NCBI RefSeq assembly: GCF_018889955.1
Contig: NZ_CP076545.1
Span: forward strand, 1,302,001-1,366,000
DNA: 64,000 nucleotides
Reading direction: 5' to 3'
Source: Collinsella sp. zg1085
GTDB lineage: Bacteria > Actinomycetota > Coriobacteriia > Coriobacteriales > Coriobacteriaceae
Part shown: piece by piece, positions 1 through 64,000 of the stretch
Position numbering within the stretch: position 1 is the first letter of the stretch
Layout of the letters: every line of letters starts with the position of its first letter
The notes under the pieces: model-generated
Databases searched by the model: none
What the model saw: the letters and a program-made list of their open reading frames with translations, nothing else
What the model was told of the DNA's origin: nothing
Position numbers and translations under genes: made by a program

Positions 1-120
1 TGTGCCTAGCTATTCTGCGCCACATGGTAAATATAGCAGGAGCTATCGTGCTATACGTAAGCGAACAGCACTGCACCTATACCAATGCTGTTGCACAACA
101 CTCAACAGAAAATCGCGTAT

Positions 121-2292
121 TTATATGCTTCCCATCTGCAAATATGCCGATAAGCCACGTGCCTGAAACTCAGCTAGGTGATATGTCCAGAAGCGACTCT
201 CGCTGTTAAAGATGCGCGTGCGACCATGATTATCAACCAGAAGTGGTAAACGTGCACCATTGGTAGCAAGCAAAGCACGCTGCGTGTGTCGGCGCTCACA
301 GCTCGCGCACTGAGCATCGCAGGGTCCCTCTGCCGTCAGCACACAGTGCTCCATAACCATAAGCTCAAATGTGCCAGCAGCAACAATACCCACCGGCAAC
401 ACCGATGATAGCTGCGGCAAACAACGCAACATGGCAGGGGCATCAAGCTCTTCAGGAAGCCATAGACGTGTAGCACCACGTGCTGCCAAGGCGACCGCGC
501 TTGCACGATTCCACACAGACACTGGAGCCATGACTTCAAATGGTTTGCCAGCCTGAGCAAGCACTTCAATCTGTCCCAAGTTGCGCGCAACAAAAGCCCC
601 AGCGCGCTCCAAAAGCATCTCAAGCTCCGACAGGTCTTGGGGGCGAAACAGTTCATCAAGCACAACACTTACCTGCGAAAGATAGGGCTCCCAACGCTCA
701 AGCTCATCACGGAGCTGCCACGCATAAACAAACTGCTGCGCAAAGGAACTCTCCTCATCAATCTCTTCGGGAGCATGGCACAGGCGTACGGCATCTAGGC
801 CAGTGCTCACTGTTGAGTGGGCACGCGCATCACACAACGCACTTGACGGTACAGCCAGCTCTACGCAGCTCCGCCCCGTCTCAACCCGTATCTCCTCTAT
901 GACACGCCTCTGAAATGCGCCGCAACATGCACATGATTGCTCAGCACTCTCCATACACTGAGACTCATGCTCGGCTGTCTGCTCACCCAAGAGCCCAGCG
1001 GCATTCCACGCCGCGTGAAGACTCGCCACCGCCGCCTCTGCCTCAGCAATGAGGGCGGTATCACGCGTAAGATGCACCTTGCTACCCGGCTCAACTCGGC
1101 GCTTACAACGCAGTTTGACTAGCGTATGTGCAGCTACATCTACCGGAGTGACAATCATAGGCCAACGCGTTGGCACATCACTTGGTGCATCCTCGCCCGG
1201 CGTGGTACGAATTTCTAAGGTATCACCTGCTTGAACAGGCTCCTCAAATGCAATGCGTACCCACTCATGCCCCGTGTCTCTAACCTCACCAACACAGGCA
1301 CCCTGATTGCAAGCTCGCGCACGGCTCATAAGCTCAGAGCGAGCACGCACACCACGTGGATATACACTTGTGAATCCTCGGTTAAAGGAGCGCGCCAGCT
1401 GCATTTCTGTTTGAGCAAGAAAGGCTTCATCAAGCTCTATACCAGCTGCATAGCGGTCAAGAAGTGCTCGGTAGCTGCGCACAACGTTATAAACATAGTC
1501 GGCATGCTTCATGCGCCCCTCAATTTTAAGCGCGCCAACACCTGCCGCTGCCAACGCCGCCACCTGACGAATGCCTAAATAATCACGCGGGCATATAAGT
1601 TTTGCACCTAAGCTACGTGAGTGACGCGGCGCCTGAGCATCAACGAGTTCAACGCGACCCGCAAGCAACTCATTGGCTTCATTGACCAGCGCATAATCTT
1701 GGCGACAAGGCTGCGTACAATCACCCCGATTAGCATGCCGTCCGCGCCGCAAGGCCGAAAAACTACAAGCTCCTGAGTAACAAATGCAAATGGCTCCGTG
1801 CACAAAACACTCAATCTCAACTCCTGCTGCACAAAGCGCCGTAATTTCTTCAACCGAAAGCTCACGGGCGCAGGTTATGCGCGTAGCACCAAACATTGAT
1901 TGAGCTAACTTAACTGCTTCGGCTGACTGCACGCCAGCTTGTGTTGATATATGTATCTCAGCCTCAGGAAGCTGTTGAGAAAAACGCTGAGCAAGCCCTA
2001 TATCAGCCACAATTAAAGCATCTGCACCCGCATGTATGGCGCTACGCCCAAGTTGAAATGCTTCATCGAGCTCATTATCGTATACCAACACATTGAGTGC
2101 CACATATACTCGAACCCCGTGCTCATGCGCAACATGCACCGCTTGGCGCAACTCATTAAGGCTAAAGCCCACCGACCCTGCACGCGCATTGAATGCATGC
2201 AGACCCAGATATACCGCATCAGCACCAGCTGCAATAGCCGCTAAACACGCTTCAGGCGAGCCCGCTGGTGCTAAAAGCTCTGGAACATGCAC
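121..2292 (-). CDS. Peptidase U32 family protein, RlhA/TrhP-like RNA hydroxylase
   Basis: This 723-residue protein begins with the LLAPAG motif typical of U32 proteins and contains the family signature around ALKIEGRMK plus a cysteine cluster (CFVHGAICICYSGAC, later CTQPC) of the kind that binds an iron-sulfur cluster. The C-terminal half, with no protease-like motif, matches the long form of the family (RlhA/YdcP with a DUF3656-like extension) rather than the short TrhP form. Members once called collagenases are now known to hydroxylate tRNA U34 or 23S rRNA C2501 using prephenate. By length I favour an RlhA-like role, but which RNA is modified cannot be decided from sequence. The gene is divergent from the penicillin-binding protein gene next door. 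Confidence 0.85.
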   Translation of the reverse strand: MHVPELLAPAGSPEACLAAIAAGADAVYLGLHAFNARAGSVGFSLNELRQAVHVAHEHGVRVYVALNVLVYDNELDEAFQLGRSAIHAGADALIVADIGLAQRFSQQLPEAEIHISTQAGVQSAEAVKLAQSMFGATRITCARELSVEEITALCAAGVEIECFVHGAICICYSGACSFSALRRGRHANRGDCTQPCRQDYALVNEANELLAGRVELVDAQAPRHSRSLGAKLICPRDYLGIRQVAALAAAGVGALKIEGRMKHADYVYNVVRSYRALLDRYAAGIELDEAFLAQTEMQLARSFNRGFTSVYPRGVRARSELMSRARACNQGACVGEVRDTGHEWVRIAFEEPVQAGDTLEIRTTPGEDAPSDVPTRWPMIVTPVDVAAHTLVKLRCKRRVEPGSKVHLTRDTALIAEAEAAVASLHAAWNAAGLLGEQTAEHESQCMESAEQSCACCGAFQRRVIEEIRVETGRSCVELAVPSSALCDARAHSTVSTGLDAVRLCHAPEEIDEESSFAQQFVYAWQLRDELERWEPYLSQVSVVLDELFRPQDLSELEMLLERAGAFVARNLGQIEVLAQAGKPFEVMAPVSVWNRASAVALAARGATRLWLPEELDAPAMLRCLPQLSSVLPVGIVAAGTFELMVMEHCVLTAEGPCDAQCASCERRHTQRALLATNGARLPLLVDNHGRTRIFNSESRFWTYHLAEFQARGLSAYLQMGSI

Positions 2293-2465
2293 GTGGCCCC
2301 CTCTATCTAGTGCTATCTACTGTAAACCCATGAGGCATTATGCCGCAAAGGGACGGGAGCTGCCCGTGTTTCTTTGCCGATGCTCGACGAATACAGAGCC
2401 TTCTGACCAACAGATGCGGTAAAGTTTTACCATCTGTACCGCAAAACAGTTTTCCAGGAGGCGTT

Positions 2466-4595
2466 ATGGGTCCTCGCGAGCGTCAAACACGCCGCAATGC
2501 AAAAACGCATTCATTGGCTATGGTCATAGTTTCAATCTTAGGCTTTTTCCTGCTTGCAGGTGTTGCCTTTGGCATTGGCATGATGGCCAACATCAACCGA
2601 TGGCTATCTGATTTGCCTGATTACACCGACACAAACCAATACTTAGTGAGTGAGCCAACTAACGTCCTTGACGCAAACGGCAACCTCATAGCCAGCCTGT
2701 ATGTACAAAACCGTGAAGTAGTCGCACTTGAGCAAATCTCGCCCATTGTGCTCAAAGGCACCGTTGCCACCGAAGACGAGCGTTTCTATGAGCACGGTGG
2801 CATTGACCTTTTAGGCATTGGACGCGCACTGTTAGTGCAACTATCCGGTAGGTCTGAAGGTGCATCAACCATCACTCAGCAGCTTGTGCGCAATACCATT
2901 TTGTCTGAAGAGCAGTTTGATGTCACAATTGAGCGCAAAGTGCGCGAAGCCTTTATTGCCATCAAAATGGAAGAGCAGTTCTCAAAAGACGAGATTTTAG
3001 CCATGTATCTCAATACGATTTATTATGGCCATGGAGCCTACGGTATTGAGACAGCCGCGCGAACCTACTTCTCAAAGTCTAGCTCTGAGCTCAGCCTTTC
3101 CGAGGCAGCGCTGCTCATTGGTATTCCAAATGCGCCCGGTGTCTATGACCCCACAATTAACCCGGAGCTTGCCCTCAAGCGTCGCAACATCGTATTAGCG
3201 CGCATGCTAAAAAATAAGGTTATTAGCCAAGAAGAGCATGACGGAGCTCAGGCAGAAGAACTCAATCTTAACGTTACCAACATGCCGCAAAGTGGGTCGT
3301 TGGCTTACCCATATTTTTGCGATTATGTCCGCAGCTTGCTGCAAGACCAATTTACCACCGACATGATATTCAAAGGTGGACTGACGGTTAAAACAACCAT
3401 TGACCCCACAATTCAGGCAAAAGCTGAAGAAGCTGCGGTGAGCCGTCTTGAGGCACGCGGTGCCGATAATGTTGATGTAGGTCTTATCTCCATTGACCCT
3501 CAAACGGGCTATATCAAAGCTATGGTGGGCGGACGCGATTACAACGCAACTGATGCGCATGTTAACCATACACTAAGCCGCCGCTCTGCCGGTTCTGCAT
3601 TTAAGGGTCTCACTCTTGCAGCTGCTATTAAAGCTGGCATGAACCCCAATATTATGCTCAACTGCTCAAGTCCTATGACCTTCTCTAAAGGCGGTCGGAG
3701 CTTTACTGTACAAAACTACGGCAACCATGACTATGGCAACCGCACGCTTGCAAGCGCCACAGCTGTCTCATCTAACACCGGTTATATCCAGGTACAAGAA
3801 GTAATTGGCTACGGAGCAATTGAAAAGATTTGCTCAACGCTGGGCATTGATACTACCGACCCTGTGGCTGAGTTTAGAGGTCAGGATAACCTCACTATTG
3901 GTACCTGCAATATCACACCGCTTGAAATGGCTGAGGCCTATGCTGCGTTTGCAAATGGCGGCTACCATCGCGATGCCGTTGCCATTACAGAGATTCTGTC
4001 ACGCACTGGACAAACGGTCTACAAGCACCAAGACGACCCCAAGCAGGTTTTAACACCGGGTCAAGCAGCGGCTGTTACTCAGGTGCTGCGCGGCGTTATG
4101 CAGGGCGGCGGTACCGGTCAGGGTTATATGCCCAACATCAACCAGCCGGTAGCAGGTAAAACCGGTACAGCAGGTCATGGCGGTAAGACAACAGACGTTT
4201 GGTTTGTTGGCTATACACCCCAACTCTGCACCTCCATCTGGATTGGTCAGTCGGCAGGAAACTATCAAATCCGCTACTCAACAGCTGATTTACCGCTACC
4301 TATCTTTAAGAACTTTATGACCAGTGCGCTTGCTGGTGTTGAGCGCGCTGAATTCCCCTTGGGCGATACCCCAACGTATAAGGCAAATGCTGAATGGAAG
4401 TTCTCACATAACCCAGCTGAAGAAGAAGTTGAGGAAGAAGAAGTAACTGAGGAGACAACCACAGCCACCGATGGCACCGAGCCTGAAGGTGAAGTTGTTG
4501 AAGAGGTGCCCGCAACGCCAGCTACACCAGCACAACCGGCGGCACCAAATGAAAATAATTCAGCCCAAGAGGAGCCTGAGCAGCCAGAAGCATAA
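2466..4595 (+). CDS. Class A penicillin-binding protein (PBP1A-like)
   Basis: Bifunctional peptidoglycan glycosyltransferase/transpeptidase anchored in the membrane. From this start the protein is 709 residues. A longer open frame reaches back to 2340, but AGGAGG at 2456-2461 sits five bases before the ATG at 2466, so I choose that start. There is one membrane segment (about residues 17-41), then a GT51 domain with the EDERFYEHGG motif near residue 103 and the STITQQ and YLNTIYYGHGAYG motifs. The transpeptidase has SAFK (SxxK), SSN and KTGTAG. The C-terminal tail is rich in Glu, Thr, Pro and Ala, probably an extended linker in the cell wall. A perfect 12-bp hairpin follows the gene. Confidence 0.95.
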   Translation: MGPRERQTRRNAKTHSLAMVIVSILGFFLLAGVAFGIGMMANINRWLSDLPDYTDTNQYLVSEPTNVLDANGNLIASLYVQNREVVALEQISPIVLKGTVATEDERFYEHGGIDLLGIGRALLVQLSGRSEGASTITQQLVRNTILSEEQFDVTIERKVREAFIAIKMEEQFSKDEILAMYLNTIYYGHGAYGIETAARTYFSKSSSELSLSEAALLIGIPNAPGVYDPTINPELALKRRNIVLARMLKNKVISQEEHDGAQAEELNLNVTNMPQSGSLAYPYFCDYVRSLLQDQFTTDMIFKGGLTVKTTIDPTIQAKAEEAAVSRLEARGADNVDVGLISIDPQTGYIKAMVGGRDYNATDAHVNHTLSRRSAGSAFKGLTLAAAIKAGMNPNIMLNCSSPMTFSKGGRSFTVQNYGNHDYGNRTLASATAVSSNTGYIQVQEVIGYGAIEKICSTLGIDTTDPVAEFRGQDNLTIGTCNITPLEMAEAYAAFANGGYHRDAVAITEILSRTGQTVYKHQDDPKQVLTPGQAAAVTQVLRGVMQGGGTGQGYMPNINQPVAGKTGTAGHGGKTTDVWFVGYTPQLCTSIWIGQSAGNYQIRYSTADLPLPIFKNFMTSALAGVERAEFPLGDTPTYKANAEWKFSHNPAEEEVEEEEVTEETTTATDGTEPEGEVVEEVPATPATPAQPAAPNENNSAQEEPEQPEA

Positions 4596-4620
4596 ATCAG
4601 TTCCTTTAACTCCCGTTGAA

Positions 4621-4664
4621 AAACCCTATGCCCACCTTGTTATGGTAGGCATAGGGTTTAAGCT
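4621..4664 (+). terminator. Hairpin after the PBP gene
   Basis: AAACCCTATGCC (4621-4632) pairs perfectly with GGCATAGGGTTT (4648-4659); a short T-rich stretch follows. It lies between the convergent PBP and argR genes and could end transcription from either side, though the T tract is weak. Confidence 0.6.
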
Positions 4665-4707
4665 TTTAGCGTGGCGCTATAAATAACGCGTTTACCGGTC
4701 TTTATGT

Positions 4708-5151
4708 TTACAGTTCTTTGTTGGTGCTGCGAAGCTTGCCCATCATGGTTTCAAAGTGCTCGCCATGCTCTTCCGTGCTACAAACAACCAAAATGGTATC
4801 GTTGCCAGCCAAAGAACCCAAGGCATCTGGCAGCTCCGCCGCATCAATTGCGGCTGCAATACCCGATGCCGTGCCAGGCTGTGCCTGAATAACAACTAAG
4901 TTACCCGTACGCACCACATCAACAACCAGCTCAGACACCATGCGCTGCAGATGTAGGTCCTCTGCCAGTACATAAAAACCTTCGGGGAGCTTTTTTAAGC
5001 CCATATCGGCAATATCGCGCGAGACCGTTGCTTGTGTGCACCGATAATTACGTTCTTTGAGCTTGGTAACCAGCATCCGTTGCGTGCGCACATTATTGCT
5101 TCTAACAATATCTCTAATTGCTTCTTGTCGATCATTACGTCGTTTTGCCAT
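4708..5151 (-). CDS. argR: Arginine repressor ArgR
   Basis: 147 residues, the usual ArgR length. The N-terminal winged helix contains the TQATVSRDIADMGLKK recognition region. The C-terminal oligomerisation/arginine-binding domain has GTASGIAAAID and the AGNDTILVV motif (family consensus G-DDT). ArgR hexamers repress arginine biosynthesis and activate catabolism when arginine binds. AAAGGATG precedes the ATG. Upstream (5185-5202) is an AT-rich stretch containing TATTCATAGCATACATA, only loosely like an ARG box, so autoregulation is possible but not shown. No arginine genes lie nearby except an arginase-fold gene 37 kb away. Confidence 0.93.
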   Translation of the reverse strand: MAKRRNDRQEAIRDIVRSNNVRTQRMLVTKLKERNYRCTQATVSRDIADMGLKKLPEGFYVLAEDLHLQRMVSELVVDVVRTGNLVVIQAQPGTASGIAAAIDAAELPDALGSLAGNDTILVVCSTEEHGEHFETMMGKLRSTNKEL

Positions 5152-5325
5152 GGCTGCACATCCTTTTATATCGGGGATTCGCCTTATTCATAGCATACAT
5201 AAAAGTGGGTTCTCATAAGGTTTGAAATTGGTAATTTTATTCGATTTAACGTTTCAATAAACAAGCACACTCATTCACACAACAAATGTCAAGAAGCGCT
5301 ATTCATCCGCACATGCGCTACCTGG

Positions 5326-6396
5326 CTACGAGATACAGACATGCCCAAACGGCAACGAAGCAAAAAGTTTTGAGAACATGTACTGCAAACGAGCACGCGC
5401 ATAGCATGCTGCCGATGAGCGACGCGCTATAGGCGTAAACATCAAACCAAAGTCTTTTGATGAAGCGTGAAGCAATTCAATAGATTGCTGCGTTGAGGGA
5501 GCATCTATTATTTCCTGCACCCGATGACGGCGCTCAAGGGAGGACACCCTACCTTTACCGAGGCACATATTATCGATGCACTGAATAATATGCTGAAGAT
5601 GCAGGCGATGAACTGCTTCAAGACAGCTTCTATCTTGCACAAGATTCCACTGACAAACAAACTGTAAAAGCTCACGATGGTGCTGCTCAACAAGCTCAAA
5701 ACAGTGTGGCTGTGCTGGCCGTGCTGCAGGGTCGAGCAGGCGTTCGTGATAGGAGATGTCACCCGCTACTACTGCGCACTGAACATAAGGAAGAAGATAC
5801 AAAAGCCCTTCAAACGCATCCTGCGGCTTTGACATAGAGCTAGTACGAGCCTGCATTGCTTCTTGTATACGTGACGTACGCAGCAACGTACCTCTTATAC
5901 CTTGCAAAACTCCCTCTGCAATAAGCGAAATGCTTGCCGCTAAAAATGCTTGCTGTTTGCTATACACCTGTGATTGTGGCAGCAAGACACGCGAATGTAT
6001 ATCGCCTGTTGCCTCTATATCAAGCGAACGTGCAGGGATAAGCATGTCACCCTGATACTCGTGCACCTTATCCAGCATTGCCTGAAGTTCATGCGGTGCA
6101 AACCATGCATGCTGATTAAGAATCATACAATAGTCGCCATATGCCTGCTCAAGTGCCAGCTCTATAGCCTCAGCCATACTGAGCTTGCTTGCCTCAACAA
6201 TGTCAACACGAATATCGTGCTCAACGTATCGGGCAAAAACAGGAGCAAGTGATGTATCAGTTTGTACCAGTAACACTTGCAACTCACGGCAGCTTTGAGC
6301 CAGCATGCTCTCGATGCAACGCATATCTTTATCTGCGGTTGCATCAAAGACGATAACGATTGAAACCTGAGCTCGTTGTGAGCGCCGATGAGACAA
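5326..6396 (-). CDS. GT2-like glycosyltransferase-fold protein, catalytic DxD not evident
   Basis: 356 residues; the start is a TTG with AGGAGG six bases upstream. The first 120 residues have the outline of a family 2 GT-A domain: VSIVIVFDATADKDMRCIESMLAQ, a central ALEQAYGDYCMILNQHAWFAP block and repeated hydrophobic strands. Family 2 enzymes normally carry a D-x-D metal site where this protein has LNQH, so activity through the usual mechanism is doubtful. The rest is helical with no recognised domain. It stands alone between argR and truA, with no other polysaccharide genes nearby. It may be a degenerate transferase or a protein that uses the fold differently. Confidence 0.55.
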   Translation of the reverse strand: MSHRRSQRAQVSIVIVFDATADKDMRCIESMLAQSCRELQVLLVQTDTSLAPVFARYVEHDIRVDIVEASKLSMAEAIELALEQAYGDYCMILNQHAWFAPHELQAMLDKVHEYQGDMLIPARSLDIEATGDIHSRVLLPQSQVYSKQQAFLAASISLIAEGVLQGIRGTLLRTSRIQEAMQARTSSMSKPQDAFEGLLYLLPYVQCAVVAGDISYHERLLDPAARPAQPHCFELVEQHHRELLQFVCQWNLVQDRSCLEAVHRLHLQHIIQCIDNMCLGKGRVSSLERRHRVQEIIDAPSTQQSIELLHASSKDFGLMFTPIARRSSAACYARARLQYMFSKLFASLPFGHVCIS

Positions 6397-6475
6397 GCTA
6401 TGCCTCCTGTTCTTTAGCTATTTGCATGGTAGCCCAATATTTGGGCGCCGCATTTCAGCTAAGGCTCACAGCACA

Positions 6476-7327
6476 TCAAGAACAGAGGGACAACACGCCT
6501 TCATCATAGGACACACTCATAAAGCACAAACCTTGTGCCGGAGCAGTAGGACCTGCAGCACGGCGATCGCGCGCCGCAATAATCTCAGCCATCCACTGAG
6601 GAGAACGGCGCGCGCTCCCAACTTCAACCATGCTTCCTACGATAGTGCGCACCATTGAATGAAGAAAAGCATTTCCGCAAATTGTAAATGCCAAAATATT
6701 GGTACTCATAAGCTCGTCGTGGCTCCACGATGCCGAAAAAACCTCACGGCAGGTAGGCTTTCCGAGCGCTGACGTGCTCTTGCAAAAGCTCTTAAAATCC
6801 TGCTCACCAATCAGATATTTACAAGCCTCTTGCATAGCATCTATATCCAAAGGAGAACGATGCCACCAAATAAGTGGCGCCCCTAAAACTGGACGCGCCT
6901 CACCTGTTGCAATGCGGTATACATAGGTACGGGCACGCGCATCAAAGCGCGCAGAAAACCCAAGCGGAGCATGAAACACTTCCTGGATACCTATATCGTC
7001 GGGCAAGAGCGCAGCCATCGCACGCATCCATCGACTACGTGAAATGGAAAGCTCTGGTGCCAATGCAGGAAAGCTAATATATTGTGCTGCAGCATGTACT
7101 CCTGCATCGGTACGTCCCGCGCAGGTCAGCTCAACAGGGCGGCGCAAGAAGGTTTCTAACGCGCTTGTCAGCTCTCCAGCAACTGTTGTTTGCCCTATTT
7201 GCACGGCAAAGCCAGCGTAGGCACTCCCCTGATAGGCAAGCTTAAAAACAATGGTTCCTACAGCGCAAGCAGCGTCTTGTATATCTTCTGTCGCATGAAT
7301 AGACGCCTGAGCGCATAAGCTGGTCAT
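6476..7327 (-). CDS. truA: tRNA pseudouridine synthase A
   Basis: Converts U38-U40 of the tRNA anticodon arm to pseudouridine. The protein (283 residues from this start) has the catalytic aspartate in CAGRTDAGVHA, the KLAYQGSAYAGFAVQ N-terminal motif and the C-terminal FLHSMVRTIVGSMVEVG block. An upstream in-frame start at 7405 would overlap the preceding gene by 82 bases. The ATG at 7327 instead forms an ATGA overlap with the stop of the ECF gene and is preceded by AAAGG, so coupled translation is likely. Pairing of truA with ECF transporter genes is common in Gram-positive genomes. Confidence 0.95.
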   Translation of the reverse strand: MTSLCAQASIHATEDIQDAACAVGTIVFKLAYQGSAYAGFAVQIGQTTVAGELTSALETFLRRPVELTCAGRTDAGVHAAAQYISFPALAPELSISRSRWMRAMAALLPDDIGIQEVFHAPLGFSARFDARARTYVYRIATGEARPVLGAPLIWWHRSPLDIDAMQEACKYLIGEQDFKSFCKSTSALGKPTCREVFSASWSHDELMSTNILAFTICGNAFLHSMVRTIVGSMVEVGSARRSPQWMAEIIAARDRRAAGPTAPAQGLCFMSVSYDEGVLSLCS

Positions 7328-9864
7328 ACCAAAGGCCTTTCGAGCAAAACGGTGAGAAGCACCGCAATACCGCAGAGTGAGATACCGCACCAGAGCATGA
7401 GCCACTCACGGTGTGAAAGTGGCTTTGCATTATAAGGTATCACGGTCTGTGGACGATAACCTCGCGCCTCAAGCGCCTCACCAAGATAATCGGCACGACG
7501 AAGCACCGCAAGCGCGACCGGAGCAACAATATCAAGCGCTGAGCGCACACGAACCAAAAACCTGCCATCACGCAAACGTGCACCACGAGCACGAGCTGCA
7601 AGCGCGACGCGTTGATATTCTGTTCCCATGAGCGGCATATATTGAAGCGCAATTCCCAAAGCTAAACTCAAGTGCTGTATTGGCACCCCAACATGAACCA
7701 GAGGATGTAACAGACGAGCACATGCATCTGCCACGTGTGTTGGCGTAGTAGTATCAGCAATACGCAAGGCAAAAAGTGCAAGAAGCCCTATCCGCAACAG
7801 CGCCATGAAGCTCCTCAATCCCGCAGCAGGATTGATACCGAACAAGCCTCCAAAAGATATAGGAGCGCCACCATCAAGCACAAGCACGCTTCCGATTAGC
7901 GCGAGAAGCATTACCCAAGCAACAGGTGCTAATCGACTCAATTCCTTGAAAGGACGCACGCGCGAGCGCAGCCATAATACAACAAGCACTAAAGCGCCGA
8001 GCACAAGCGTAGATATGCTAGGTGCAATAATGCAGGTAATAGTTGCTAGTAAAAACAATATAAGTGCCACGCGGCTATCACAAGCAGCCGTATCGTTAGC
8101 ATATGCGGTATTGCTTGAAGAGTTCTGCTTTGTACTCAACAAGCCGAGATTCTGGGCAGGGTTACTCGATTTCTCTTTGAAATGAGACCTTGTTGTAAGA
8201 CGCTCTAGCTCCTCAACATGCACAGGGTCACACATTGGCTCGCAAAGCTCTGCAAACGGTGATAACAAACCCGCCTGATGCCATAGTTCATCATGTTGAA
8301 GCAAAAACGACGGAGTGCCCTGCCAACTCATTGACCCTGCGTTCAGCAAACAAATCTTTGATACATATGGTAGCCATTCGGCAAGGTCATGGCTCAAAAC
8401 AAGAATTGCTACACCTGTGGCCCGCAAGGTTTCAAGCGCTTGAATCAAATCGGCTTTACCTGCTGCATCAAGCCCTGCTGTTGGTTCGTCTAATATGCAA
8501 ACAGGAGCGCCCAGCGATAGCACTGAAGCTATACCCACCCGTCGAAGTTCACCACCTGAGAGCTGCAGGGGATGTCGCAGATAATAATCAGGGTGCACGC
8601 CCATAGCCTTAGCTGCTACGTCCATGCGCCTCATCTGTTCTTCGTGCGAGCAGCCAAGGTTTTGCGGACCTACCAGCAACTCCGCCTCAACCGTATCGCG
8701 ATATAGTTGGTTTTCGGGGCGCTGCATAGCATATGCCACCTCGCCTACATGCACCGGTCTACCTTGCAGCTCAACACTACCCTCGCTTGGTTCCAAAAGC
8801 CCAGCTGCAAGTGCTGCCAAACTTGATTTTCCCGCACCTGATGGACCTGCAAGCAAACACATCTCTCCTGGATACAAGGTAAGTGAAATATTGTTGAGCG
8901 TTTGAAGTGATGCATCTGGGTAAGTAAAGCTCACGTTTTTTACTTCAAGAAGTGGAGGTACTTTAGCGTCCTGCCCGCAAGTAGGCTGAGATACAAGAGC
9001 TTGTGCTGTATCAGCGCTTAACTGGGTGAATTGCGCTGATGAAGGCTGCAAATCATCGTGTGCGCTCCCACTCACACGTGCCAACCGAAGTGCCTCAACC
9101 ACGTGTTGAGCCTCTTTGCCGCAAAGTCGTGCTCGCCACGCCTCGGCGCGCGGACTCACACCCGCAATTGCCGACCAACGCGCTCTATCACTAGCACATA
9201 CAGCAGGGTTTCCCTGCCAAAACAAACGACCTGCTTCTAACACAACAAGGGTGTCTGCACAGGCAAAATCAGCTGGGTCATGTGAGATAAGCACCACACC
9301 TAAACCCTGCTCATGAGCAAGCTGCACAAGCAACTTGCGAAGCGTTGGGCGCAAGCACGAATCAAGCATGGTATTTACTTCATCGAGCACTAAATAGCGT
9401 GGGTTTCTCGCTAAAGCATCAGCCAACACCAAACGCAGCATCTCGCCACCTGAGAGCTGACTTACCATACGCGATTCAAAACCAGCAAGACCTACCCGCG
9501 ATAGCGCTTCGGTAACCCGTGAAATTGTTGTGCGCTCGTCTAATCCCTGAAATCGCGGACCGGCTGCCACTTCCTCTGCAACCTGAGTTGCAATAATTTG
9601 CTGTGCTGGGTCTTGCTGCACCGATGCTACAAGTGAGCGCACAGTTGCACGCGCGTCCTCACTACGCGCAGGGTCGATGCCCTCAAGCTCAAACATACCG
9701 GGCTTCACAAGAAGTGCTCCTGTCATAATGCGTGCCAATGTTGACTTACCAGAACCATTTGCACCGGCAATCACCATGAGCTCGCCCGGTGAGAGCTTAA
9801 GCGAAATGTCGTCAAGCACGCGGTTTAATGCTGTTTCATAGCTGAGATGCTTTAATTCGAGCAA
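7324..9864 (-). CDS. Fused ECF transporter module: two ABC ATPases plus EcfT
   Basis: An 846-residue fusion of three parts usually encoded separately. Domain 1 (about 1-235) is an ABC ATPase with GANGSGKST, LSGGEM and a Walker B reading LVLDEVNT. Domain 2 (about 305-525) is a second ATPase with GPSGAGKSS, LSGGEL and ILDEPTAGLD. The C-terminal part (about 605-846) has several hydrophobic helices and the two EcfT coupling motifs of A-R-G type (AARARGARL and ALEARGYRP). The module powers vitamin or metal uptake by binding a substrate-specific EcfS protein. No EcfS lies in the window, so it probably serves S components elsewhere. Domain 1 has VNT where ATPases usually have PTS/PTA, so the two sites may be unequal. 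Confidence 0.9.
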   Translation of the reverse strand: MLELKHLSYETALNRVLDDISLKLSPGELMVIAGANGSGKSTLARIMTGALLVKPGMFELEGIDPARSEDARATVRSLVASVQQDPAQQIIATQVAEEVAAGPRFQGLDERTTISRVTEALSRVGLAGFESRMVSQLSGGEMLRLVLADALARNPRYLVLDEVNTMLDSCLRPTLRKLLVQLAHEQGLGVVLISHDPADFACADTLVVLEAGRLFWQGNPAVCASDRARWSAIAGVSPRAEAWRARLCGKEAQHVVEALRLARVSGSAHDDLQPSSAQFTQLSADTAQALVSQPTCGQDAKVPPLLEVKNVSFTYPDASLQTLNNISLTLYPGEMCLLAGPSGAGKSSLAALAAGLLEPSEGSVELQGRPVHVGEVAYAMQRPENQLYRDTVEAELLVGPQNLGCSHEEQMRRMDVAAKAMGVHPDYYLRHPLQLSGGELRRVGIASVLSLGAPVCILDEPTAGLDAAGKADLIQALETLRATGVAILVLSHDLAEWLPYVSKICLLNAGSMSWQGTPSFLLQHDELWHQAGLLSPFAELCEPMCDPVHVEELERLTTRSHFKEKSSNPAQNLGLLSTKQNSSSNTAYANDTAACDSRVALILFLLATITCIIAPSISTLVLGALVLVVLWLRSRVRPFKELSRLAPVAWVMLLALIGSVLVLDGGAPISFGGLFGINPAAGLRSFMALLRIGLLALFALRIADTTTPTHVADACARLLHPLVHVGVPIQHLSLALGIALQYMPLMGTEYQRVALAARARGARLRDGRFLVRVRSALDIVAPVALAVLRRADYLGEALEARGYRPQTVIPYNAKPLSHREWLMLWCGISLCGIAVLLTVLLERPLV

Positions 9865-9931
9865 TTCGCCCCCTCCCCCTGATGCTTGTGCTTATTTTTG
9901 AGCACGCATACCCGTGTAGGCTTGCAGCAAA

Positions 9932-9981
9932 GAAAAAAGGCTCATGTGCCACAAAAGCAAGCGCTTAGCAGCACACGAGCC
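9932..9981 (-). terminator. Intrinsic terminator of the transketolase operon
   Basis: Read on the minus strand, an 11-bp stem (GGCTCGTGTGC with GCACATGAGCC, one G-U pair) is followed by TTTTTTC. It lies just past the stop of the downstream transketolase subunit. Confidence 0.85.
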
Positions 9982-10001
9982 CTAAATTAGATTTGATAAA
10001 T

Positions 10002-10931
10002 TTAGCGACCAAGAAGCTCGCGAACATGTGCGGCTATGCCTGCCGCATCGAGACCATAATGCGCAAGCAGCTCGGGCGCGTTTCCTGACTGGCCAAACTC
10101 CGTCATGCCCAAACGACTAACTCGACAAGGCTGACGCTCGCCCAACAACTCAGCCATCGCTGAACCCATGCCGCCATAAACACTATGCTCCTCAACAGTT
10201 ACCACAAGGCCTGTTTTTTGAGCAGACGCAAGAAGCACCTTTTCATCGAGCGGCTTAATACTCATAACATCAATAACCTCAGCATCAATGCCTGCCTCTG
10301 CTAGCAAATCTGCTGCAGCCAAGGCTTGTGCCACCTCAACACCAGTAGCCGCAATGGTAAGGTCTGCTCCCTCGCGTAGCACTCGTGCAAAAGCCTCAGA
10401 ATCAAGTTCAAAGCCCTCGTCATAGACCTCAGGAAGGTTTTCGCGACCTAAACGAATATAGAACGGCCCATCTAACTTAGCAGCAAGGCGAATGGCAGCC
10501 TTTGCGCTGGCATAATCAGCCGGAACCAACACACGCATATGCGGCAGCGTACGCATGAGCGCAATATCCTCAAGCGCTTGGTGTGTCTCGCCGTCCGGCC
10601 CCACCGTAATGCCGGCATGCGTAGGGCACACCTTTACATTGAGATTGCTGACGCAAACAGTATTGCGAATTTGCTCCCAACAACGGCCTGCGCCAAATAC
10701 CGCAAACGACCCCGTAAAGACCGTACGACCGGTAAGCGCCAAACCAGCAGCAACGCCAATCATATTCTGCTCAGCAATGCCCACTTCAACCAAACGGTCG
10801 GGATAGGCTGCACCAAGTTTGGCAGTAGTTGTTGAACCTGCCAAATCGGCATCGACTGCAATAATATCTTGACCTGCTTCAACCAGCTCAATAAGCGTCT
10901 CGCCAAATGCGGCACGTGTTGCTTTTGCCAT
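10002..10931 (-). CDS. Transketolase, C-terminal subunit
   Basis: 309 residues carrying the pyrimidine-binding and C-terminal domains of transketolase. The cofactor-activating glutamate is in GIAEQNM; PTHAGITVGPDGETHQ and the C-terminal TVEEHSVYGGMGSA region are visible. It starts five bases after the N-terminal subunit ends and must assemble with it to form one thiamine-diphosphate site. Two-gene transketolases are widespread in Firmicutes, Archaea and Coriobacteriia. The pair interconverts pentose and hexose phosphates. A clear terminator follows. Confidence 0.93.
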   Translation of the reverse strand: MAKATRAAFGETLIELVEAGQDIIAVDADLAGSTTTAKLGAAYPDRLVEVGIAEQNMIGVAAGLALTGRTVFTGSFAVFGAGRCWEQIRNTVCVSNLNVKVCPTHAGITVGPDGETHQALEDIALMRTLPHMRVLVPADYASAKAAIRLAAKLDGPFYIRLGRENLPEVYDEGFELDSEAFARVLREGADLTIAATGVEVAQALAAADLLAEAGIDAEVIDVMSIKPLDEKVLLASAQKTGLVVTVEEHSVYGGMGSAMAELLGERQPCRVSRLGMTEFGQSGNAPELLAHYGLDAAGIAAHVRELLGR

Positions 10932-10936
10932 AATAG

Positions 10937-11836
10937 TTATGCCTCCTTTACTGCGTGAGCAAGTGCCTCACCAACAGCATCAATTTCTTGCAATGCAGCT
11001 GCAGCTTGCTCAGCATTGGGAGCACTACCGTGCCATTGCGCCTGGTCTTCCATAAAGGAAACACCCTTACCCTTGATGGTTTTAGCAATAATGGCCACAG
11101 GACCTGCGCTATACGCTACCGCTTCATTGAGTGCTGTACGAAGTGCTGTAACTGAATGTCCATCAACCTCAAGTACATGCCACTTAAAGGCACGGAGCTT
11201 CTCGGCGAGTGGCTGCACGTCGTTGACATCAGAAACATGACCGTCAATCTGCAGGTTATTATTGTCGATAATTGCAACCAGATTATTGAGCTTCTGGTTG
11301 CCTGCAAACATGAATGCTTCCCAATTTTGACCCTCTTGCAACTCTCCATCGCCCGTTAGAGCAAAGACACGGCGTTGCTCTGCTTTGCCATGAGCGGCGT
11401 CAAAACGAAAACCAAGAGCAACACCTGCGGCAATAGAAAGACCTTGTCCCAAAGAACCCGTACAGACCTCAACGCCCGGACATATATTGCTATCAGGATG
11501 ACCTTGCAATTTAGAACCCAGCTTGCGCAAGGTCAGCAATTCATCGGCGCTTAAATAACCAACTTGGCGCAGCACCGCATATAAGCCAGGTGCAATATGA
11601 CCTTTTGAAAGAATGAAGCGATCGCGCTCAGGATTGTTTGGGTTGGCGGGGTCATAGCCCATGACACCGGAAAAATAGAGCATTGCTAATATTTCTGCCG
11701 CAGATAGTGAACCACCGGGGTGACCGGTACCCGATGCCTCAAGCATCGTAATAATGTCGTGGCGCATATGATTGGCGATAAGTGCAATCTCTTCATCAGT
11801 GCGCACGCACATGGATCGCAGCGAATCTGTTGACAT
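10937..11836 (-). CDS. Transketolase, N-terminal (thiamine diphosphate) subunit
   Basis: 299 residues. The thiamine diphosphate motif runs from GDGELQEGQ to DNNN (GDG-x-NN pattern) and GHPGGSLS, SKGH and GSLGQGLS match the transketolase PP domain. It is the upstream gene of a two-gene operon with the C-terminal subunit. About 200 bases upstream hold no gene I can see. Confidence 0.94.
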   Translation of the reverse strand: MSTDSLRSMCVRTDEEIALIANHMRHDIITMLEASGTGHPGGSLSAAEILAMLYFSGVMGYDPANPNNPERDRFILSKGHIAPGLYAVLRQVGYLSADELLTLRKLGSKLQGHPDSNICPGVEVCTGSLGQGLSIAAGVALGFRFDAAHGKAEQRRVFALTGDGELQEGQNWEAFMFAGNQKLNNLVAIIDNNNLQIDGHVSDVNDVQPLAEKLRAFKWHVLEVDGHSVTALRTALNEAVAYSAGPVAIIAKTIKGKGVSFMEDQAQWHGSAPNAEQAAAALQEIDAVGEALAHAVKEA

Positions 11837-12043
11837 GAAAATCCCTTCGCTTGAAACAACTAAAAACCGTGCTCATTGTATAGCAGCCGAGCTTGTATAT
11901 GAGGGCTTAGTCTGTATCTTTCAGCGGGTATGCACATGTGCAGCAAAGCTGATAAGCATGCATTAATTACAGCGCGCAGAAGCAGGCATGTTGTGCAAAA
12001 ACGCGTATGCTATGCAGACTTAAAGCGTATGAGCTGCGCTCAT

Positions 12044-12421
12044 CTAAAAGCCTATTCCCTTGCCGCTCAACACCATATAGTACTGAACCACTGTTGCCAC
12101 ATTGAGCACCAACGCCATAACAAGCCCATTGCGAACATAGCGTGTATAAACCGCCTCAGCCATTGCCGGCGTATCTTTATGTGCACGCGCCTGTTTATGG
12201 GCACTACCAAGCGTTGCCAAGCTTAAGAGCAGACAAAATGCCGGAACGTACAGCAATTCCCAACGCGACCCCAAGCGCAGAACCTCACCCGCACTCGAAA
12301 TATGCATAGGCACCTGCTCTGCCATACCGGGAACATACATTGCAGCTACGATAGCAGGTATTACTGCAAGCAGAACAACAATAACACTCAATATGCTGTT
12401 GCGCTTTCCATATAAAAACAT
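12044..12421 (-). CDS. DUF1648-like integral membrane protein
   Basis: 125 residues with about three hydrophobic segments (near residues 10-30, 56-72 and 97-118). The loop after the first helix reads VPMHISSAGEVLRLGSR, which follows the DUF1648 pattern (P-x-H-x-x-x-x-G-x) seen in SdpI-type immunity and related membrane proteins. AAAGGAG precedes the ATG. It starts ten bases after the end of ychF and is probably cotranscribed with it. Function unknown. Confidence 0.65.
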   Translation of the reverse strand: MFLYGKRNSILSVIVVLLAVIPAIVAAMYVPGMAEQVPMHISSAGEVLRLGSRWELLYVPAFCLLLSLATLGSAHKQARAHKDTPAMAEAVYTRYVRNGLVMALVLNVATVVQYYMVLSGKGIGF

Positions 12422-12431
12422 GCCTTCTCCT

Positions 12432-13496
12432 TTATACGTTAAAGCGGAAATGCACTACATCGCCATCATGCATAACGTAGTCTTTACCTTCCATACGCAA
12501 CTTGCCAGCTGCCTTGGCACCTTGCTCACCTCCCAGCTCGACATAGTCGTCATACGAAATAACCTCAGCTTTAATAAAGCCTCTTTCGAAATCACTGTGG
12601 ATAACGCCTGCTGCTTGCGGAGCACTCGCGCCTACCGGCACAGTCCAAGCACGAACCTCCATCTCGCCAGCCGTAAAAAAGCTCTGCAAACCCAGCAGCT
12701 TATAAGCAGCCTGAGCAAGCGTCTCTAAGCCCGAGTGTTCAAGCCCTAAATCAGCCAAGTATTCAGCAGCTTCCTCAGGGTCAAGCTCGGATAGCTCTGC
12801 CTCAACTTGGGCAGAGATAGGAATCGGTATGGTGCCATCAAGCGGAGACGGAACCTCCCCCAGTTTGTCTTCATCAACATTTGCAACGTAGAGCATGGGT
12901 TTCATGGTAAGCAAGAACAGCTCTCGCGCAGCAGCGCGCTCATCATCTGTCATATCAAGCGCGGCTGCCCGGTGTCCCTCATTGAGCCAGTCAAGCAAAC
13001 GGCGCGCAACCATAAGTTTGGGCTCGAGCGTCTTATCGCGGCGCACCTCTTTTTCAAGTTTAGGAATCTGGCGCTCGAGTGTTTGTAGGTCAGCCAGAAT
13101 AAGCTCGGTCATAATTGTTTCAGCGTCGCTTGTTGGGTCTACCCGACCATCAACATGCACAACATCGGGGTCGCTAAAGTAACGTACAACCTCGCAGATT
13201 GCATCGGTCTCGCGAATATTTGCCAAAAACTGGTTGCCTAAACCCTCACCTGCATTAGCTCCCCTAACCAAGCCTGCAATATCAACAAATTCAACGCTTG
13301 CGGGCACAATGCGCCCAGGGTGCACCATATCGGCAAGCACCTGCAAGCGAGCGTCAGGGACATCAACAATACCAATGTTAGGGTCAATGGTTGCAAAGGG
13401 ATAATTTGCGGCAAGTCCACCTTTTTTTGTCAGTGCCGTAAACAGCGTTGACTTGCCAACGTTTGGCAGACCAACAATACCAATCGATAACGCCAT
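12432..13496 (-). CDS. ychF: YchF/OLA1 family P-loop NTPase
   Basis: 354 residues, normal for the family. It has GLPNVGKST (Walker A), DIAGLVRGANAGEGLGNQFL (switch II region), a coiled-coil segment around residues 120-190 and a C-terminal TGS domain ending in DGDVVHFRFNV. The guanine motif NKxD is replaced by NVDE, as in family members that prefer ATP. YchF binds ribosomes and affects translation and oxidative stress responses. AAAGGAT precedes the ATG. Confidence 0.95.
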   Translation of the reverse strand: MALSIGIVGLPNVGKSTLFTALTKKGGLAANYPFATIDPNIGIVDVPDARLQVLADMVHPGRIVPASVEFVDIAGLVRGANAGEGLGNQFLANIRETDAICEVVRYFSDPDVVHVDGRVDPTSDAETIMTELILADLQTLERQIPKLEKEVRRDKTLEPKLMVARRLLDWLNEGHRAAALDMTDDERAAARELFLLTMKPMLYVANVDEDKLGEVPSPLDGTIPIPISAQVEAELSELDPEEAAEYLADLGLEHSGLETLAQAAYKLLGLQSFFTAGEMEVRAWTVPVGASAPQAAGVIHSDFERGFIKAEVISYDDYVELGGEQGAKAAGKLRMEGKDYVMHDGDVVHFRFNV

Positions 13497-13589
13497 ATAC
13501 CTATCCTTTAGAACTATGCGACATGCGTATAAATGTTACCTTCACACATTACCACGCCAGCCGACATTCATTTGGCAAACACGAAAATA

Positions 13590-13617
13590 CCCCGTGTCCA
13601 GTTACCCAGACACGGGG
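13590..13617 (-). terminator. Intrinsic terminator between a membrane-protein gene and ychF
   Basis: CCCCGTGTC (13590-13598) pairs perfectly with GACACGGGG (13609-13617). On the minus strand it is followed by TATTTTC. It would end the transcript of the 13655-14035 gene. Confidence 0.75.
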
Positions 13618-13654
13618 TGCAAAGCATACAAACTATGACGCTATAAAAGACCAC

Positions 13655-14035
13655 TCACAGTGTATCTGCTGCCATAGAACGAGTTTTGCGCGCAAGCAAT
13701 ACATTCATCACAGTAAGTATCACAAAGAGAATCACATAGGCAAAAGCCGCGCCCAAATACCACACCCCAACATCTTCAATAAATGCAACATCATGTACCG
13801 CAGTGCGCGAAAGAAGCTCAGGCACTAGGTTACTACCCATGGCAATTAGAAAAATAAACACCGGTGCACCTGATATGCCACTCGCTGCTAATCCCACCAT
13901 ATGGAGTTTATGGCAGCGACCTATCACGCCACTTATGCAAAAACACACAGAAGCCGTTAGTGATATAACCGCCAACGAGTAAACCACCACAAAGATTCTT
14001 GGGTCCCAGACCAATGCTTGTATAGTCCACTCCAT
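13655..14035 (-). CDS. Small membrane protein of unknown function
   Basis: 126 residues from the ATG at 14035, chosen over 14056 because GGAAGGAGA lies just upstream. Three hydrophobic segments are visible (about residues 12-36, 45-66 and 92-112), the last followed by a basic end (ARKTRS). I do not recognise a family. It sits alone between rpoC and ychF with terminators on both sides, so it has its own transcript. Confidence 0.6.
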   Translation of the reverse strand: MEWTIQALVWDPRIFVVVYSLAVISLTASVCFCISGVIGRCHKLHMVGLAASGISGAPVFIFLIAMGSNLVPELLSRTAVHDVAFIEDVGVWYLGAAFAYVILFVILTVMNVLLARKTRSMAADTL

Positions 14036-14121
14036 AGCCTTCTCCTTCCATACCACATGTAGGGAATACCATCACGTCACAAAGCATGTGCCGCATCTTT
14101 CCCGCTCTTAGAGTATGAAAC

Positions 14122-14156
14122 AAAAAAACACCCGCGCCAAGTTTTCTTGACGCGGG
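14122..14156 (-). terminator. Intrinsic terminator of rpoBC
   Basis: On the minus strand an 11-bp stem (CCCGCGTCAAG with CTTGGCGCGGG, one G-U pair) is followed by TGTTTTTTTG. It lies about 30 bases past the rpoC stop codon. Confidence 0.9.
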
Positions 14157-14188
14157 CGCACATAACTTACAAGCAAACGAACAGAAAG

Positions 14189-17100
14189 CTATTCGTCGTC
14201 CTCATCAGCGCTTTCGTCTTCAGACTCCACGAGCTGATTGAGCAACTCATCGAGTGACGCCATATCTTCGTTGATAACGCCGCCAATCTTTGCGCTATCA
14301 ACCGGACCACCAAGCATCTCTTCGTCAGAGTCAAAGTGTGAACGCGGTGCGCTCGTACCCAGAAGAATGTCATCTGGACCATCAGGCGAGAAGACCATCT
14401 GCAACAGCTGCGTCAAATCCTCTTCGTCAGCCACATCATCGGAACTCTCAAGGATATAGAGCAAATCGCGTGCCTCAAGACCATCGCGCAACTCCTCAAT
14501 TGCTTTGGCACCAATGCCGTCGATGCGGAGCAAATCTTCCTCAGACTTACCTACCAAGTCTCCAACTGTCTCTATGCCAACCTCGCTAAACTTATTGGTC
14601 CAGCGCTGAGAAACTCCCAAGTCATCAAAGAGATAGAGGTGGGCATCTTCGTTTGAGATGCTGCGTCCGTTGCGCGTAAAGACACCTTCACTTGCACCAA
14701 ACTCAGAATAGCCAGTCCACTCAAGCTCCTGCGGCAACTGAGCGTCAAGCTCTTTCAAGCTCTCGGGAGCCCAATCAGGCAACTGCTTTGAGCCGCCAGC
14801 AGAACTCTCAACCGAACGATAGCCCTCAGAGGTGCGATAGGTCAACTGTGCATCGTGATACGGCTTAAGACCAGTGCCCACCGGAATCTTCTTACCAACA
14901 ATGACGTTGGACTTAAGGTCGAGCAAACGGTCAACCTTGCCCTCAATAGCAGCCTCAGTCAATACGCCGGCCGTGCGAATAAACGATGCCGAGCTCAACC
15001 ATGAATCAATGCTTGAAGCAACCTTGAGCGTACCCAAGATAACTGGCTCAGCCGCAGGGGTAGCGCCACCCTCGCGAGCTACGCGCTCAACCTCATGGGC
15101 AAACTCATAGCGATCAACGTACTGACCTAGCAGATAACGTGAATCACCTGGGTTGGTAATTTGTACACGGCGAAGCATCTGACGTGCAATAACTTCAATG
15201 TGCTTGTCGTTGAGGTCAACGCCCTGGCTGGTGTAGACATCCTTCACGCTCTCCACAAACGTGTGCATGGTGGACTCAATGTCGGTCAGCTTGCGCAGGT
15301 TTCTAAAGTTGACAAAGCCCTTGGTAATCTGGTCGCCCGCACGCACAGCGCAACCATCCTCGATGCCTGGCATAAAGCGTACCGATGCTGGAACACGCTT
15401 CTCTTCAAGAACACGCGTTGCGTCCTCAAGGTCGGTCAAGGTCAAAATGTACTCAGACTTCTCAGGCTTGATAGACAAACGACCAGAGAACGGAGCCAAA
15501 TCTGCCTCGCGACCAAGAATCTTTTCATTAACGTTGCCAACAACGTCAAACATACGGCCAACCGTAGGAAGACCCTGCGTAATGTCGTCAACACCTGCAA
15601 CACCACCGGAGTGAATGGTACGCATCGTAAGCTGAGTACCCGGCTCGCCGATGGACTGAGCAGCAATAATACCCACTGCAGTACCAATGGCAACCGGACG
15701 ACGGGTTGACAAATCCCAGCCGTAGCACTTCTGACATACGCCATATTGAGAGTGGCAGGTAAGCAGCGCACGCAAAAGCACGGTAGTAAGCCCTGCGTCG
15801 ATAAGCGTTTGAATATCCTGCTCTGACTCCAGATATGAGCCGCGGGCAAAGAGCAAATTGCCCTTCGCATCGAGCGTATCCTCAGCAAAGCAGCGACCAA
15901 CCAAATCAACATTCATGTTGTTGGTGCCTGGAATGATGAGGTTGTAGGTTACACCCTCATCGGTACCGCAGTCTTCCTCGCGCACAATAACGTCTTGCGC
16001 AACGTCAACCAGACGGCGGGTCAGATAACCCGAGTCAGACGTGTGCGAGGCTGTGTCAACCAGACCCTTACGAGCACCATAGGTTGAGATGAAGTACTCA
16101 AGCGGCAACAGACCTTCGCGGAAGTTTGCCTTAATGGGGAGGTCGATGGTTTCGCCTGACATGTCTGCCATCAAGCCACGCATACCACCCAGCTGGCGCA
16201 GCTGCGTCTTAGAACCACGAGCGCCCGAGTCAGCCATCATGTAGATGGGGTTTTCCTCGTCAAAGAGGTCGAGCATCTTAGCAGCTACCTCATCAGTTGC
16301 AGCCGTCCACTCGTTAACAACCTCGATGTGGCGCTCCTGCTCGTTCAGGAAGCCTTCCTCATAGTATTCGTTAATCTGGTCAACCTTGTTTTGAGCATCA
16401 GCCAAAATCTGCTGTTTATCTTCAGGAATCAGCGCGTCCCAAAGTGAGATGGTCAAACCAGCGCGCGTTGCATAGTGGAAGCCCGAATACTTAATAGCGT
16501 CCAAAATGGGGCCAACCTGCGCCTGTGGATAACGATCGCAGCAATCGGCTACAAGCTTAGCTACATCGCCCTTGACCAGCTTATAGTTAATAAACTCGTA
16601 GTCGTTGGGCAGGCACTGGCTGTTGAAAATGATGCGACCAACGGTGGTTTCAAAACGAATTGTCTTAGTACCGGACACATCGTAGTCAACCGTGTGGTTG
16701 CGCTCGTCGCGAACACGGAAAATCAGCTTACCGTTATCCTCAACATTAGCGTCGAAGGAGTCAACACGCACCTGAATCTTGGCCTGAAGGTCTACCTCAG
16801 AGCGCGCATCATAGGCACGCAAGGCGTCTTCAAAGCTCGCAAAAATACGACCCTCGCCAGGCAAACCATCACGCGCCTGTGTGAGGTAGTACACGCCAAT
16901 AATCATGTCTTGCGACGGAATATTGACAGGCTTTCCCGATGCAGGCGAACGAAGGTTATTAGACGAAAGCATCAGCACGCGGGCCTCAGCCTGGGCCTGA
17001 AGCGACAACGGCACATGAACAGACATTTGGTCACCGTCGAAGTCGGCGTTAAACGGTGCGCATACCAGAGGATGCAAATGGATTGCGTTACCCTCAACCA

Positions 17101-18646
17101 GCACCGGCTCAAATGCCTGAATGGAGAGTCGGTGAAGCGTCGGGGCGCGGTTAAGCAGCACCAAGCGACCAGCAATAACCTCTTCGAGAATGTCCCACAC
17201 AAAGCTGGCGCCGCGCTCAATAGCACGCTTTGCGCCCTTAATGTTTTCAACCTTGCCGAGCTCAACCAGACGCTTCATAACAAAGGGCTTGAAAAGCTCC
17301 AGCGCCATGGTCTTAGGCAGACCGCATTGATGCAGCTTAAGCTTGGGGTCGGTAACGATAACCGAGCGACCCGAATAGTCAACGCGCTTACCTAACAAGT
17401 TCTGACGGAAGCGACCTTGCTTGCCCTTGAGCGCCTCAGCGAGCGACTTCAACGGACGGCCACCACGACCAGACACCGGACGACCACGACGACCGTTATC
17501 AAAGAGGGCATCAACCGACTCTTGCAGCATGCGCTTCTCATTGTTAACAATGATGGCAGGTGCATCGAGGTCAAGCAAGCGCTTCAAGCGGTTATTACGG
17601 TTAATAACACGGCGGTACAAATCGTTTAAGTCAGAAGCAGCAAAACGACCACCATCGAGCTGCACCATAGGACGCAAATCGGGCGGAATAACCGGAATGA
17701 CGTCAAGAATCATGTTTGCGGGGTCGTTCTTGCCCTTTAAGAAGGCATCAACTACCTCAAGGCGCTTAACGGCCTTCTCACGACGCTGCTTTTGACCATC
17801 AACATCGGCAATAATGGCTTTAAGCTGCTCTGCCTCAGACTCAAGGTCAATAACGCTCAAAAGCTCACGAATTGCCTCAGCGCCCATGCCACCCTTGAAA
17901 TACATTGAATAGTAGCGCTTCATCTCGCGGAAAAGCGGCTCGTCAGAGACCAAATCACGGGAGTTCAGCTTCATGAATGCCGTAAAGGCATCTTGGCGAA
18001 GCTGGCGCTCGTCTTTCATCTCTTCTTCGATGTCGATAATGCCTGCTGCAACCTCTTCTGGGGTCAGGGGCTCTTCATCAGAGAACTCATCAAAGTTAGC
18101 AGGGTCACCCTGAGCTTTTAAGCTCTCAATCTGGCGGGCGCACTCGGCATCAATCTCTTCAAGGTCTGCTGCCAGCTCTTCGCGCAAATCCTCAGCATCA
18201 GCCTCACGTGCCTCAACATCAACCTCAGTGATGATGTAGCTCGCAAAATAAAGTACCTTCTCAAGGTCTTTTGACTTGATGTCTAAAAGGCGGCTCATGG
18301 GGAAGCTGGTAGGGCTCTTAAAATACCAGATATGGCTTACCGGAGCGGCCAGCTCAATGTGACCCATACGCTCGCGGCGCACCTTGGCTGAGGTTACCTC
18401 AACGCCGCAGCGCTCGCAGACAATACCCTTAAAACGGATGCCCTTGTATTTACCGCAGGAGCACTCCCAGTCTTTAGCCGGACCAAAAATCTTCTCGCAG
18501 AAAAGACCGTCTTTCTCAGACTTTAAGGTGCGATAGTTGATGGTTTCGGGCTTCTTGACCTCACCGTGCGACCACGAGCGAATCTGGTCTGCGGAGGCAA
18601 GAGAAATCCGTACCGCATCAAAATCAGTAGCTTCAAAATCTGCCAC
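14189..18646 (-). CDS. rpoC: RNA polymerase beta' subunit with C-terminal alpha-CTD-like domain
   Basis: 1485 residues, start GTG six bases after rpoB, with AAAGGAG in the end of rpoB. The N-terminal zinc site (CSCGKYKG to CERCGVEV), the catalytic NADFDGDQM and the late zinc-site cysteines [19 protein letters not shown] are all present. The unusual part is the tail. Residues about 1341-1395 read [19 protein letters not shown], then [24 protein letters not shown]. This tracks the RNA polymerase alpha C-terminal domain (two helix-hairpin-helix units with a conserved G-K/A-K-S/A-x-E-E-x end). About 90 acidic residues follow. Many actinobacterial beta' subunits end near 1300 residues, so this is an extension of about 150. 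Confidence 0.97.
14462..14626 (-). other. Alpha-CTD-like helix-hairpin-helix domain in beta'
   Basis: Codes for residues about 1341-1395 of beta'. Compared by eye with the E. coli alpha CTD it shares an initial DDL, a hydrophobic-x-x-x-G/A-I spacing, GDL-V, E-x-x-LL and a final G-K-K/A-S/A-x-E-E/I. In alpha this fold contacts UP-element DNA and activators; in beta' its role here is unknown. Confidence 0.7.
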
Positions 18647-18652
18647 AGTGAA

Positions 18653-21600
18653 TTACTCCTTTACAGTGGTAGCGGCAACGGGCTCATCGATGAGTACATC
18701 GGTTTCGGGCTCGTTGTCTTGCACAGGAACCTGAAAATCGGCGAGTACGTCATCTACGTCCTCAAGATCCATCTCAGGTTTAGCTTGGGGTGCCTTGACA
18801 CTCTCCTGCAAGGGCTCAATATCGAGCGCCAGTGAACGAATTTCTTTCACGAGCACCTTGAAGGACTCAGGCACGCCTGCCATAGGAACATTGTCGCCCT
18901 TTACAATGGACTCGTACGTCTTTACGCGACCCATCGTATCGTCAGACTTAACAGTCAAAATCTCTTGCAAGACATTGGACGCGCCGTAGGCATACAGCGC
19001 CCAAACTTCCATCTCACCAAAGCGCTGACCGCCAAACTGAGCCTTACCGCCCAGAGGCTGCTGTGTAACAAGACTGTACGGGCCAGTTGAGCGTGCGTGA
19101 ATCTTGTCATCAACCATGTGGCCGAGCTTCAGGATATATGAGGTACCCACGGTAATGGGCTCGCGGAATTGCTCGCCTGAGCGACCGTCATATAGCACCG
19201 TCTTGCCACGCTCATCAAGCTGAGTAACAAATGATGGATCCATATGCTCGCCAAAACGCTCGCTTGCAAGATTGAGCAAGTTCTTGTTGGCGCGACGAAT
19301 TACCTCGGCAATCTCGTCCTCTTTTGCACCGTCAAAGACCGGCGTTGAAACAAAGAAAGGACCAGGTACGTAGCGCTTAGAATCGTCAGACTCGGGGTCC
19401 CAACCAGCGGCAGCAGCCCAGCCCAAGTGGCACTCAAGCAACTGACCCACGTTCATACGGGAGGGAACACCAAGCGGGTTCAAGATAACGTCGATAGGCG
19501 TACCGTCAGCCATATATGGCATGTCCTCAACCGGCAAGACTTCGCAGATAACACCCTTATTACCGTGGCGACCAGCAATCTTATCGCCCTGCTGAATCTT
19601 GCGGCGCTGGGCAACATAGACACGAACCATCTCGTTAACGCCCGGCGCTAAATCATCGCCCGCATCGCGGCTAAAGCGCACAACATCGATAACGCGACCA
19701 TACGAGCCGTGCGGCATCTTGAGTGAGGTGTCACGCACGTCATGAGCCTTGGCACCAAAGATGGCGCGCAGCAAGCGCTCCTCAGCGGTGAGCGCACTTT
19801 CGCCCTTAGGCGTAACCTTGCCCACCAAAATATCGCCCGGTCCTACCTCAGCACCGATGCGGATAATGCCGTCTTCATCAAGATTGGCAAGCATATCCTC
19901 GGAGAGATTAGGAATTTCACGGGTGATTTCCTCAGGACCCAACTTAGTATCACGGGCATCAATCTCGTGACGTGAAATGTTAATGGTGGTAAGCAAATCC
20001 TCAGAAACAAGGCGCTCAGAAACAACAATACCGTCCTCGTAGTTAAAACCTTCCCAAGGCATATATGCCACTGTCAGGTTTTGACCAAGTGCGAGCTCAC
20101 CGTGATCGGTTGAAGGACCATCGGCCAAGGGCTGACCTGCAACTACATCGTCGCCCACCTTGACCAGCGGACGATGGTTGATGCAGGTACTCTGATTAGA
20201 GCGCTGATACTTGGGCAGGTGATACTCGTCCAAGCCGTTTTCAGACTTAACCGTAATCTTTGAAGCATCGGCAAAGATGACCTCACCCGCATGCTCGGCA
20301 AGCGTTACCTCGCCGGAGTCAAGCGCAGCACGGCGCTCAACGCCCGTACCAATATAAGGAGCAACCGGCTTGACCAGAGGAACTGCCTGGCGCTGCATGT
20401 TTGCGCCCATGAGGGTACGCTTTGCATCGTCATGCTCAAGGAACGGAATAAGCGTTGCTGCCACCGAAATCATCTGGCGAGGGCTTACATCCATGTAGTC
20501 AACTGCCTCAACCGGCACATCAGCCGGTGCGCCAAAGGAGCCGTCAAAGTCGCGGGTACGAGCAACAACGGTGTGTGGGCGGCTAAGATTACCCTCAGCA
20601 TCTGCTACAACAAACTCACCGGTCTTGGGGTCAAGTGGCGTATTTGCCGGAGCAATAATGTGGTCTTCTTCTTCGTCTGCTGTCATCCAGTCAATCTGGT
20701 CAGTAGCAATACCGTTCTCAACACGACGATACGGTGCCTCAATAAAGCCGTAATCGTTCACCCGTGCATAGAGCGACAAAGAGCCAATCAGACCAATGTT
20801 TGGACCTTCGGGCGTCTCGATGGGGCACATGCGGCTGTAATGTGAGTTATGAACGTCACGCACAGCAGTAGGAACGTTAGTACGACGGCTAGAGCCCGAC
20901 TTATGACCCGCAAGACCACCAGGACCCAAGGCCGAGAGACGGCGCTTATGCGTTAGGCCGGTCAGCGGGTTAGACTGGTCCATAAACTGTGAGAGCTGGG
21001 AAGAACCAAAGAACTCTTTAATTGCAGCCACAATGGGGCGAATGTTGATGAGCGACTGCGGCGTAATCTCGTCAATATCTTGCGAGCTCATGCGCTCACG
21101 CACAACGCGCTCCATGCGGCTCATACCAATGCGGAACTGATTAGACACCAGCTCGCCTACGGTACGAATACGACGATTTCCAAAGTGGTCGATGTCGTCA
21201 AACTTATAGCCTGCCTCACCAGCGGCGAGCGCCAGCAGGTAGCGCAGCGTTGCAATAATGTCCTCATCAGTGAGCACCGAGACGTCCTCGGCAGTCTCAA
21301 GACCCAGCTTTTTGTTGACCTTATAGCGGCCAACGCGCGCCAAATCATAGCGCTGTGGGTTAAAGAAAAGTCCCTCAAGCAAGCTGCGGGAAGCATCCAC
21401 CGTAGGAGGCTCACCGGGGCGCAAACGACGGTAAATCTCGATAAGCGCGTCTTCGCGTGTTAGCGCGGTATCACGCTCAAGCGTGCGCTGTACCAGCTCG
21501 GTGTTACCCAGCAACTCCAAAATATCATCGTTGGTGGGCGCGATGTCCAAAGCGCGCAAAAACATAGTTGCCGACTGTTTGCGCTTACGGTCAATAGAGA

Positions 21601-22150
21601 CAACCAGCTGATCGCGCTTATCAACCTCAAACTCAAGCCAAGCACCACGTGCTGGAATAACCTGAGCTTTATAGACCTGCTTGCCGCCGTCCATCTCGGT
21701 TGAGAAATACACGCCGGGTGAGCGTACCAGCTGAGAAACAACTACACGCTCAGTACCATTGATAATAAAGGTACCTGCGTCGGTCATCATGGGGAAATCG
21801 CCCATGAAAACCAGCTGCTCTTTAATCTCGCCGGTTTCTTTGTTGGTAAGGCGAACCTCAGTCAAAAGCGGTGCCTGATAGGTCATGTCCTTCTCGCGAC
21901 ACTCCTCAACCGTGTGAGCAGGGTCACCAAACTGATAGTCACCAAAGGTGACCTCAAACACATGATTTTGGCTTTTGATAGGGTTTGACTCTTGAAATGC
22001 TGCGCGAAGGCCTTCGCTCATAAAGCGCGAGAAGCTCTTCTTCTGAACCGAGATGAGGTTGGGGACCTCCATGACCTCGGGGATTTTCCCGAAGTTCACG
22101 CGCTCGCGTTCGGTGGCCGTCTTGGCCGGGGTGACGTTAGCGTTTAGCAC
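18653..22150 (-). CDS. rpoB: RNA polymerase beta subunit
   Basis: 1165 residues from a GTG at 22150. The open frame extends upstream to 22192, but those codons contain AAAGGAGGG (22158-22167 on the plus strand) eight bases before the GTG, so the upstream part is a leader. Standard beta motifs are visible: the rifampicin region ([32 protein letters not shown]), [10 protein letters not shown] and [22 protein letters not shown] near the C-terminus. In the rifampicin region, the usual drug-contacting D, H and S residues are present, giving no sign of a resistance substitution. It is followed by rpoC. Confidence 0.98.
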
Positions 22151-22215
22151 CAGGTGTTCCCTCCTTTTGGGAAAGATTGCCATGCATCGCATGATGCCAG
22201 TTATAGCAACCTACT

Positions 22216-22243
22216 AGTGTAGCAGCACTAAACCGTTCGGCAA
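22216..22243 (-). promoter_or_regulatory. Predicted rpoBC promoter
   Basis: On the minus strand TTGCCG (22243-22238) and TACACT (22221-22216) are separated by 16 bases, about 70 bases before the chosen rpoB start. This is a pattern match only. Confidence 0.45.
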
Positions 22244-22381
22244 GAAAAGACTTGACCTCATGCCCTCTTTGGAGTATGTAAATTTTTTAGTTCATAAAAG
22301 TGCAGGTAGACCGCTATAACACGAACAGATGTTCATGTTAATTAAATGAAGTTGGCCCCTGCGCAAGCTAGTTTTTAACAC

Positions 22382-23290
22382 CTACGAGCGTGTCAAGCCA
22401 CCCCGTTCATCGATTGCTGCCCAGAAGTCTTCAGCAAAGCGCTCATCGGCAGCAGCCATCAGTGCATTGGTAGCCATCCAGCCCGAAGGAGTGCCTGTGT
22501 CGTAGCCTGAAAGCGGGTCAACCACTACCGCATACATATTTTCACGGTCGAGGCTGCGCGCCATAGCATCGGTAAGCTGAATCTCGCCGCCCTTACCCGG
22601 CTCTTGATCGGCAAGTAAATCCATTACAAGTGGTGAGAGCAAGTAGCGACCAACAATATAGAGATTACTCGGTGCATCCTCAGGAGCAGGTTTTTCAACG
22701 AGCCCCGAAATGCGCCAAACCGCGCCCGGCTCCTCATCTGCTACGTTTTCAAAGCCTGGCAAGGACCCAGCACGCTCACCTGCAACAACACCATAGCGAG
22801 AAACATCCTCAGGAGCACACGGGGCAACGGCTACCACCGAAGCGCCGCCGTGGGCCTTGCTCACCTCAAGCATAGCGGTACAAATGGAGCGCTTGGGCAC
22901 CACATAGTCACCCAAGAGTACAAGAAAGCTCTCCCCTGCTGTTGCATCGGCTGCTGAGCGAATGGCGTGCCCAAGGCCGCGTGGTTCATACTGATAGCGA
23001 AAATCAACCGGAAGATCCCCCGCCTCTGCAACTGCATCTGCATAACCCGCCTTGCCGCGCTCACGCAGCAGCGACTCAAGCGAGCGATCTGGCTGAAAAT
23101 AAGATAGCAACTCAGGCTTGCCTGGGCTTGTTACAATGATGGCACCATCTACGCCATCCGGCTCTAGGGCTTCTTCTACCACGTATTGAATAACGGGCTT
23201 GTCGAGTACCGGCAGCATCTCTTTGGGGGTGCACTTTGTGGATGGCAAGAAACGCGTACCAAGGCCAGCAGCCGGAATAATTGCCTTCAT
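22382..23290 (-). CDS. galU: UTP-glucose-1-phosphate uridylyltransferase
   Basis: 302 residues from the ATG at 23290, nine bases after GAAAGGA; a TTG two codons upstream is less likely. IIPAAGLGTRFLP and the PKEMLPVLDKPVIQYVVEEA motif identify a sugar nucleotidyltransferase of the GalU type; GLVEKP and the GEIQLTDAM end block agree. It makes UDP-glucose for glycolipids, polysaccharides and galactose metabolism. It has its own intergenic regions on both sides. Confidence 0.95.
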   Translation of the reverse strand: MKAIIPAAGLGTRFLPSTKCTPKEMLPVLDKPVIQYVVEEALEPDGVDGAIIVTSPGKPELLSYFQPDRSLESLLRERGKAGYADAVAEAGDLPVDFRYQYEPRGLGHAIRSAADATAGESFLVLLGDYVVPKRSICTAMLEVSKAHGGASVVAVAPCAPEDVSRYGVVAGERAGSLPGFENVADEEPGAVWRISGLVEKPAPEDAPSNLYIVGRYLLSPLVMDLLADQEPGKGGEIQLTDAMARSLDRENMYAVVVDPLSGYDTGTPSGWMATNALMAAADERFAEDFWAAIDERGGLTRS

Positions 23291-23429
23291 GGACAAACAT
23301 CCTTTCAGGGTGCGGGATTACCGCTCATATTGTGGCCGCCAGATGGCGGCATCCATAAACAAATTGAACATACGCACTCTATCTTAGCAAGCAAGATAGA
23401 TTTCTTAGCGCTATTGCACCAAATTGCAG

Positions 23430-23462
23430 AAGCCCCCCATACATGAGTATGACGGGCTTTGT
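23430..23462. other. Hairpin in the galU upstream gap
   Basis: AGCCC with GGGCT and CATAC with GTATG form an interrupted stem at 23430-23462. It lies downstream of the C26 hydrolase gene (minus strand) and upstream of galU. It could be a terminator, but no good T tract follows. Confidence 0.35.
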
Positions 23463-23582
23463 AGTTATAGATACTTTTGTACTAGTTGAAGCAGTGACGG
23501 AGCTGCATAATGACAGCTTTTAGGCGGACAGCTACGAGTGCGCGAGTGGCTCTACCGGTAACACATGCTTTTACAAAACGAC

Positions 23583-24356
23583 TTATGCCACCTGACGAGC
23601 CGCCTGATGTGTAGCTTGAGCTGCCGTGATGAAAGCATCCCAAAGCGCAGTATCGCTACTTACGCGCTCCCAGGTATACTCAGGGTGCCACTGTACGCCC
23701 AGCGCAAACCGCGCCGACGTAACCTCAATGGCCTCAGGAATACCATCGGTTGCCTCTGCAACAACCCGAACATCTCGCCCGAGCTTATCCACGCAGCAAT
23801 GGTGCGCCGAATTAACCTGAATGAGCGTCTGCTCACCTACGCTGCTAAACATCAAGCTATCAGGCATAACCTCAACTGGGTGCACAACATCGAGCAGGAC
23901 ACCATCATGCCTCCACAAAGCCTTACCCGCACGTGGCGTACGACCCGGAACATCCATATCAAGCGTGCCGCCCAGCGCAACATTTAACAGCTGCATACCA
24001 CGGCATGTTGCAAAAATAGGCACATCTGCAGCAAGAGCGCGCTTAACAATCTCAATCTCAAATGCATCGCGACGCGGGCTCAAGCGCTCAGGGTAGTTAT
24101 AATCATCAACCCCCCATAAAACAGGGTCAACATCGGGGCCACCCGGAATAGCAACACCATCGGCCATGGCAATATAGTTATCAATCAGAGCCTCATCATC
24201 GGTAATCGCCATAATAAGGGGCATGCCGCCCGCCGCGATAATGGCGTCTAAAAAGACATCCGCCACGCCCTCCTCAGGTGCTTGTGGCTCCGAAAACTCA
24301 AGCGTAGGCTCACTGGATTCTAAACGTGGTGTGATTAAGATAAGGGGTCGTTTCAC
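23583..24356 (-). CDS. Peptidase C26 (gamma-glutamyl-GABA hydrolase-like)
   Basis: 257 residues, class I glutamine amidotransferase fold. The nucleophile is the cysteine in FATCRGMQLLN, the catalytic His-Glu pair is in GVQWHPEYTW, and the N-terminal PLILITPR plus the GVAIPGGPDVDP loop match PuuD-type hydrolases. It starts with GTG immediately after the TAA of the amino-acid transporter ATPase gene, with no gap, so it is the last gene of that operon. Hydrolysis of a gamma-glutamyl compound taken up by the transporter is a reasonable inference; the real substrate is unknown. Confidence 0.85.
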   Translation of the reverse strand: MKRPLILITPRLESSEPTLEFSEPQAPEEGVADVFLDAIIAAGGMPLIMAITDDEALIDNYIAMADGVAIPGGPDVDPVLWGVDDYNYPERLSPRRDAFEIEIVKRALAADVPIFATCRGMQLLNVALGGTLDMDVPGRTPRAGKALWRHDGVLLDVVHPVEVMPDSLMFSSVGEQTLIQVNSAHHCCVDKLGRDVRVVAEATDGIPEAIEVTSARFALGVQWHPEYTWERVSSDTALWDAFITAAQATHQAARQVA

Positions 24357-25112
24357 TTAGTGTCCTCTAATCGAATCTAAGAACTCACGAGCACGCTCTG
24401 TTTTGGGGTGCTCAAAGAATTCTTCTGGGCTTGCCTCTTCTACAATAGCGCCATCAGCCATAAAGACCACGCGATCGGCAACGCGTCGCGCAAAATTCAT
24501 CTCATGCGTAACAACAATCATGGTCATTCCGCCCTGCGCCAGATTAACCATAACGTCTAAAACCTCGTTAATCATCTCAGGGTCCAAAGCGCTCGTTGGT
24601 TCATCAAACAACATAGCCTTGGGATGCATGGCAAGTGAACGCGCAATTGCTACGCGCTGCTGCTGACCACCTGAGAGCTGCGAGGGAACCTTATGAGCTT
24701 GCGAGGCAACACCCACCCGCTCAAGTAGCTCCATTGCCTCACGCTCAGCGTCTTGCTTGCTCATGCCCAACACCTCAGTAGGACCGATGGTCACATTTTT
24801 GAGAATATCCATATGCGCAAAGAGATTAAAGCTCTGAAATACCATGCCAAGCTCAGCGCGCACCGCAGCAAGTTCGGCACCCTCTTCAGGCAGGCGCTTG
24901 CCCTCAATAAAAATGTCGCCTGAGTCGATGCGCTCCAAGCGATTGATGGTGCGACACAGCGTTGACTTTCCCGAGCCCGAAGGTCCAATCACTACAACAA
25001 CCTCTCCTGGCATAACCGAAAGGTTGATGTCCTTCAAAACATGCACATCACCGTAGTGCTTATTAACCTGGCAAAGCTCAATAACAGCTTTGCTCTGAGT
25101 AGAAGTAGCCAT
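24357..25112 (-). CDS. Polar amino-acid ABC transporter ATPase (GlnQ type)
   Basis: 251 residues from the ATG at 25112, seven bases after AAAGGG; a TTG two codons earlier is possible. It has [43 protein letters not shown] and the H-loop VTHEM. These are the standard motifs of PAAT-family ATPases. It belongs to a five-gene operon: binding lipoprotein, two permeases, this ATPase and the C26 hydrolase. Confidence 0.95.
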
Positions 25113-25136
25113 AGCCAAGCCCTTTCTTGATACACC

Positions 25137-25991
25137 TTATGCGGGGTTGGTATTCATGCGATCAACGCGCGTAGTGTTGGTGCGGCGAGAAACCGAAACA
25201 GCCAGCTGGTTGATGGCAAAATTCAATAGAATATAGATGACTGCAGCAACCAGATAGGTTGAAACAAGGGCATCATAGTTGGTGATAAGTACGCGCGCGT
25301 TTTGCAGCAAATCTGGATAGCTCACCACATAAGCAAGCGTTGTATCTTTTACCACAACCACCAGCTGTGAAATAAGCGATGGAATAACATAGCGAATTGC
25401 CTGCGGCACCACAATCAAAATTGTTGCGCGAAAAGGCTTCATGCCCAACGAGAGCGCTGCTTCTTTTTGCCCGCGCGGAACAGCATTAACGCCTGCGCGC
25501 AACACCTCAGCTAAAACGCCTGATGCGACAAGTGCCACCGGCATAGTTATCATCCAAAAGGAGGGAACCTTAATGCCGTATTGCGGAACTACCAAGAAAA
25601 AGAAATAAATAAAGAGCAAGCTTGGAATGGCACGCAAGAAGTCTGTAATAACGCGGCACACAAACGCGAGAGGCCGAATACCGCTTATACGACCCAACAT
25701 GAGCAACAAGCTTACCATCAGCGCAATAACTGCAGCTGTGAGTGCAACAGTTAAGGTGCCTACAAAGCCACTTCCTAAATATATCCAAGTACTTGCCTCG
25801 GCAAAAAAAGACCAGTACTGCGGGTCAAGCTGACCAGTTATCCAAAACTGATGCACCACAAGTATGAGAAGCGCCGCTACTAGCACTGCCCCAATGCCCG
25901 TGGCAAGCCGAATCTTTTGCTGCGTGCGTGGACCCGGCTCTTCAAAGAGGGCATCACGCATGCTCAAGGGACGCGAGACCTGATTGCTCAT
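25137..25991 (-). CDS. Polar amino-acid ABC transporter permease 2
   Basis: 284 residues with about five membrane segments after a cytoplasmic N-terminus. The EAA loop is seen as EVLRAGVNAVPRGQKEAALSLGM, followed by RATILIVVPQAIR. The start overlaps the stop of the first permease by ATGA, so the two are translationally coupled and probably form a heterodimer. The N-terminal 30 residues are charged and precede the first helix. Confidence 0.93.
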   Translation of the reverse strand: MSNQVSRPLSMRDALFEEPGPRTQQKIRLATGIGAVLVAALLILVVHQFWITGQLDPQYWSFFAEASTWIYLGSGFVGTLTVALTAAVIALMVSLLLMLGRISGIRPLAFVCRVITDFLRAIPSLLFIYFFFLVVPQYGIKVPSFWMITMPVALVASGVLAEVLRAGVNAVPRGQKEAALSLGMKPFRATILIVVPQAIRYVIPSLISQLVVVVKDTTLAYVVSYPDLLQNARVLITNYDALVSTYLVAAVIYILLNFAINQLAVSVSRRTNTTRVDRMNTNPA

Positions 25992-26647
25992 TTGAGAACC
26001 CTCACCTTCTTATCAAGCTTGCTGCCCACTTGTGCCATAACAAGTGCGGTAAGGGCATAGCCTAAAGCAGAAATAGCAAAGGCAAGAATACCGCCTGTAG
26101 CGCGGGTGTTGATATAGGACACAACACCGGTAAGCTCAGGCGTGGCAAGAGGTACTTGCGAGCCCAAAGCCGTGGTTAACATGACGGCAATCAGCAGGTT
26201 AGTCATAGGGAGAATGGTTTGGCGAAGCGCCTGCGGGATAATAATTAAACGGAGCATTTTGCCGAAGGACATGCCCAGCGAACGTGCTGCTTCAACCTGA
26301 CCTACACCAATAGTGTTAATGCCACTCATAAAATTTTCTGACCCAAAGGCGCCAGCAACCAAAATAACAGTCACAAGCACACAGGTCATATAGTCAAGCG
26401 TGATATTAAGATTAGGCAGGGCATAAACTACCAGAATCAGCAGAGACACACCAGGGATATTGCGGAAAATTTGCACGTACACATCACCCAGCCAGCGAAG
26501 AGGTCGAACGGGTGACACGCGCAGCACGGTCATAAAGATGGCAACCACCATAACGCCTATAAAACAGACGGCTGTCATACCCCATGTTGTGAGCAGGGCA
26601 TCAAGATAGTTTTGGCCAAACTGCGCCCAGAGTTCGTTAAAGCTCAT
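25988..26647 (-). CDS. Polar amino-acid ABC transporter permease 1
   Basis: 219 residues from the ATG at 26647, just after GAGGGAGGG; an in-frame TTG at 26662 would start inside that ribosome site. About five membrane segments; the EAA loop reads GINTIGVGQVEAARSLGMSF followed by LIIIPQALRQ. Its 3' end overlaps the second permease by four bases. Confidence 0.92.
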   Translation of the reverse strand: MSFNELWAQFGQNYLDALLTTWGMTAVCFIGVMVVAIFMTVLRVSPVRPLRWLGDVYVQIFRNIPGVSLLILVVYALPNLNITLDYMTCVLVTVILVAGAFGSENFMSGINTIGVGQVEAARSLGMSFGKMLRLIIIPQALRQTILPMTNLLIAVMLTTALGSQVPLATPELTGVVSYINTRATGGILAFAISALGYALTALVMAQVGSKLDKKVRVLK

Positions 26648-26667
26648 ATCCCTCCCTCTCAAAGCAC

Positions 26668-26692
26668 GAGGCCGTCGCAGGTGGACGGCCTC
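26668..26692 (-). terminator. Hairpin between binding protein and permease genes
   Basis: GAGGCCGTC (26668-26676) pairs perfectly with GACGGCCTC (26684-26692). Sitting between the lipoprotein gene and the permeases with little T tract, it may act as an attenuator or 3'-stabilising hairpin that keeps the binding protein more abundant than the membrane parts. Confidence 0.55.
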
Positions 26693-26755
26693 ATTATCTT
26701 ATCTTGAACGGATAAACCCATACAAGATATTCAGGTTTATCAAGCTAGAAACCTT

Positions 26756-27736
26756 TTAGCCGATTGCCGGTGGTGCTGGAACCTCAGATACACCAGCACG
26801 ATCACCAATGCAAATCTTCCAGAGTTCTTCCCAGGTACCGTTCTTCTCAATCTCGCCCAAGAAGGTATTTACAAAAGCTACGCCATCAGAATCAAGCGGC
26901 AAACCAATGCCCAGCTTGTCGATAGGACCAAAAGGTGCGCCCGCAAGCTTGAACTTACCAGGCTGCTTAATCATGGCACCAATGAGCATGTTGTGGTCGA
27001 TAACATAGGCATCAACGCGCTTTTGAGTAAGCGCTGCACGCGCCTCTTCATCGGTCTTAAACTCTTGTAGTGTAGCCTTGGGCGCAAGCTCTTCCATAAT
27101 CTTTGGACCGGTAGAGCCAGACTGCACGGCAACAGTCTTGCCCTCAAGGTCTTCAACGCCTGAGATTCCTGTTGTGTCCTTAAGCACCAGAATAGACTGC
27201 TGGCTCTCGTAGTAAGGACCTGCAAAGGAGATGAGCTTCTTGCGGTCATCTGTGATGGAATAGGTTGCAAATACAGCATCTACTTGGTCGTTTTGAAGTA
27301 CCGACTCACGAGTGTCAGAGGTAACCTGTGTAACCTCAAACTTGGATTCATCGCCTAAAATATAGCGCACCAAAAGCTGAGCCAAGCCTGCATCAAAGCC
27401 GCGCAGGCGATTATCTTTCTCGTTGAGCAAGCTAAAGAGTGCTGAGGTTTGCACCGCACCAAGGCGGAACTTGCCAGCATCTTTTATCTTTTTTGCCCAT
27501 GCATTTCCCTCAACAACGCTTGCTTCAGCAACCATACCGGCGGCAACCAGCTTATCAAATGCCGCAGCATCAAGCTCAACTGGCTTGTCTTCAACAGCAC
27601 TCTCATCTGAACCGGCCTTCTGCGCAGGTGCAGGCGCGTTGCCACAGGCAGCCAGTCCAAGGGTAGCGAGGCCTGCAACACCAAGACCCAGCACCTGACG
27701 ACGATTGACAACAACGTGCGATACGGATTTCTTCAT
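26756..27736 (-). CDS. Polar amino-acid ABC transporter binding lipoprotein
   Basis: 326 residues from the ATG at 27736, which has AAAGGAA upstream; the longer frame to 27814 has no ribosome site. The N-terminus has a twin arginine (NRRQVLGLG), a hydrophobic stretch and the lipobox LAAC, so it may be a Tat-exported lipoprotein. The rest is a family 3 solute-binding protein (FRLGAVQTS, LRGFDAGLAQLLV, GKTVAVQSGSTG, DAVFATYSIT). It captures an amino acid for the downstream permeases; specificity cannot be told. Confidence 0.9.
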   Translation of the reverse strand: MKKSVSHVVVNRRQVLGLGVAGLATLGLAACGNAPAPAQKAGSDESAVEDKPVELDAAAFDKLVAAGMVAEASVVEGNAWAKKIKDAGKFRLGAVQTSALFSLLNEKDNRLRGFDAGLAQLLVRYILGDESKFEVTQVTSDTRESVLQNDQVDAVFATYSITDDRKKLISFAGPYYESQQSILVLKDTTGISGVEDLEGKTVAVQSGSTGPKIMEELAPKATLQEFKTDEEARAALTQKRVDAYVIDHNMLIGAMIKQPGKFKLAGAPFGPIDKLGIGLPLDSDGVAFVNTFLGEIEKNGTWEELWKICIGDRAGVSEVPAPPAIG

Positions 27737-28195
27737 GTCAGTTCCTTTCCCCTCGCGCGGCCTTTTTGCCCGAGGAAATTTGATAAGCACGATAGTACTG
27801 CAAGTTTTTCCCAAGTTTATTCCGCTTTATGCAGATAACAAAAATTCATATTTATCCGTAGGGTTAATAGGAAATATACATACAAGGCTAAACGTAACTC
27901 AAATAGTGCACACCATTATAAAAAGACGAGGTAAACAGCCTATTTACTTTTTTGTATCTTTATCATCACCTGCCTGTACACAAGACAGCAGATGCACTCA
28001 ATCGTATTTCAAAACCATAAACAGCTACATATATGCTGCATGGCTACCCGATATATAAAAGCTGCTGCTTCAAGCTAAAAGAGGCACCCTTACATTTGTC
28101 ATGGCCTCTACTCACACATCTACTACTTCTGCTGTAGCGAAAAAAGCTTTGTACTGTAAGCATCATCTATTCACGCTGTCTAAAAGGAGAAGTCT
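27737..28195. other. Divergent intergenic region
   Basis: About 460 bases between the binding lipoprotein gene (leftward) and the ABC exporter (rightward). It is AT-rich and must hold both promoters; I could not assign a convincing -35/-10 pair. A single ATTCATATTTAT half site resembles an ARG-box half. No open frame looks real. Confidence 0.5.
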
Positions 28196-29110
28196 ATGAC
28201 TGCCATAGCTCCTATCCCAGCATTGCGCGCCGAGCACCTTACCAAACATTTTGGCGATAAAGTTGCTGTTGATAAGATTTCTATCACGGTTGGGGTTGGC
28301 GAAATTGTTGCAATCCTTGGCAAAAACGGCGCAGGTAAAACAACGTTTATCGATTTAGCGCTCGGACTTTCTGAGGCAAATTCTGGCAAAGTTGAGCTCT
28401 TTGGCATGACCCCTCGTGCCGCTATAACGCGCTCCCTTGTTGGTACCGTGCAACAAAGTGGTGCCCTCATGAGAGACGAAACGGTTGAGAGCTTGCTCAA
28501 ACTCATTGCTGCAACCTACAACAAACCTCTTCCGCTTGACGAGCTTATTTCACTTTGCAATCTTGCGCACTTACGACGCAAGCGTATTCACAAGCTATCG
28601 GGCGGCGAACAGCAGCGGGTTCGCCTTGCACTTGCGCTCCTCCCTGACCCGCAGCTTCTCTTTCTTGATGAGCCTACAGCAGGCATGGATGTCAATGCAC
28701 GACGCAGCTTTTGGGAGCTCATGCATAGCCAAGCACGTCAAGGCAAGACCATTATTTTTGCCACGCACTACTTAGCCGAGGCGCATGAGTTTGCTCAAAA
28801 GATTGCCATCATCAATGAGGGAAAGCTTGTGAGCTTTGACACCACAGCGCATATCGAACAGCTCAGCCATCATATGCGGCTCAGTATTGACTACAGCAAC
28901 AGCAGCCTAAGTGCGCACGAACTCACCGCACGCCTGCAAGAACTACCCAACAGCTCTGGATGGAGTGTGTCCGCCAAGGATGGCAAGCTTTTCATCAATG
29001 GTGAAAAGCTTGATGAGGCAGCGCGCTTCTTACTTGCGCAAGATGGACTTGGTCAGCTCACGCTACAGCCAGCTACCCTTGACGACATCTTTACCATGCT
29101 AACTGCCTAA
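28196..29110 (+). CDS. ABC exporter ATP-binding protein
   Basis: 304 residues with AAAGGAG before the ATG. Walker A GKNGAGKTT, signature LSGGEQQRVRLAL and Walker B LLFLDEPTAGMD are complete, and the short C-terminal domain after residue 215 fits ABC-2 type exporters (DrrA/YxlF class). It is the first of a four-gene set: ATPase, permease, histidine kinase, response regulator. That arrangement is common for sensed export of lipids, peptides or antibiotics, the cargo being unknown here. Confidence 0.93.
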   Translation: MTAIAPIPALRAEHLTKHFGDKVAVDKISITVGVGEIVAILGKNGAGKTTFIDLALGLSEANSGKVELFGMTPRAAITRSLVGTVQQSGALMRDETVESLLKLIAATYNKPLPLDELISLCNLAHLRRKRIHKLSGGEQQRVRLALALLPDPQLLFLDEPTAGMDVNARRSFWELMHSQARQGKTIIFATHYLAEAHEFAQKIAIINEGKLVSFDTTAHIEQLSHHMRLSIDYSNSSLSAHELTARLQELPNSSGWSVSAKDGKLFINGEKLDEAARFLLAQDGLGQLTLQPATLDDIFTMLTA

Positions 29111-29185
29111 AGACCCTGGTGCTTATACGGTTTTGCCCTTTTACTCTGTATGTTCAACCCTCCAGACACTTACTGAGGAGTCACC

Positions 29186-30016
29186 ATGTCAACGTTCACA
29201 ACACATATTCAGCCAGCATCGAGCACGCCTACACCCAGCTCCAAAAACTTCAGCGATTACGCTGTCACCAGTCCTTGGCACGGCATGAAGGCGCTAACGA
29301 TTGCCACCTTTTTGCGCCACGTTCTCAACCCCTACAACATGGGCTTTGCCCTTTTGATGCCCATTGTTATGTATTCAATTTTTGGACTTGGAATGGACTA
29401 TAGCGCTATCCCAGTTGGCAAGACCAATTATCAGGGTGAGACGATGCTTAACATGGCGCTCTACGGCGTTATTCTGGTCACTGCGTCGCTCGGAACAACC
29501 GTTGCACTTGAGCGAACCTCAGGTATCACGCGGCTTTTTGCCACCACTCCACTAGGAGCTGCAGCGCAAATAACTGCACGTATCATCAGCCTCATGATGC
29601 TTGCATCAGTAATTCTCATTGCAATCTATGGCTACGGCTTTGCAACCGGCGTAAGCCTCGATGTGCCCACCTGGATACAAGCCTTTTTGCTTACCCTTGG
29701 AACATCCATACTATCTTCTTCACTTGGCTTTGCAGCAGGTTTTGCTGTACGCAACGACGGTGCCTATTCGCTCTCATCGATGATTACTGTGTTAGGCAGT
29801 TTTGCTTCAGGGCTCTTTATACCGCTGAGCCAAATGTCAGATGTTATTGCCAACCTAGCTCCCTTTACCCCGCTTTACGGTGCAGCTCAGCTTATTAGTG
29901 GACTCATTCATAACTGGGAAGGTTTTGAAGTAAGCTCGCTTGCAAACTTTGGTATATGGACTGCAATCTTTATTGCCATAGCTATTTGGGGCATAAAACA
30001 CGATACCTCCCGCTAA
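29186..30016 (+). CDS. ABC-2 type exporter permease
   Basis: 276 residues with six predicted membrane segments, GAGGAG six bases upstream of the ATG. The N-terminal 45 residues are polar (Ser/Thr rich). The pattern of a cytoplasmic ALERTSGITRLFATTP loop between helices 2 and 3 is typical of ABC-2 membrane proteins. It partners the ATPase encoded 75 bases upstream. Confidence 0.88.
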   Translation: MSTFTTHIQPASSTPTPSSKNFSDYAVTSPWHGMKALTIATFLRHVLNPYNMGFALLMPIVMYSIFGLGMDYSAIPVGKTNYQGETMLNMALYGVILVTASLGTTVALERTSGITRLFATTPLGAAAQITARIISLMMLASVILIAIYGYGFATGVSLDVPTWIQAFLLTLGTSILSSSLGFAAGFAVRNDGAYSLSSMITVLGSFASGLFIPLSQMSDVIANLAPFTPLYGAAQLISGLIHNWEGFEVSSLANFGIWTAIFIAIAIWGIKHDTSR

Positions 30017-30056
30017 CATAAACATGTGCTACACCGCAAAGATACGGGAGTTATAC

Positions 30057-31283
30057 ATGAGCATACCGGCGCTACCAATAAGCAAAATCAAACAAAGCAT
30101 GCAACAGCTACGAGAGCGCCATCCTTATATCATCAGCCTTGTATGGTCTACGCCCTATCTCATCTTTTTAATCTATCCCATAAGCTCCAGTTTTGCCCTT
30201 GGTCTGAAGAGCTACGCAGGGCTCATCCTCTTTCTTTTGAGCATTGGTTTAGGCCTTGCCTCAATTATGTCTTGGATTTATAACCCCGTACCCAACTACT
30301 CAAACCGCATTGCGCCAAAGCTTGCGGTATCGCAGCTCGCTCTTGTAGGCATTCAGCTAGCCATGACTGTTATGCAAGCTCATTTGAATGACACGCAAGC
30401 CCCCCAGTCCTTTGGAGGCTCACCCTTTTTGCTGTGCTACGCTATTACCGCGTGGATTATGCAAGCACCGCGACCTGCTCTTAAAAATGGGTTACTAGGC
30501 TATACCACCCTCACACTTGCCGAAATAATAGCTCTTCATGATTCACCCCTTGCGCTCGTGATATGCGCTGGCGCAGGTCTTGTCACAGGGCTAGCACGCA
30601 CCGGCTTGGAACAGCAACGTCTCCAAGAGTTAGAGCATCAGCGTGCGATTACGCAGGCAATAACGCGACAGCGTGAGCAGTTTTCAGCTGACTTACACGA
30701 TATTTTGGGACACAGTCTCACCGAAATAAACCTGCAAGCACAAGTAGTTGAAAAGCTCCTGACACGCGGAGAAACCACACGGGCACAAGACCTGCTTGCT
30801 ACGATGACAAAAACATCGCAACACGCCATGCACGAAATACGAGACATAGTTGCCGCAACGCGAAGCACCAACCTTTCTGAAGAGCTTGCCAGTGCTCAAG
30901 CGCTGCTCAACTCGGTAGACATTGCATGTACGGTTGAACAAACCGGTCAGCTACCTGCGGGAATACGCTCATCTCTTGCAGGTTTTGCCGTACGTGAAGC
31001 AGTTACCAACGCGCTTAGGCACGCACGTCCCACCTGGGTGAGCTTTACCGTGAGTTCAAGCGAGCTGCTCATTAAAAATAACGGCTATAACCCCACCTAC
31101 TCTGAGCAAAGTGCAGGAAATAAATCGGGGCTTGCCAATCTTCAGGCACGTTTACAAACTGAGGGCAGCCTAGACTGGGGTTCAGATGGAGACATCTGGT
31201 TTGTACAGGTGCGCTTTAATTCGGTAGATGAACCTAAAGATACTACTGGCTCAGAGTTAAAAAGTAGTGATGCCCATGCCTGA
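30057..31283 (+). CDS. Sensor histidine kinase (DesK/NarX-like)
   Basis: 408 residues from the ATG at 30057, preceded by GGGAG. The N-terminal half has about six membrane helices with little extracellular sequence. The HisKA_3 phosphoacceptor is the histidine in ADLHDILGHS (about residue 214), and the ATPase domain has REAVTNALRHARP (N box) and KSGLANLQARL (G box). It overlaps the response regulator gene by 14 bases. Membrane-buried sensors of this type often monitor lipids or the neighbouring transporter. Confidence 0.92.
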   Translation: MSIPALPISKIKQSMQQLRERHPYIISLVWSTPYLIFLIYPISSSFALGLKSYAGLILFLLSIGLGLASIMSWIYNPVPNYSNRIAPKLAVSQLALVGIQLAMTVMQAHLNDTQAPQSFGGSPFLLCYAITAWIMQAPRPALKNGLLGYTTLTLAEIIALHDSPLALVICAGAGLVTGLARTGLEQQRLQELEHQRAITQAITRQREQFSADLHDILGHSLTEINLQAQVVEKLLTRGETTRAQDLLATMTKTSQHAMHEIRDIVAATRSTNLSEELASAQALLNSVDIACTVEQTGQLPAGIRSSLAGFAVREAVTNALRHARPTWVSFTVSSSELLIKNNGYNPTYSEQSAGNKSGLANLQARLQTEGSLDWGSDGDIWFVQVRFNSVDEPKDTTGSELKSSDAHA

Positions 31284-31899
31284 TACACCAATTCGCCTGC
31301 TCATTGCCGATGACCAGGCTTTAGTTCGAGGTGCTCTCACAACGCTTCTCAACCTCGAACCCGATATTGAAGTTGTTGCGCAAGCCAGCACCGGAGCCGA
31401 AGCTCTGAGCGCAGTTGAGCAGCTCAACGGTCATGTTGACGTGATTGTTATGGATATTGAAATGCCTGTTATGGATGGTATTACCGCAAGCGCTCAATTG
31501 CTCAAGCGCTGGCCTCATCTGGGCATTTTGATGGTTACCACCTTTGGACGGCCCGGCTATTTACAACGTTGTATGGCTGCCGGAGCACGTGGATTTATGG
31601 TAAAAGACTCGCCGGTTGATGAGCTCACCAAAAACGTGCGTATTGTAGCAGCAGGCGGAAAGGTTATTGACCCTGAGCTCGCAATAGAATCGCTCTCGGT
31701 AGGCAGCAACCCCTTAACGGAGCGCGAGATTGAAGCGCTGCGTGTTTCTGCAGATGGCGGAACAATTGCTGATATTGCCCGCACGCTTGGAATTAGCCAA
31801 GGTACCACGCGCAATCACATTAGTATGGCTATGATTAAAACCAGCGCCCGCACGCGAGCCGATGCAGTACGCATCGCAACAGAGCAAGGCTGGCTCTAG
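31270..31899 (+). CDS. NarL/DesR-family response regulator
   Basis: 209 residues. The receiver domain has DD at 14-15 and the phosphorylated aspartate in VIVMDIEMPVMDG (about residue 62), with a lysine in VKDSP. The C-terminal LuxR-type helix-turn-helix reads LTEREIEALRVSADGG to DIARTLGISQGTTRNHI. ATG is taken at 31270; GTG at 31267 and ATG at 31276 are alternatives. It pairs with the kinase upstream and probably controls the adjacent ABC exporter. Confidence 0.93.
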   Translation: MPMPDTPIRLLIADDQALVRGALTTLLNLEPDIEVVAQASTGAEALSAVEQLNGHVDVIVMDIEMPVMDGITASAQLLKRWPHLGILMVTTFGRPGYLQRCMAAGARGFMVKDSPVDELTKNVRIVAAGGKVIDPELAIESLSVGSNPLTEREIEALRVSADGGTIADIARTLGISQGTTRNHISMAMIKTSARTRADAVRIATEQGWL

Positions 31900-32033
31900 G
31901 GACGTTTGTTCAGCGCTCAGGTCGCGTTTCAGCTCTAGGGTCGGTTGTTTAGCTCCAGAGTCGCTTGTTCAGCGCTGAGGTCGCGTGTCAGCTCTAGGGT
32001 CGCTTGTTTAGCTGATGAGCGTTTATTCAGCTG
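31897..32033 (+). repeat. Degenerate tandem array of about 20-bp units
   Basis: Seven units of 19-20 bases start at 31897, 31917, 31936, 31956, 31976, 31995 and 32015, with a consensus near TAGGGTCGCTTGTTCAGCTC. Units 1-3 and 4-6 are near copies of each other, giving a second period of 59 bases. The first unit starts on the stop codon of the response regulator gene. Confidence 0.85.
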
Positions 32034-32101
32034 AACATCGCTCATAAACCCAACGAGTGCTTGCACCATATAGCACACGCGAGCCAACAAACTCCCCTAA
32101 C

Positions 32102-32130
32102 AAAAAGGGCCAACCATACCGGTCAGCCCT
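32102..32130 (-). terminator. Intrinsic terminator of rplJ-rplL
   Basis: On the minus strand GGGCTGACC pairs with GGTTGGCCC (two G-U pairs) and is followed by TTTTTG. It lies about 35 bases past the rplL stop. Confidence 0.8.
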
Positions 32131-32163
32131 CTCTTTAAGCTGTGAAACGTATGTACGTCAAAC

Positions 32164-32541
32164 TTACTTAAGGGTAACAGCAGCGCCAGCAGCCTCGAGC
32201 TTCTCCTTGGCAGCCTCGGCGTCCTCCTTCTTAACACCCTTGAGAACAGCCTCAGGAGCGCCCTCAACGAGAGCCTTAGCCTCTTTGAGACCCAGACCGG
32301 TGAGCTCACGAGCAACCTTGATAACCTGAATCTTGTTATCACCAAAGCCCTCGAGAACAACGTCAAACTCGGTCTTCTCCTCGGCGGCAGCCTCGCCACC
32401 AGCAGGAGCGGCTACAACTGCTGCAGGAGCAGCAGCGGAAACACCAAAGGTCTCCTCGATAGCCTTAACCAGCTCGGAAGCCTCAAGCAGGGTCATTTCC
32501 TTAAGAGCCTCTACGATCTCTTCAGCAGTAAGCTTTGCCAT
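32164..32541 (-). CDS. rplL: Ribosomal protein bL12
   Basis: 125 residues: N-terminal dimerisation helices ([20 protein letters not shown]), an Ala/Gly/Glu hinge and the C-terminal factor-binding domain with [20 protein letters not shown] and GAAVTLK at the end. GAAAGGAT precedes the ATG. It follows rplJ with a 93-base gap rich in small hairpins. Confidence 0.97.
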
Positions 32542-32560
32542 AATATATCCTTTCGGTGTT

Positions 32561-32629
32561 CACGCCATAGGGCGTGAGGTTTGTTAAAACGTCGTGCGAT
32601 TTGCACGGCTTTGCGCGGTTGAACCGCGC
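32561..32629 (-). other. Hairpin-rich rplJ-rplL spacer
   Basis: Three short stems lie in the gap: CACGCC/GGCGTG (32561-32576), CGTGC/GCACG (32594-32607) and GCGCGGTT/AACCGCGC (32613-32629). They may raise bL12 output through mRNA processing or stability, since bL12 is needed in several copies per ribosome. Confidence 0.45.
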
Positions 32630-32634
32630 GACTG

Positions 32635-33159
32635 CTAGGCAGCCTTTTGCTCGGAAACCTGGCTGATAGAACGAGCGAGTCCGCTGGAAACGCCGTTGAC
32701 GCACACTGCAATGTCGCGTGCGAAGCCATTGATAAGACCGGCAATCTGACCCAAAAGTTGGTCTTTGGACGGAAGGTCGGCGATAGCCTTAACCTGCTCA
32801 GCCGTAACTGCTTGTCCGTCAGAAATACCGCCCTTTACCTCGAGCACGCCTTTAGCCTTAACGGAGAAATTCTTAAGAATCTTTGCGGCCTCAACCGGCT
32901 CGGTTTCGTAGAACACATATGCAACAGGACCAACGAGAATCTCGTCAATCGCAGGCTGCTCTTGGTTCTTGAGAGCAATTTTGGCAAGGTTGTTTTTGTA
33001 GACCTTCATCTCAGCGCCCGCCTCGCGAAGCTGATGACGCAGGTCTTGCGCCTGCTTAACAGTGAGACCCTTGTAGTTCACAACGAAGACACCAGCGTTC
33101 TTCTCAATGCGATTCTCGATCTCGGCAACCTTGTCGATTTTGTACTGCTTTACTGCCAT
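32635..33159 (-). CDS. rplJ: Ribosomal protein uL10
   Basis: 174 residues from the ATG at 33159, seven bases after GAGGAGGT; an in-frame GTG three codons upstream is unlikely. The sequence VVNYKGLTVKQAQDLRHQLREAGAEMKVYKNNLAKIAL is typical of L10, with a C-terminal helix for bL12 dimers. It is encoded directly downstream of an attenuator-type leader. The usual neighbours (rplK-rplA upstream, rpoBC downstream) are not adjacent. Confidence 0.96.
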   Translation of the reverse strand: MAVKQYKIDKVAEIENRIEKNAGVFVVNYKGLTVKQAQDLRHQLREAGAEMKVYKNNLAKIALKNQEQPAIDEILVGPVAYVFYETEPVEAAKILKNFSVKAKGVLEVKGGISDGQAVTAEQVKAIADLPSKDQLLGQIAGLINGFARDIAVCVNGVSSGLARSISQVSEQKAA

Positions 33160-33218
33160 GTAGTACACCTCCTCGATACTTTTCCGGGCACGACCCGCGC
33201 AGATGACGCGGACGTCTC

Positions 33219-33300
33219 GAAAAAGAAACCCCCGCGCTGCAAGAGCGACGGGGGCGAGAAGTCAAGTGACTTATCGACCACCTCGGCTGGCGGGAATCCC
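33219..33300 (-). promoter_or_regulatory. uL10 leader with transcription attenuator
   Basis: On the minus strand the rplJ leader contains CCAGCCGAGGTGG, resembling the L10-binding kink region of ribosomal leaders. It is followed by a GC-rich hairpin (CCCCCGTCGC to GCGCGGGGG, 33230-33254) and TTTCTTTTTC. The hairpin plus T tract is a terminator, so L10-bL12 binding to the upstream RNA may favour termination, as known for L10 leaders. The L10-site assignment is by eye. Confidence 0.65.
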
Positions 33301-33369
33301 CTTTACGCCTAGGGCGTAAAGCCCAAGGCACCGGCTGTCTCTGGCAGCGAATCGTGCGTGAACGTGGGT

Positions 33370-33398
33370 AGTATGGCGTATTGCACAAGCTGCGTCAA
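33370..33398 (-). promoter_or_regulatory. Predicted rplJL promoter
   Basis: On the minus strand TTGACG (33398-33393) and CATACT (33375-33370) are spaced by 17 bases, about 70 bases upstream of the leader structure. A perfect palindrome TTTACGCC-TAG-GGCGTAAA lies downstream at 33302-33320. Confidence 0.5.
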
Positions 33399-33502
33399 GC
33401 TCATAGGGATGTGTTCAGGCTTTACCACGTTCTTCGCACATCTTTTAATGCTTATTGTCTTGCTGCGGTGACTGTTCAAATTGTGGTGCACTGGGTATGG
33501 GT

Positions 33503-34537
33503 TCAACGCCTTGTTTTTAAGCGCATAAGCCAGCGTGGACCACCGAGTTTTGCATGGATAATCCCGTGCTCATCAGGCGGGTTTTGCGTGTTAGCAAAAA
33601 GATGTCCAGCCGATTCCCAAGTTGCTACTTTACTACGTACCGCCGCAATAAGGCTATCCATTGCCTCAGAGATGGGACGGCGAAAACAGCCCATACGCGG
33701 CTCATGATTAAGGGCTAAGAGCTGCTCAGCACTATAGACTTGAACACCACCCAGCCAATGCATGTCAGCTTGCTCGCACACCGCAACAAGCTCTTGCAGT
33801 GCTTTGTTTATTTGAGATGGGTTGAAGGCAGAACTATCTTCATCTGCTGTAGAGCTAGTAGCTATGATTGCATAGATATAGGCACCTTGGCTATGACCAG
33901 ACAAGACGTGCCGAAGTGCTGCCACCAAAGCCGCAGGCTGGCAAAGCGCGGTATCTGAGATGCCCAGTATAAGAGTATCTGCAGCAGAGATGCACGCGCT
34001 TGGTGTATCTGGACTACTAGATGCATGCTGCATGTCCGGCTTATTAGGCGCGGCTTCTTCATCAGATGGCAAGGACGTATCAAGTGTCTGCAGCGTAGCG
34101 CCAGAGTTGGTCTTTGTTACGTGTAAAGAACCGGCACTCTCTGCTGACAGCAGCTGAATACAGGGTGCAGGGTGAGCAGCATGCTCTGCTGGTGAATAGC
34201 TTGCTTGGTGATAAGCATTTAAGGCATCAGCAAAATCAAAGAACAAGCTCTGAATTGCCGTGCGGGGTACCTGATTCTGATTCTCTTGTTTTTCCAGCTT
34301 CTGTTTTGCTGCAGGCGCCAGATAAGACGCTGACGCTCGATACGTTGCTGATTTAATCTTTTGCGTTGAATCAAACTTTAGTAATACGTCCATATCTAGC
34401 AGCAAAATCTTACGCTGATAAGACCTGGCCTGTTCAAAACCAGTGCAATCCCCTATGTGAGATGCCTCTACCTTCATATGCAAAGCCTCAGGATTTGAAG
34501 CACCAGCAGCCGGCGGGGCTGGCGCTACGTGAGACAC
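33503..34537 (-). CDS. Unrecognised protein, possibly flavodoxin-fold related
   Basis: 344 residues. The first 190 residues are low in recognisable structure, rich in Ala, Ser and Pro. The last 150 residues alternate hydrophobic strands and helices (ADTLILGISDTALCQPAALV, AYIYAIIATS, DMHWLGGVQVYSAEQLL) and end with PRMGCFRRPISEAMDSLIAAVRS. This loosely recalls NAD(P)H/FMN reductase-like proteins with an R-R-P-x-S-E-A-x-D-x-L-I motif. I see no flavin-binding loop I would trust. The gene is alone between rplJ and the tRNA-Val locus, on the opposite strand to the tRNA. Function unknown. Confidence 0.55.
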   Translation of the reverse strand: MSHVAPAPPAAGASNPEALHMKVEASHIGDCTGFEQARSYQRKILLLDMDVLLKFDSTQKIKSATYRASASYLAPAAKQKLEKQENQNQVPRTAIQSLFFDFADALNAYHQASYSPAEHAAHPAPCIQLLSAESAGSLHVTKTNSGATLQTLDTSLPSDEEAAPNKPDMQHASSSPDTPSACISAADTLILGISDTALCQPAALVAALRHVLSGHSQGAYIYAIIATSSTADEDSSAFNPSQINKALQELVAVCEQADMHWLGGVQVYSAEQLLALNHEPRMGCFRRPISEAMDSLIAAVRSKVATWESAGHLFANTQNPPDEHGIIHAKLGGPRWLMRLKTRR

Positions 34538-34760
34538 GCAAGTTTAGGTTTTGATAGCGCATATCAATTCCCCTCGACAACAGAGCAGCTAACAAGCTTC
34601 TCAACGACCTTAACACATTGCGATGTATTGCCGAGGCTCACCCCTTCCTTTCTAGGGAGTTTTCAGGGTATCCCATCAAAGAACATCACCGATTGTTTTG
34701 CAAAACATACGCAGATGCCGCGTCAGGAACTGAGCGGATTGAAGATTTTTAAATCGGGAC

Positions 34761-34789
34761 TTGGCGCGACGGACATATTTCGCTATACT
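34761..34789 (+). promoter_or_regulatory. Predicted tRNA-Val promoter
   Basis: TTGGCG (34761-34766) and TATACT (34784-34789) with a 17-base spacer, seven bases before the tRNA 5' end. Confidence 0.7.
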
Positions 34790-34796
34790 GCTCCGT

Positions 34797-34872
34797 GGGC
34801 GATTGGCGCAACGGTTAGCGCAGGTGCTTTACACGCACAAGGCTGGGGGTTCGAATCCCTCATCGCCCACCA
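34797..34872 (+). tRNA. tRNA-Val (anticodon UAC)
   Basis: 76 bases with CCA encoded. The acceptor GGGCGAT pairs with ATCGCCC; the anticodon arm is GTGC-TTTACAC-GCAC with anticodon TAC; the T arm holds GGTTCGAATCC. The gene has its own promoter and terminator. The bases from 34852 on are the first copy of a downstream tandem repeat. Confidence 0.95.
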
Positions 34873-34884
34873 TAGCTTTGCTTG

Positions 34885-34908
34885 AGGTTCCTACATGGAG
34901 CCTTTTTT
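34885..34908 (+). terminator. Intrinsic terminator of tRNA-Val
   Basis: AGGTTCC (34885-34891) pairs with GGAGCCT (34897-34903, one G-U pair) followed by TTTTTT. The same terminator recurs in each downstream repeat copy; in the last copy the partner is GGAACCT, restoring a full Watson-Crick stem. Confidence 0.9.
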
Positions 34909-34925
34909 GTTATGTGCTCTTATCA

Positions 34926-35047
34926 GGGGATTCGAACCCGCAAGGGCGCGAAGCTGAGAAACGTGCGTTTAGCACGTTGCCAGCGAAGCGCGCAAGCCAG
35001 CCAAAGGCTGGCGCAGCGAACGGGCGCGTATGCGCCCCCGAATCCCT
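34926..35047 (+). other. Multi-helix folded module of the repeat (copy 1)
   Basis: The module is closed by GGGGATTCG (34926-34934) pairing with CGAATCCCT (35039-35047). Inside are CCC-GCAA-GGG (GNRA loop, 34937-34946), and a long stem CGC-GAA-GCTG/CAGC-GAA-GCG with a symmetric GAA/GAA internal loop and an AACGTGC-GTTTA-GCACGTT tip (34947-34990). These are followed by GCCAGCC-AAA-GGCTGGC (34996-35012) and GGGCGC-GTAT-GCGCCC (35022-35037). The closing stem is an inverted copy of the tRNA T-arm sequence. Whether this works as RNA or as DNA hairpins is unknown. Confidence 0.75.
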
Positions 35048-35536
35048 CATCGCCCACCATAGCTTTGCTTGAGGTTCCTACATGGAGCCTTTTTTGTTAT
35101 GTGCTCTTATCAGGGGATTCGAACCCGCAAGGGCGCGAAGCTGAGAAACGTGCGTTTAGCACGTTGCCAGCGAAGCGCGCAAGCCAGCCAAAGGCTGGCG
35201 CAGCGAACGGGCGCGTATGCGCCCCCGAATCCCTCATCGCCCACCATAGCTTTGCTTGAGGTTCCTACATGGAGCCTTTTTTGTTATGTGCTCTTATCAG
35301 GGGATTCGAACCCGCAAGGGCGCGAAGCTGAGAAACGTGCGTTTAGCACGTTGCCAGCGAAGCGCGCAAGCCAGCCAAAGGCTGGCGCAGCGAACGGGCG
35401 CGCATGCGCCCCCGAATCCCTCATCGCCCACCATCGCTTTGCTTGAGGTTCCTACACGGAACCTTTTTTGTTATGTGCTCTTATCAGGGGATTTGAAGCC
35501 AGGAGGTTTGAAGCGACATCGCGCGTGGAATTTACC

Positions 35537-35860
35537 CTAAACCATCTGGATTACCAGCATATATGCAGCCGTGCCACCAAAAATAGCCAGCAGCATATTG
35601 CGTCGCCACAAAAACAAGCCCGAAACAATCGCTATTCCCAGCAGTTCGGGCATACCGTAATTTCCCGATGTAAATGATGTGTCCTTTAAGCAATATGCCA
35701 CCAATAAAGCAAAAATTGCACCAGGCAAGGCATTACCAAGATAACGCAGCGTAGGTGAAATATCTTTTGAGGGGGCAATGAGCATAAACGGAAGTGCGCG
35801 CGTAGATAGAGTCACCAAACCCGCGATACAAACAGTTATCAGCTGCTCAACCAGTGTCAT
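35537..35860 (-). CDS. azlD: Branched-chain amino-acid exporter small subunit AzlD
   Basis: 107 residues with three to four membrane helices and the TRALPFML motif of AzlD proteins. Its ATG overlaps the stop of azlC by four bases. Together AzlC and AzlD form a LIV-E type exporter of branched-chain amino acids. The gene is convergent with the tRNA-Val repeat array. Confidence 0.9.
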   Translation of the reverse strand: MTLVEQLITVCIAGLVTLSTRALPFMLIAPSKDISPTLRYLGNALPGAIFALLVAYCLKDTSFTSGNYGMPELLGIAIVSGLFLWRRNMLLAIFGGTAAYMLVIQMV

Positions 35861-36630
35861 AGCGTCTCACGCTCCTCGGGTAATATAGGCTGCTGCCCCT
35901 CACTTTGCACGGGCTCAGAGGTTTCACGTGATAAATATGCTGGCTCAATCCAGCGCCGTAAAAGCAAGATGGCTGCTGTTGCAATCAAAAGCCCTACAAT
36001 CATCATGTCACGTGCGCCCACCACCACAAAAGCAACAATTGCACTCACAAAGCCAATACCTGCACTTATATGGCTCGCATCACGTATCTGAGCGTCCAGA
36101 AAAATCACGACAAAAAGAGCCGTCATAGCAAATGAAATACCTGGCAGCGAAATTGCAACACCTGCCCCTAACATGCCGCCTAAGCTACACCCAACAATCC
36201 AAGACAGCTGGTTAAGTGCTGCAATCCAAGTCATAAACCAACCCTCATCAATGCCTGATGGCGCACGCAATGCATAGTGCAAAGAAAAACTCTCGTCGCA
36301 AAGCGCATAGATAAGGTAGAACCGTTTGCGCCCCTGCGAACGAATGCGCTCAAGTAGCGGAATCCCATAAAAAAGATGGCGTGCATTAACGATAAAAATG
36401 GTAAGCGCGGTGTTGATAGGGTCAAAGGGCATAGTTAGCAGCGAGGCAACCAAAAACTCAGCTGACCCCGCAAAAATAACAATCGACATAAACGCAGGCA
36501 TCCACCATGGTAAGCCCAGCATAACGCTAAAGATTCCACAGGTAATGCCGGTCAACAAAAAGCCTGCAACAATGGGTATGGTATGAGGCAGAGCTGCTTG
36601 AAATGCGGCTTTAATGTTTGTGCGTGTCAT
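35857..36630 (-). CDS. azlC: Branched-chain amino-acid exporter large subunit AzlC
   Basis: 257 residues from the ATG at 36630, preceded by AAGGAC; the open frame runs further upstream to 36798 but those 56 residues look untranslated (Cys-rich, no ribosome site). Several membrane helices, with FAGSAEFLVASLLTMPFDPINTALTIFIVNARHLFYGIPLLE as the family core. The end overlaps azlD. Confidence 0.92.
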   Translation of the reverse strand: MTRTNIKAAFQAALPHTIPIVAGFLLTGITCGIFSVMLGLPWWMPAFMSIVIFAGSAEFLVASLLTMPFDPINTALTIFIVNARHLFYGIPLLERIRSQGRKRFYLIYALCDESFSLHYALRAPSGIDEGWFMTWIAALNQLSWIVGCSLGGMLGAGVAISLPGISFAMTALFVVIFLDAQIRDASHISAGIGFVSAIVAFVVVGARDMMIVGLLIATAAILLLRRWIEPAYLSRETSEPVQSEGQQPILPEERETL

Positions 36631-36842
36631 ACGTGAAGTCCTTAAAGCCTTAGTTTCGTGGGCGGATAGGTTTAGCGGTGCAAGTTCACCGCGATAAGCG
36701 CATATGCAGGGTAGCGCCCATGCAGACACAAAACAGCACGGGCTTAGTACACCGTGCTCACAGGCGCAGTCGGTAGAGCCAAGGTAGCACTCTAGCATTA
36801 CGCTCAGCGCACGTGCTTAGCAATTCTGCCCGATTTACGCAC

Positions 36843-36938
36843 CTGACATACAGCTAAACTTTATGCTATAGTGACCTATTCTCAGCTGCGGCTGAGCGTA
36901 CTTTGATAGGTCGATGCGGCTTTGCCGCCTTATCGACC
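36843..36938 (+). promoter_or_regulatory. Predicted ssrA promoter and 5' leader hairpin
   Basis: CTGACA (36843-36848) and TATAGT (36867-36872) have an 18-base spacer. The leader between them and the tmRNA contains a stem GGTCGAT-GCGGC with GCCGC-ATCGACC (about 36908-36938), which may guide RNase P or other 5' processing of pre-tmRNA. Confidence 0.5.
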
Positions 36939-36947
36939 CTCGCATGA

Positions 36948-37316
36948 GGGGGCGACTGGTTTCGACACGATAGTTCTGAGAGAGGAAGCAAGTCGTGGTC
37001 TCCTCACCACGTTAAACAGGGGTACCGTCAAATTGAATTGACAATAATTCTTCTTATGAGCCTCAACTGGCTCTCGCTGCCTAAGTTATAGCGTAGCGCG
37101 TTAAACCGGGGATTTCCCCGACTCCGGGGCAACGTCATCTTAGGGGAATGCGCCTTTGCACGTAATCGGTATGGCAAAGGCTAAGCTTGAACCGGTTAGG
37201 GTGCCTTGAGCGTGTTACTGCGCGCGAGACATCTAAATCTAAACCAGTAACTGAGCTTGGAGATGCCAATCAGGGAGCTGTCGTGGACCGGAGTTCGATT
37301 CTCCGCGCCTCCACCA
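36948..37316 (+). ncRNA. ssrA: tmRNA
   Basis: 369 bases. The 5' GGGGGCG pairs with CGCCTCC at the 3' end (one G-U), the D-like region reads GACTGGTTTCGAC, the T arm is GGAGTTCGATTCTCC and CCA is encoded. The tag frame runs from about 37040 to the TAA at 37082-37084 and reads DNNSSYEPQLALAA; the resume codon GAC is my best guess. The ALAA end is the degron read by ClpXP-type proteases. tmRNA rescues stalled ribosomes and is a common integration site for mobile elements. Confidence 0.95.
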
Positions 37317-37374
37317 GAATAGGAGGCGTTGAACTCTTCTTCTGTAGGAATGAATTTGCGCTTGTATATAGATT

Positions 37375-37405
37375 CGAGGATTGCTAAGGCAACCCTCGTT
37401 TTTTT
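37375..37405 (+). terminator. Intrinsic terminator of ssrA
   Basis: CGAGGATTGC (37375-37384) and GCAACCCTCG (37389-37398) pair with one mismatch, followed by TTTTTTT. Confidence 0.85.
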
Positions 37406-37583
37406 GCAGGAAAAGCAAGATTTTAAAGTCGGGGTCGGAGATGATGTAGTACTGGAATATCTCGTCCTCCAAATCACCGCTTACTAGCTCTAGCGGACGG
37501 CTCGCAACTTCGTTGGCAAGCACCATTCCGCATACCCACTTTGATAGGTCTTCATAAGTCTTGATGTAATCGTTGAAATCCAT
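37406..37583 (-). pseudogene. 3'-truncated gene fragment next to ssrA
   Basis: An ATG at 37583 follows a strong AAAAGGAGG, and about 60 residues (MDFNDYIKTYEDLSKWVCGM, later LEDEIFQYYIISDPDFKILL) look like real protein. The frame then runs into the ssrA terminator and tmRNA without its own stop until 37239. The 3' end of the gene appears lost. A good ribosome site with no proper ending suggests a scar of integration or excision at the ssrA attachment site. Function unknown. Confidence 0.55.
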
Positions 37584-37647
37584 GGAATCCTCCTTTTCTA
37601 AGTGCAATCTCGACCGTCTTTAGACAGTCTTTGAGGCATATAAAAGG

Positions 37648-37706
37648 TTGATTTACCTGTTAAATTATTGTATAATAATACGTAATTACGTGAATACGTA
37701 TTATAG
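37648..37706 (+). promoter_or_regulatory. Promoter with ACGT-repeat operator of the restriction-modification locus
   Basis: TTGATT (37648-37653) and TATAAT (37671-37676) with a 17-base spacer form a near-consensus promoter. Overlapping and following the start site, AATACGTAATTACGTGAATACGTATT (written here as three TACGT-type boxes at about 37678-37703) is a dyad-rich stretch. Such short repeated boxes suit a ribbon-helix-helix protein, so autoregulation by the next gene is likely. Confidence 0.7.
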
Positions 37707-37717
37707 GAGAACTTGAT

Positions 37718-37894
37718 ATGAACAAGAAAGACAAAAAGAAGACGTCAGGAAATGTCAGGCGAACAAAGCTGACGCTGTCTGTGACGACAGAGGATAAGAA
37801 GATTTTGAAAATCATTGCAGCCAAGAGGGAGAAATCCATCTCAGCGATGCTGCATGAGTGGGTTGAGGAAAATGCAGAGGAGGCTGAGGAATAA
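37718..37894 (+). CDS. Ribbon-helix-helix protein heading the restriction-modification operon
   Basis: 58 residues. A basic N-terminus (MNKKDKKKTSGNVRRTK) leads into LTLSVTTEDKKILKIIAAKR and EKSISAMLHEWVEENAEE, a strand plus two helices of CopG/Arc type. AGGAGA precedes the ATG. Its TAA shares one base with the ATG of the nuclease-methyltransferase gene (TAATG), so the two are translationally coupled. I infer that it controls the operon through the ACGT boxes upstream, taking the role that C proteins have in other restriction-modification systems. Confidence 0.75.
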   Translation: MNKKDKKKTSGNVRRTKLTLSVTTEDKKILKIIAAKREKSISAMLHEWVEENAEEAEE

Positions 37895-39822
37895 TGGCAA
37901 AGAAGGAAGTTAAGACTGACCTGTGGGTCGCAAAGCAGCTCGATGAGTGTGGTATCAAGTTCGATGCTCAGGGCAGCAACGCGAAGGAAATAAACGACGC
38001 TCTTAAGACGGCGTCAAAGCGAGGAACTGGTAAGGCAGGATATCCTGAGTACGTCGCTGTCATCGGCGATTTCGTCCTTGTTATCGAAGATAAGGCCGAT
38101 ATGGGCAAGCAGATTAAGCTAACCGATTCGGGCATCATCGACATGGACGTGAAGGCTGTGACCGACTATGCCGTGAACGGTGCGTATTTCTATGCAAAGC
38201 ACATCGCGCAGAACACTCCGTTCAAGAAGGTGTTTGCTGTCGGTGTTTCCGGTGACGCGAAGCGTCACAAGATTACGCCTCTTTATGTGGACGACCGCGA
38301 GGGCTACAAGCAGCTTGAGGACATCGAGACATTCGTCGGGTTCTCCCCTGACAATATTCAGGAATACTACACACGCTATGTACTGGAGGAGATGACGGAC
38401 GTTGAAAAGACGACCGAGCAGATTCTGAAGGATGCAGCTGAGCTGCATGAGTATCTGCGCACATATGGAACGCTGAGAGACCAAGACAAGCCGTTAGTTG
38501 TTGCTGGTATCCTGCTTGCGCTGGACGAAATCAAGTCTAGGGGGTTCTCGATTGAGAGTCTTACGGGTGACCAGCTCGCTGGGAACCGTGACGGCGACAA
38601 GCTGATGAACGCCATCAAGAACCGTCTGACGCGCTCGAACGTGGGTCCAGAAGCGAAGAAAGATAAGCTCTTGTCTGAGTTCGCAATCTTGCAGACGAGC
38701 TTCAGACTGAACGAGATAAACGATACGCTGGGCAAGACGCCGCTCAAGTTCTACACGGAGTTCCTGAACGAGCACGTGTTCAAGAACATCAAGTACCAGA
38801 AGACCAGCGAGGACTTCATCGGCCGATTCTATGGCGAGTTTATGAGTTATTCAGGCGGTGACGGCCAGACGCTAGGCATTATTCTGACACCTTGCCACAT
38901 CACTGACCTGATGTGTAAGCTTGTGGATATCCAGGCGGATGACGTCGTTCTGGACCCGACTTGTGGAACTGCGGGATTTCTGATTTCCGCCATGCACCGC
39001 ATGCTGTCCATGGCTGATAGCGAGAGCAAGCGCAGAAACATCAAGAAGAAGCAGCTGCATGGTTTCGAGCTTCAGAGCAACATGTTTGCGGTGGCTGCTG
39101 CGAACATGATTCTTCGCGAGGACGGCAACAGCAACCTTGAGTGCACGGACTTCCTCAAGAAGAACCCTGCACAGGTGCAGCTGAAGCAGGCGACGGTCGG
39201 TCTAATGAATCCACCTTATTCGCAGGGGTCGAAAGCTGACCCTGAGCAGTACGAGCTATCCTTCATCGAGCACATGCTAGACTCGCTGACCATCGGAGCA
39301 CGCGCCGCAGTGATTGTCCCGCAGTCCTCCATGACGGGCAAGAGCAAGGCAGAACAGGCTTTCAAAGAATCCATCATGAAAAAGCACACGCTCGAAGGCG
39401 TCATCACCTGCAACACCGATACATTCTACGGCGTGGGCACGAATCCGGTTATCGCTGTGTTCACAGCGTATGAACCGCACAACGAGGACAAAGTCTGTAA
39501 GTTCATCGACTTTCGCGATGACGGGTACGAGGTTCGAGCTCACGTCGGCTTGGTCGAGGGCGATTCTGCGAAGGACAAGGAGCAACATTTGCTGGATGTC
39601 TGGAGCGGAAGCGTTGAGGCTCCATCGAAGTTCTGCGTCGAGTCCACAGTGAAGGCCGACGACGAGTGGCTGCACTCGTTCTATTTCTTTAACGACGAAA
39701 TTCCGACGGATGCGGATTTCGAGAAGTCTATCGGCGATTACCTGACGTTCGAGTTCTCTATGGTGATGCAAAACCGCGAGTACCTGTTCATGGGAGGTGA
39801 CAAGGATGCAGAGTCTAAATGA
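37894..39822 (+). CDS. Fused nuclease and N6-adenine methyltransferase, BcgI subunit A-like
   Basis: 642 residues. Residues 51-67 contain P-E, twelve residues, then E-D-K inside hydrophobic strands: a PD-(D/E)xK nuclease site. After a helical linker, the methyltransferase has LTPCHITDLM, motif I DPTCGTAGFL (354-363) and motif IV NPPY (439-442) of gamma-class N6-adenine enzymes. This order and length match BcgI subunit A (about 637 residues, as I recall with a P-E-x12-E-x-K site), a Type IIB enzyme that cuts on both sides of its site. A plain HsdM would lack the nuclease part, and no hsdR gene is present. Followed by an overlapping specificity gene. Confidence 0.85.
   Translation: MAKKEVKTDLWVAKQLDECGIKFDAQGSNAKEINDALKTASKRGTGKAGYPEYVAVIGDFVLVIEDKADMGKQIKLTDSGIIDMDVKAVTDYAVNGAYFYAKHIAQNTPFKKVFAVGVSGDAKRHKITPLYVDDREGYKQLEDIETFVGFSPDNIQEYYTRYVLEEMTDVEKTTEQILKDAAELHEYLRTYGTLRDQDKPLVVAGILLALDEIKSRGFSIESLTGDQLAGNRDGDKLMNAIKNRLTRSNVGPEAKKDKLLSEFAILQTSFRLNEINDTLGKTPLKFYTEFLNEHVFKNIKYQKTSEDFIGRFYGEFMSYSGGDGQTLGIILTPCHITDLMCKLVDIQADDVVLDPTCGTAGFLISAMHRMLSMADSESKRRNIKKKQLHGFELQSNMFAVAAANMILREDGNSNLECTDFLKKNPAQVQLKQATVGLMNPPYSQGSKADPEQYELSFIEHMLDSLTIGARAAVIVPQSSMTGKSKAEQAFKESIMKKHTLEGVITCNTDTFYGVGTNPVIAVFTAYEPHNEDKVCKFIDFRDDGYEVRAHVGLVEGDSAKDKEQHLLDVWSGSVEAPSKFCVESTVKADDEWLHSFYFFNDEIPTDADFEKSIGDYLTFEFSMVMQNREYLFMGGDKDAESK
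38044..38094 (+). other. PE-x12-EDK nuclease motif
   Basis: Codes for residues 51-67 of the nuclease-methyltransferase: PE, YVAVIGDFVLVI, EDK. The spacing places an acidic residue on one strand and E-x-K on the next, as in restriction nucleases of the PD-(D/E)xK class. Confidence 0.75.
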
Positions 39823-40321
39823 GAGGGAATGGAGGCAGCTGTCGGCTTTTGGCAACGGTGCTCCGCTGCATATCGAAACAACCAGTAGTAGTATTGACGG
39901 CATTCGCCTGATAGATGATGGTGAGAAGTCGGTTCCATATATTACTCGCTCCGATGCCAATAATGGCTTGGCGCGTTTCGTAAGCGCAAAGAACTATGCG
40001 TTTGGCAGTGATGATGGCGGTTGCATAACTGTTGGTTTGGATACGCAGACGGCGTTTTATCAGCCGCATAAGTTTGTCACGGGACAAAACGTGCAGGTTA
40101 TTACGGACAAAAACTTGAACAAAGACGTGGCTCAGTTTGTAGTGCCTATTCTGCGTCAGCAGATGACGGCTAAATTTAATTGGGGCGGTAACGGTGCAAC
40201 ACTTGGACGTATGAGGCGGCTTTCCATCATGCTTCCTGTTGACGATGACGGCAATCCTGACTACGACTACATGACGCAGTACGCCTCCGAAATGAGGGGG
40301 GGGGTTGCTCATGCGGTATAA
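39806..40321 (+). CDS. Specificity subunit, target-recognition unit 1 (frame ends after G9 tract)
   Basis: 171 residues as sequenced. The ATG at 39806 follows GGGAGG and lies inside the end of the methyltransferase gene. The unit opens with LNEREWRQLS, contains a recognition-domain-like middle (SVPYITRSDANNGLARFVSA, GCITVG, TAFYQPHKFVTGQNVQVI) and closes with MLPVDDDGNPDYDYMTQYASEM. At the G9 run (40296-40304) the frame continues only nine codons to a TAA. With eight Gs it would read on as RGGLLMRYKHYVAGRLSELE into unit 2, giving a 367-residue protein, close to BcgI subunit B (about 341). So the present form is either an OFF state or a short product. Confidence 0.8.
   Translation: MQSLNEREWRQLSAFGNGAPLHIETTSSSIDGIRLIDDGEKSVPYITRSDANNGLARFVSAKNYAFGSDDGGCITVGLDTQTAFYQPHKFVTGQNVQVITDKNLNKDVAQFVVPILRQQMTAKFNWGGNGATLGRMRRLSIMLPVDDDGNPDYDYMTQYASEMRGGVAHAV
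40296..40304 (+). repeat. G9 homopolymer in the specificity gene
   Basis: Nine consecutive Gs after ATGA, at the junction of recognition units 1 and 2. Frame arithmetic: G9 stops at 40321, G8 (or G11) fuses units 1 and 2, G10 stops soon in the third frame. The run also resembles a ribosome site seven bases before the ATG of unit 2. Confidence 0.9.
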
Positions 40322-40910
40322 ACATTATGTCGCTGGGCGACTCTCCGAGTTGGAGTACAAAGACATCCCAGCACTGGACGAGAAGGAATGGGCGGAGTTT
40401 CGCATCGGAGATTTGTTCGAAGTAAGTCGTCCAACGGCACGAAACAAGGACAATTACCAAGCGGGCGGAGTCCCATTCGTTGCGTCGGGAAGCGTGAATA
40501 ATGGGGTTATGAAGCTCTGCGAACCGCTAGATGACGAGCCGTTGGATAAAGGCAGGTGCATCACGGTTAGCCCTGTTGATGGCAGCACATTCTATCAACC
40601 AATGGATTTTCTTGGCCGTGGAGGTGCTGGTTCGTCAATATTGATGCTGCGTAGCGATAACTTGAATTTATATCGTGGCCAACTCATGGCACGGGCTATT
40701 CAGCAAACATGTTCGAAATATACCTATGGGCACATGGGCAACAAAGACAGCATTAAGCGTGAACGAATCATGCTCCCCGTCAATGATGCGAGTAAGCCCG
40801 ATTATGCGTATATGGAGCAGTATGCAAAGAACATGATGTTTCGCAAGTATCGTGCATATCTCAATTTCATTGAGCGAGAAATTGACGATATCGAGAGAGA
40901 GAGAGAGTAA
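40311..40910 (+). CDS. Specificity subunit, target-recognition unit 2
   Basis: 199 residues from the ATG at 40311, with the G tract as a possible ribosome site. After a helix (MRYKHYVAGRLSELEYKDIP) it repeats the architecture of unit 1: LDEKEWAEFRIGDLFEVSRP, VPFVASGSVNNGVMKL, ITVSPVDGSTFYQP and the closing IMLPVNDASKPDYAYMEQYAKNMM with a long helix. The end is a (GA)7 tract translating as IERERE then TAA. Removing one GA would join unit 3. The initial helix is what one expects of the unit 1-unit 2 linker, so this was once one gene with unit 1. Confidence 0.8.
   Translation: MRYKHYVAGRLSELEYKDIPALDEKEWAEFRIGDLFEVSRPTARNKDNYQAGGVPFVASGSVNNGVMKLCEPLDDEPLDKGRCITVSPVDGSTFYQPMDFLGRGGAGSSILMLRSDNLNLYRGQLMARAIQQTCSKYTYGHMGNKDSIKRERIMLPVNDASKPDYAYMEQYAKNMMFRKYRAYLNFIEREIDDIERERE
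40893..40907 (+). repeat. (GA)7 dinucleotide tract in the specificity gene
   Basis: GAGAGAGAGAGAGAG precedes the stop of unit 2. In the present length the frame ends at 40910. Loss of one GA (or gain of two) joins unit 2 to unit 3; gain of one GA gives a stop at 40912-40914. Confidence 0.9.
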
Positions 40911-40912
40911 GT

Positions 40913-41434
40913 GAGCCGCTAGCAAAGCTGAGCGAGAAGGAATGGGCTGAGTTTTCGTTAGACGATGTTTTCACTGTTGGCGCGGGCAAGAGATTGGAGA
41001 CGCGTAACAAAATTCCCGGAACACGTCCGTTTATCGGTGCAACTGATAACGGAAATGGCGTGACGGGCTTTGTCGGGAATGATAATGCGTCAAAAGATAG
41101 CAACGTGTTAGGTGTAAACTATAATGGAGCGCCGTGTATTGCTTTTTATCATCCGTACGAATGTGTTTTTACGGACGATGTAAAACGGCTGCATTTACGG
41201 CATTACAGGGATAACGAGTTTGTTTTGCTGTTCTTCGTATCAGAATTTGCGCAGCAACGTTCAAAATATAGCTATGGCTATAAGTTCAAAGAACAGAGAA
41301 TGCTGAGACAAAAATTGATGCTTCCTGTCGCTGATTCGGGCGAGCCTGATTACGAATATATGGAGCAGTACAGTAAGAACATGATGCTTTGCAAGTATCA
41401 GCAGTATCTGGCGTTTCTGGAGCAGAGCGTTTGA
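40913..41434 (+). pseudogene. Specificity subunit, target-recognition unit 3 (no start codon of its own)
   Basis: The frame from 40913 reads EPLAKLSEKEWAEFSLDDVF, RPFIGATDNGNGVTGFVG, CIAFYHPYECVFTDDVKRL, KYSYGYKFKEQRMLRQKLML, PVADSGEPDYEYMEQY and ends KYQQYLAFLEQSV. It is a third copy of the same recognition unit (about 174 residues). The first possible start inside is a TTG at 40994 with no ribosome site, so it is expressed only if the (GA)7 tract changes length. Sequence quality is intact, with no internal stop, which argues for selection rather than decay. Fused with units 1 and 2 it would give about 541 residues. Confidence 0.75.
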
Positions 41435-41443
41435 TAAGTGAAC

Positions 41444-41479
41444 AAGCCCGCCGTTTCTTTCCAGTCGGCGGGCTTATTT
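41444..41479 (+). terminator. Intrinsic terminator of the restriction-modification operon
   Basis: AAGCCCGCCG (41444-41453) pairs perfectly with CGGCGGGCTT (41466-41475), followed by ATTT. It is placed just after unit 3, so all three units belong to one transcript. Confidence 0.8.
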
Positions 41480-41628
41480 GGCACACAAGAGGAAGCACAA
41501 GCTAAACGACAATAACCTCGCCATTTTATATATCTGAACATAAAACTATACCGTTTATGTCGTAAAATAAAGCTACTATAAACGCGCCTATAGCTCACAT
41601 GTCTATAGTGCGTCACAAAGGAGTTGCC

Positions 41629-42264
41629 ATGAAGCAGACCGCCCAGACCCGTGTTGCACCCATTACCCAACTGCCGCGCCCAAAGCATGCGATTATTTTC
41701 CCCATGCTCTGCACTACGCTTGTTTCTGCAACTCTTTTTCTTTCTGGTTGCGGACATACGCAACCCGCAGGTTCAAATGGGTCTGCAAGCAGCGCACAGG
41801 AGGCTGGCTCTCAAACAGAGCAAGCTACCAAAACAGACGCAAACAACAATACTGCCTCAGCCACAGATGAGGCTGCAAATGCGGCCGCACAGCTGGCTGC
41901 CCGCATAAAAGAAAAAGAAGCAGCTGGTATGCTCGTGCTTAAAGGAACGCTCCATCAGTATTCTAGGGATGAGCTCCTAAAGGTTCAAAACGGTCCTCAA
42001 GAAGTCATCGATATATTAGAAGACAGCATGTATGTTGTGTTTGTACTCGATGAGCCTTCTGAACTTGAACTGCGCAGCGGAGACGGCACAGGCTTTTCAA
42101 CTCAGGAGGTTCACATGGTTCACTTGCGGAATTATCAGGGGGAATTACCTCAAACAGATAAGCAGCTCTATCTTGCAATTAACCCTAACAGCACGCACTT
42201 TCCCTCCGATGTTAGCCTCCCTCTAGGGGAGCCTCGAACCAACGAATATGAGCTGTTGTCCTAG
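41629..42264 (+). CDS. Lipoprotein of unknown function
   Basis: 211 residues from the ATG at 41629, with AAAGGAG upstream; an in-frame start at 41599 is less likely. The N-terminus is long and basic, then hydrophobic, ending in the lipobox LSGC (Cys about 41). A Gly/Ser/Gln/Ala-rich linker follows, then an alpha/beta domain of about 110 residues with no family I know. Probably a surface lipoprotein, and expressed on its own. Confidence 0.75.
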   Translation: MKQTAQTRVAPITQLPRPKHAIIFPMLCTTLVSATLFLSGCGHTQPAGSNGSASSAQEAGSQTEQATKTDANNNTASATDEAANAAAQLAARIKEKEAAGMLVLKGTLHQYSRDELLKVQNGPQEVIDILEDSMYVVFVLDEPSELELRSGDGTGFSTQEVHMVHLRNYQGELPQTDKQLYLAINPNSTHFPSDVSLPLGEPRTNEYELLS

Positions 42265-42370
42265 TATTCCAACACACTCACAGACTTGCTAAGCATTAAT
42301 CAAGCTACTTACACGGCGGTAATTAAACCGAAGAGCGTATTTCATTAACCCAGTTGAAAGGAGCTAATGC

Positions 42371-43255
42371 GTGACATCTTCTTCATCAAAGCATTCAACC
42401 GTCCGATTGATATACCCCGACTGGGTTTCAGGCGGACTTAGCACCTACTGGTGGGGCTCTAAAGTTTTGGAGCGGCTTATTCCTGAAAATAATAATCAGC
42501 AGGTTTTACATGTTGATATTCCCCAGCCACATGCCAGCTCTTTTCAACAAACACTACAGTTAGAGCAGGGTATTGCTGGCTTAAAGCATATTCTTTTGGC
42601 ACATAAACAAGCTGAGCAACTACTTGAAAAATCGCAGGCTGACCATGTAATTACCTTAGGTGGAAGCTGCTGGGTTTCACATGCCCCCTTCGACTATCTC
42701 CACAAACTCTATCCGCATGCTGGAATTATCTGGATTGATGCACATCCTGATGTTTCGCATGCACAACACGGGTATCCCATGGCACACGCTATGGTGTTGG
42801 CTGATTTAATGGGGCATGGTGATGAAGCATTTACCAGCCTTCGACAGAATGACCCCTTTGCTCCATCTGATATTCTCTATGTTGGACTGCAACAACTTCT
42901 TTCACCACAGCAAGACTTTTTAACCGAGCATCAGATATGTGCTGTTGCTCGGTCGGCTGATAAATTAGATGGAAATGCAATAGAAGTCTTTGCCCGCAAA
43001 CATAATCAGGTACTGGTACACCTCGATATTGACGTTTTGAGTCCGCATCTTTTTCACGACACCTACTTTGCCGCTCCTAATGCCGAGGGCGATGGCAGCG
43101 GTGCTGGGGTTTTACGTATTGAACAGGTATCTCGCATTCTTACAGCTATCACACAATCGAGCGAAATGATTGGCTTCACTATTGCTGAATACCTGCCCTT
43201 TTCTGCCGAGAAACTGGCGCAGCTCCTCTATGAGCTGCCTATTTTTACTACGTAG
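42371..43255 (+). CDS. Arginase-fold protein with altered metal ligands
   Basis: 294 residues; GTG start with AAAGGAG upstream. The ureohydrolase fold is shown by IIWIDAHPDVS (arginase DAHxD), LVHLDIDVLSP (DxD block) and a final glycine/helix region. Two metal-site features differ from classic arginase: the first ligand motif GGDH reads GGSCWVSH, and the last block lacks the usual DP. A subfamily with GG-x-C in place of GGDH exists, so it is probably not a simple decay product. The substrate could be a guanidino or formimino compound or something else; catalysis is not certain. Convergent with the zinc operon. Confidence 0.8.
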   Translation: MTSSSSKHSTVRLIYPDWVSGGLSTYWWGSKVLERLIPENNNQQVLHVDIPQPHASSFQQTLQLEQGIAGLKHILLAHKQAEQLLEKSQADHVITLGGSCWVSHAPFDYLHKLYPHAGIIWIDAHPDVSHAQHGYPMAHAMVLADLMGHGDEAFTSLRQNDPFAPSDILYVGLQQLLSPQQDFLTEHQICAVARSADKLDGNAIEVFARKHNQVLVHLDIDVLSPHLFHDTYFAAPNAEGDGSGAGVLRIEQVSRILTAITQSSEMIGFTIAEYLPFSAEKLAQLLYELPIFTT

Positions 43256-43335
43256 ATTTAAATAAAGACACGCCAATAACTTGGTCAAACAAGCGTCCCG
43301 CGCAAAGATTGGCAACAATATAACCGCTAAAAGCA

Positions 43336-43367
43336 CACGAGCCTCAGCTAACATGCTGGGGCTCGTG
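43336..43367. terminator. Bidirectional hairpin between convergent genes
   Basis: CACGAGCC (43336-43343) pairs perfectly with GGCTCGTG (43360-43367), with inner CAGC/GCTG pairing. It lies between the arginase-fold gene and the histidine-triad gene and may stop both transcripts. Confidence 0.6.
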
Positions 43368-43452
43368 CAATTTCAAGCTTCATAATCAATTAAAGCCATA
43401 TCAACAACGCATACGCAAATCGCCTGAAAAGAACATGGGGCAACTGCTTGTA

Positions 43453-45336
43453 TTACGCCACTGCTTCGTCAGGCTCAGCTACAGCTGGTTGAGGCGTAAC
43501 AGCATTTGACGGCGCAGACTCAGACGGTGCAGAAGCTGCAGACACTGGGGCACCTACTGGCGCAGGGGTAACAGAAGGTTTTGGAGCATCTACAGCAGCA
43601 TTGCCTGCTCCCTGCGGTGCCTCCGCAGCCGATGCAGCAGCAACGTTTTCGCTACCACGCACCTCCTCTGAAGCAGGCCCCGACCCAGCTTCAGGCGCAG
43701 GGTTACCTGCATCGCCATCTGCACTCCCGTGCACCCGAACTACATCTCCTGCCTCAGCACCATTTGCTGGCTCTGTTGCCTCAGCAGACGGTGCATTATC
43801 AACCCGCTTGCCGGTCTTAAAGTTGTAGGTTACACCATGGATTATTACGGTGCCATTAGCTTGGAAGCGAATACGACTAATAGAAACCGCTGGAAGCTCT
43901 AGCAATGCGTCCTCAAACGCATCGGTAGTCATACCATAGGCAGCGCTCCAACGCTCAATAAGCTCGTCTTCGTCCTCAGTATTTTCAAAACCGTCTGACT
44001 CTTCAATCTCAATTCCGGGATAGCTTGCAGCCGGATTCTTTGAATGCAAACGCGTTGAACCATCACTCATATAAACCAACCAGCGGCCATCCTCATGCAC
44101 AATACGCACGGCATGACGCTCAGGCTCGGGCGAAGGCTCAGCCTCAGACCCTGCCGTAGTGCCCTCATCTGGCGAAACACCGGTATCAGGGTTTGTTGGT
44201 GCAACAACACTTGCATCATTACCCCAACCCTCTTTATAGGGGCGGACCTCAGGATGCAAAAGCACATACTTTAAGGTTGCAACTACCGCACGCGGATTTG
44301 TGCTGCCAAAACTCGTTGAGCCGTCTTTACAGAACTGAATAATGGTTTCAATGTCTACATAATGGAAATGGTCAAGATGCGGAATAATAAAGCGCTGACG
44401 CACGGTATCAAAACTCGTGCTATACAACACATTTCCGTAGGTAATATTTTCAAGCGGCACCAAGAGCGCCGGTGCAACGTCTTCGTAACGGAACAGTTCC
44501 CCGTCATCAAGCGGTGCAAAATTATGAGTACCCTCGTATTCCTCAATCTTAATATGTGAATACAAGGCAGAGGGGTCGGTATATGTAACGGTCTCTTTGC
44601 CGTCAGCGGTATACAGATGCCAGTGGTCCTCGTGCCGCAAAATCTTAACTATAGCTAGATTGCTAAGACTTGAGTTGTTGACAACCTCAACCACATCAAG
44701 CCCTGGAAGGATTGAGGCACCTGGCACCCCCTGAGCACCTGCTGGTGTACCAGCAGATACGCCACCAGCACCGCCTGGTGTATACCCAGCATTATGCACC
44801 ACACTGCCACCTGAGCTGTGGTTTCCGGTATAGGTGCCAATGCTTAGGTGCGGGTAGAGCGCGCTTGGATTGCTATAAGTAATAAACTCACGTCCATCTG
44901 CGGTAAAAATGTGGTAGTGGTCACCATGCTTGAGAATACGCACCACACGAGTGCCGTCCATGCGCTCAAGCTCACGCGCGCTCACCACATTTGCCGTTGA
45001 GCTTAGCTCACTTGCACGCCCTGCTTTTGCTGGGTCGGTATAGGTGATAATCTCGCGACCATCTTTGGTAAACACGTGCCAGTGGTCACCGTGTTTAATA
45101 ACCTTAACAATCTCATCAGAGGCTACCTGAGGTGCATCAACAAGCACCTCAGTTGTCTCGTCTTTTGCATAGCTCGTCTGCTTTGTGAGCGTGCTTTTAG
45201 GCTTTACAGGTGCTAAAACTTTGGCAGCCTCGGGCGCTCGATACGAGAAAAGCCCTGCCTGAACAGCTGCAGTTGCGCCAGCGCCAGCCAAAACAATGGC
45301 AAAGGCGGCCGCAACACCAAAAGTTTTCTTTTTCAT
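43453..45336 (-). CDS. Histidine-triad (Pht-like) surface protein
   Basis: 627 residues with an N-terminal signal sequence. It contains repeated modules of the form V-hydrophobic-K-HGDHWH-hydrophobic-T-x-DG-R/K-E-x-x-T-Y-T/S-D/N-P. HxxHxH triads lie at residues 82-87, 137-142, 235-240 and 320-325 (HGDHWH, HGDHYH, HEDHWH, HLDHFH). A fifth module (EDGRWLVYMSDGSTRLHSKNP) has lost the triad. The C-terminal 120 residues are Ala/Pro/Glu-rich and lack an LPxTG. Streptococcal Pht proteins of this type bind zinc at the surface and hand it to AdcA; as last gene of a zinc ABC operon, the same role is likely here. Confidence 0.9.
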   Translation of the reverse strand: MKKKTFGVAAAFAIVLAGAGATAAVQAGLFSYRAPEAAKVLAPVKPKSTLTKQTSYAKDETTEVLVDAPQVASDEIVKVIKHGDHWHVFTKDGREIITYTDPAKAGRASELSSTANVVSARELERMDGTRVVRILKHGDHYHIFTADGREFITYSNPSALYPHLSIGTYTGNHSSGGSVVHNAGYTPGGAGGVSAGTPAGAQGVPGASILPGLDVVEVVNNSSLSNLAIVKILRHEDHWHLYTADGKETVTYTDPSALYSHIKIEEYEGTHNFAPLDDGELFRYEDVAPALLVPLENITYGNVLYSTSFDTVRQRFIIPHLDHFHYVDIETIIQFCKDGSTSFGSTNPRAVVATLKYVLLHPEVRPYKEGWGNDASVVAPTNPDTGVSPDEGTTAGSEAEPSPEPERHAVRIVHEDGRWLVYMSDGSTRLHSKNPAASYPGIEIEESDGFENTEDEDELIERWSAAYGMTTDAFEDALLELPAVSISRIRFQANGTVIIHGVTYNFKTGKRVDNAPSAEATEPANGAEAGDVVRVHGSADGDAGNPAPEAGSGPASEEVRGSENVAAASAAEAPQGAGNAAVDAPKPSVTPAPVGAPVSAASAPSESAPSNAVTPQPAVAEPDEAVA

Positions 45337-45347
45337 ACAACGTCTCC

Positions 45348-46133
45348 TTATTTTCGCTTAATAATGAGTGAGAGTAAAAGCCCCGCAACAGCAATGAGCA
45401 CAATAACCGAGCCCGGCTTGAGATTTTGATAGAAGCTCAGCACTAAACCACTAAAGACAAATACCAGCGACAAAGCAATTGAAAGCGCAAGGGTACCGCG
45501 ATAGGTTTTAGAAAATTGCATTGCGCAAATAACAGGAATAACCAGCAGTGACGATACAATTAACGAGCCTATAGTTTTTGCCGCAATGGATACCGAAATT
45601 GCCACTAAGAACGAAAAAATAAAGTTGAGGGTCTTTACCGGAATACCTAGCAAACTTGCCGACTGCGCATCGAATACCGTTAAGAATAGGCGCACATAAA
45701 GCAGCCGATACAGCACAACAACCACCGCTGCCACTGCAAGCACCAAATAAAACTCAACATTATCAATAGTAACAATTGACCCAAATAAATATGATGCAAT
45801 TGAGTTTCCGCCGCCTGCCATGGCGCTAAAAATACCCGCGAGACCAATAGAGGCCGCCAGTACAATCACCGTTGAAATTTCTTCATACGATTTTAGCCGC
45901 GCACGTACCGCCTCAACACTTAAACCCGCAACAATACAGGCAATAACCGAGCCAACAAGCGGGTTAAACCCAAAGGCCAAACCAACCGCTACACCTGCAA
46001 GTGAGGCGTGCGCCAAGGTATCGCCCATCATAGAGAGGCGCTTAAGCAAAATAGGCAGGCCAATAAGCGGCAAAATCACCGCAAGAATTGCGCCTACCAC
46101 AAATGCACGCCGCATAAACTCATAGGCAAGCAT
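45348..46133 (-). CDS. Zinc ABC transporter permease (ZnuB/AdcB-like)
   Basis: 261 residues from the ATG at 46133, which overlaps the ATPase gene end; an in-frame start at 46163 lacks a ribosome site, while GAGAGGAG lies ten bases upstream of this one. Eight or so membrane helices, with DTLAHASLAGVAVG typical of ABC-3 permeases. It follows the ATPase gene and precedes the histidine-triad gene by eleven bases. Confidence 0.93.
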   Translation of the reverse strand: MLAYEFMRRAFVVGAILAVILPLIGLPILLKRLSMMGDTLAHASLAGVAVGLAFGFNPLVGSVIACIVAGLSVEAVRARLKSYEEISTVIVLAASIGLAGIFSAMAGGGNSIASYLFGSIVTIDNVEFYLVLAVAAVVVVLYRLLYVRLFLTVFDAQSASLLGIPVKTLNFIFSFLVAISVSIAAKTIGSLIVSSLLVIPVICAMQFSKTYRGTLALSIALSLVFVFSGLVLSFYQNLKPGSVIVLIAVAGLLLSLIIKRK

Positions 46134-46806
46134 CGTGAATATGCTCCTCTCGATGCCACTCATGCTGAGGAACTTCTACTAACGAACCCGCACGCAAACG
46201 CACAACGCGGTCAACAAACGGAGACGCTTCTGCAAGTTGGTGCGTAATAACAACAATGGTTCTGCCGTGCGTCTGAAGCTCCTGCAGGATATGGTACAGC
46301 TCGTGTGAAAACTCTTTATCGATACCCGTTGTTGGCTCATCAAGCAAAATGAGGGACGCATCTTTTACCAATGCTAGTAACAGACCCACGCGCTGGAGTT
46401 GACCGCCTGAGAGCTGGTCAAGGCGCTTATCAAGATGCTTTTCTAAGCCCACCATTCTAATAATCTCTTCAACCGAATCTCTGCGGTGCAAATAACGCAG
46501 ATGCACCGATACCAGCTCGGAGATGGTGGTTGGAAAAAACTTATAGCTCCTCACCGCATCTTGCGACACATACGCCACGTCGCGGTAGTGGTTATCTTTG
46601 GAAATGGCATCTCCAAAAAGGCGAATTTCGCCAGAGGTGGGTGTAAGGTTTCCAAGCATCAGATTCATGAGCGTGCTTTTGCCAGCGCCATTCTCGCCCA
46701 CCAGCGCCAATAACTCCCCCGCCTCAACCTGTAGCTCAAGGTTGCGCAAAATTGGGTCTTCTTCGTATGAGAAGCAAAGATTATCTATCTCAATGACGTT
46801 AAGCAT
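46120..46806 (-). CDS. Zinc ABC transporter ATPase (ZnuC/AdcC-like)
   Basis: 228 residues with GENGAGKST, LSGGQLQRVGLLLALVKDASLILLDEPTTGID and an H-loop ITHQ. Its start overlaps the binding-protein gene by eight bases and its end overlaps the permease gene by 14, so the three are tightly coupled. Length and motifs match metal-uptake ATPases. Confidence 0.93.
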   Translation of the reverse strand: MLNVIEIDNLCFSYEEDPILRNLELQVEAGELLALVGENGAGKSTLMNLMLGNLTPTSGEIRLFGDAISKDNHYRDVAYVSQDAVRSYKFFPTTISELVSVHLRYLHRRDSVEEIIRMVGLEKHLDKRLDQLSGGQLQRVGLLLALVKDASLILLDEPTTGIDKEFSHELYHILQELQTHGRTIVVITHQLAEASPFVDRVVRLRAGSLVEVPQHEWHREEHIHDACL

Positions 46807-47812
46807 TCAAAGAGTCCAGCAGTGCATCGAGGTTTTGTTCCATAAGCCTGAGATAACCCAGCTCTGCCTCTTCATCAGTCAAACTCTCCATGGTGTAGAG
46901 CGTTCCTGTTTTGACATGCGTGTTCTCAGCCAGTGTTTGAGCTACCTTGGGAGTTGCCTTACCCTCAAAAAAGATAGTTGTAATATTATGCGCTTTAACA
47001 AAGTCAGCAATGGTTGCAAGCTCAGCGGCAGAAGGCTCCTCATCGGGAGAAATACCTGTTACAGCAACCTGCTTGAGCTGGTAGTCATGCGCAAGATAGT
47101 TAAAGGCGGCGTGTGACACTACAAAATAGCGCTCGGTACTCTTAACCTGAGATAATTCACTTTCAAAACGTGCGTCAAGAGCCTTAAAGCCTCTAAGCTC
47201 CTGCTCGTAATTCTGCTGATACTCCTCAGCATGTTCTGGGTCAAGCGCAGCAACTTTTTCATAAATTGCTTGCAGCTCATACATTGCGTTTTTGATAGAC
47301 AGCCACGTATGCGGATTGACGGAGCTATGCTCTTTGTGGTCGTGGTCGTCGTGGTCCTCGTGGTCGTCGTGCTCATCATTGTGGTCGTGCTCGTCGTGGT
47401 CGTGACCGCCACCCTCAAGCAGGGTTAAACCCTCCGACAAATCTAAAAACTTGTTGTCGTCATGTACAACGCCTTTAAGGTCATCAATAAAGGCTTCCAT
47501 ACCAGCACCGTTAAAGATAATCAAATCAGCATCAGATACGGCAGCCATATCGCTTGTTTGCAGCTCAAAATCATGCGGCTCTTGGTTGCCCTTAATGATG
47601 GTCTTAACATCCATCCTGTCCCCTACCACGCGCTTGGTAAGGTCATAAACTGGGAAAAAGGTGGTGTAAATGGTTTTTTTGTCGCTTGTATCCAGCGTAG
47701 AACCTGCCATATTTTTAGCACCCTGAGCACAACCCACAAGACCGCCCGAAAGAAGAGCGCCCATTGCCAAACCGGCTGTTGTACGCAGCATATGTCTACG
47801 AGTAATATTCAT
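46799..47812 (-). CDS. Zinc-binding lipoprotein (ZnuA/AdcA-like)
   Basis: 337 residues with a twin-arginine stretch (TRRHML), a hydrophobic segment and the lipobox GGLVGC (Cys 28). The cluster A-1 fold is shown by TTFFPVYDLTKRVVGD, NQEPHDFE and SVNPHTWLS, with metal-binding histidines in those motifs and in VVSHAAFNYLA. A long His/Asp-rich loop (residues about 137-162, HDHDEHDHNDEHDDHEDHDD) is the mark of zinc-specific rather than manganese-specific members. It is the first gene of the operon, behind a Zur-like palindrome. Confidence 0.95.
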   Translation of the reverse strand: MNITRRHMLRTTAGLAMGALLSGGLVGCAQGAKNMAGSTLDTSDKKTIYTTFFPVYDLTKRVVGDRMDVKTIIKGNQEPHDFELQTSDMAAVSDADLIIFNGAGMEAFIDDLKGVVHDDNKFLDLSEGLTLLEGGGHDHDEHDHNDEHDDHEDHDDHDHKEHSSVNPHTWLSIKNAMYELQAIYEKVAALDPEHAEEYQQNYEQELRGFKALDARFESELSQVKSTERYFVVSHAAFNYLAHDYQLKQVAVTGISPDEEPSAAELATIADFVKAHNITTIFFEGKATPKVAQTLAENTHVKTGTLYTMESLTDEEAELGYLRLMEQNLDALLDSLNA

Positions 47813-47840
47813 AACACACCCTCAACTCGTCAATCGTGAA

Positions 47841-47855
47841 TGAAATTGAATTTCA
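47841..47855. promoter_or_regulatory. Zur-like palindrome upstream of the zinc operon
   Basis: TGAAATTGAATTTCA is a 15-base palindrome (TGAAATT-N-AATTTCA) 28 bases before the znuA-like start. It resembles Zur/Fur boxes, and a second half site (AATTTCAATTT) follows at 47861-47871. Zur would repress the operon when zinc is ample. Confidence 0.7.
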
Positions 47856-48004
47856 ACTCCAATTTCAATTTGCAGTGGAAAGCCTACCACGCTTGGTGGC
47901 GCTTGTCAGCTAAAAACCTAAGTTCCAAAAATTGCCAAAAGTTTTGCGCAAGCAATGTGTGCCGCGCGGCGCCTGCTAAAACAAACGCCGCCCTTATGCA
48001 CGTA

Positions 48005-49693
48005 CTATTTAGAAAGGCTCTCGCGCAACAGCTGATTAAACAACTTAGGATTGCCTTTGCCTTGGCTTGCCCGCATGCACTGCCCTACCAGAAAACCAAT
48101 AACCTTCTCGTTGCCATTACGATACTGTTGAGCCTGCTCAGCGCATGCGCTTAACACCTCATCAACAATGGGCATAAGAGCGCCCGTATCGCTTACCTGA
48201 CGCATGCCATGCTCGTCTACCAAAACACCCGGTGCCTTATGCTCGCTCAGCATAAGCGCTGCCACCTCAGCAGCCTGATTAGAACTAATGGCTTCAGTTG
48301 CCAGTAACGCCGCCAGCTCTGCTGTATACGCGGGTTTTAGCTCATCAAGACTATCGACCGCCGTCTCTGCCTTACGGGCAGCAGCCAGCTCATTTACCAT
48401 GAGGTTTGCAATAATTTGCGCATATTTGCCCTCACTGGCTAAACACGCTGCTTCAAAGTGCTTTGCAACTACCGGGTCAGCTGCAAGCTGGGCTGCATCT
48501 GAGGCCTTAATGCCAAAGTCACCTACATAACGTGCCTCTTTAGCATCGGGAAGCTCAGGCAACTCATCAGCAAGCTGCTGAATAAAGGCCTCACTCAACT
48601 CAACCGGCTCAAGGTCTGGGTCAGGGAACAGACGATAATCATCAGCTGTTTCTTTAACACGCATAACTACCGTACGACGACGGCTGGGCTCCCAATGACG
48701 CGTCTCCTGATAGATGGTGCCACCCTCTTCAAGCACCTCAGCCTGACGACAAATCTCATATGCCAAGCCATCGTGCAGCGCCTTAAAAGAGTTAAGGTTT
48801 TTCAGCTCCGTTTTGGTGCCAAGCGTTGTGTCACCGCGGCGGCGCAGACTAACGTTACCGTCGCAGCGCATAGAACCGTGCTCCATAGAGCAGTCTGATA
48901 TGCCGATGGTTAAGAAGATGCGGCGGAGTTTTTCCATAAACAGCCGTGCTTCTTCGGGGGTGCGCAAATCAGGCTCGGTTACCAGCTCAATAAGGGGTGT
49001 GCCGCAGCGATTGTAGTCAATGAGGCTGTCCGCTGCAGCGGTAATACGTCCCTCTTCGCCGCCACGATGAAGCATTTTTGCCGCGTCTTCTTCAAGATGA
49101 ATGCGCAAAATTCGGATAGGAACCTCATAGCTTCCGTCCTCGGCGCGCACCGGATATGCAAGGTCTGCGGTATCGTAGGCACTCATCTGCGCCAAAGCAG
49201 AACGGGGCGTATCGGTTTCGGGAAGCTGAGCTGCCATCTGGCTTGAAAGCCCGCTTGCATGCGCACTTGCCGATGCCAAACTCGCTGCTTCACCAGCGCC
49301 AAAAGCGCACGCAGGACGCTCGGCAGCACCGCGACCGCTCACCCGTAAACGAAGCTGTCCATGCATGCAAAATGCCACTGGCCCCTGCGTGGTTTGAAAG
49401 TTTTTGGCCATATCAGGATAAAAATAATGCTTGCGATAAAACATCGAACGCCGCTGAATATCGCAATTGGTGGCAAGTCCAGCCTTCACGATAGCAGCAA
49501 TTGCCCCTTCGTTAGGAACCGGCAAGGCACCGGGCATACCTAGGCAAACGGGGCACACATGCGTATTGGGTTCGTCCTCATAGCTCAGTGCGCAGTTGCA
49601 AAACATTTTGCTAGTAAGCGTTGTAAGCTCGGTATGAATCTCCAAGCCAATAACTGCTTCCCAGTCGTTCAAAACCTCAGCAAGTTCTTTCAT
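48005..49693 (-). CDS. gatB: Aspartyl/glutamyl-tRNA(Asn/Gln) amidotransferase subunit B with an insertion
   Basis: 562 residues from the ATG at 49693, nine bases after GGGGAGGT. It shows WEAVIGLEIHTEL, RKHYFYPDMAKNFQ (usual KNYQ), RIHLEEDAAKMLH, LIDYNRCGTPLIELVTEPD and the C-terminal YqeY-like tail. GatB converts misacylated Glu-tRNA(Gln) or Asp-tRNA(Asn) using ammonia from GatA. Between VAFCMHGQLRL and SYEVPIRILRIHLEEDA there is an Ala/Ser-rich insertion of roughly 65 residues not found in ordinary GatB (about 475-500 residues). It is last in the gatCAB operon. Confidence 0.95.
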   Translation of the reverse strand: MKELAEVLNDWEAVIGLEIHTELTTLTSKMFCNCALSYEDEPNTHVCPVCLGMPGALPVPNEGAIAAIVKAGLATNCDIQRRSMFYRKHYFYPDMAKNFQTTQGPVAFCMHGQLRLRVSGRGAAERPACAFGAGEAASLASASAHASGLSSQMAAQLPETDTPRSALAQMSAYDTADLAYPVRAEDGSYEVPIRILRIHLEEDAAKMLHRGGEEGRITAAADSLIDYNRCGTPLIELVTEPDLRTPEEARLFMEKLRRIFLTIGISDCSMEHGSMRCDGNVSLRRRGDTTLGTKTELKNLNSFKALHDGLAYEICRQAEVLEEGGTIYQETRHWEPSRRRTVVMRVKETADDYRLFPDPDLEPVELSEAFIQQLADELPELPDAKEARYVGDFGIKASDAAQLAADPVVAKHFEAACLASEGKYAQIIANLMVNELAAARKAETAVDSLDELKPAYTAELAALLATEAISSNQAAEVAALMLSEHKAPGVLVDEHGMRQVSDTGALMPIVDEVLSACAEQAQQYRNGNEKVIGFLVGQCMRASQGKGNPKLFNQLLRESLSK

Positions 49694-49695
49694 AG

Positions 49696-51204
49696 CTAAG
49701 CTACCTCCCCACAAGCAAAGGCCGGAGCCACGCCCAGTCGCGGTTTGCCCAACGAATCTGCAAACGCGCGCTCAATAGCAAAGGCATAGCGCAACAAATT
49801 AGCATCGCCGCGCGCAGGTCCTTGCAGCTGTACGCCCACTGGAAGGCCAGTATCCTTGCCCAAACCAACCGGCACGCTGATACCGCAGTTGCCTGCAATG
49901 TTGAGCGAAATGGTATAGAGGTCGCTCAAATACATTTGTGTTGGATTTGATAGTTCTCCATGCTTAAACGCGGTGCGTGGACAAGCAGGCATGAGAATAG
50001 TGTCTACCTGCTTAAATGCCGCTGTGTAATCTTCCATAATAAGGGTGCGTGCTTTTTGTGCGGCATAATAATAGGTGTCATACACCCCGCTTGACAGCAG
50101 ATATGCGCCCAAGAACTGACGACGCTTTGCCTCGCGTCCAAAACCCTGCGAGCGAGACAGACCTACCTGCTGAGATAAATTGTGAGCATCGGGTGCTTGA
50201 TGTCCATAGCGAATACCATCAAAGCGCGCTAGATTTGAGAACGCCTCGGACGGACCGATAACGTAATAAGCAGCAATTGCTGCATCAAGGTGTGGCAAAT
50301 CAACTTCAATAAGGGTAGCGCCAGCATCTTCAAGCGCGTGAGCGGCTTCCCACACTGCCGTTTGTACTTCATCTGATAATCCCTCTGCCTCCATAAAGGC
50401 GGGGATAATCCCCACGCGCACGCCGTCAACACCTTCGGCAAGCTGAGCGGTGCAATCAACGTCAAGCGCATAATGTGTGCCATCGAGTGGGTCTTTTCCA
50501 CCAGCAAGCAAAGCATTCATGGCATGAGCAACATCGGTAACGCTTCGCCCCATAGGACCCACCTGATCAAGTGAGCTACCAAAAGCTGTAACGCCATAGC
50601 GACTAACCGCGCCATAGCTTGGCTTCATGCCCACAATGCCGCAAAGTGCGGCAGGCTGGCGAATTGAGCCGCCTGTGTCAGAGCCTAAGGCAAGCGTTGC
50701 CTCTCCGGCTGCTACTGCCGCTGCAGAACCTCCCGAACTGCCACCCGGTACGCGGGTAATATCCCAGGGGTTATTTGTTGGCTTAAAAGCAGAGTTTTCT
50801 GTCGTTGAGCCAAAGGCAAACTCATCCATGTTTACTTTGCCCATCGGAATACAGCCTGCTGCGAGCATACGTGAAACACAGGTTGCGGTATACGGACTCT
50901 CAAACTGCTCAAGCATACGTGACGCACAGGTTGTGCGCGAGCCCACGAGATTCATATTATCTTTTATGGCAAGGGGAACGCCAGCTAATGGAGGCAGGCT
51001 CTCACCTGCTGCACGGCGCGCATCTAGGGCATCTGCCTGTGCGCAAGCCAGCTCAGGCGTAACCTGAATGTAGGCCTGTACCTGCGTATCTTTTGCTGCA
51101 ATGGCGGCAAGGCTTGCCTCAGTGACCTCACGCGCAGAAAAGCTTCCAGAAACAATACCGGCACTTATTTCGGTGGCGCTCATCTCATCAAAGTACAAAC
51201 TCAC
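49696..51204 (-). CDS. gatA: Amidotransferase subunit A
   Basis: 502 residues, amidase signature family. The Ser-cisSer-Lys triad is visible in AIKDN (Lys) and in GSDTGGSIRQPAALCG (the two serines); PGGSSGGSAAAV is also typical. GTG start shares its G with the TAG stop of gatC (TAGTG), so translation is coupled; an ATG seven codons downstream is an alternative. It hydrolyses glutamine and passes ammonia to GatB. Confidence 0.96.
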   Translation of the reverse strand: MSLYFDEMSATEISAGIVSGSFSAREVTEASLAAIAAKDTQVQAYIQVTPELACAQADALDARRAAGESLPPLAGVPLAIKDNMNLVGSRTTCASRMLEQFESPYTATCVSRMLAAGCIPMGKVNMDEFAFGSTTENSAFKPTNNPWDITRVPGGSSGGSAAAVAAGEATLALGSDTGGSIRQPAALCGIVGMKPSYGAVSRYGVTAFGSSLDQVGPMGRSVTDVAHAMNALLAGGKDPLDGTHYALDVDCTAQLAEGVDGVRVGIIPAFMEAEGLSDEVQTAVWEAAHALEDAGATLIEVDLPHLDAAIAAYYVIGPSEAFSNLARFDGIRYGHQAPDAHNLSQQVGLSRSQGFGREAKRRQFLGAYLLSSGVYDTYYYAAQKARTLIMEDYTAAFKQVDTILMPACPRTAFKHGELSNPTQMYLSDLYTISLNIAGNCGISVPVGLGKDTGLPVGVQLQGPARGDANLLRYAFAIERAFADSLGKPRLGVAPAFACGEVA

Positions 51205-51515
51205 TACGATACGCCTCCCTCACCCAAGATAGAGGGGACCCGGAAGCTCCCGTCTTCGTGTTGAGCAGCATTTGCAAGGGCCTCATCACGGGTCAAATTG
51301 CGCTCAGGTGATAAGACATCAGCACGCAACGTAGCATCAATAAGCTCGTTTGGGTGAAACGTCGGCTCAACATCGCACGTAGCATAATCACGTATGGGTT
51401 CGAGCACCTGAATGGCGTCGTTAAGATAGTTTGTCATTTCTTGCAGTTCATCGCCTACAAGAGGAATGCACACAAATTCAGCGAGGTCAGCGACCTCTTG
51501 TTCAGTGAGCGCCAT
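51204..51515 (-). CDS. gatC: Amidotransferase subunit C
   Basis: 103 residues from the ATG at 51515, just after GAAAGGAAGG; the open frame continues upstream without a ribosome site. MALTEQEVADLAEFVCIPL starts the GatC helices, and DVEPTFHP plus the C-terminal VPSILGEGGVS match the family. It stabilises the GatA-GatB complex. Confidence 0.93.
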   Translation of the reverse strand: MALTEQEVADLAEFVCIPLVGDELQEMTNYLNDAIQVLEPIRDYATCDVEPTFHPNELIDATLRADVLSPERNLTRDEALANAAQHEDGSFRVPSILGEGGVS

Positions 51516-51642
51516 GACCTTCCTTTCTGGGATACGCACTTCACACAGACGCGCTTCATTATAGTGGCGCAAGAGCATAAATGCGCGCGGACGCACACTT
51601 AGTTGCATAATTTAATCGAGTAGCATCAGGCGGTGCTAGGCG

Positions 51643-51713
51643 GGTGGCATTAAGTCAAGTGGTGCTTAGTCAGGCCGGTAGCGCTTAGTCAAGCAGGCGG
51701 TGCTTGGGCAAGC
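51643..51713. repeat. Degenerate 16-21 bp tandem repeat at the luxS 3' end
   Basis: Four unequal units around GGTGCTTAGTCAAGC lie at about 51643-51660, 51661-51676, 51677-51697 and 51698-51713. The last units run into the final codons of luxS. Decay is strong, so the phase is approximate. Confidence 0.5.
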
Positions 51714-52207
51714 GGCGACGGATACAGTAACCGGCGCTCGTCCCCCGCTTCTGCATGCACCAAATCACGGGCAAGATAGCGCTTGGCAAGCCAGCGTGCC
51801 ATATCCAGGTTTTGGTCAAGATAATTTCCGCAGGCAGCAGGTGTAGCACCGGGAATTTCTGCGGTAAAATCGCGCACGAATGTGAAAAGCTCTATAACAA
51901 GAGGCAAAATCTCCGCGCTGCTTAGCTTGCCAAACACTACCAGATAAAACCCCGTACGACAGCCCATGGGACCAAAATACACCACGCGATTTGCCCAGTC
52001 TGGGTGATTGCGCGCAAACGTTGCACCTAAGTGCTCGATGGTATGGCACTCAGCGGTATTCATAACAGGCTCGCGGTTAGGAGAAGTAAGGCGCAGGTCA
52101 AAAGTGCTCACCACCGCGCCTGTTGCAGGGTCAACATCTTGGCGCGACAAATAGACCCCCGGCATAAGGCGCTCGTGGTCGATAGTAAAACTTGCAATGG
52201 TATCCAT
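51689..52207 (-). CDS. luxS: S-ribosylhomocysteine lyase LuxS
   Basis: 172 residues with the metal-binding HTIEH motif, ECHTIEHL context, and GPMGCRTGFYLVV with the catalytic cysteine. It splits S-ribosylhomocysteine into homocysteine and the AI-2 precursor in the activated methyl cycle. The last ten residues (YPSPLAQAPPA) come from the tandem repeat zone and are probably a variable tail. It stands alone. Confidence 0.95.
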   Translation of the reverse strand: MDTIASFTIDHERLMPGVYLSRQDVDPATGAVVSTFDLRLTSPNREPVMNTAECHTIEHLGATFARNHPDWANRVVYFGPMGCRTGFYLVVFGKLSSAEILPLVIELFTFVRDFTAEIPGATPAACGNYLDQNLDMARWLAKRYLARDLVHAEAGDERRLLYPSPLAQAPPA

Positions 52208-52267
52208 GATACGTTGCTCTCACTCTCGAATGAACTCAGTACAAGGCACGTGTTGAATCCCCTATAG

Positions 52268-53208
52268 TATAGGCTCCTCTTCATACAGAGGTCAGCAAAA
52301 GTATGTTCTGAATCATCAAAGTAGTTGCAATGTCAAAGCTAATCAATTTGACGTTCAAATAACATCGCTGAGTTACATACTGGCAAAACTGCAAGTTTGA
52401 TGTTCGGATAACGCCTCTGAGCTGCACTTTGTCAAAAGCGGCGAGTTAACGTACGAAAAGCGCCTCTAAACAGCGTATCTGAGCTGTGCTTTGGCAAAAA
52501 TGACTAATTTGACGCAAAAATCTGTCATTTTTTACTAATTTGACGTAAAGAGACAACTGTAGTTTTTCTCGCAGTTTATCTACCTGCGCTTTTGCTCAAA
52601 AAATATTAACCCGCTGGGTTATAGAGAGTACTTTTTCGTCAGTTTTGCCAAAGCGACAGGTGTAACTTAACTATGTGACAAGAGCGCTAGCACCCGATAC
52701 GGCGTTATAGTGCTGCTTTTTCGTTCTACAATGCGATGTTGGTACGCTCTTCCAACATGTAACGCCGCATTATTGGAACTCCACTACAATACGAACACCT
52801 ACTCCAATGTCGTTATGTTTTTGAAACCGCATGGGTACTTTGAACAAACAATGTCCTCAGGTAATTGCAAAACTAATAAGTTCTGGGAGCAAATCAATGT
52901 AATGTACGAATTTTTGCCAGTAGTCCGAGTATAGGGGGTCTGTACAATAAAAGTTTTCAACATTTCCGCAGGATTTATGCTTTAGTTGAACGAAGTGTAC
53001 TTGAGGTCTTTAGAAAAATTCGTACATTAAGTTAGTTTCCCTCAAAACGACTCCCCCATGCAGCATAATACGCGTCTTTTAACAAAGAGCGAGACGGCAC
53101 ATATCAAAAGCTCTTACAAAGCCTTAATGCGTAATGCTCCCCTGTCCATTGAAAGCTAGAAACCCTCAGCTAAACAAAAGCCGTCCCACTAAACACGCCC
53201 TTAGATGT
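52268..53208. other. Gene-poor region
   Basis: About 940 bases between luxS and pflA. No open frame has a good ribosome site and family match; the 74-residue frame at 52710-52934 is not convincing. The left part holds the 50-bp repeat array; the right part is AT-rich with nothing I can assign. Confidence 0.6.
52347..52554. repeat. Degenerate tandem array of about 50-bp units
   Basis: Units start at 52347 (49 bases), 52396 (50), 52446 (62), 52508 (31) and 52539 (partial). Each opens with TTTGACGT or a close variant, often continuing GCCTCTGAGCTG and ending TGGCAAAA-type. Similarity is clear by eye between the first three. Confidence 0.7.
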
Positions 53209-54006
53209 CTACTTTGTGCGCACGTGTTTCATACCAGCAAGTACTGCTTGACGAAGCTCAGGCAGACGCTCCTTATCCATAGCTCGTACACCTTCTAGCT
53301 TATAGCTCAAGCCAAGTTGCTCGTACTTATTTACACCCATCGTGTGGTATGGCAGCATTTCAAGCCCAACAATATTTCGCCAAGAACCAATAAGCTTTCC
53401 CAGCTCAAAGCACTCATGAGTTGTATCAGTAATGCCGGGCACAACCACATGGCGAATAATAGTTTTAATCTTTCGACGTGCCAGCTCATCACCAAATGCA
53501 AGAATACGCTCAGGAGCCTGACCGGTTAGCTGCCTATGCCCGATGGAATCACTATGCTTAATGTCGAGTAATACCAAATCGGTCTCGGCAAATACACGCT
53601 CAAAACGTTCTATCTGGTTTGTATCAAAGGCGAAACCGCAGGTATCGAGACAGGTATGTACAAATCCTAGCTCACCATGATGCATAGCATAAAAGTAGTC
53701 GCCCACAAACTCAGGCTGCAACAGCGGTTCGCCACCTGTAACGGTTACGCCACCCGACTTATAAAAGCTGCGCTTGCGCTTAAACTGATCGATAAGGTCT
53801 TCGACGCGAACAAGCGTACCTGCATGTGTCTTCCACGTATCGGGGTTATGACAATACGCACAACGCATAGGACAGCCCTGCGTAAACACAACAAAACGAA
53901 TACCTGGCCCGTCAACGGTACCCATGGTTTCGACTGAGTGAATGCGTCCCAGCGTATAGGCGCTCGGTGTTGTGTCTTTATACTGCTCAGGCGTTATGCG
54001 ACCCAT
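53209..54006 (-). CDS. pflA: Pyruvate formate-lyase activating enzyme
   Basis: 265 residues from the ATG at 54006, with AAGGGG upstream. The radical SAM CxxxCxxC is in CPMRCAYCHNPDTW, followed by SGGVTVTGGEPLLQPEFV and DLVLLDIKHSDS. It installs the glycyl radical on PFL. It is the third gene of a group with the zinc alcohol dehydrogenase and a COG0523 GTPase, 6 kb from the split PFL genes it should act on. Confidence 0.95.
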   Translation of the reverse strand: MGRITPEQYKDTTPSAYTLGRIHSVETMGTVDGPGIRFVVFTQGCPMRCAYCHNPDTWKTHAGTLVRVEDLIDQFKRKRSFYKSGGVTVTGGEPLLQPEFVGDYFYAMHHGELGFVHTCLDTCGFAFDTNQIERFERVFAETDLVLLDIKHSDSIGHRQLTGQAPERILAFGDELARRKIKTIIRHVVVPGITDTTHECFELGKLIGSWRNIVGLEMLPYHTMGVNKYEQLGLSYKLEGVRAMDKERLPELRQAVLAGMKHVRTK

Positions 54007-54030
54007 ACAAACCCCTTGTACCGGCAAACC

Positions 54031-55185
<1,155 letters not shown>

Positions 55186-55208
55186 GTAGACCTCTCTTTT
55201 TGACCGTA

Positions 55209-55245
55209 TAAAAACTGCGGACGGAGCTTCTGACCCCGTCCGCAG
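55209..55245 (-). terminator. Intrinsic terminator after the alcohol dehydrogenase gene
   Basis: On the minus strand CTGCGGACGG pairs perfectly with CCGTCCGCAG, followed by TTTTTATA. The two downstream genes therefore either have their own promoter or depend on readthrough. Confidence 0.85.
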
Positions 55246-55303
55246 CACGCAACTCAAATACTAACGCTTAGTTTGCATGATTAAAAGCTAAGCAAACAAA
55301 CTG

Positions 55304-56362
55304 TTAGTCAATAACAACAACCGGCTTGATAAGGTCAGCAGGCTTATCACGCATCATGAAGAGAGCCTCTTCGATGTGCTCCCAGCCGTGGAAGACATGG
55401 CTTGCCAGCGGGGAAACATCGAGACGACCAGAGGAGATGAGCGTAGCAAGCTTCTCCATACGCAGACGACCTCCCGGGGTCAGACCACCGCGGATGTCCT
55501 TGTGACCCATGCCAACGCCCCACTCAACGCGCGGAATGGTAACAAACTCGCCGTCGCCGAGGTAGTTAACGTTGCCAATCTTGCCGCCAGCCTTCAGAGC
55601 CTTTACAGCGTCCTGGAAGGTGTCGCAACCGCCACCAGCAACGATAACGCGGTCAACGCCCTCACCGTTGGTCATAGCAAGAACCTGATCGGCAATAGGA
55701 CCATCTTTGTAGGAAACAAAGTCGGTAGCGCCATAGCCACGAGCAGCCTCAACGCACTTAGGACGGGTGCCCACAGCGATGATGCGGGAAGCGCCGCGGA
55801 GATTTGCACCAGCAACGCTCATGAGACCTACAGGACCAATACCAATAACGAGAACGCTGTCACCAAACTGAACGTCAGCCAGCTCAACGCCGTGGAAACC
55901 AGTAGTTACCATGTCGGAAAGCATGCAGGCGTCAACTGGGCTCATGTCGGCAGGCATAAGAGCAAGGTTGCCATCAGCATCGTTTACGTGAATAAGCTCG
56001 GAGAACACGCCGTCCTTGAAGTTGGAGAACTTCCAGCCAGCAAGCATGCCACCGGAGTGCATGGAATAGCCAGCCTGAGCCTCAAGCGAGTTCCAGTCAG
56101 GGGTAATTGCAGGAATAAGTACGCGGTCGCCTGGCTTGAAGTCTTTAACAAGCTCGCCTACCTCAACAATCTCACCGCAGCCCTCGTGGCCGAGAATCAT
56201 GTTGTGGCGCTCGCCAATTGCGCCCTCCCACAGTGTGTGTACGTCGGAGGTGCAGATCGAAACAGCCAGTGGCTTGACGATGGCATCCGCCGGTCCGCAA
56301 ACCGGGTTCTCCTTCTCAATCCAGCCGGACTCGCCGATCTTGAGCATTGCATAACCCTTCAT
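55304..56362 (-). CDS. Zinc-dependent alcohol dehydrogenase, secondary-alcohol type
   Basis: 352 residues, the same length as the Thermoanaerobacter NADP-dependent secondary alcohol dehydrogenase, whose opening (MKGFAMLxIGKxGWIEKExP) it closely follows. Zinc ligands appear as Cys 37 (SICTSD), His 59 (GHEGCGE) and Asp 150 (SDMVTTGFHG). The coenzyme motif is GIGPVG followed by GTRP, pointing to NADP rather than NAD. It reduces ketones or aldehydes during fermentation. The long AT-rich gap upstream has no obvious promoter assigned. Confidence 0.93.
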   Translation of the reverse strand: MKGYAMLKIGESGWIEKENPVCGPADAIVKPLAVSICTSDVHTLWEGAIGERHNMILGHEGCGEIVEVGELVKDFKPGDRVLIPAITPDWNSLEAQAGYSMHSGGMLAGWKFSNFKDGVFSELIHVNDADGNLALMPADMSPVDACMLSDMVTTGFHGVELADVQFGDSVLVIGIGPVGLMSVAGANLRGASRIIAVGTRPKCVEAARGYGATDFVSYKDGPIADQVLAMTNGEGVDRVIVAGGGCDTFQDAVKALKAGGKIGNVNYLGDGEFVTIPRVEWGVGMGHKDIRGGLTPGGRLRMEKLATLISSGRLDVSPLASHVFHGWEHIEEALFMMRDKPADLIKPVVVID

Positions 56363-56770
56363 GTATGCTCCCTTTCTCGCATGGCTGACCCCTCGGATGG
56401 TGTCAGCTCAGCCTTATACATTCAGGCATATTCAGTATACGATATTGCTAGTTTTCACGCTATTTTGATAATATAAGTTTTAATTCTTGTTTTTAATACT
56501 TTATTAGAAAATATGCTGTTGAGTATTCCTTCTCTATAAGTTATAACTTGCGTATTAACAGATTTGAAACCATTTGCGCAGCTCAGTGAAAATGTGAGCA
56601 ATCTAGTAAGAATTTTGCAAACTTCCTGTTTTCCGCGAAGCCTACACACATGTCCTGAGCTGGTGTAAACCAGTAAACAAAAAAGAACCTCATTGGAGTA
56701 TTTTTGCACGGCATTATCTCCCGCATTGGAGTATGCATATATTTCTTTCCATGGTGACAGGCGGTCGATG

Positions 56771-56990
56771 AACCTGAAAAGGACGGCGGATATATGACCC
56801 TGCTCAGAAGATAGTCGATGGGCTTTGAAGAGGGCACAGATATGTGGCTTGTTCGGCGATAGTCAGTAAACCTTAAAGCAATTGCACACGCGCGACCTGC
56901 TCGGCAAGCGTTTAATGGACGCTGTGAGCAAGTACACACGCACGGCTTGCTGGGTAAATTGTCTATAAACTCTATAGGAATCACATATAT
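56771..56990. repeat. Degenerate tandem array of about 50-bp units
   Basis: Four units of 46-52 bases start at 56771, 56823, 56869 and 56919, with a partial fifth at 56969. Shared features are an ACCTT/ACCTG start, an ACACGCGCGACCTGCTCGG-like middle and a GATAG/TTTAATGG end. It lies in the gap between the dehydrogenase and the MFS gene; the 133-residue frame across it is a repeat artefact. Confidence 0.65.
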
Positions 56991-56996
56991 CTAGCG

Positions 56997-58205
56997 CTAT
57001 TCCCATGAAGAATGGACTGCTTTGCTCATGCGAAAAACAGCGGGTACATATATACAGGCAGTTACGCCGAGCGCCATCAATAAAAGTTGAGGTAAAGTCA
57101 CAAACTCAAGTGCCATAGCGCTTATACCATAGAACAATAAAGCCGCACAAGAAATCATCTGACTTTGTAGTGAGATACAAGTATTTCGTAATTCTGAAGG
57201 ACACGCCTCTTGAAACGCGCGATATCGAATGGCTCCCGATAGGGTTCCAAGAATTGATTCACCAATATAGATAAGCGGAACAAACATCACCGGAATAGCA
57301 GATAATAAGATGAGCGCGGTAAATGGTAGTTTTATAATTGAGGTAATCATAAAGAATTGTTTAGTATTAACTGTCCTCAAAATTCTTGACGTAAACAAAC
57401 CAAGTCCAGCAGCAATAAGCAACTGAAGAGCCAATGATAAGCCAGCCAGAAAAGGGCTAAGTCCCATATCACGCAAAATTATGATGTAAAAATCTTCAAA
57501 CGCAACGAAGGTAAAAGCTTGCGCCAAGTCAATTAGTAAGCCGGCAACTAATATAGGTCTTGTTTTAAGCATTTGTTTAATTGCGCTCAGCGACTGCTTC
57601 TCCTGCATCTCATTACTATTAGGATGGCGTAGTTCTCGAATGAGGCTTGTTGCGATGATTGCTAAAAGTATTGCTATAAGATCGCAAATAATTCCAAACA
57701 CCATAAGTTGTTGCCCAGCTAATAAACCGCCCAAAATAACTGATAGTGCATAAGAACCAAAAAACGCCATGCGATCCCAAGTGTTATAGCGAATAAGCTC
57801 CGATTCCTCAATACTATCGACAAAAAGAGACTCAATAGAGCCACTTACACAGGATAGGGCTATTCCACGCAAAATGAAGGCTGGTATAAGCCATACAAAA
57901 TCACGAACAACGAGCAGCATAACAAGGTAAACTACCAATCCTCCCAAGCCAGCTAAACCACTTGCCTTTCTGCCAAACCTATCGCCCATATACCCTGTAG
58001 GAATTTCAAAAACAAATTTTGAAGCTTGGTAACAAAGAAGGAGCAGCGAAACCTGTCCGAGTGATAAGCCTCCTTGTTGCAAAAAAGTAGTAAGGAAATA
58101 CAACATAGTTGAAAAGTTTGAGAAAAATACAAATAGTAGATATTGAACTACAACAGGATTTCTAGTTTTACTTAAGCTAGATTCCGTAGCAACCTTGTTA
58201 GTCAT
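56997..58205 (-). CDS. MFS transporter
   Basis: 402 residues with 12 predicted membrane helices. The loop between helices 2 and 3 has GYMGDRFGRKAS (MFS motif A), which suggests an H+-coupled drug or metabolite exporter. It follows a LysR regulator gene by about 100 bases on the same strand, and is likely controlled by it. AAAG lies upstream of the ATG. Confidence 0.88.
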   Translation of the reverse strand: MTNKVATESSLSKTRNPVVVQYLLFVFFSNFSTMLYFLTTFLQQGGLSLGQVSLLLLCYQASKFVFEIPTGYMGDRFGRKASGLAGLGGLVVYLVMLLVVRDFVWLIPAFILRGIALSCVSGSIESLFVDSIEESELIRYNTWDRMAFFGSYALSVILGGLLAGQQLMVFGIICDLIAILLAIIATSLIRELRHPNSNEMQEKQSLSAIKQMLKTRPILVAGLLIDLAQAFTFVAFEDFYIIILRDMGLSPFLAGLSLALQLLIAAGLGLFTSRILRTVNTKQFFMITSIIKLPFTALILLSAIPVMFVPLIYIGESILGTLSGAIRYRAFQEACPSELRNTCISLQSQMISCAALLFYGISAMALEFVTLPQLLLMALGVTACIYVPAVFRMSKAVHSSWE

Positions 58206-58307
58206 TTTTTAGTTCTTTCCATGCTATATAGAAATAAACCTTTTAATGAGCCTACATCTACTTTTGTCATATTTAATTTTCTAGTGTCATATTGTTTTGA
58301 ACACTAA

Positions 58308-59210
58308 TTAGTCAAGTACTTGTAAGTTTTCAATTGAGTGCCAATATACTTTCTGAAGCCACTTCCCCCAGTTACCTTGTTTGCAGCAGAAATACACGGG
58401 TAATTGAGCTTTTTTCTGAGAGTCAAGATAGACCATTCCACTTGACACCTCTGGCATATTTTTATATATCGAATTCGATAGACCAAATATCACACCGCCC
58501 TCTCGCATAAAAGCAAGATGACTATCTATATCAGGTGAAATATCTCTAAAGCGCATTGCAAGTAAATCTGATGTTGGTAGATTTCTAAATACAGTCATTA
58601 CCTCTGAAAAGCAGTAGGGATTTGCAAAAAGATGCTTTGAAATGAAATTTGAATTAAGTGAAACAGAATTATGCGTCACACGTTCATCAATCCAATAAGC
58701 ATACATCGTAACTGACCTAACATCATGAAAGACTATTCCGTTTACCTGAGTTCGACCAAATACAAGTGCAGCATCTGTAATCCCGTGTTCCACAACTGCG
58801 TGTAATGAACTACCCGTCTGATGCCACACATCAAGATGAATATCAGGATAAGCCTCAAGAAACCGCTCATAAGCCTCGTCTTCAAACAAACTACCTCGTC
58901 CAAAAAGCTGAGGTACATATAGACGAAAATGACCATCTGGAGAAATTCCTTCATGAAGCTCAGATTTCAACTGACCTAACTCTCGACACTGACTCAGAAT
59001 AATAGCGGCACGTTGCGATACCTCAACTCCATGTTGAGTTGGAATCAGCTCATTTCCAGAACGAATAAAGAGTTGTGTGCCTAATTCTTCTTCAAGCTTT
59101 TTTATTGCAATTGACACCGCTTGGGGAGAGACGTGCAAGTTATATGAAGCAGGTCGAATTCCACCACAGGAGATAACTGCTTGGAGGTACTCAAGCTGGT
59201 GTAGGTTCAT
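58308..59210 (-). CDS. LysR-family transcriptional regulator
   Basis: 300 residues. The N-terminal winged helix reads LHQLEYLQAVISCGGIRPAS to VSIAIKKLEEELGTQLFIRSG, and the rest is a type 2 periplasmic-binding-like effector domain. Start is taken at the second of two ATGs. It is upstream of the MFS gene on the same strand, a common regulator-exporter pair; the ligand is unknown. The coding sequence is AT-rich compared with its neighbours. Confidence 0.9.
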   Translation of the reverse strand: MNLHQLEYLQAVISCGGIRPASYNLHVSPQAVSIAIKKLEEELGTQLFIRSGNELIPTQHGVEVSQRAAIILSQCRELGQLKSELHEGISPDGHFRLYVPQLFGRGSLFEDEAYERFLEAYPDIHLDVWHQTGSSLHAVVEHGITDAALVFGRTQVNGIVFHDVRSVTMYAYWIDERVTHNSVSLNSNFISKHLFANPYCFSEVMTVFRNLPTSDLLAMRFRDISPDIDSHLAFMREGGVIFGLSNSIYKNMPEVSSGMVYLDSQKKAQLPVYFCCKQGNWGKWLQKVYWHSIENLQVLD

Positions 59211-59676
59211 CATGCCTCAATCTTCATACCAACTTCTGAGATAATTAATTATACAGTTGAATTACATTTTTGTCGAAATCATGAGTTAGTCTGAGCACAA
59301 TTCTTATTGTTATCAAGTGGCATCACTCAGAAGATGTCGTGTTTGAATCAGCTCTTAGACAAAAAGTACTAGGGTTTAGCACATTAAGTCACAAATAGAA
59401 ACCTGTTGCTTTGACAAAAAACGAGTTTGTACTCTGTATAACACCGCAGGTTAGTATTTGATTGATAAAGCTACAGATAGATGAGTGTAAGTAAAACAGC
59501 ATATGTCGCCTATACCAAATTTATCAGTTTTGCCAATGCTCGAGTTAGAAGTATTATACACGCATCAAATTGACTACTGTTATTAAAGCGACAGCCGCTT
59601 ACCAATGTCGGGAGTCGTCACGCACGCTCAGTGAATCGATTGCCGTTCCTCGTAGCGGCGACAGCCTACCTCTTTT

Positions 59677-59803
59677 GACAGAAACGGGCAATTTGGCAGT
59701 ATAGAACCCCCGTGGGTTACTTATTATTTTATAAACCTGCAGGTAGATGAGGTACAGTTTTTATGCTAGAGGGGGTTTATTGCCAGATTGCCTGTTTTTG
59801 TCA
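59677..59803. mobile_element. MITE-like inverted repeat
   Basis: A left arm at 59677-59711 (GACAGAAACGGGCAATTTGG onward to CCCCC) is an imperfect inverted copy of a right arm at 59771-59803 (GGGGGTTTATTGCCAGATTG onward to GTC). The right arm's TGCCAGATTGCCCGTTTCTGTC part is repeated directly at about 59812-59834. About 127 bases with no coding capacity; a target duplication was not found. Confidence 0.5.
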
Positions 59804-59837
59804 GAATTTAGTGCCAGATTGCCCGTTTCTGTCAAAA

Positions 59838-60069
59838 CAGCTAGCCGCAAAATAGCGGCAACCAAGCGAAGTAACGGCGGGTCATCAAAGTAACAGCTTA
59901 ATCAAGAAAAGCAACAACTAGACGGCAAAATAACAGTAACCCAAGCGCGGTAGCAGTCAGACAAACAAAGCAACAACTGGCCGTCAAATTAATAGCAATT
60001 CAAGCACGGTAGCAATCAGACAAACAAAGTAACAGCTGGTCGTCAAAACAACCGCTAGCCAAGCAAATC
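59838..60069. repeat. Degenerate tandem array of about 59-bp units
   Basis: Units at 59838 (56 bases), 59894 (21, partial), 59915 (59), 59974 (59) and 60033 (37, partial). The third and fourth are closely similar and end in CAGACAAACAAAG(C/T)AA. It sits between the inverted repeat and the PFL radical subunit gene. Confidence 0.75.
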
Positions 60070-60096
60070 TAAACCAACTCAAACCACGTTACATGA

Positions 60097-60161
60097 GTAG
60101 TGGCATGACCCCCTAAAAGAACTATCGCAAAGCGCAGTTCTCTCAAAAGCCATGCCACTAC
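60097..60161 (-). terminator. Nested hairpin downstream of the PFL radical-subunit gene
   Basis: GTAGTGGCATG (60097-60107) pairs perfectly with CATGCCACTAC (60151-60161), with an inner AGAACT/AGTTCT stem. It lies about 80 bases past the radical-subunit stop. A T tract is missing, so it may protect the mRNA end or end transcription weakly. Confidence 0.5.
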
Positions 60162-60238
60162 CCTAATAAACAAACCAGCACTATATGGCGAAGCGTAATC
60201 GAACTTACGCCCCACCATCTAGCAAAGCGCTATGTTGC

Positions 60239-60490
60239 CTACATTCCTTCGTGGAAGGTACGTGAGATAACCTCATCTTGCTGCTCACGAGTCAGCGTGT
60301 GAAAGTTCACAGCATAGCCTGACACACGAATGGTGAGCTGCGGATACTTCTCGGGATGCTCTTGAGCATCAAGCAGCGTGTCGCGATTAAATACGTTCAC
60401 GTTGAGATGATGACCGCCCTGCTCAGCATAGGCATCAAGCATACCAACCAGATTATCAGCCTGAGCCTGAGCAACGTCTTGAACCTTCAT
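60239..60490 (-). CDS. Separate glycyl-radical subunit of pyruvate formate-lyase
   Basis: 83 residues, AAAGGAGG upstream. It matches the last 75 residues of ordinary [43 protein letters not shown] and the final SRTFHEGM, with the radical glycine in RVSGYAV. The gene lies 62 bases after the core subunit gene, which lacks exactly this region. It resembles GrcA/YfiD in being a free radical domain. In E. coli GrcA replaces a damaged part of full-length PFL, whereas here the core has none of its own. Confidence 0.9.
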
Positions 60491-60552
60491 GTTTCCTCCT
60501 TTGTTTGCAGGCTTTCCTGCACCTTACACCAAACTAAACCAAACGGACTAAA

Positions 60553-62670
60553 CTACTCACCATCAATTGCACCCGCCGGAGCCGAAGCATCCGCCTGGCA
60601 CGCACAATCAACTGCGTTTTCAATAAAGATGTCATCGAGGTCAATCTCGTTAAACATAACCTCGCCATCCTTGCCCAAAGCACCCGGTACAATCGAGAAG
60701 GTATTTGAGATGCCATCCTGCGCATCGCGGAACGGCAGCTTTGACACCGACGACAAAGACGCAATGGCACCATGGCTATCACGTTTGTGCATGGGATTAG
60801 CTCCCGGCGCGAACGGCACACCAGCAGCACGACCATCTGGTGTAGCACCAGTCTTTTTACCGTATACCACGTTAGACGTAATGGTTAGTACCGAGGTAGT
60901 AGGTACCGAATGACGATAGGTATCGTTCATGCGGATATACTCCATGAATTGGTGAACAATGTCGTGAGCAAGCGAATCTACGCGGTCGTCATCGTTGCCA
61001 TACTTGGGGAAGTCGCCCTCAATTGAAAAGTCAACAATAATGCCGTTCTCATCACGCACTGGATGCACCTTGGCATACTTAATAGCCGAAAGCGAGTCTG
61101 CAACAACTGACAAACCAGCAATACCCGTAGCAAACCAGCGATGAACGTGCTTGTCGTGCAGTGCCATCTGAATGCGCTCGTAGCAGTACTTATCATGCAT
61201 GTAATGAATGATGTTGAGCGAGTTAACGTATACGCCTGCTAACCACTTCATCATGTCTTTGTACTTGCTCATCACGTCGTCAAAATCAAGGGTATCACCC
61301 TCTACCACGCGATACTGCGGACCTACCTGCTTTTTGGATACCTCATCTACACCGCCGTTGAGCGCATAAAGCAAGCACTTTGCCAAATTGGCACGAGCAC
61401 CAAAGAACTGCATCTCTTTGCCCACACGCATAGACGACACGCAGCAAGCAATAGCATAATCGTCGCCGTGATAAACGCGCATCAAATCATCGTTTTCGTA
61501 TTGAATGGACGAACTCGCAATGGAGGTCTTAGCGCAGAACTCCTTAAAGTTTTGCGGCAGCTTAGTGCTCCAAAGTACGGTCAGGTTAGGCTCGGGCGAG
61601 GTGCCCATGTTCTCAAGCGTATGCAAATAGCGGAAGCTCATCTTGGTTACCAGCGGACGACCGTCAACTCCCATACCACCAATAGACTCAGTTACCCACT
61701 GCGGGTCGCCGGTAAAGAGTGCCTGATACTCAGGGGTGCGCGCAAACTTAACCATGCGCAGCTTCATAATGAAGTGATCAACAAACTCCTGAATCTGCTC
61801 CTCAGTAAAGGTGCCGCGTGCAAGGTCGCGCTCAGCGTAGATGTCGATGAAGGTGCTGGTGCGACCTATCGACATAGCAGCGCCGTTTTGCTCTTTAACC
61901 GCAGCGAGGAACGCGAAGTACATCCATTGGATAGCCTCTTGCGTGTTGCTTGCTGGCTGTGAAATATCAAAGCCATAGAAGTCGGCCATCATCTTGAGCT
62001 CGCCCAGCGCCCGAATCTGCTCGGAAAGCTCCTCGCGGTCACGAATGTTTTCTTCGGTCATAACCACAGGGGTTGAGGCCTTTTGAGCCTGCTTGTCTTT
62101 GATTAAATAATCAACGCCGTACAGCGCCACACGGCGATAATCGCCGATGATGCGACCGCGTCCATAGCCATCAGGCAAGCCGGTGATGATATGAGCTGAG
62201 CGACAGGCGCGCATCTCATCGGTATAGGCATCAAATACGCCCGCGTTGTGCGTTTTGCGGCGGAAGGTGTAGTTCTCAACAACCTCAGGGTCAATCTCGT
62301 ATCCGTGCTGAGCAGCTGCCTGCACCGAAATACGAATACCGCCGTTAACGTGTAGAGCGCGCTTAAGCGGTTGCTCTGTCTGCAAGCCAACAATGGTCTC
62401 TTTGCTGGGATTTTGGTTGTCAATATATCCTGCAGGATGTGAGCAAATGCCCGTAACTGTTTTTGTGTCCATATCGAGCACGCCGCCGCGTTTGCGCTCT
62501 TCAAGCAGCAAATCTAAAACCTGATTCCATAAATCAGTTGTACGCTCAGTAGGTCCTGCTAAAAACGAATCGTCACCTTCATAGGGGGTGTAGTTTTTTT
62601 GGATAAAGTCGCGTACATCGACTTCTTGCTCCCAATTGCCACCCTCAAATCCGTCCCATGCCTCGTGCAT
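60553..62670 (-). CDS. pflB: Pyruvate formate-lyase core subunit without glycyl-radical domain
   Basis: 705 residues. Standard PFL motifs are present: [17 protein letters not shown], the adjacent active-site cysteines in [40 protein letters not shown] and [28 protein letters not shown]. The sequence stops after [24 protein letters not shown] with a short unrelated tail ([16 protein letters not shown]), where normal PFL continues with the radical domain. That domain is encoded 62 bases downstream. It converts pyruvate and CoA to acetyl-CoA and formate in anaerobic growth. AAGGAG precedes the ATG. Confidence 0.93.
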
Positions 62671-62829
62671 TTACTAACCACGCTCCTTGATAAGGCTGCG
62701 GCTCTGCATGCACTGCTCAGCCGCAGGTGATTGGTACGAAGGGCCTTGAGGTGCTGTGAATGAGTCAATCAGTGCCTCACACATTGCTCAAGCACATCGA
62801 CCGTGAACTATGCGCATAGTCTAACATAG

Positions 62830-62867
62830 GTAAACAGGTTTATCTATTAAATTGTTAACTGGTTTAC
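62830..62867. promoter_or_regulatory. Inverted repeat upstream of the pfl genes
   Basis: GTAAACAGGTT (62830-62840) and AACTGGTTTAC (62857-62867) are imperfect inverted copies with a 16-base AT-rich spacer, about 160 bases upstream of the pflB start. It could be an operator for a redox or carbon regulator, or part of the promoter; it matches neither a classical FNR nor a Rex box closely. Confidence 0.45.
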
Positions 62868-62945
62868 ATGTCATTGACGTGGCATTTTATAAATGTGCTA
62901 ACAAAACCGCACATTTAGCCATATACGAGCATTTTTCTTTCAAAA

Positions 62946-62985
62946 CTATGAAAAGACCGAGCAGCATTATTGCCACTCGGTCTTT
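62946..62985 (-). terminator. Intrinsic terminator after the FtsX-like permease gene
   Basis: AAAGACCGAG (62952-62961) pairs perfectly with CTCGGTCTTT (62976-62985); on the minus strand TTTTC-rich sequence follows. It lies about 30 bases past the stop of the 63013 gene. Confidence 0.8.
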
Positions 62986-63012
62986 GAAAAACGTGCAGAA
63001 CTTGTGTTGAAA

Positions 63013-64000
63013 CTACACCGTATGCCTTACTAAGATGGCATCGCGAATCATCGATTTACTCATAATGTAGGTCGCAAGGAAATAGCCTCCGTATGCCAAT
63101 ACAAATATCAGCGAGAACATCCACGAAATAGTGAAGCCACCAAATGCTTCTATCAAGCGGACTACCACCGTAAGAGCCACACAGGCATGAACAAAGCCCA
63201 CCGCCAGCGGAAAAAAGAAAAAGACGGATTGCTGAGCGAGCGCCGAGCGCATAATCTGAGGCGTTGGCGTGCCAAGCTCAGAGAGCACACGATAATTGCG
63301 TCCTGCATCTGAAACACCTGCAAGCTGCTGAATTGCCAGAATAGCTGCACATGCAATTACTAGGGTAAAGCCGATATAAATAGCCAGATAGCTCACCATG
63401 CCGTAAAGATCATTGCTGCTCTCAAAAATCTCTGTCTTCAAAACACCGGTTGCAATAAAGCCCACTTGATTATCGTTCTGATACAACTTGGGAAGGTCAG
63501 GGTCACGAGTGATATAGCTATCCGCCTCTTTAACATCAAGGTTACTACGATATTTCAGCACGAGCGTACTTGTAGCTACCGGATATATTCCTGCATCTAT
63601 CACGGCATCTGGCACCACAAGTGTTCCTCCGTTAGTAACCTGTCCCATACCAAGATTTGATGCCTTCTGGTCAACCTTATCTGCCACCGGAAACAGCTGA
63701 TGTCCTGCCACATTTACCGGTATCTTATGAGCCATAACTGCGTCAAAAGTTTTTACAATTGCATCACCTAAGTCGCTGGTAAAAAGATAACCCTGCTCTC
63801 CGAGACTAACCTCAGGCAATCCACGAAAACGCAGGTAGGCATTATACGTGCTCTCTTTAATAAGTGAGGGGCCAAACGTTGTTGCATTGGAGTGCTCCAT
63901 GCCAAGAGGTATTTCTGCACCTGCCTTGCGCAACAAATCGAGAAAGTCTATATCGGGCTTATGAGCACCAACAGGAACGGACCAATAGGTATCAATCTGC
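63013..64000 (-). CDS. FtsX-like ABC transporter permease (partial, 5' end outside)
   Basis: At least 328 residues; the frame is open to the window edge. A long extracellular part is followed by three to four C-terminal membrane segments (SYLAIYIGFTLVIACAAILA, FFFPLAVGFVHACVALTVV and others), as in FtsX/MacB/BceB permeases. SDAGRNYRVLSELGTP in the cytoplasmic loop is typical. It probably belongs to a longer transporter operon beyond the window; export or lipid-handling cargo unknown. Confidence 0.8.
   Translation of the reverse strand, partial: QIDTYWSVPVGAHKPDIDFLDLLRKAGAEIPLGMEHSNATTFGPSLIKESTYNAYLRFRGLPEVSLGEQGYLFTSDLGDAIVKTFDAVMAHKIPVNVAGHQLFPVADKVDQKASNLGMGQVTNGGTLVVPDAVIDAGIYPVATSTLVLKYRSNLDVKEADSYITRDPDLPKLYQNDNQVGFIATGVLKTEIFESSNDLYGMVSYLAIYIGFTLVIACAAILAIQQLAGVSDAGRNYRVLSELGTPTPQIMRSALAQQSVFFFFPLAVGFVHACVALTVVVRLIEAFGGFTISWMFSLIFVLAYGGYFLATYIMSKSMIRDAILVRHTV

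What the first reader, a model, noticed from the sequence alone, without database searches (positions are those of the whole stretch)
34926..35047. Module folds as a junction of four arms with a GNRA loop and a tandem GA/AG internal loop
Helices: closing 9-bp stem made of an inverted T-arm sequence, CCC-GCAA-GGG, a long arm with a symmetric GAA/GAA loop, GCCAGCC-AAA-GGCTGGC and GGGCGC-GTAT-GCGCCC. GNRA loops and sheared GA pairs are marks of functional RNA rather than of random inverted repeats. The T-arm mimicry at the ends could let it be recognised by tRNA enzymes, or compete with tRNA folding.
Basis: seen in the sequence. Interest (0 to 1): 0.78.

Follow-up and report, generated by a model that had tools for sequence, protein, structure and literature searches.

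The report
tRNA-linked structured RNA repeats
Behind some tRNA genes of this Collinsella-type bacterium sit folded RNA modules whose ends are copies of the neighbouring tRNA's tail; they are the same kind of thing as the little-understood "tRNA-linked repeats" of E. coli, here found in a distant bacterial class.

Summary
The fold is real. The 122-nt module (MFE -71.7, z -7.0) stands in three tandem 187-bp units behind tRNA-Val. Each unit is terminator, inverted T-arm, core, copy of the tRNA's last 20 nt. A second array in this genome follows tRNA-Thr, with ends that match tRNA-Thr. In 10 Coriobacteriia genomes, 80 of 88 model hits lie behind a tRNA gene (21 anticodons), 5 behind tmRNA; 3 look like disrupted loci. 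Stems covary: 22 of 28 pairs change on both sides, score 0.320 versus 0.117 shuffled. This is the architecture of E. coli tRNA-linked repeats (TLRs; Rfam RtT), known since 1978 and, for tRNA members, without a function. The module does not match the RtT model, so I file it as a new structural variant of a known kind, in another phylum. Most likely working: read-through of the tRNA terminator, then release by tRNA-end processing (shown in print for E. coli rrn members, inferred here). No transcript was examined.

The parts
34797..34872 (+). tRNA-Val (anticodon tac), host gene of the array; its last 20 nt (34853-34872) are what the repeats copy
34884..34904 (+). intrinsic terminator hairpin of the tRNA, followed by a T run (terminator 1)
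34926..34939 (+). inverted T-arm GGGGATTCGAACCC: reverse complement of the T-arm of tRNA-Val; its first 9 nt form the 5' half of closing stem P1
   Evidence: (pair I3)
34926..35047 (+). structured module 1 (P1-P5), 122 nt
34937..34946 (+). P2: CCC-GCAA-GGG, GNRA loop
   Evidence: helix 2, 100% of cells paired
34947..34990 (+). P3: long arm with the conserved GNA/GNA (GAA/GAA here) internal loop
   Evidence: helices 3-5
34991..35018 (+). P4: arm with GCCAGCC-AAA-GGCTGGC
   Evidence: helices 6-7
35022..35037 (+). P5: GGGCGC-GTAT-GCGCCC, variable hairpin
35040..35059 (+). tail copy 1: identical to the last 20 nt of tRNA-Val including CCA
35071..35091 (+). terminator 2, identical copy of terminator 1
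35113..35234 (+). module 2
35227..35246 (+). tail copy 2
35258..35278 (+). terminator 3
35300..35421 (+). module 3; its P5 loop reads GCAT instead of GTAT
35414..35433 (+). tail copy 3
35445..35465 (+). terminator 4
35487..35500 (+). degenerate inverted T-arm (GGGGATTTGAAGCC) that ends the array
   Evidence: read by eye

Best explanation
The array is a set of tRNA-linked repeats (TLRs), here a new structural family of Coriobacteriia. [quoted passage not shown] Inferred: RNA polymerase reads through the tRNA terminator in a fraction of rounds and transcribes the module. The T-arm half and the tRNA tail close the module into a compact multi-arm RNA. Because its 3' end is a tRNA 3' end and its 5' flank follows a real tRNA 3' end, the enzymes that trim tRNA 3' ends cut on both sides and free a structured RNA (~170 nt, trimmable to ~120 nt) whose amount tracks tRNA transcription. 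Its downstream target is unknown. The long direct repeats (tail + terminator) explain the tandem copies and the clean presence/absence of whole units by recombination.
For: Location: 88 model hits in 10 genomes; 80 have a tRNA upstream on the same strand, 74 of these starting 40-75 nt after its end; 5 follow tmRNA; 3 have no intact RNA gene upstream. Ends match the local RNA: over 85 hits and 22 RNA types the tail is 0.857 identical to its own RNA versus 0.553 to the others (own strictly best in 72 of 85); the inverted T-arm 0.866 versus 0.742 (own above the mean of others in 82 of 85, strictly best in 34 of 85). RNA-like selection: covariation and strand asymmetry. Same layout in E. coli tyrT/V, proK and argVYZQ. 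Precedent: RrA/B/F lie between T1 and T2 of rrn operons, are made by read-through, and are cut 3 nt after 5S and 3 nt after the tail copy, giving 173-nt and 113-115-nt RNAs (PMC8144298, passages and two sections). Four terminators stand in the array and no promoter-like site lies between tRNA and module.
Against: No expression data. The modules look dispensable: 2 of 37 genus genomes have none, only 2 of 45 tRNA genes in this genome carry them, and at tRNA-Thr 19 of 30 loci are empty and 2 hold remnants. Strand asymmetry and covariation would also arise if single-stranded DNA were the selected form. The tmRNA-linked copies keep the T-arm part but lack the acceptor/CCA part of the tail, so a complete tRNA 3' end is not always needed. 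The tyrT starvation claim for E. coli was withdrawn (PMC8144298).
Confidence: 0.58

Rival explanations
1. Selfish repeat: the module is a small hitch-hiking DNA element addressed to the T-arm of tRNA/tmRNA genes. Its structure is kept because a single-stranded hairpin form is what an enzyme moves or what template switching copies; any RNA is a by-product.
For: Many target genes, tandem copies, remnants and clean presence/absence: L326 (filled) and L325 (empty) share flanks and differ by one unit. Tail + terminator flank the core as direct repeats, like a long target duplication. In E. coli the proK unit is present (at least 80% of the query covered) in 2659 of 5426 genomes.
Against: No mobilising enzyme found: Y1 transposase (PF01797) is absent from the own genome and from G032 and G005, which carry 12 and 3 hits. 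Presence/absence is equally explained by recombination between the repeats. A mover would have to remake both ends to fit each new tRNA.
Confidence: 0.27
2. Maturation switch: in a read-through transcript the inverted T-arm captures the T-arm of its own tRNA while the tail copy captures the acceptor 5' strand, so the tRNA is trapped unless terminated or processed in time.
For: Full transcript 34797-35060 folds at -127.2 kcal/mol with this pairing; tRNA and downstream part folded apart sum to about -117 (-30.4; -86.6). Inverted T-arm with the tRNA end -30.3, with the tail copy -15.0 kcal/mol. 66 of 73 distinct loci behave so; mean -137.3 versus -126.9.
Against: Equilibrium energies of unmodified RNA; a tRNA folds long before the inverted T-arm is made. 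Any inverted copy would give this result. Of three E. coli loci folded (tyrV, proK, argV), argV keeps its cloverleaf.
Confidence: 0.13
3. Spare attachment sites: the extra tRNA 3' ends serve or result from site-specific integration of mobile elements at tRNA genes.
For: In L284 and L020 an open frame resembling the end of a tyrosine recombinase, by eye, lies beside a detached tRNA 3' tail that is followed by a module; L271 also shows a detached tail.
Against: In these cases the break lies at the tRNA itself, not at a tail copy. Site-specific integration gives no reason for a covarying multi-arm core.
Confidence: 0.02

Closest known systems
tRNA-linked repeats (TLRs) of E. coli, incl. RrA/RrB/RrF (Stenum et al. 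2021, PMC8144298)
   Same: Copy of the upstream RNA gene's 3' end at the repeat's own 3' end; directly downstream of tRNA genes; tandem; for rrn members a place between two terminators. My check of E. coli tyrV, proK and argVYZQ shows the same closing stem of inverted T-arm/acceptor sequence with the tail copy.
   Different: Other core fold and sequence; other phylum; up to 17 model hits per genome; also behind tmRNA; the inverted T-arm here spans the whole T-arm, in E. coli mainly its 3' half.
RtT RNA, Rfam RF00391
   Same: Same layout; hairpins CCCGAAGGG (here CCCGCAAGGG) and GCC-GCA-GGC; a tandem GA motif is reported in RtT (PMC7657543, one passage), here a GNA/GNA loop.
   Different: Its covariance model does not hit the window at E up to 10 and hits 0 of 197 Coriobacteriia genomes. 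Homology is unproven.
3'ETS-leuZ (spacer sRNA of the E. coli glyW-cysT-leuZ operon; annotated in K-12)
   Same: Works alike as a precedent: a trailer of a tRNA transcript becomes a functional RNA (named as such in PMC8144298).
   Different: No tail copy was found downstream of leuZ; no structured module.
REP/REPIN elements with RAYT (recalled)
   Same: Dispensable palindromic intergenic repeats with presence/absence turnover.
   Different: Strictly tRNA/tmRNA-linked, ends matched to the tRNA, and present in genomes without Y1 transposase.

Membership tests
tRNA-linked repeats (TLR) | 18-19 bp at the repeat's 3' end identical to the 3' end of the upstream tRNA or rRNA (PMC8144298) | tested here: met
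   20 of 20 nt in all three units of the window; over 85 hits the tail fits its own RNA best in 72
tRNA-linked repeats (TLR) | Located in a tRNA or rRNA operon directly downstream of that gene, one to five per locus | tested here: met
   Three behind tRNA-Val, two behind tRNA-Thr; 80 of 88 hits behind tRNA, 5 of 88 behind tmRNA
tRNA-linked repeats (TLR) | Read-through transcription and processing (shown in print for RrA/B/F) | not testable with these tools
   No transcriptome available; the terminator arrangement is compatible
Rfam RtT (RF00391) | Match to the family's covariance model | tested here: not met
   No match at E up to 10 on 34860-35520; 0 of 197 genomes; the control rings in E. 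coli
Collinsella-1 RNA (RF01700) and every other Rfam family | Match to the family's covariance model | tested here: not met
   Only tRNA and tmRNA reach threshold in the window; only tRNA in 20 homologous loci
REPIN/RAYT system | Y1 tyrosine transposase (RAYT) encoded in the genome | tested here: not met
   PF01797 absent in the own genome, G032 and G005; found in 5 of 8 genomes
IS110 bridge RNA | RNA encoded in the non-coding end of an IS110 element, pairing with target and donor | not tested
   One module lies near an IS110-like frame (L017/L146, by eye); no other link was seen

The most novel reading that the evidence does not exclude
TLRs are not an E. coli oddity but a widespread class of addressed RNA elements. 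Their closing stem is a copy of the T-arm of whichever tRNA or tmRNA they follow and is remade for each host gene, so that one RNA carries both a decoy of the tRNA's 3' end and an antisense to its T-arm. This would couple terminator read-through to the fate of that tRNA and give the element its way of choosing new tRNA genes.
Probability: 0.2. Interest if true: 0.87.

Novelty: new variant of a known kind. Interest (0 to 1): 0.66.

Why it matters
TLRs were first described in 1978 and the tRNA-linked members still have no known function (PMC8144298). A whole class of bacteria with many copies per genome, behind more than 20 kinds of tRNA and behind tmRNA, gives the comparative data that E. coli could not: clear covariation, a conserved loop pattern, filled and empty versions of the same locus, and the rule that the closing stem is the neighbouring tRNA's own T-arm. 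Function and spread become testable. The listings and the papers read showed no TLR reported in Actinomycetota; the library holds open-licence papers only.

Tried and rejected
Chance inverted repeat or local duplication: rejected. A protein-coding explanation: open frames cross the repeats on both strands but also run through tRNA and terminators, and the substitutions seen are stem-compensating; not pursued. A phage origin: similarity search of the tRNA plus first unit hit only the tRNA part of phage tRNA-Val genes in the 20 rows shown of 24. Wider taxa by pattern: of 80 loci listed (109 stretches in all) from GTDB contigs, 7 lie outside Coriobacteriia (L131, L139, L141, L151, L182, L190, L201); none has a tRNA gene in the DNA held, taken as chance. 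A first attempt to count stem types by regular expression was poorly anchored and is not used. The E. coli tRNA operons looked at (8 further K-12 stretches, proK among them) are a hand-picked sample; tail copies outside whole neighbouring tRNA genes followed only proK, argV, argZ and argQ there.

Full report
WHAT IS THERE. It is one of three copies with 187-bp spacing directly behind tRNA-Val (tac, 34797-34872). Each unit reads: terminator, about 20 nt of spacer, inverted T-arm GGGGATTCGAACCC, core with P2-P5, then GAATCCCTCATCGCCCACCA, which is the last 20 nt of tRNA-Val. The array ends, after a fourth terminator, in a degenerate inverted T-arm.

SAME GENOME. Blastn and a covariance model both find exactly five modules: the three here and two behind tRNA-Thr (tgt) at 467 kb. 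There the ends are GACAGGAATTGAACCC and GATTCCTGTCGCTGGCTCCA, i.e. the T-arm and tail of tRNA-Thr, and the terminator copies are those of tRNA-Thr. The genome has 45 tRNA genes. For the loci inspected (30 fetched of 45), no other tRNA gene is followed by an inverted T-arm; the one further similarity listed, behind a tRNA-Glu gene, is the next tRNA-Glu gene itself.

RELATIVES. The model R1 was built from 24 modules. In a class-wide sample it hits 67 of 296 genomes: 35 of 37 in the genus, 11 of 15 in other genera of the family, 21 further away (kin counts read from its table). Ten genomes searched with lax filters gave 88 hits. Eighty have a tRNA upstream on the same strand, of 21 anticodon types; 74 start 40-75 nt after the tRNA, 6 at 126-247 nt, of which at least four are second units of arrays. 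Five lie behind tmRNA. Three have no intact RNA gene upstream: by eye, two show a detached tRNA 3' tail (L271, L284) and one an interrupted terminator with a tRNA-Glu tail copy downstream (L252). Beyond the family, 30 loci from 15 further genomes were examined of 65 hits listed: 27 have a tRNA upstream, with widely different cores but the same frame of inverted T-arm, CCC-GNRA-type hairpin and tail. Outside the class, one true case was seen (G494, L391, tRNA-Ser): 1 genome with a match outside the class among 296 sampled from the phylum.

STRUCTURE IS SELECTED. On 123 hits (117 distinct rows) aligned to the model, 96.0% of cells pair (shuffled 84.2), 22 of 28 pairs have changes on both sides (13.1), covariation score 0.320 (0.117 +- 0.005; slid structures at most 0.069). 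The alignment was fitted to the model and the sequences are related, so shuffles overstate significance; the slid control keeps relatedness. The + strand is more stable than the - strand in 109 of 113 distinct modules, by 6.8 kcal/mol on average; purine loops that are stabilising on one strand only can account for this. It argues for RNA or for one DNA strand, not for a duplex cruciform.

ENDS FOLLOW THE HOST GENE. For 85 hits and 22 RNA types the tail is 0.857 identical to its own RNA and 0.553 to the others; the inverted T-arm 0.866 versus 0.742, a smaller gap because T-arms resemble each other. In the tmRNA-linked copies the inverted T-arm fits perfectly while the tail copy stops after the T-arm part.

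GAIN AND LOSS. At tRNA-Thr (tgt), 30 loci were read: 9 with a module, 2 with remnants, 19 empty (by eye). L326 and L325 share flanks; the difference is one unit with its copy of tail + terminator. This fits loss or gain by recombination between the direct repeats; it does not show how a core first reaches a new tRNA gene.

E. COLI. In K-12 the rttR repeats behind tyrV close by GGGGAAGGAT / ATCCTTCCCC, again inverted T-stem/acceptor sequence with the tail copy. Rfam RtT also marks proK, where the layout is tail - terminator - inverted T-stem - core - tail - terminator. The argV, argZ and argQ spacers hold shorter relatives that the RtT model misses. In RefSeq E. coli the RtT core is found in 4695 of 5426 genomes, and the whole proK unit (at least 80% of the query) in 2659 of 5426. 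These are the tRNA-linked repeats: 22 at ten loci of K-12, no known function for the tRNA members; three rrn members are transcribed by read-through, processed and bind Hfq and CsrA (PMC8144298: passages, Discussion part 1 of 2, and one Results section). Primary papers of 1978, 1991, 1994 and 1999 were not seen; they are cited through that paper.

MECHANISM. Shown: anatomy, linkage, matching of ends, structural selection. Inferred: read-through transcription, release by tRNA-end processing, growth-linked level. Energy calculations add that an uncut read-through transcript would at equilibrium pair the inverted T-arm with the tRNA's own T-arm (66 of 73 loci; not so for argV of E. coli). I keep this as a rival: the tRNA folds first, and modifications and tertiary contacts are not modelled.

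VERDICT. A real, structure-selected element. It is a TLR by the class's published hallmark, not a member of Rfam RtT by its model, and it brings the class to Coriobacteriia. Homology between the two groups is open; shared motifs such as CCCG(C)AAGGG are suggestive only.

Noticed in passing
window 36948-37316 (tmRNA): Other Collinsella tmRNAs here encode the tag ARQPGDFPDTGATS(F/Y/C). In the window's tmRNA the matching frame reads AR-stop-TGDFPDSGATSS: the third tag codon is TAA, while ARAGORN names a different, odd tag (GMAKAKLEPVRVP). The tag may be cut to two residues..
   Followed up: partly
L338-L345, downstream of tRNA-Thr: C. aerofaciens-type genomes carry rows of another ~65-70 nt palindromic repeat with ends like TCTCGATCTGTAACA and TGTTACAGATCGAGAC.
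   Followed up: no
L017 / L146: A module without a tRNA nearby stands beside a frame that looks by eye like an IS110-type transposase.
   Followed up: no
L020, L284: Ends of tyrosine-recombinase-like frames (by eye) next to a detached tRNA-Ser tail that is followed by a module: mobile elements appear to have split tRNA gene and module.
   Followed up: partly
L246, L257, L280, L301: Clusters of tRNA-Arg(acg) genes in which module copies of a second core type (GCGAGCG...) stand behind the genes; E. coli argVYZQ is built alike.
   Followed up: partly
L352 (E. coli K-12 proK) and hit H36: By coordinates one K-12 derivative (MC4100 record, hit H36) seems to lack the proK RtT unit that MG1655 has.
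   Followed up: no

Follow-up and report, generated by a model that had tools for sequence, protein, structure and literature searches.

A BcgI-like restriction-modification operon of Collinsella sp. zg1085 with a putative two-tract slippage switch in its specificity gene

Is a specificity gene that is interrupted at two repeat tracts simply broken, or could the tracts change the DNA sequence that the enzyme reads? The question is raised by a locus in a 64,000-nt stretch of the genome of Collinsella sp. zg1085 (contig NZ_CP076545.1, positions 1,302,001 to 1,366,000), here called the window. All coordinates are those of the window, and all features apart from an inverted repeat are on its plus strand. 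A gene for a ribbon-helix-helix (RHH)-like protein, a gene for a restriction-modification (RM) subunit, A, and a specificity (S) gene with three recognition domains (TRDs) are predicted to form one operon.

The A subunit (37894..39822, 642 aa) matched the PADLOC Type IIG model over its full length (1.7e-164) and N6_Mtase (2e-30). It begins with a PD-(D/E)xK nuclease (P51-E52, E65-x-K67) followed by a helical connector, and contains a gamma-class N6-adenine methyltransferase with DPTCG at 354-358 and NPPY at 439-442. These motifs, the first methyltransferase motif as DPxCG, were conserved in 12 aligned sequences including Sau42I, and the nuclease motif was invariant among relatives of A. Sau42I of Staphylococcus phage phi-42 (X94423) is a characterised relative to which A is 45% identical over 97%; it adjoins a two-TRD S, which differs from the Collinsella gene in being in one frame and in lacking the two-tract arrangement. 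The structure model of A was only fair (pLDDT 61), and its residues 1-548 aligned with 44-755 of the BsaXI RM subunit (Z 17.5, rmsd 17.6). The fused nuclease/methyltransferase of BcgI-like layout proposed in the first-pass annotation agrees with the Sau42I identity, the BsaXI alignment and the Type IIG match.

The methyltransferase half of A also matches HsdM structures, as expected if A were a Type I M subunit whose HsdR is encoded elsewhere. That case had been named at the outset as one that would overturn the Type IIB reading. HSDR_N, however, had no match in the genome, which is 99.9% complete, the N-terminal nuclease motif is invariant among relatives, and over its full length A matches Type IIG models; the likelihood of a Type I system is negligible. 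As in Type IIB enzymes, a single RM polypeptide appears to join an N-terminal nuclease to an N6-adenine methyltransferase, the separate S gene is built of tandem TRD-helix units, and the genome-wide HSDR_N search detected no translocating R subunit. On sequence grounds the A subunit is Type IIB-like (BcgI-like), with predicted catalysis.

The S gene had been described as three homologous units, and each unit indeed has its own Methylase_S (PF01420) match, with E-values of 1.9e-10, 1.2e-11 and 7.4e-13 for units 1, 2 and 3, the only such matches in the genome. Unit 1 (TRD1, 39797..40321) starts at GTG 39797 or ATG 39806, ends shortly past its G tract when that tract is G9, as sequenced, and shares 63-64% identity with the second TRD of loci L007 and L019. 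Unit 2 (TRD2 with its full C-terminal helix, 40305..40910) has candidate internal starts at TTG 40305 and ATG 40311 and is 76-78% identical to TRD2 of loci L016 and L067. The AlphaFold model of unit 2 had a mean pLDDT of 94, and its helix 165-198 terminates in residues coded by the GA tract. This model matched HsdS structures and the BsaXI S chain with a moderate Foldseek TM (0.45-0.54 by query length), partly since a half was compared with whole HsdS chains. Unit 3 (TRD3, 40907..41434) also matched Specificity_II (4.4e-51). Its frame has no start codon before the TRD, and the first TTG (40994) lies inside the TRD, so unit 3 is producible only as a fusion.

Units 1 and 2 are divided by a G9 tract (40296..40304) in the helix connecting TRD1 and TRD2, and units 2 and 3 by a (GA)7 tract (40893..40906) at the end of the unit 2 helix, where the first-pass annotation had placed the divisions. 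Each tract throws the following unit out of frame. Frame arithmetic was recomputed and showed that G5, G8 or G11 joins units 1 and 2 and that GA6 or GA9 fuses unit 3 to unit 2, the other GA phases stopping at ERERE or ERESK. The 1+2 and 1+2+3 fusions are 370 and 544 aa long from GTG 39797, and 367 and 541 aa from ATG 39806, the start from which the lengths given earlier (with joining states of G8 and (GA)6) had been counted. Among the products listed there the fusions stand, and unit 2 alone has only the candidate starts given above.

The breaks in the S frame coincide exactly with the two tracts. The number expected by chance in the S gene under a first-order Markov model was 0.0014 for G9 runs and 2.5e-6 for (GA)7; both observations support a slippage switch in a Type IIB system. 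In a pattern search of the 1.72 Mb genome (GA)7 occurred once, and G/C runs of at least 9 were found in 14 places, so that G9 is not unique by itself; other poly-G/C tracts lie in an Eco57I-type methylase gene and in a Cna_B gene. As in phase-variable genes, the repeats lie within the reading frame and their unit number shifts it. As in HpyUM032XIII and NgoAV, a tract sits at an inter-TRD boundary, and S is half-length in one phase and fused in another.

Tract lengths were compared across species, in genome collections with one genome per species. The G junction is shared by three other loci (L006, L016 and L067) with an in-frame G7 in each, giving lengths of 9, 7, 7 and 7 over four loci; these G7 tracts, all in frame, may be too short to vary. 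The homologue of the GA junction in an independent MAG, a genome of the same genus (L011/L005), is (GA)13 and out of frame, so that the lengths over two loci are 7 and 13. In both GA loci only one of the three phases fuses the next TRD and both others stop at once. The differing lengths at both junctions support slippage, as far as sequences from different species can. The sole further match in a class-wide search for the GA pattern (L051 of genome G227) lay at a contig edge with no TRD and was treated as chance. The poly-G junction pattern was present in ten viral contigs, of which only that with L067 had an S gene, and a search of viral contigs for the GA tract found none. No attachment-site repeats of the tmRNA 3' end of at least 13 bases were found in the window, and hence an integrated element is not shown.

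Heritable slippage must be weighed against programmed ribosomal or transcriptional slippage, by which all products would be made from one DNA sequence with no heritable switch. A run of nine G can slip in transcription or translation, and unit 3 lacks its own start. On the other hand, at each junction the related loci have tracts of unequal length, as heritable slippage predicts, and the G7 relatives are simply in frame; we consider programmed slippage quite unlikely. Alternatively, the tract lengths could be sequencing errors in a gene fixed at G8 and GA6. One G too many could have been called in G9, an error of one being the commonest in homopolymers, and the in-frame relatives have the short G7. 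However, a two-base mistake in a 14-bp dinucleotide tract is unlikely, the (GA)13 of the independent MAG is out of frame too, and an S fixed with three TRDs would be unusual in its own right. Error as the explanation of both tracts is very unlikely.

In most of the full-length relatives S has two TRDs in a single frame, and a natural single-TRD S is found on a plasmid of L. plantarum, both in keeping with a slippage switch; against it, the three-TRD arrangement had no counterpart among the loci examined. The S gene might be decaying, with unit 3 as a TRD left over from recombination and the frameshifts as ordinary loss of function. The two frameshifts in the sequenced allele and the two TRDs of most relatives fit decay, as do the insertions or the nonsense codon that disrupt some relatives of A. 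Against this, both disruptions fall exactly at unusually long repeats, the second GA locus shares the out-of-frame arrangement, and units 1-3 have no other stop and a low pN. Unit 3 is 76% identical to TRD2 of locus L009, with a pN of 0.165 against a saturated pS, and judged by these values it is intact and conserved. Decay is unlikely, with somewhat more in its favour than the other alternatives.

The reading that we prefer, with a probability of about 0.7, is that of a horizontally mobile BcgI-like (Type IIB) operon whose S gene is a two-tract slippage switch. A would supply the nuclease and methyltransferase and S the TRDs, and the tracts would slip in this species. With G9, as sequenced, S would be limited to half-length proteins: unit 1, its helix shortened, and also unit 2 provided that translation resumes at either internal start. 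Two copies of a half-S would pair and target the enzyme to a palindromic site; otherwise the system would be off. Such half-S activity at a palindrome is known in Type IIB from BsaXI and from HpyUM032XIII (PMC4450513). TRD2-CR2 of BsaXI by itself could not be expressed, so not every half-S works. Slippage from G9 to G8 would fuse TRD1 to TRD2 into the ordinary S with two TRDs, which would read an asymmetric bipartite site, and slippage from GA7 to GA6 would append TRD3 and yield TRD2-TRD3 or TRD1-TRD2-TRD3. Activity is presumed for the half-S and three-TRD forms, and switching would probably alter methylation and phage restriction. More tentatively, and at somewhat less than even odds, the two unlike tracts may act independently as a combinatorial switch that chooses among half-S, TRD1-TRD2, TRD2-TRD3 and a three-TRD S that maybe reads more than one site, the GA tract with the extra TRD being a recurrent appended cassette of a mobile Type IIB family.

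The first-pass annotation knew of no such system, but precedents have been published. The closest is the BcgI-like HpyUM032XIII of Helicobacter pylori UM032. A change between G12 and G11 in S was shown by experiment to switch a palindromic to an asymmetric site, SMRT sequencing giving CYAN7TRG for the half-S and CYAN7TTC for the fused S (PMC4450513). It resembles the Collinsella locus in its fused RM gene and in an S split by an inter-TRD poly-G at which a one-base slip fuses the parts; it differs in having two TRDs and one tract, with no GA tract or third TRD, and belongs to Campylobacterota. The available part of its description does not mention an RHH gene (PMC4450513). The BcgI-like Type IIB systems HP1471/1472 and JHP1364/1365 (Hpy99XXII) of H. 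pylori have a phase-variation-prone poly-G (G13/G14) in S, but with one tract and published as an on/off control, not a TRD switch (PMC3936762). Two tracts in one gene, as here, occur in the H. pylori Type IIG enzyme JHP1272/HP1353-1354, in which the first turns the enzyme on or off and the second adds a C-terminal recognition domain that alters specificity; that enzyme is a single-chain, MmeI-like protein and both tracts are homopolymeric (PMC3936762). JHP1422/1423 (M.Hpy99XV) shares three consecutive TRDs in one S, which serve two recognition sites, TRD3 alone giving a palindrome, but is Type I with no slippage tract reported as a switch (PMC3936762). In NgoAV of Neisseria gonorrhoeae a poly-G between the hsdS halves toggles half-S and fused S and changes specificity, in a Type I system with HsdR and two TRDs (PMC9577141, PMC6789123).

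Helicobacter thus already provides proof of the one-tract version of the switch; the new part here is the second tract with the extra unit. What is new is the combination of three TRDs, two unlike tracts and a TRD-appending GA tract in Actinomycetota. With three interchangeable units, copying slips should change the DNA sequence read by the enzyme. If the switch works, one gene would give at least four S forms through two cheap slippage events, so that several methylation patterns and restriction barriers would coexist within a clonal population, and BcgI-like specificity switching would extend from Helicobacter to Actinomycetota. The locus would also allow two questions to be tested compactly: can one S with three TRDs act on two sites, and can a recognition domain be gained through a dinucleotide tract?

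The operon is flanked by candidate control elements, the first two of which had been reported earlier as promoter and terminator. The candidate sigma-70 promoter (37648..37676), TTGATT-17-TATAAT, matches at 10/12 positions, and its -10 region is conserved in A. deltae; promoter-like matches were not in excess of those in shuffled sequence (4 against an expected 4.5). The candidate intrinsic terminator, read directly at 41444..41475, has a perfect 10-bp stem and a 12-nt loop that exceeds the loop limit of the terminator scanner. The 58-aa product of the first gene (37718..37894) is RHH-like by weak sub-threshold matches, the sole basis of its family assignment, and is a candidate autoregulator; the stop of its gene overlaps the start of A (TAATG). 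Upstream lies a 30-bp inverted repeat (37675..37704, ATAATACGTAATTAC/GTGAATACGTATTAT, arms 87% complementary), a candidate operator at which the RHH protein is likely to repress the operon. An RHH orthologue was found in A. deltae alone among the fetched loci, in the identical position, where the repeat adjoins its gene with one change. A different repeat, (ACAAC)12, is located upstream of A in a Ligilactobacillus relative.

The operon layout proposed in the first-pass annotation proved correct: an RHH-like gene (37718-37894) is followed by A, the fused nuclease/N6-methyltransferase gene (37894-39822), and by the specificity gene S in three frames (39797-41434), with a G9 tract at 40296-40304 and a (GA)7 tract at 40893-40906. 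Each S unit carries one Methylase_S domain, and these three are the only ones in the 1.72 Mb genome. The frame table showed that units 1 and 2 are joined by G5, G8 or G11 and units 2 and 3 by GA6 or GA9. Under a first-order Markov model, 0.0014 G9 runs and 2.5e-6 (GA)7 runs were expected in the S gene. (GA)7 occurs once genome-wide. G/C runs of at least 9 (9-12) were found at 14 places, against about 3 expected when the 0.11 per 64 kb of the window model is scaled to the genome.

The earlier assignment of A as Type IIB-like was weighed against an HsdM-type A with an hsdR elsewhere. Full-length A matched a Type IIG restriction-methylase model at 1.7e-164, and its nearest characterised relative found was Sau42I of phage phi-42 (45% identity over 97%). 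BsaXI, a Type IIB enzyme, needs a canonical PD-(D/E)xK cluster for cleavage (PMC11997821). P51-E52, E65-x-K67, DPxCG and NPPY were invariant in 12 of 12 aligned A sequences. The predicted A structure, of fair confidence (pLDDT 61), aligned from residue 1 onwards with the BsaXI RM subunit (Z 17.5, rmsd 17.6). No HsdR was found in the genome. Together, these matches, motifs and the alignment, with HsdR lacking, decided for Type IIB.

Damaged A genes were also seen. In Ligilactobacillus ruminis, the codon for E65, the conserved nuclease Glu, is replaced by a TAG stop (L008:5193-5195), and the remaining gene is open. A is interrupted or shortened between codons 354 and 408 in a MAG (L016, 6071-7397), a viral-collection contig (L067), L018/L020 and L015, and two of these breaks lie at or adjoin the DPTCG methyltransferase motif. 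This stretch of codons appears to be a place where insertions recur.

The S of most full-length relatives comprises two TRDs in one frame; a natural single-TRD S was found on an L. plantarum plasmid. A. deltae, L016 and L067 share the poly-G junction, as G7 and in frame in all three. The GA junction is present as (GA)13 in a rumen genome of the same genus (L011/L005), whose A is 78% identical; there the tract is out of frame, and a second TRD follows it. In both GA tracts one phase of three fuses the next TRD, and the other two stop immediately at ERERE or ERESK. Unit 1 is similar to the TRD in second position at locus L007; unit 3 is similar to the second-position TRDs of L008 and L009 and to the first-position TRD of L007. 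Judged by these resemblances, TRDs shift between positions within S. Because both junctions recur in relatives and TRDs change position, the three-TRD gene looks like a poly-G two-TRD S to which a GA-linked TRD was appended. Unit 3 is intact; its pN against L009 is 0.165, with pS saturated, values in which selection before and since recruitment are inseparable.

Unit 2 was modelled with high confidence (pLDDT 94): its TRD has a short helix on the N-terminal side and a long one (165-198) on the C-terminal side, and the model resembles HsdS structures as well as the BsaXI S chain. The GA tract encodes the last turn of this long helix; the G tract encodes residues within the TRD1-TRD2 joining segment, which aligns with the same helix. 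In the model, these positions place both tracts at joints of recognition modules.

G-tract slippage would toggle between a full TRD1-TRD2 S and half-length products, and GA-tract slippage would add or drop TRD3. Half-S function has precedents in Type IIB. BsaXI TRD1-CR1 with RM cuts symmetric AC N5 GT, and partial deletion of the half-S helix leaves partial activity (PMC9159934). In HpyUM032XIII, a BcgI-like system of H. pylori with S split by one poly-G tract, methylation falls on a palindrome with the half-S and on an asymmetric site with the fused S (PMC4450513). The sequenced state (G9, GA7) is predicted to recognise a palindromic site or to be off, because unit 1 keeps little of its helix and unit 2 requires internal initiation.

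Published work already covers poly-G control of a BcgI-like S and the switch of specificity that it brings, two-tract Type IIG genes, a three-TRD Type I S and poly-G in NgoAV; an AG tract is also described for the gene of the MmyCI Type III methylase (PMC3498834). New relative to the open-access literature searched are a single gene that combines three TRDs with two tracts, a TRD appended through a GA tract, and the occurrence in Actinomycetota.

The RHH-like gene, whose product matched RHH families below their thresholds, co-occurs with a 30-bp inverted repeat at the promoter in the window and A. deltae, loci similar throughout. Controller proteins autoregulate promoters in other restriction systems. 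The joint occurrence in two loci suggests, by analogy, that the RHH-like protein may autoregulate the operon promoter.

Other slippage-type repeats were noted. In the same genome, a G9 tract (G000:C1:748774; L043 position 1775) lies just after an Eco57I methylase domain, near the reading-frame end and at a frame change, and past it runs a further open frame; this is possibly a second phase-variable restriction-modification gene. Slippage may also control surface genes: a 933-aa Cna_B frame has C9 close to its start (L049 position 5056; G000:C1:1626555), and a lipoprotein-like gene has C11 within the part that encodes its signal peptide (L047 position 2222; G000:C1:1296721). On a Ligilactobacillus salivarius plasmid (system 80% identical), (ACAAC)12 at L022:3330-3389, about 110 bp upstream of A, suggests a further point of slippage control in the family.

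The operon promoter lies about 330 bp downstream of the end of the tmRNA gene (36948-37316). Mobile islands commonly insert at the 3' ends of tmRNA genes; no duplicated attachment sequence of the tmRNA end was found. A 187-bp unit that starts inside the 3' end of a tRNA-Val gene (34797-34872) is repeated in tandem at 34852-35497, in 3.5 copies that are 98% alike.

Follow-up and report, generated by a model that had tools for sequence, protein, structure and literature searches.

In the NgoAV system of Neisseria gonorrhoeae, which belongs to Type I, hsdS1 and hsdS2 carry a poly-G tract at their hinge (PMC9577141, PMC6789123). The accessible text on NgoAV states that the loss of one G joins the units and alters the methylated motif, and that the truncated form is active; activity of the half-S is also given in PMC9577141. 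In the S subunit of the Type IIB enzyme BsaXI, the hinge lies halfway along CR1; the lone TRD1-CR1 works with a palindromic specificity and stays partly active after removal of 8-32 aa of CR1, and TRD2-CR2 alone is not expressed (PMC9159934). In JHP1422, the lone TRD3 is active and the lone TRD1 is inactive (PMC3936762), and the halves of EcoDXXI reassemble (PMC3874165). Half-size specificity subunits with activity, to which a first-pass annotation of the present locus had appealed, thus have precedent in NgoAV, JHP1422 and BsaXI.

The locus lies in a 64,000-nucleotide stretch of DNA (the window), which is part of a complete 1.72 Mb genome of the class Coriobacteriia; the host is a gut-type actinobacterium. 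The operon is ordered, 3' of the tmRNA gene, as a ribbon-helix-helix (RHH)-like ORF, the A gene and three recognition units (Table 1), which match PF01420 with E-values of 1.8e-10 (unit 1), 1.1e-11 (unit 2) and 7.4e-13 (unit 3). The start/stop overlaps at the RHH-like ORF/A and A/unit 1 junctions resemble the overlap of units 1 and 2. The RHH-like ORF displays weak Pfam matches, all to RHH-type families, and a predicted Shine-Dalgarno (SD) pairing of -7.3 kcal/mol; it is a possible regulator. At 34761-35540 of the window, near-identical tandem copies of ~187 bp are located downstream of a tRNA-Val gene, and appear in the list of ORFs as recurring open frames of 125 aa.

Table 1. Features of the operon and its 5' neighbour, in window coordinates
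Feature	Coordinates	Strand	Remarks
tmRNA gene	36948-37316	+	directly 5' of the operon; ARAGORN
Small RHH-like ORF, 58 aa	37718-37894	+	stop overlaps the A gene start (TAATG)
A subunit, 642 aa, BcgIA-like	37894-39822	+	fused PD-(D/E)XK-type nuclease and N6-adenine methyltransferase
Unit 1, 171 aa in the G9 state	39806-40321	+	recognition domain 1 and first half of helix CR1
G9 tract, hinge 1-2	40296-40304	+	
Unit 2, 199 aa from ATG 40311	40311-40910	+	second half of CR1, recognition domain 2, CR2
(GA)7 tract, hinge 2-3	40893-40906	+	
Unit 3	40907-41434	+	recognition domain 3 and CR; frame 2

The first-pass annotation had taken the operon for a Type I system, which is not borne out by the A protein. 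The match of the latter to PADLOC PDLC03602 covers residues 2-636 of 637 (E 1.7e-164); PF02384 is matched at 2e-30, and the nuclease-like PEY...EDK, the SAM motif DPTCGTAGF and NPPY are all retained. The A protein of Sau42I from phage phi-42, a system called BcgI-like in a title cited by PMC3077401, is 45% identical to that of the window and also matches PDLC03602. Features of the class that are present include the fusion of a nuclease and a gamma-type N6-adenine methyltransferase in one RM subunit of ~640 aa, and a separate S gene directly 3' of A with TRD-CR-TRD-CR modules (PF01420 in each unit; PDLC03591), the modules being mutually out of frame in the present sequence. Inspection of the ORFs between 34 and 46 kb revealed no separate HsdR translocase, i.e. 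no separate R subunit with helicase domains as in Type I, in the operon; the nuclease is within the A subunit. Owing to the PDLC03602 match, the likeness to Sau42I and the fused nuclease/SAM motifs, the system is assigned to BcgI-like Type IIB restriction-modification rather than Type I; cutting on both sides of a bipartite site and an (RM)2S complex, which also characterize this class, would be expected. As the nuclease is fused to the methyltransferase, a change of specificity would bring cleavage along with it. BcgIA-like genes of L019, L020 (7071-8373), L022, L024 and L050 are interrupted near the same codons 5' of DPTCGTAGF, with a 1.3 kb insert in L020 and L024 being a viral contig; these codons are possibly an integration site for mobile elements inside a restriction gene.

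The G9 tract lies at the junction of recognition units 1 and 2, as originally annotated, and is the sole G9 in the window as compared to a shuffle mean of 0.03 (100 shuffles). In the G9 frame, unit 1 (ATG 39806) reads ...YASEMRGGVAHAV up to its TAA at 40319-40321; counting from the tract-opening AGG, there are eight codons before this stop, which agrees with the nine codons annotated earlier if the stop is counted. The ATG at 40311 lies 7 nt from the last G (a 6-nt spacer), the distance also given by the first-pass annotation, and opens the 199-codon unit 2. The resemblance of the tract to a ribosome site is sustained by the predicted pairing with a generic 16S rRNA end, which amounts to -11.4 kcal/mol for unit 2 (the G tract with ATG 40311) as compared to -14.5 and -12.4 kcal/mol for unit 1 and the A gene, respectively, and we infer that unit 2 is translated from this ATG.

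By frame computation, a G8 or G11 tract yields one chain of 367/368 aa from units 1 and 2; G7 and G10 lead into the third frame with a nonsense tail, which for G10 adds ~35 aa to unit 1. At the hinge of L010 (Atopobium deltae) and L020, AGG GGG GG(T/C) ATG CTC ATG CGG TAT AAA is read in one frame as RGGMLMRYK. The window hinge read as G8 gives RGGLLMRYK, with a linker of 45 residues that is of the same length as in the relatives. At the sequence level, this shows the joined state to be G8 or G11, and the earlier logic of joined versus split frames is upheld. Since the hinge of the relatives is a single frame, one base separates the split gene from an ordinary two-unit S. The in-frame relatives keep the same Gs and the ATG, which argues that the putative ribosome site was not made for the split state, and a unit 2 product might be formed in both the joined and the split states. 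That the family as a whole conserves an internal start was considered and rejected, as the hinge methionine is missing in many relatives. A search of 396 genomes of the class for the G hinge, with the spacing left free, retrieved it from the window and A. deltae only and provides no length series, and a search of viral contigs for both hinge motifs with other tract lengths returned none.

The second tract, (GA)7, has an expectation of 0 in 100 shuffles and stops the unit 2 frame at once (...IERERE, then stop). Unit 3 is in another frame than unit 2, and displays no usable start codon before TTG 40994, which is inside the domain; there is no SD. Units 2 and 3 are placed in one frame by either (GA)6 or (GA)9 (...IERERVSEPLAKLSEKEW), the (GA)6 linker being 49 residues long vs 40-46 in relatives, a length that is long yet plausibly acceptable. 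The single-tract toggle proposed in the first-pass annotation is thus retained in part: the length of the G tract does set the frame, but it is one of two tracts, with unit 3 behind the other. A startless unit 3 behind (GA)7 therefore implies four product sets and not one toggle.

It is probable that the S gene is a phase-variable three-module array of the BcgI-like operon, run by G9 and (GA)7, and at both hinges the frame offset is of a size that slippage could correct. Slipped-strand length changes in the two tracts would select which units share one specificity chain, and the joined units would set the DNA sequence read by the enzyme; on this reading, tract lengths should vary in the population and the length states should differ in target sequence. 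The computed product of G8/(GA)7 is 367 aa (units 1-2), which would be S(1-2). That of G9/(GA)6 is 171 + 373 aa, the latter comprising units 2-3, so that G9, or G10, with (GA)6 would give unit 1 together with S(2-3) started at ATG 40311. G8/(GA)6 gives 541 aa (units 1-2-3) and would form S(1-2-3), while the present G9/(GA)7 gives 171 + 199 aa, which would be separate half-subunits of units 1 and 2 with unit 3 silent. A two-bit switch, in which G9 and (GA)7 choose among the three units and the G tract doubles as a ribosome site for unit 2 or units 2-3, is given an even chance. If it is true, S(1-2), S(2-3), S(1-2-3) and half-subunit states could follow one another within a cell line, a different motif belonging to each, and the fused nuclease would enforce every new motif. 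Three points stand against the phase-variable array: the sequence comes from a single assembly, in which the length of the G9 homopolymer may be wrong; an altered specificity should turn the nuclease-fused enzyme against the cell's own unmodified chromosome, for which no protection is identified; and CR1 is halved in the modelled split state.

Unit 1 displays 65% identity to the second units of L011 and L023, and units 2 and 3 display 77% identity to the second units of L020 and L013, respectively, so that all three are 65-77% identical to units of intact two-unit S genes. Units are found at either position, the counterpart of window unit 3 being first in L011 and second in L013. In the unit comparisons, synonymous sites are saturated and non-synonymous change is 0.15-0.27 per site, unit 3 included; such pairwise values also carry the selection acting on the partner lineage. 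This pattern suggests that all three units are conserved, and speaks against a long silence of unit 3, from which no product can arise at the present tract lengths.

Tracts of (GA)7 or longer occur in 3 of the 65 family genomes, at one place each and always at a specificity-gene hinge: the window, the same-genus genome G001 (locus L015), where (GA)13 is out of frame, and a Type I HsdS of G020, where (GA)11 is in frame. Order-wide (395 genomes), of the 16 (GA)7+ tracts that follow a C or T, 5 are located at hinges of S genes. Two of these, out of frame in G334 and in frame in G080, add to the three above and were assigned from the surrounding sequence; the chance of 5/16 is ~4e-7 if S genes make up 1% of the genome, a share that is assumed and deemed generous. 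In the same order, (GA)8-11 is located at the inter-unit hinge of Type I HsdS genes (L048, 8279-9460, minus strand; L074; L076), which represents an independent use of the same device. A G8 is present out of frame at the S hinge of G345, and G303 (L051, 6930-8618) has a three-unit BcgI-like S with G7 at the unit 2/3 hinge, also out of frame; in unit 1 of this S locus, the frame is broken at an A7 run. In G328 (L050, 6888-6896), a G9 lies at the A/S junction, where the BcgIA-like gene ends; the neighbouring S region is degraded. The tract lengths seen across relatives (broken G7, G8 and G9; GA7, GA11 and GA13) come from different species and not from one clone. BcgI-like S genes from outside the class (L011, L012, L017, L018, L045, L046, L047), as well as that of the viral contig L023, have no hinge tract, for which reason hinge tracts look like a lineage trait, on small numbers.

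The whole genome contains 14 runs of G9-G12 against ~0.8 expected from shuffles; a G9 as such is therefore ordinary in this genome, and the placement is the unusual part. Several of these runs are located at or just 5' of the starts of seemingly secreted or surface-type frames and of an ABC-transporter-like frame (e.g. L054, L058, L060, L062, L064). Their position near gene starts suggests that G-tract phase variation may be widespread in this organism.

The in-frame orthologous S of L020 was modelled with AlphaFold to represent the joined units (pLDDT 84, pTM 0.63). CR1 forms a single helix (145-172) in this model, and the tract codes for R156-G157-G158 in the middle of it, M161 being the unit 2 start. 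The closest solved structures are Type I S subunits, with the S of BsaXI (8w0p_C) at rank 10. In the model of lone unit 2 (pLDDT 76, with lower confidence in the recognition domain), the remainder of CR1 is a helix (2-12) and a long CR2 helix spans 165-198, including the GA-coded ERERE. The models suggest that in the split state, unit 1 would be left without about half of the dimerising helix CR1 and unit 2 would have the whole of CR2, for which reason unit 2 is the better candidate if one half works alone. By analogy with the half-subunits described earlier, the split state may be somewhat active, via homodimers of unit 2 or via units 1 and 2 paired non-covalently, at odds rather below even.

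The gene may also be a plain ON/OFF switch, in which only joined two-unit chains work and G9/(GA)7 is the OFF state with inert halves, an explanation whose probability falls not far short of one half. The half of CR1 retained by unit 1 in the model is in keeping with it, as are the lack of expression of TRD2-CR2 alone in BsaXI and the inactivity of TRD1 alone in JHP1422. However, BsaXI TRD1-CR1 with a shortened CR1 is partly active, and both the half-S of NgoAV and the lone TRD3 of JHP1422 are active. The predicted start site of unit 2 nearly matches those of its neighbours in strength, and its modelled CR2 helix is whole, which speaks against inert halves. Moreover, G9/(GA)6 would still give S(2-3), so that the tract pair would be no plain ON/OFF switch.

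Other explanations dispense with switching. Both hinges are out of frame in the single sequence at hand, and the S region of the relative G328 is degraded, as would be expected of a decaying pseudogene in which an array remnant has acquired two chance frameshifts in simple repeats; this is improbable, as each of the three units is an uninterrupted open frame in which non-synonymous change is low, the A gene is likewise undamaged and retains every catalytic motif, and the frame breaks only at two hinge repeats, with repeats at the same hinge in relatives. Homopolymers are error-prone and in-frame relatives exist, which would fit an assembly error at G9 that conceals a true G8, a fixed two-unit S(1-2) and a unit 3 left over as a cassette. 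Such an error leaves unexplained the (GA)7 break and the GA13, G8 and G7 hinge tracts of relatives; owing to the (GA) tract and the relatives it is disfavoured for the locus as a whole, and is considered as unlikely as decay. Long G runs can cause transcript slippage, and slippage of RNA polymerase or the ribosome on the G tract could yield joined and split products side by side in fixed proportions, with the DNA unchanged. This is rated slightly lower still, since the GA tract needs a 2-nt change and ribosomes that make the common -1 shift would enter the third frame instead of that of unit 2; -1 frameshifting at the G run was accordingly rejected as the joining step.

A phase-variable three-module array, if true, would provide a small combinatorial memory for DNA methylation from slippage alone, without a recombinase or a silent cassette, in Coriobacteriia. 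With cutting and marking done by one protein, it also poses the puzzle of how the cell would outlive a switch in specificity. As GA and G tracts recur at this hinge in both BcgI-like and Type I genes of the order, further cases may be sought by the rule of a repeat at the hinge that separates two units. A BcgI-like system with three units and two unlike tracts, as well as work on phase-variable methyltransferases of Collinsella, were not found in the open-access literature searched.

Among known systems, Sau42I and BcgI share with the window an A protein of the same length and family and have a two-unit S, but the phi-42 S gene is continuous and without tracts (L047). The H. pylori BcgI-like S genes likewise combine a fused RM gene with an S gene in which a poly-G of 13 or 14 causes a frameshift; the accessible text, in contrast, treats the one tract as ON/OFF, and mentions neither a third unit nor placement at a hinge. 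The three-TRD HsdS JHP1422 of H. pylori (PMC3936762) has three tandem units, two specificities and one unit active alone, but is a Type I subunit of one chain, with two of the three units identical and no inter-unit repeats reported. The Type IIG gene JHP1272/HP1353-HP1354 (PMC3936762) shares two homopolymer tracts in one specificity-bearing gene, the second of which alters the motif; it differs in being a single-chain MmeI-type enzyme, with the first tract acting as ON/OFF and the second changing the recognised sequence. NgoAV is the closest in mechanism, with poly-G between two recognition units, yet it is of Type I with a separate HsdR and has two units and one tract; in the accessible text, hsdS2 alone is said to be inactive and a start site at the hinge is not reported. 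Every ingredient of the present locus has precedent in NgoAV, the H. pylori BcgI-like S genes, JHP1422 and the engineered BsaXI halves.

Follow-up and report, generated by a model that had tools for sequence, protein, structure and literature searches.

One of the described systems closest to the locus reported here is HpyUM032XIII, a BcgI-like system of Helicobacter pylori UM032. Its specificity gene is split by a 12-G tract, whereas 11 G fuse S1 and S2, and experiments showed that the G12 to G11 fusion shifts recognition from CYAN7TRG to CYAN7TTC; by itself the first half acts on a palindrome, and the second half is inactive (PMC4450513). Hpy99XXII (HP1471-HP1472), another BcgI-like system of H. 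pylori, carries poly-G in its type IIB S gene, which is described as turned on and off by frameshift, and for HP1471 and JHP1364 the published and laboratory stocks were reported to have tracts of 14 and 13 G (PMC3936762). In the type I system Hpy99XV (JHP1422/JHP1423), one S protein contains three TRDs in succession, and pairs of them give two methylated target sites (PMC3936762). In the type I system NgoAV of Neisseria gonorrhoeae, a phase-variable G tract truncates hsdS and the specificity changes (PMC6789123). For Mycoplasma, the frame is set by AG[n] in hsdS and, in type III and CpG methylase genes, by poly(GA), as far as the citation of Atack 2020 in PMC9465063 goes.

The window, by which we mean the whole analysed stretch of 64,000 nucleotides from Collinsella sp. 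zg1085, shares with HpyUM032XIII a fused RM subunit and a specificity gene that is split between TRDs by a slippage tract, with one repeat change giving fusion. HpyUM032XIII has two TRDs and one poly-G tract, whereas the window has three TRDs and two tracts of unlike repeat class, and its third unit is without a start of its own. Hpy99XXII resembles the window in its type IIB S gene with poly-G but is a single S gene turned on and off, with neither a third TRD nor a dinucleotide tract. Hpy99XV has the three TRDs but is type I, its TRD2 and TRD3 are identical and no slippage switch has been described for it. NgoAV is likewise type I, with a G tract (and LEAT repeat number) instead of a dinucleotide tract and no third TRD described, and the Mycoplasma genes with AG or GA repeats belong, within what that citation covers, to other R-M types and form no BcgI-like array of three TRDs. 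That poly-G can fuse and split a BcgI-like specificity gene, with a change in specificity, is already known from HpyUM032XIII. What is new is the dinucleotide tract gating a third TRD without a start, the two unlike switches in one operon and the recurrence across phyla; no paper on frameshifting arrays of three TRDs, or on such phase variation in Collinsella, was found in the literature searched.

The genes, units and tracts of the operon all read on the forward strand. The A (RM) subunit of 642 aa (37894..39822) was identified by PADLOC, Pfam and its relatives, and consists of an N-terminal nuclease region followed by an N6-adenine methyltransferase (NPPY). It matched positions 2-636 of the 637-position PADLOC profile REase_MTase_IIG (E 1.7e-164) and Pfam N6_Mtase (2e-30), and its relatives reach 88% identity, the value obtained for the RM subunit of Gardnerella L056. 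By these profile matches, a predicted nuclease and a gamma-type N6-adenine methyltransferase are found in one chain, as expected of BcgI-like systems. The adjoining S region holds three TRDs, which lie in separate frames at G9/GA7 and give two-TRD chains in other phases alone. Judged from its sequence, this is a restriction-modification operon of the BcgI-like (type IIB/IIG) kind, whose three-TRD specificity region is split by two putative slippage tracts. A type I system with duplicated hsdS genes undergoing shuffling does not fit, as the predicted nuclease lies within the RM chain and Methylase_S matches in the genome are limited to units 1, 2 and 3. The direct repeats among the units are homologous TRD stretches of at most 141 nt, 65-89% identical to the reference copies.

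A small ORF of 58 aa (37718..37894), whose stop overlaps the start of A, is a probable operon member and may be ribbon-helix-helix-like; its match to Pfam DUF6364 was weak and under the cut-off, and ORFs 82-87% identical to it occupy the equivalent place in Gardnerella L056 and Atopobium deltae L054. A tmRNA gene (36948-37316) lies directly upstream of the operon. Genes for tmRNA are common integration sites; no repeat of the tmRNA 3′ end was found within 36900-42400, and a repeat search revealed no att-like repeat flanking the operon. Further upstream, at 34852-35497, a 187-bp unit occurs in 3.5 copies at 98% identity, starting in the 3′ end of a tRNA-Val gene (34797-34872), and downstream, at 54080-54148, there is a TGCTCG hexamer array of approximately 11.5 copies with a 77% match.

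All three specificity units matched Pfam Methylase_S and the PADLOC type II specificity model. Unit 1 (TRD1; 39797..40321; Methylase_S 1.9e-10) overlaps the stop of A and is 171-174 aa long, with a start at the GTG at 39797 or the ATG at 39806; this length and the end at 40321 apply to G9. The poly-G switch assumed in the sequence-only reading was located as a G9 tract (40296..40304) at the unit 1/unit 2 junction. In the phase table, for which the frames were recomputed for each repeat number, units 1 and 2 are joined at G8 or G11 into a chain of 367 or 368 aa. A G9 tract is not unusual in itself, since G9 or longer was found at 14 sites in the genome; it is the position that is unusual. Unit 2 (TRD2; 40311..40910; 199 aa; Methylase_S 1.1e-11) has an ATG of its own (40311) six bases past the G tract and ends within the GA tract, where at GA7 it is closed by the TAA at 40908..40910.

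The dinucleotide tract is present where it had been reported, at the TRD2/TRD3 junction: positions 40893-40907 read GAGAGAGAGAGAGAG, which is (GA)7 (40893..40906) plus one G, and TAAGTGAGC comes next. A genome-wide run search found this to be the single GA run of at least six repeats in the 1.72-Mb genome, and a first-order Markov estimate gave approximately 0.005 expected (GA)7 runs per whole genome. At GA6 or GA9, units 2 and 3 are joined without a stop into a chain of 373 or 375 aa, while the remaining two phases meet a stop 1 or 5 nt beyond the tract. A single phase out of three therefore fuses the two units, at the length of a canonical two-TRD subunit, and the earlier claim that loss of one GA reads through into unit 3 is arithmetically correct. 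The frame arrangement for switching by repeat number is thus present, as an SSR change alters the reading frame. The GA run gives alternating Glu and Arg codons in all frames, and probably extends a charged helix at the TRD junction with its character unchanged. For a dinucleotide tract to be highly mutable, 7 repeats are few, which counts against a GA switch.

The (GA)7 tract is very likely a translational-fusion switch at the TRD2/TRD3 junction of a BcgI-like three-TRD operon. At GA7, unit 2 would terminate in the tract and unit 3 would be silent. Slipped-strand mispairing during replication, with one GA lost or two gained, would bring unit 3 into frame and give a two-TRD specificity subunit of units 2 and 3, or a three-TRD subunit if the G tract were also in phase. 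A change at the GA tract would then alter the sequence that is methylated and cleaved in this strain rather than act as a plain on/off switch, because each half of the target is recognised by a TRD of its own.

Unit 3 (TRD3) has a frame which is open from 40886 to 41434, over 182 codons, and no stops or frameshifts were found in it. The statement that this unit combines an intact frame with no usable start codon holds. Within its first 70 codons, TTG 40994 and GTG 41060 are the only in-frame ATG, GTG or TTG codons and both fall in the TRD, so that no start precedes the TRD core, and GTG 40911 is in a different frame with a TAG immediately after it. The term promoterless, which had been applied to unit 3, was wrongly chosen, as the missing element is a start codon. 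Matches to Pfam Methylase_S (7.1e-13, on 40913-41431) and PADLOC Specificity_II (5.4e-51) were obtained, and the predicted fold had a mean pLDDT of 79.5. The best Foldseek matches of that fold were type I S subunits of Mycoplasma genitalium and Thermoanaerobacter (E 1e-5 and 8e-4), at a low TM of approximately 0.5. By these profile matches and the predicted fold, unit 3 is an intact TRD, and the frames support that it can be reached only if the frame changes at the GA tract.

The sequence-only reading was staked on unit 3 carrying no stops and not drifting neutrally in related strains. Besides the absence of stops in this genome, an excess of third-position change was found against the relatives. 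Since third positions were too divergent for pairwise dN/dS (p 0.49-0.66), codon-position branch lengths were used instead. By three-point distances, the unit 3 branch itself measured 0.42 at codon position 3 versus 0.10 at positions 1+2, a ratio of approximately 4, and the sister lineage in an intact gene 0.47 versus 0.06. Third positions exceeded the others in 89-100% of the usable bootstraps, with the lowest share where they were saturated. Such a codon structure indicates purifying selection and argues against long-term neutral drift, while a long branch of this kind is compatible with a recent silencing.

Units 1-3 are 33-35% identical among themselves, and each has relatives of 62-83% identity elsewhere. 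The nearest relative of unit 3, at 83% identity, is the second TRD in the intact B subunit of Gardnerella L056, and the first TRD of the same subunit is the closest match of unit 2 (68%). The proposal that the units were built as a tandem series is contradicted by this comparison, and tandem duplication was rejected as their origin because the mutual identity is just 33-35%. The start motif on which that proposal rested is indeed nearly the same in unit 2 (LDEKEWAEF, at 40374) and unit 3 (LSEKEWAEF, at 40928), with a diverged form in unit 1 (LNEREWRQL, at 39815), but it is the ordinary conserved entry of the TRD family and no proof of a tandem build. Because units 2 and 3 match TRD1 and TRD2 of the Gardnerella subunit, GA6 would restore an ordinary two-TRD subunit layout with unit 1 as an extra front module.

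The same resemblance lends itself to another explanation, in which an intact two-TRD subunit of units 2 and 3 was broken by a chance frameshift at the GA run and unit 3 is a recent pseudogene. The intact Gardnerella subunit is without a GA tract, the current state of the window is the unfused one, and the nearest relatives are too diverged to date a recent loss. Against such decay stand the integrity of unit 3, with its third-position excess, and the recurrence of junction tracts across phyla and of long GA tracts in loci with unrelated first TRDs, described below. We consider decay unlikely.

A census was made of 78 loci with at least two TRDs downstream of a related RM subunit, comprising 7,360 nt of junctions and 78,986 nt of TRD interior. 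G tracts of at least 7 were observed 17 times at junctions and once in TRD interiors (Fisher 1e-17), an approximately 180-fold enrichment, and dinucleotide tracts of at least 6 repeats 7 times at junctions and once in TRD interiors (2e-7), although in both comparisons the loci share descent and the p value overstates their independence. The sole interior dinucleotide tract, in L144, lies at a TRD end right before the junction. A/T runs of at least 8, examined in the same 78 loci as an internal control, displayed no junction enrichment. By record title, the tract-bearing loci include Actinomycetota, Bacillota, Bacteroidota, Campylobacterota, Chloroflexota and one alphaproteobacterial MAG, and at 25 of the 26 tract junctions the TRDs on either side are fused in precisely one phase out of three. 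A designed placement of stops past the tracts was rejected, as early stops occurred in 39 of 53 non-fused phases versus 73 of 118 artificial frameshifts in intact linkers (p = 0.09).

Arrays of at least three TRDs were found in ten loci, the window included; in one of the ten, L050, unit 1 is frameshifted. Of the two G9 tracts of L133, one is in the fused phase and the other is not, and in L144, where four TRDs follow one another, a GA tract occupies the third junction. Junction GA tracts were also found in L066 (GA13), L138 (GA10) and the Campylobacterales locus L090, on related and unrelated TRDs. L066 and L138 share the RM subfamily of the window, with RM subunits 78-79% identical to its own, and in both the tract sits after a similar ...IERERE helix end and is followed by TAA or TAG. 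The TRD preceding the tract is 58% identical to unit 2 in L138 and has no detectable relation to it in L066; the GA tract is therefore retained while TRDs change. Split S genes were also seen on Macrococcus plasmids, but without long tracts. No relative of a Xenorhabdus homologue was detected in the E. coli genomes examined, and in a wider phylum search at E 1e-100 the window's own genome was the sole match among 396.

Natural variation in tract length was observed at homologous junctions of relatives. L143 and L150 share 99.91% identity across an alignment of 2,292 nt, and the sole internal gap is the tract at their TRD2/TRD3 junction, approximately 1110 nt past the RM stop, which is (AT)16 in one and (AT)12 in the other, so that the phases differ; in L142 the tract is (AT)8, in the fused phase. 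L146 and L050 (99.82% identical) have G10 and G7, respectively, with the phase unchanged.

Repeats are error-prone and the fused form is of canonical length, and an assembly or sequencing error could in principle have turned a true GA6, and with it an ordinary fused unit 2-3 subunit, into the GA7 seen here. The genome is however a single contig with 99.93% completeness, tract and switch geometry would persist even at GA6, and relatives also occur in split states, which makes such an error improbable. Repeats are able to promote slippage of polymerase or ribosome, by which every GA7 gene would yield some fused product with its DNA unchanged and all products would coexist, but (GA)7 is not one of the heptamers recognised as slippery for ribosomes, and the differing DNA tract lengths of L143 and L150 fit DNA slippage, making this the least credible explanation, and a very improbable one.

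For the translational-fusion switch, likeness to HpyUM032XIII and the other cited R-M systems indicates that a change at the GA tract should change specificity. By the same analogy unit 1 should be the product at the present G9/GA7, either alone or together with unit 2, and it may act on a palindromic site as a homodimer. If unit 2 is made separately it may have no activity, because the second half of HpyUM032XIII is inactive alone. With G8 and GA6 combined, the recomputed frames give a 541-aa chain with three TRDs, and other phases terminate early. The two putative switches are plausibly independent. It is conceivable, if somewhat less than an even bet, that two tracts of unlike repeat class act as a combinatorial specificity switch, whose nine phase combinations would give unit 1 alone, units 1-2, units 2-3 or all three (541 aa) and several methylation patterns per clonal population, and that TRD arrays of 3-4 units tuned in this way are a general BcgI-like design across phyla.

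If these states are real, one compact operon in a commensal-type bacterium would give several interchangeable DNA-recognition specificities via replication slippage and without recombinases, and phage defence, possibly also gene regulation, would be diversified within a clone. The junction census suggests that the trait is widespread and under-described in BcgI-like systems. Annotation pipelines call the halves separate 'subunit S' genes or pseudogenes, by which they are easily overlooked.

Other G or C tracts were noted in the genome outside the window. A G9 tract at G000:C1:748774 (L172:1575) lies in a second R-M gene, an Eco57I-type N6 methylase (Pfam 3.6e-12), in which the first frame stops just beyond G9 and an overlapping frame of 335 aa carries on; this is likely a second phase-variable R-M gene of the same genome. 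G or C tracts of 9-12 were also found close to where ORFs begin that have GH123 glycosidase, Cna_B surface-protein and other domains (L170, L174, L176 and L178), suggesting genome-wide contingency loci.
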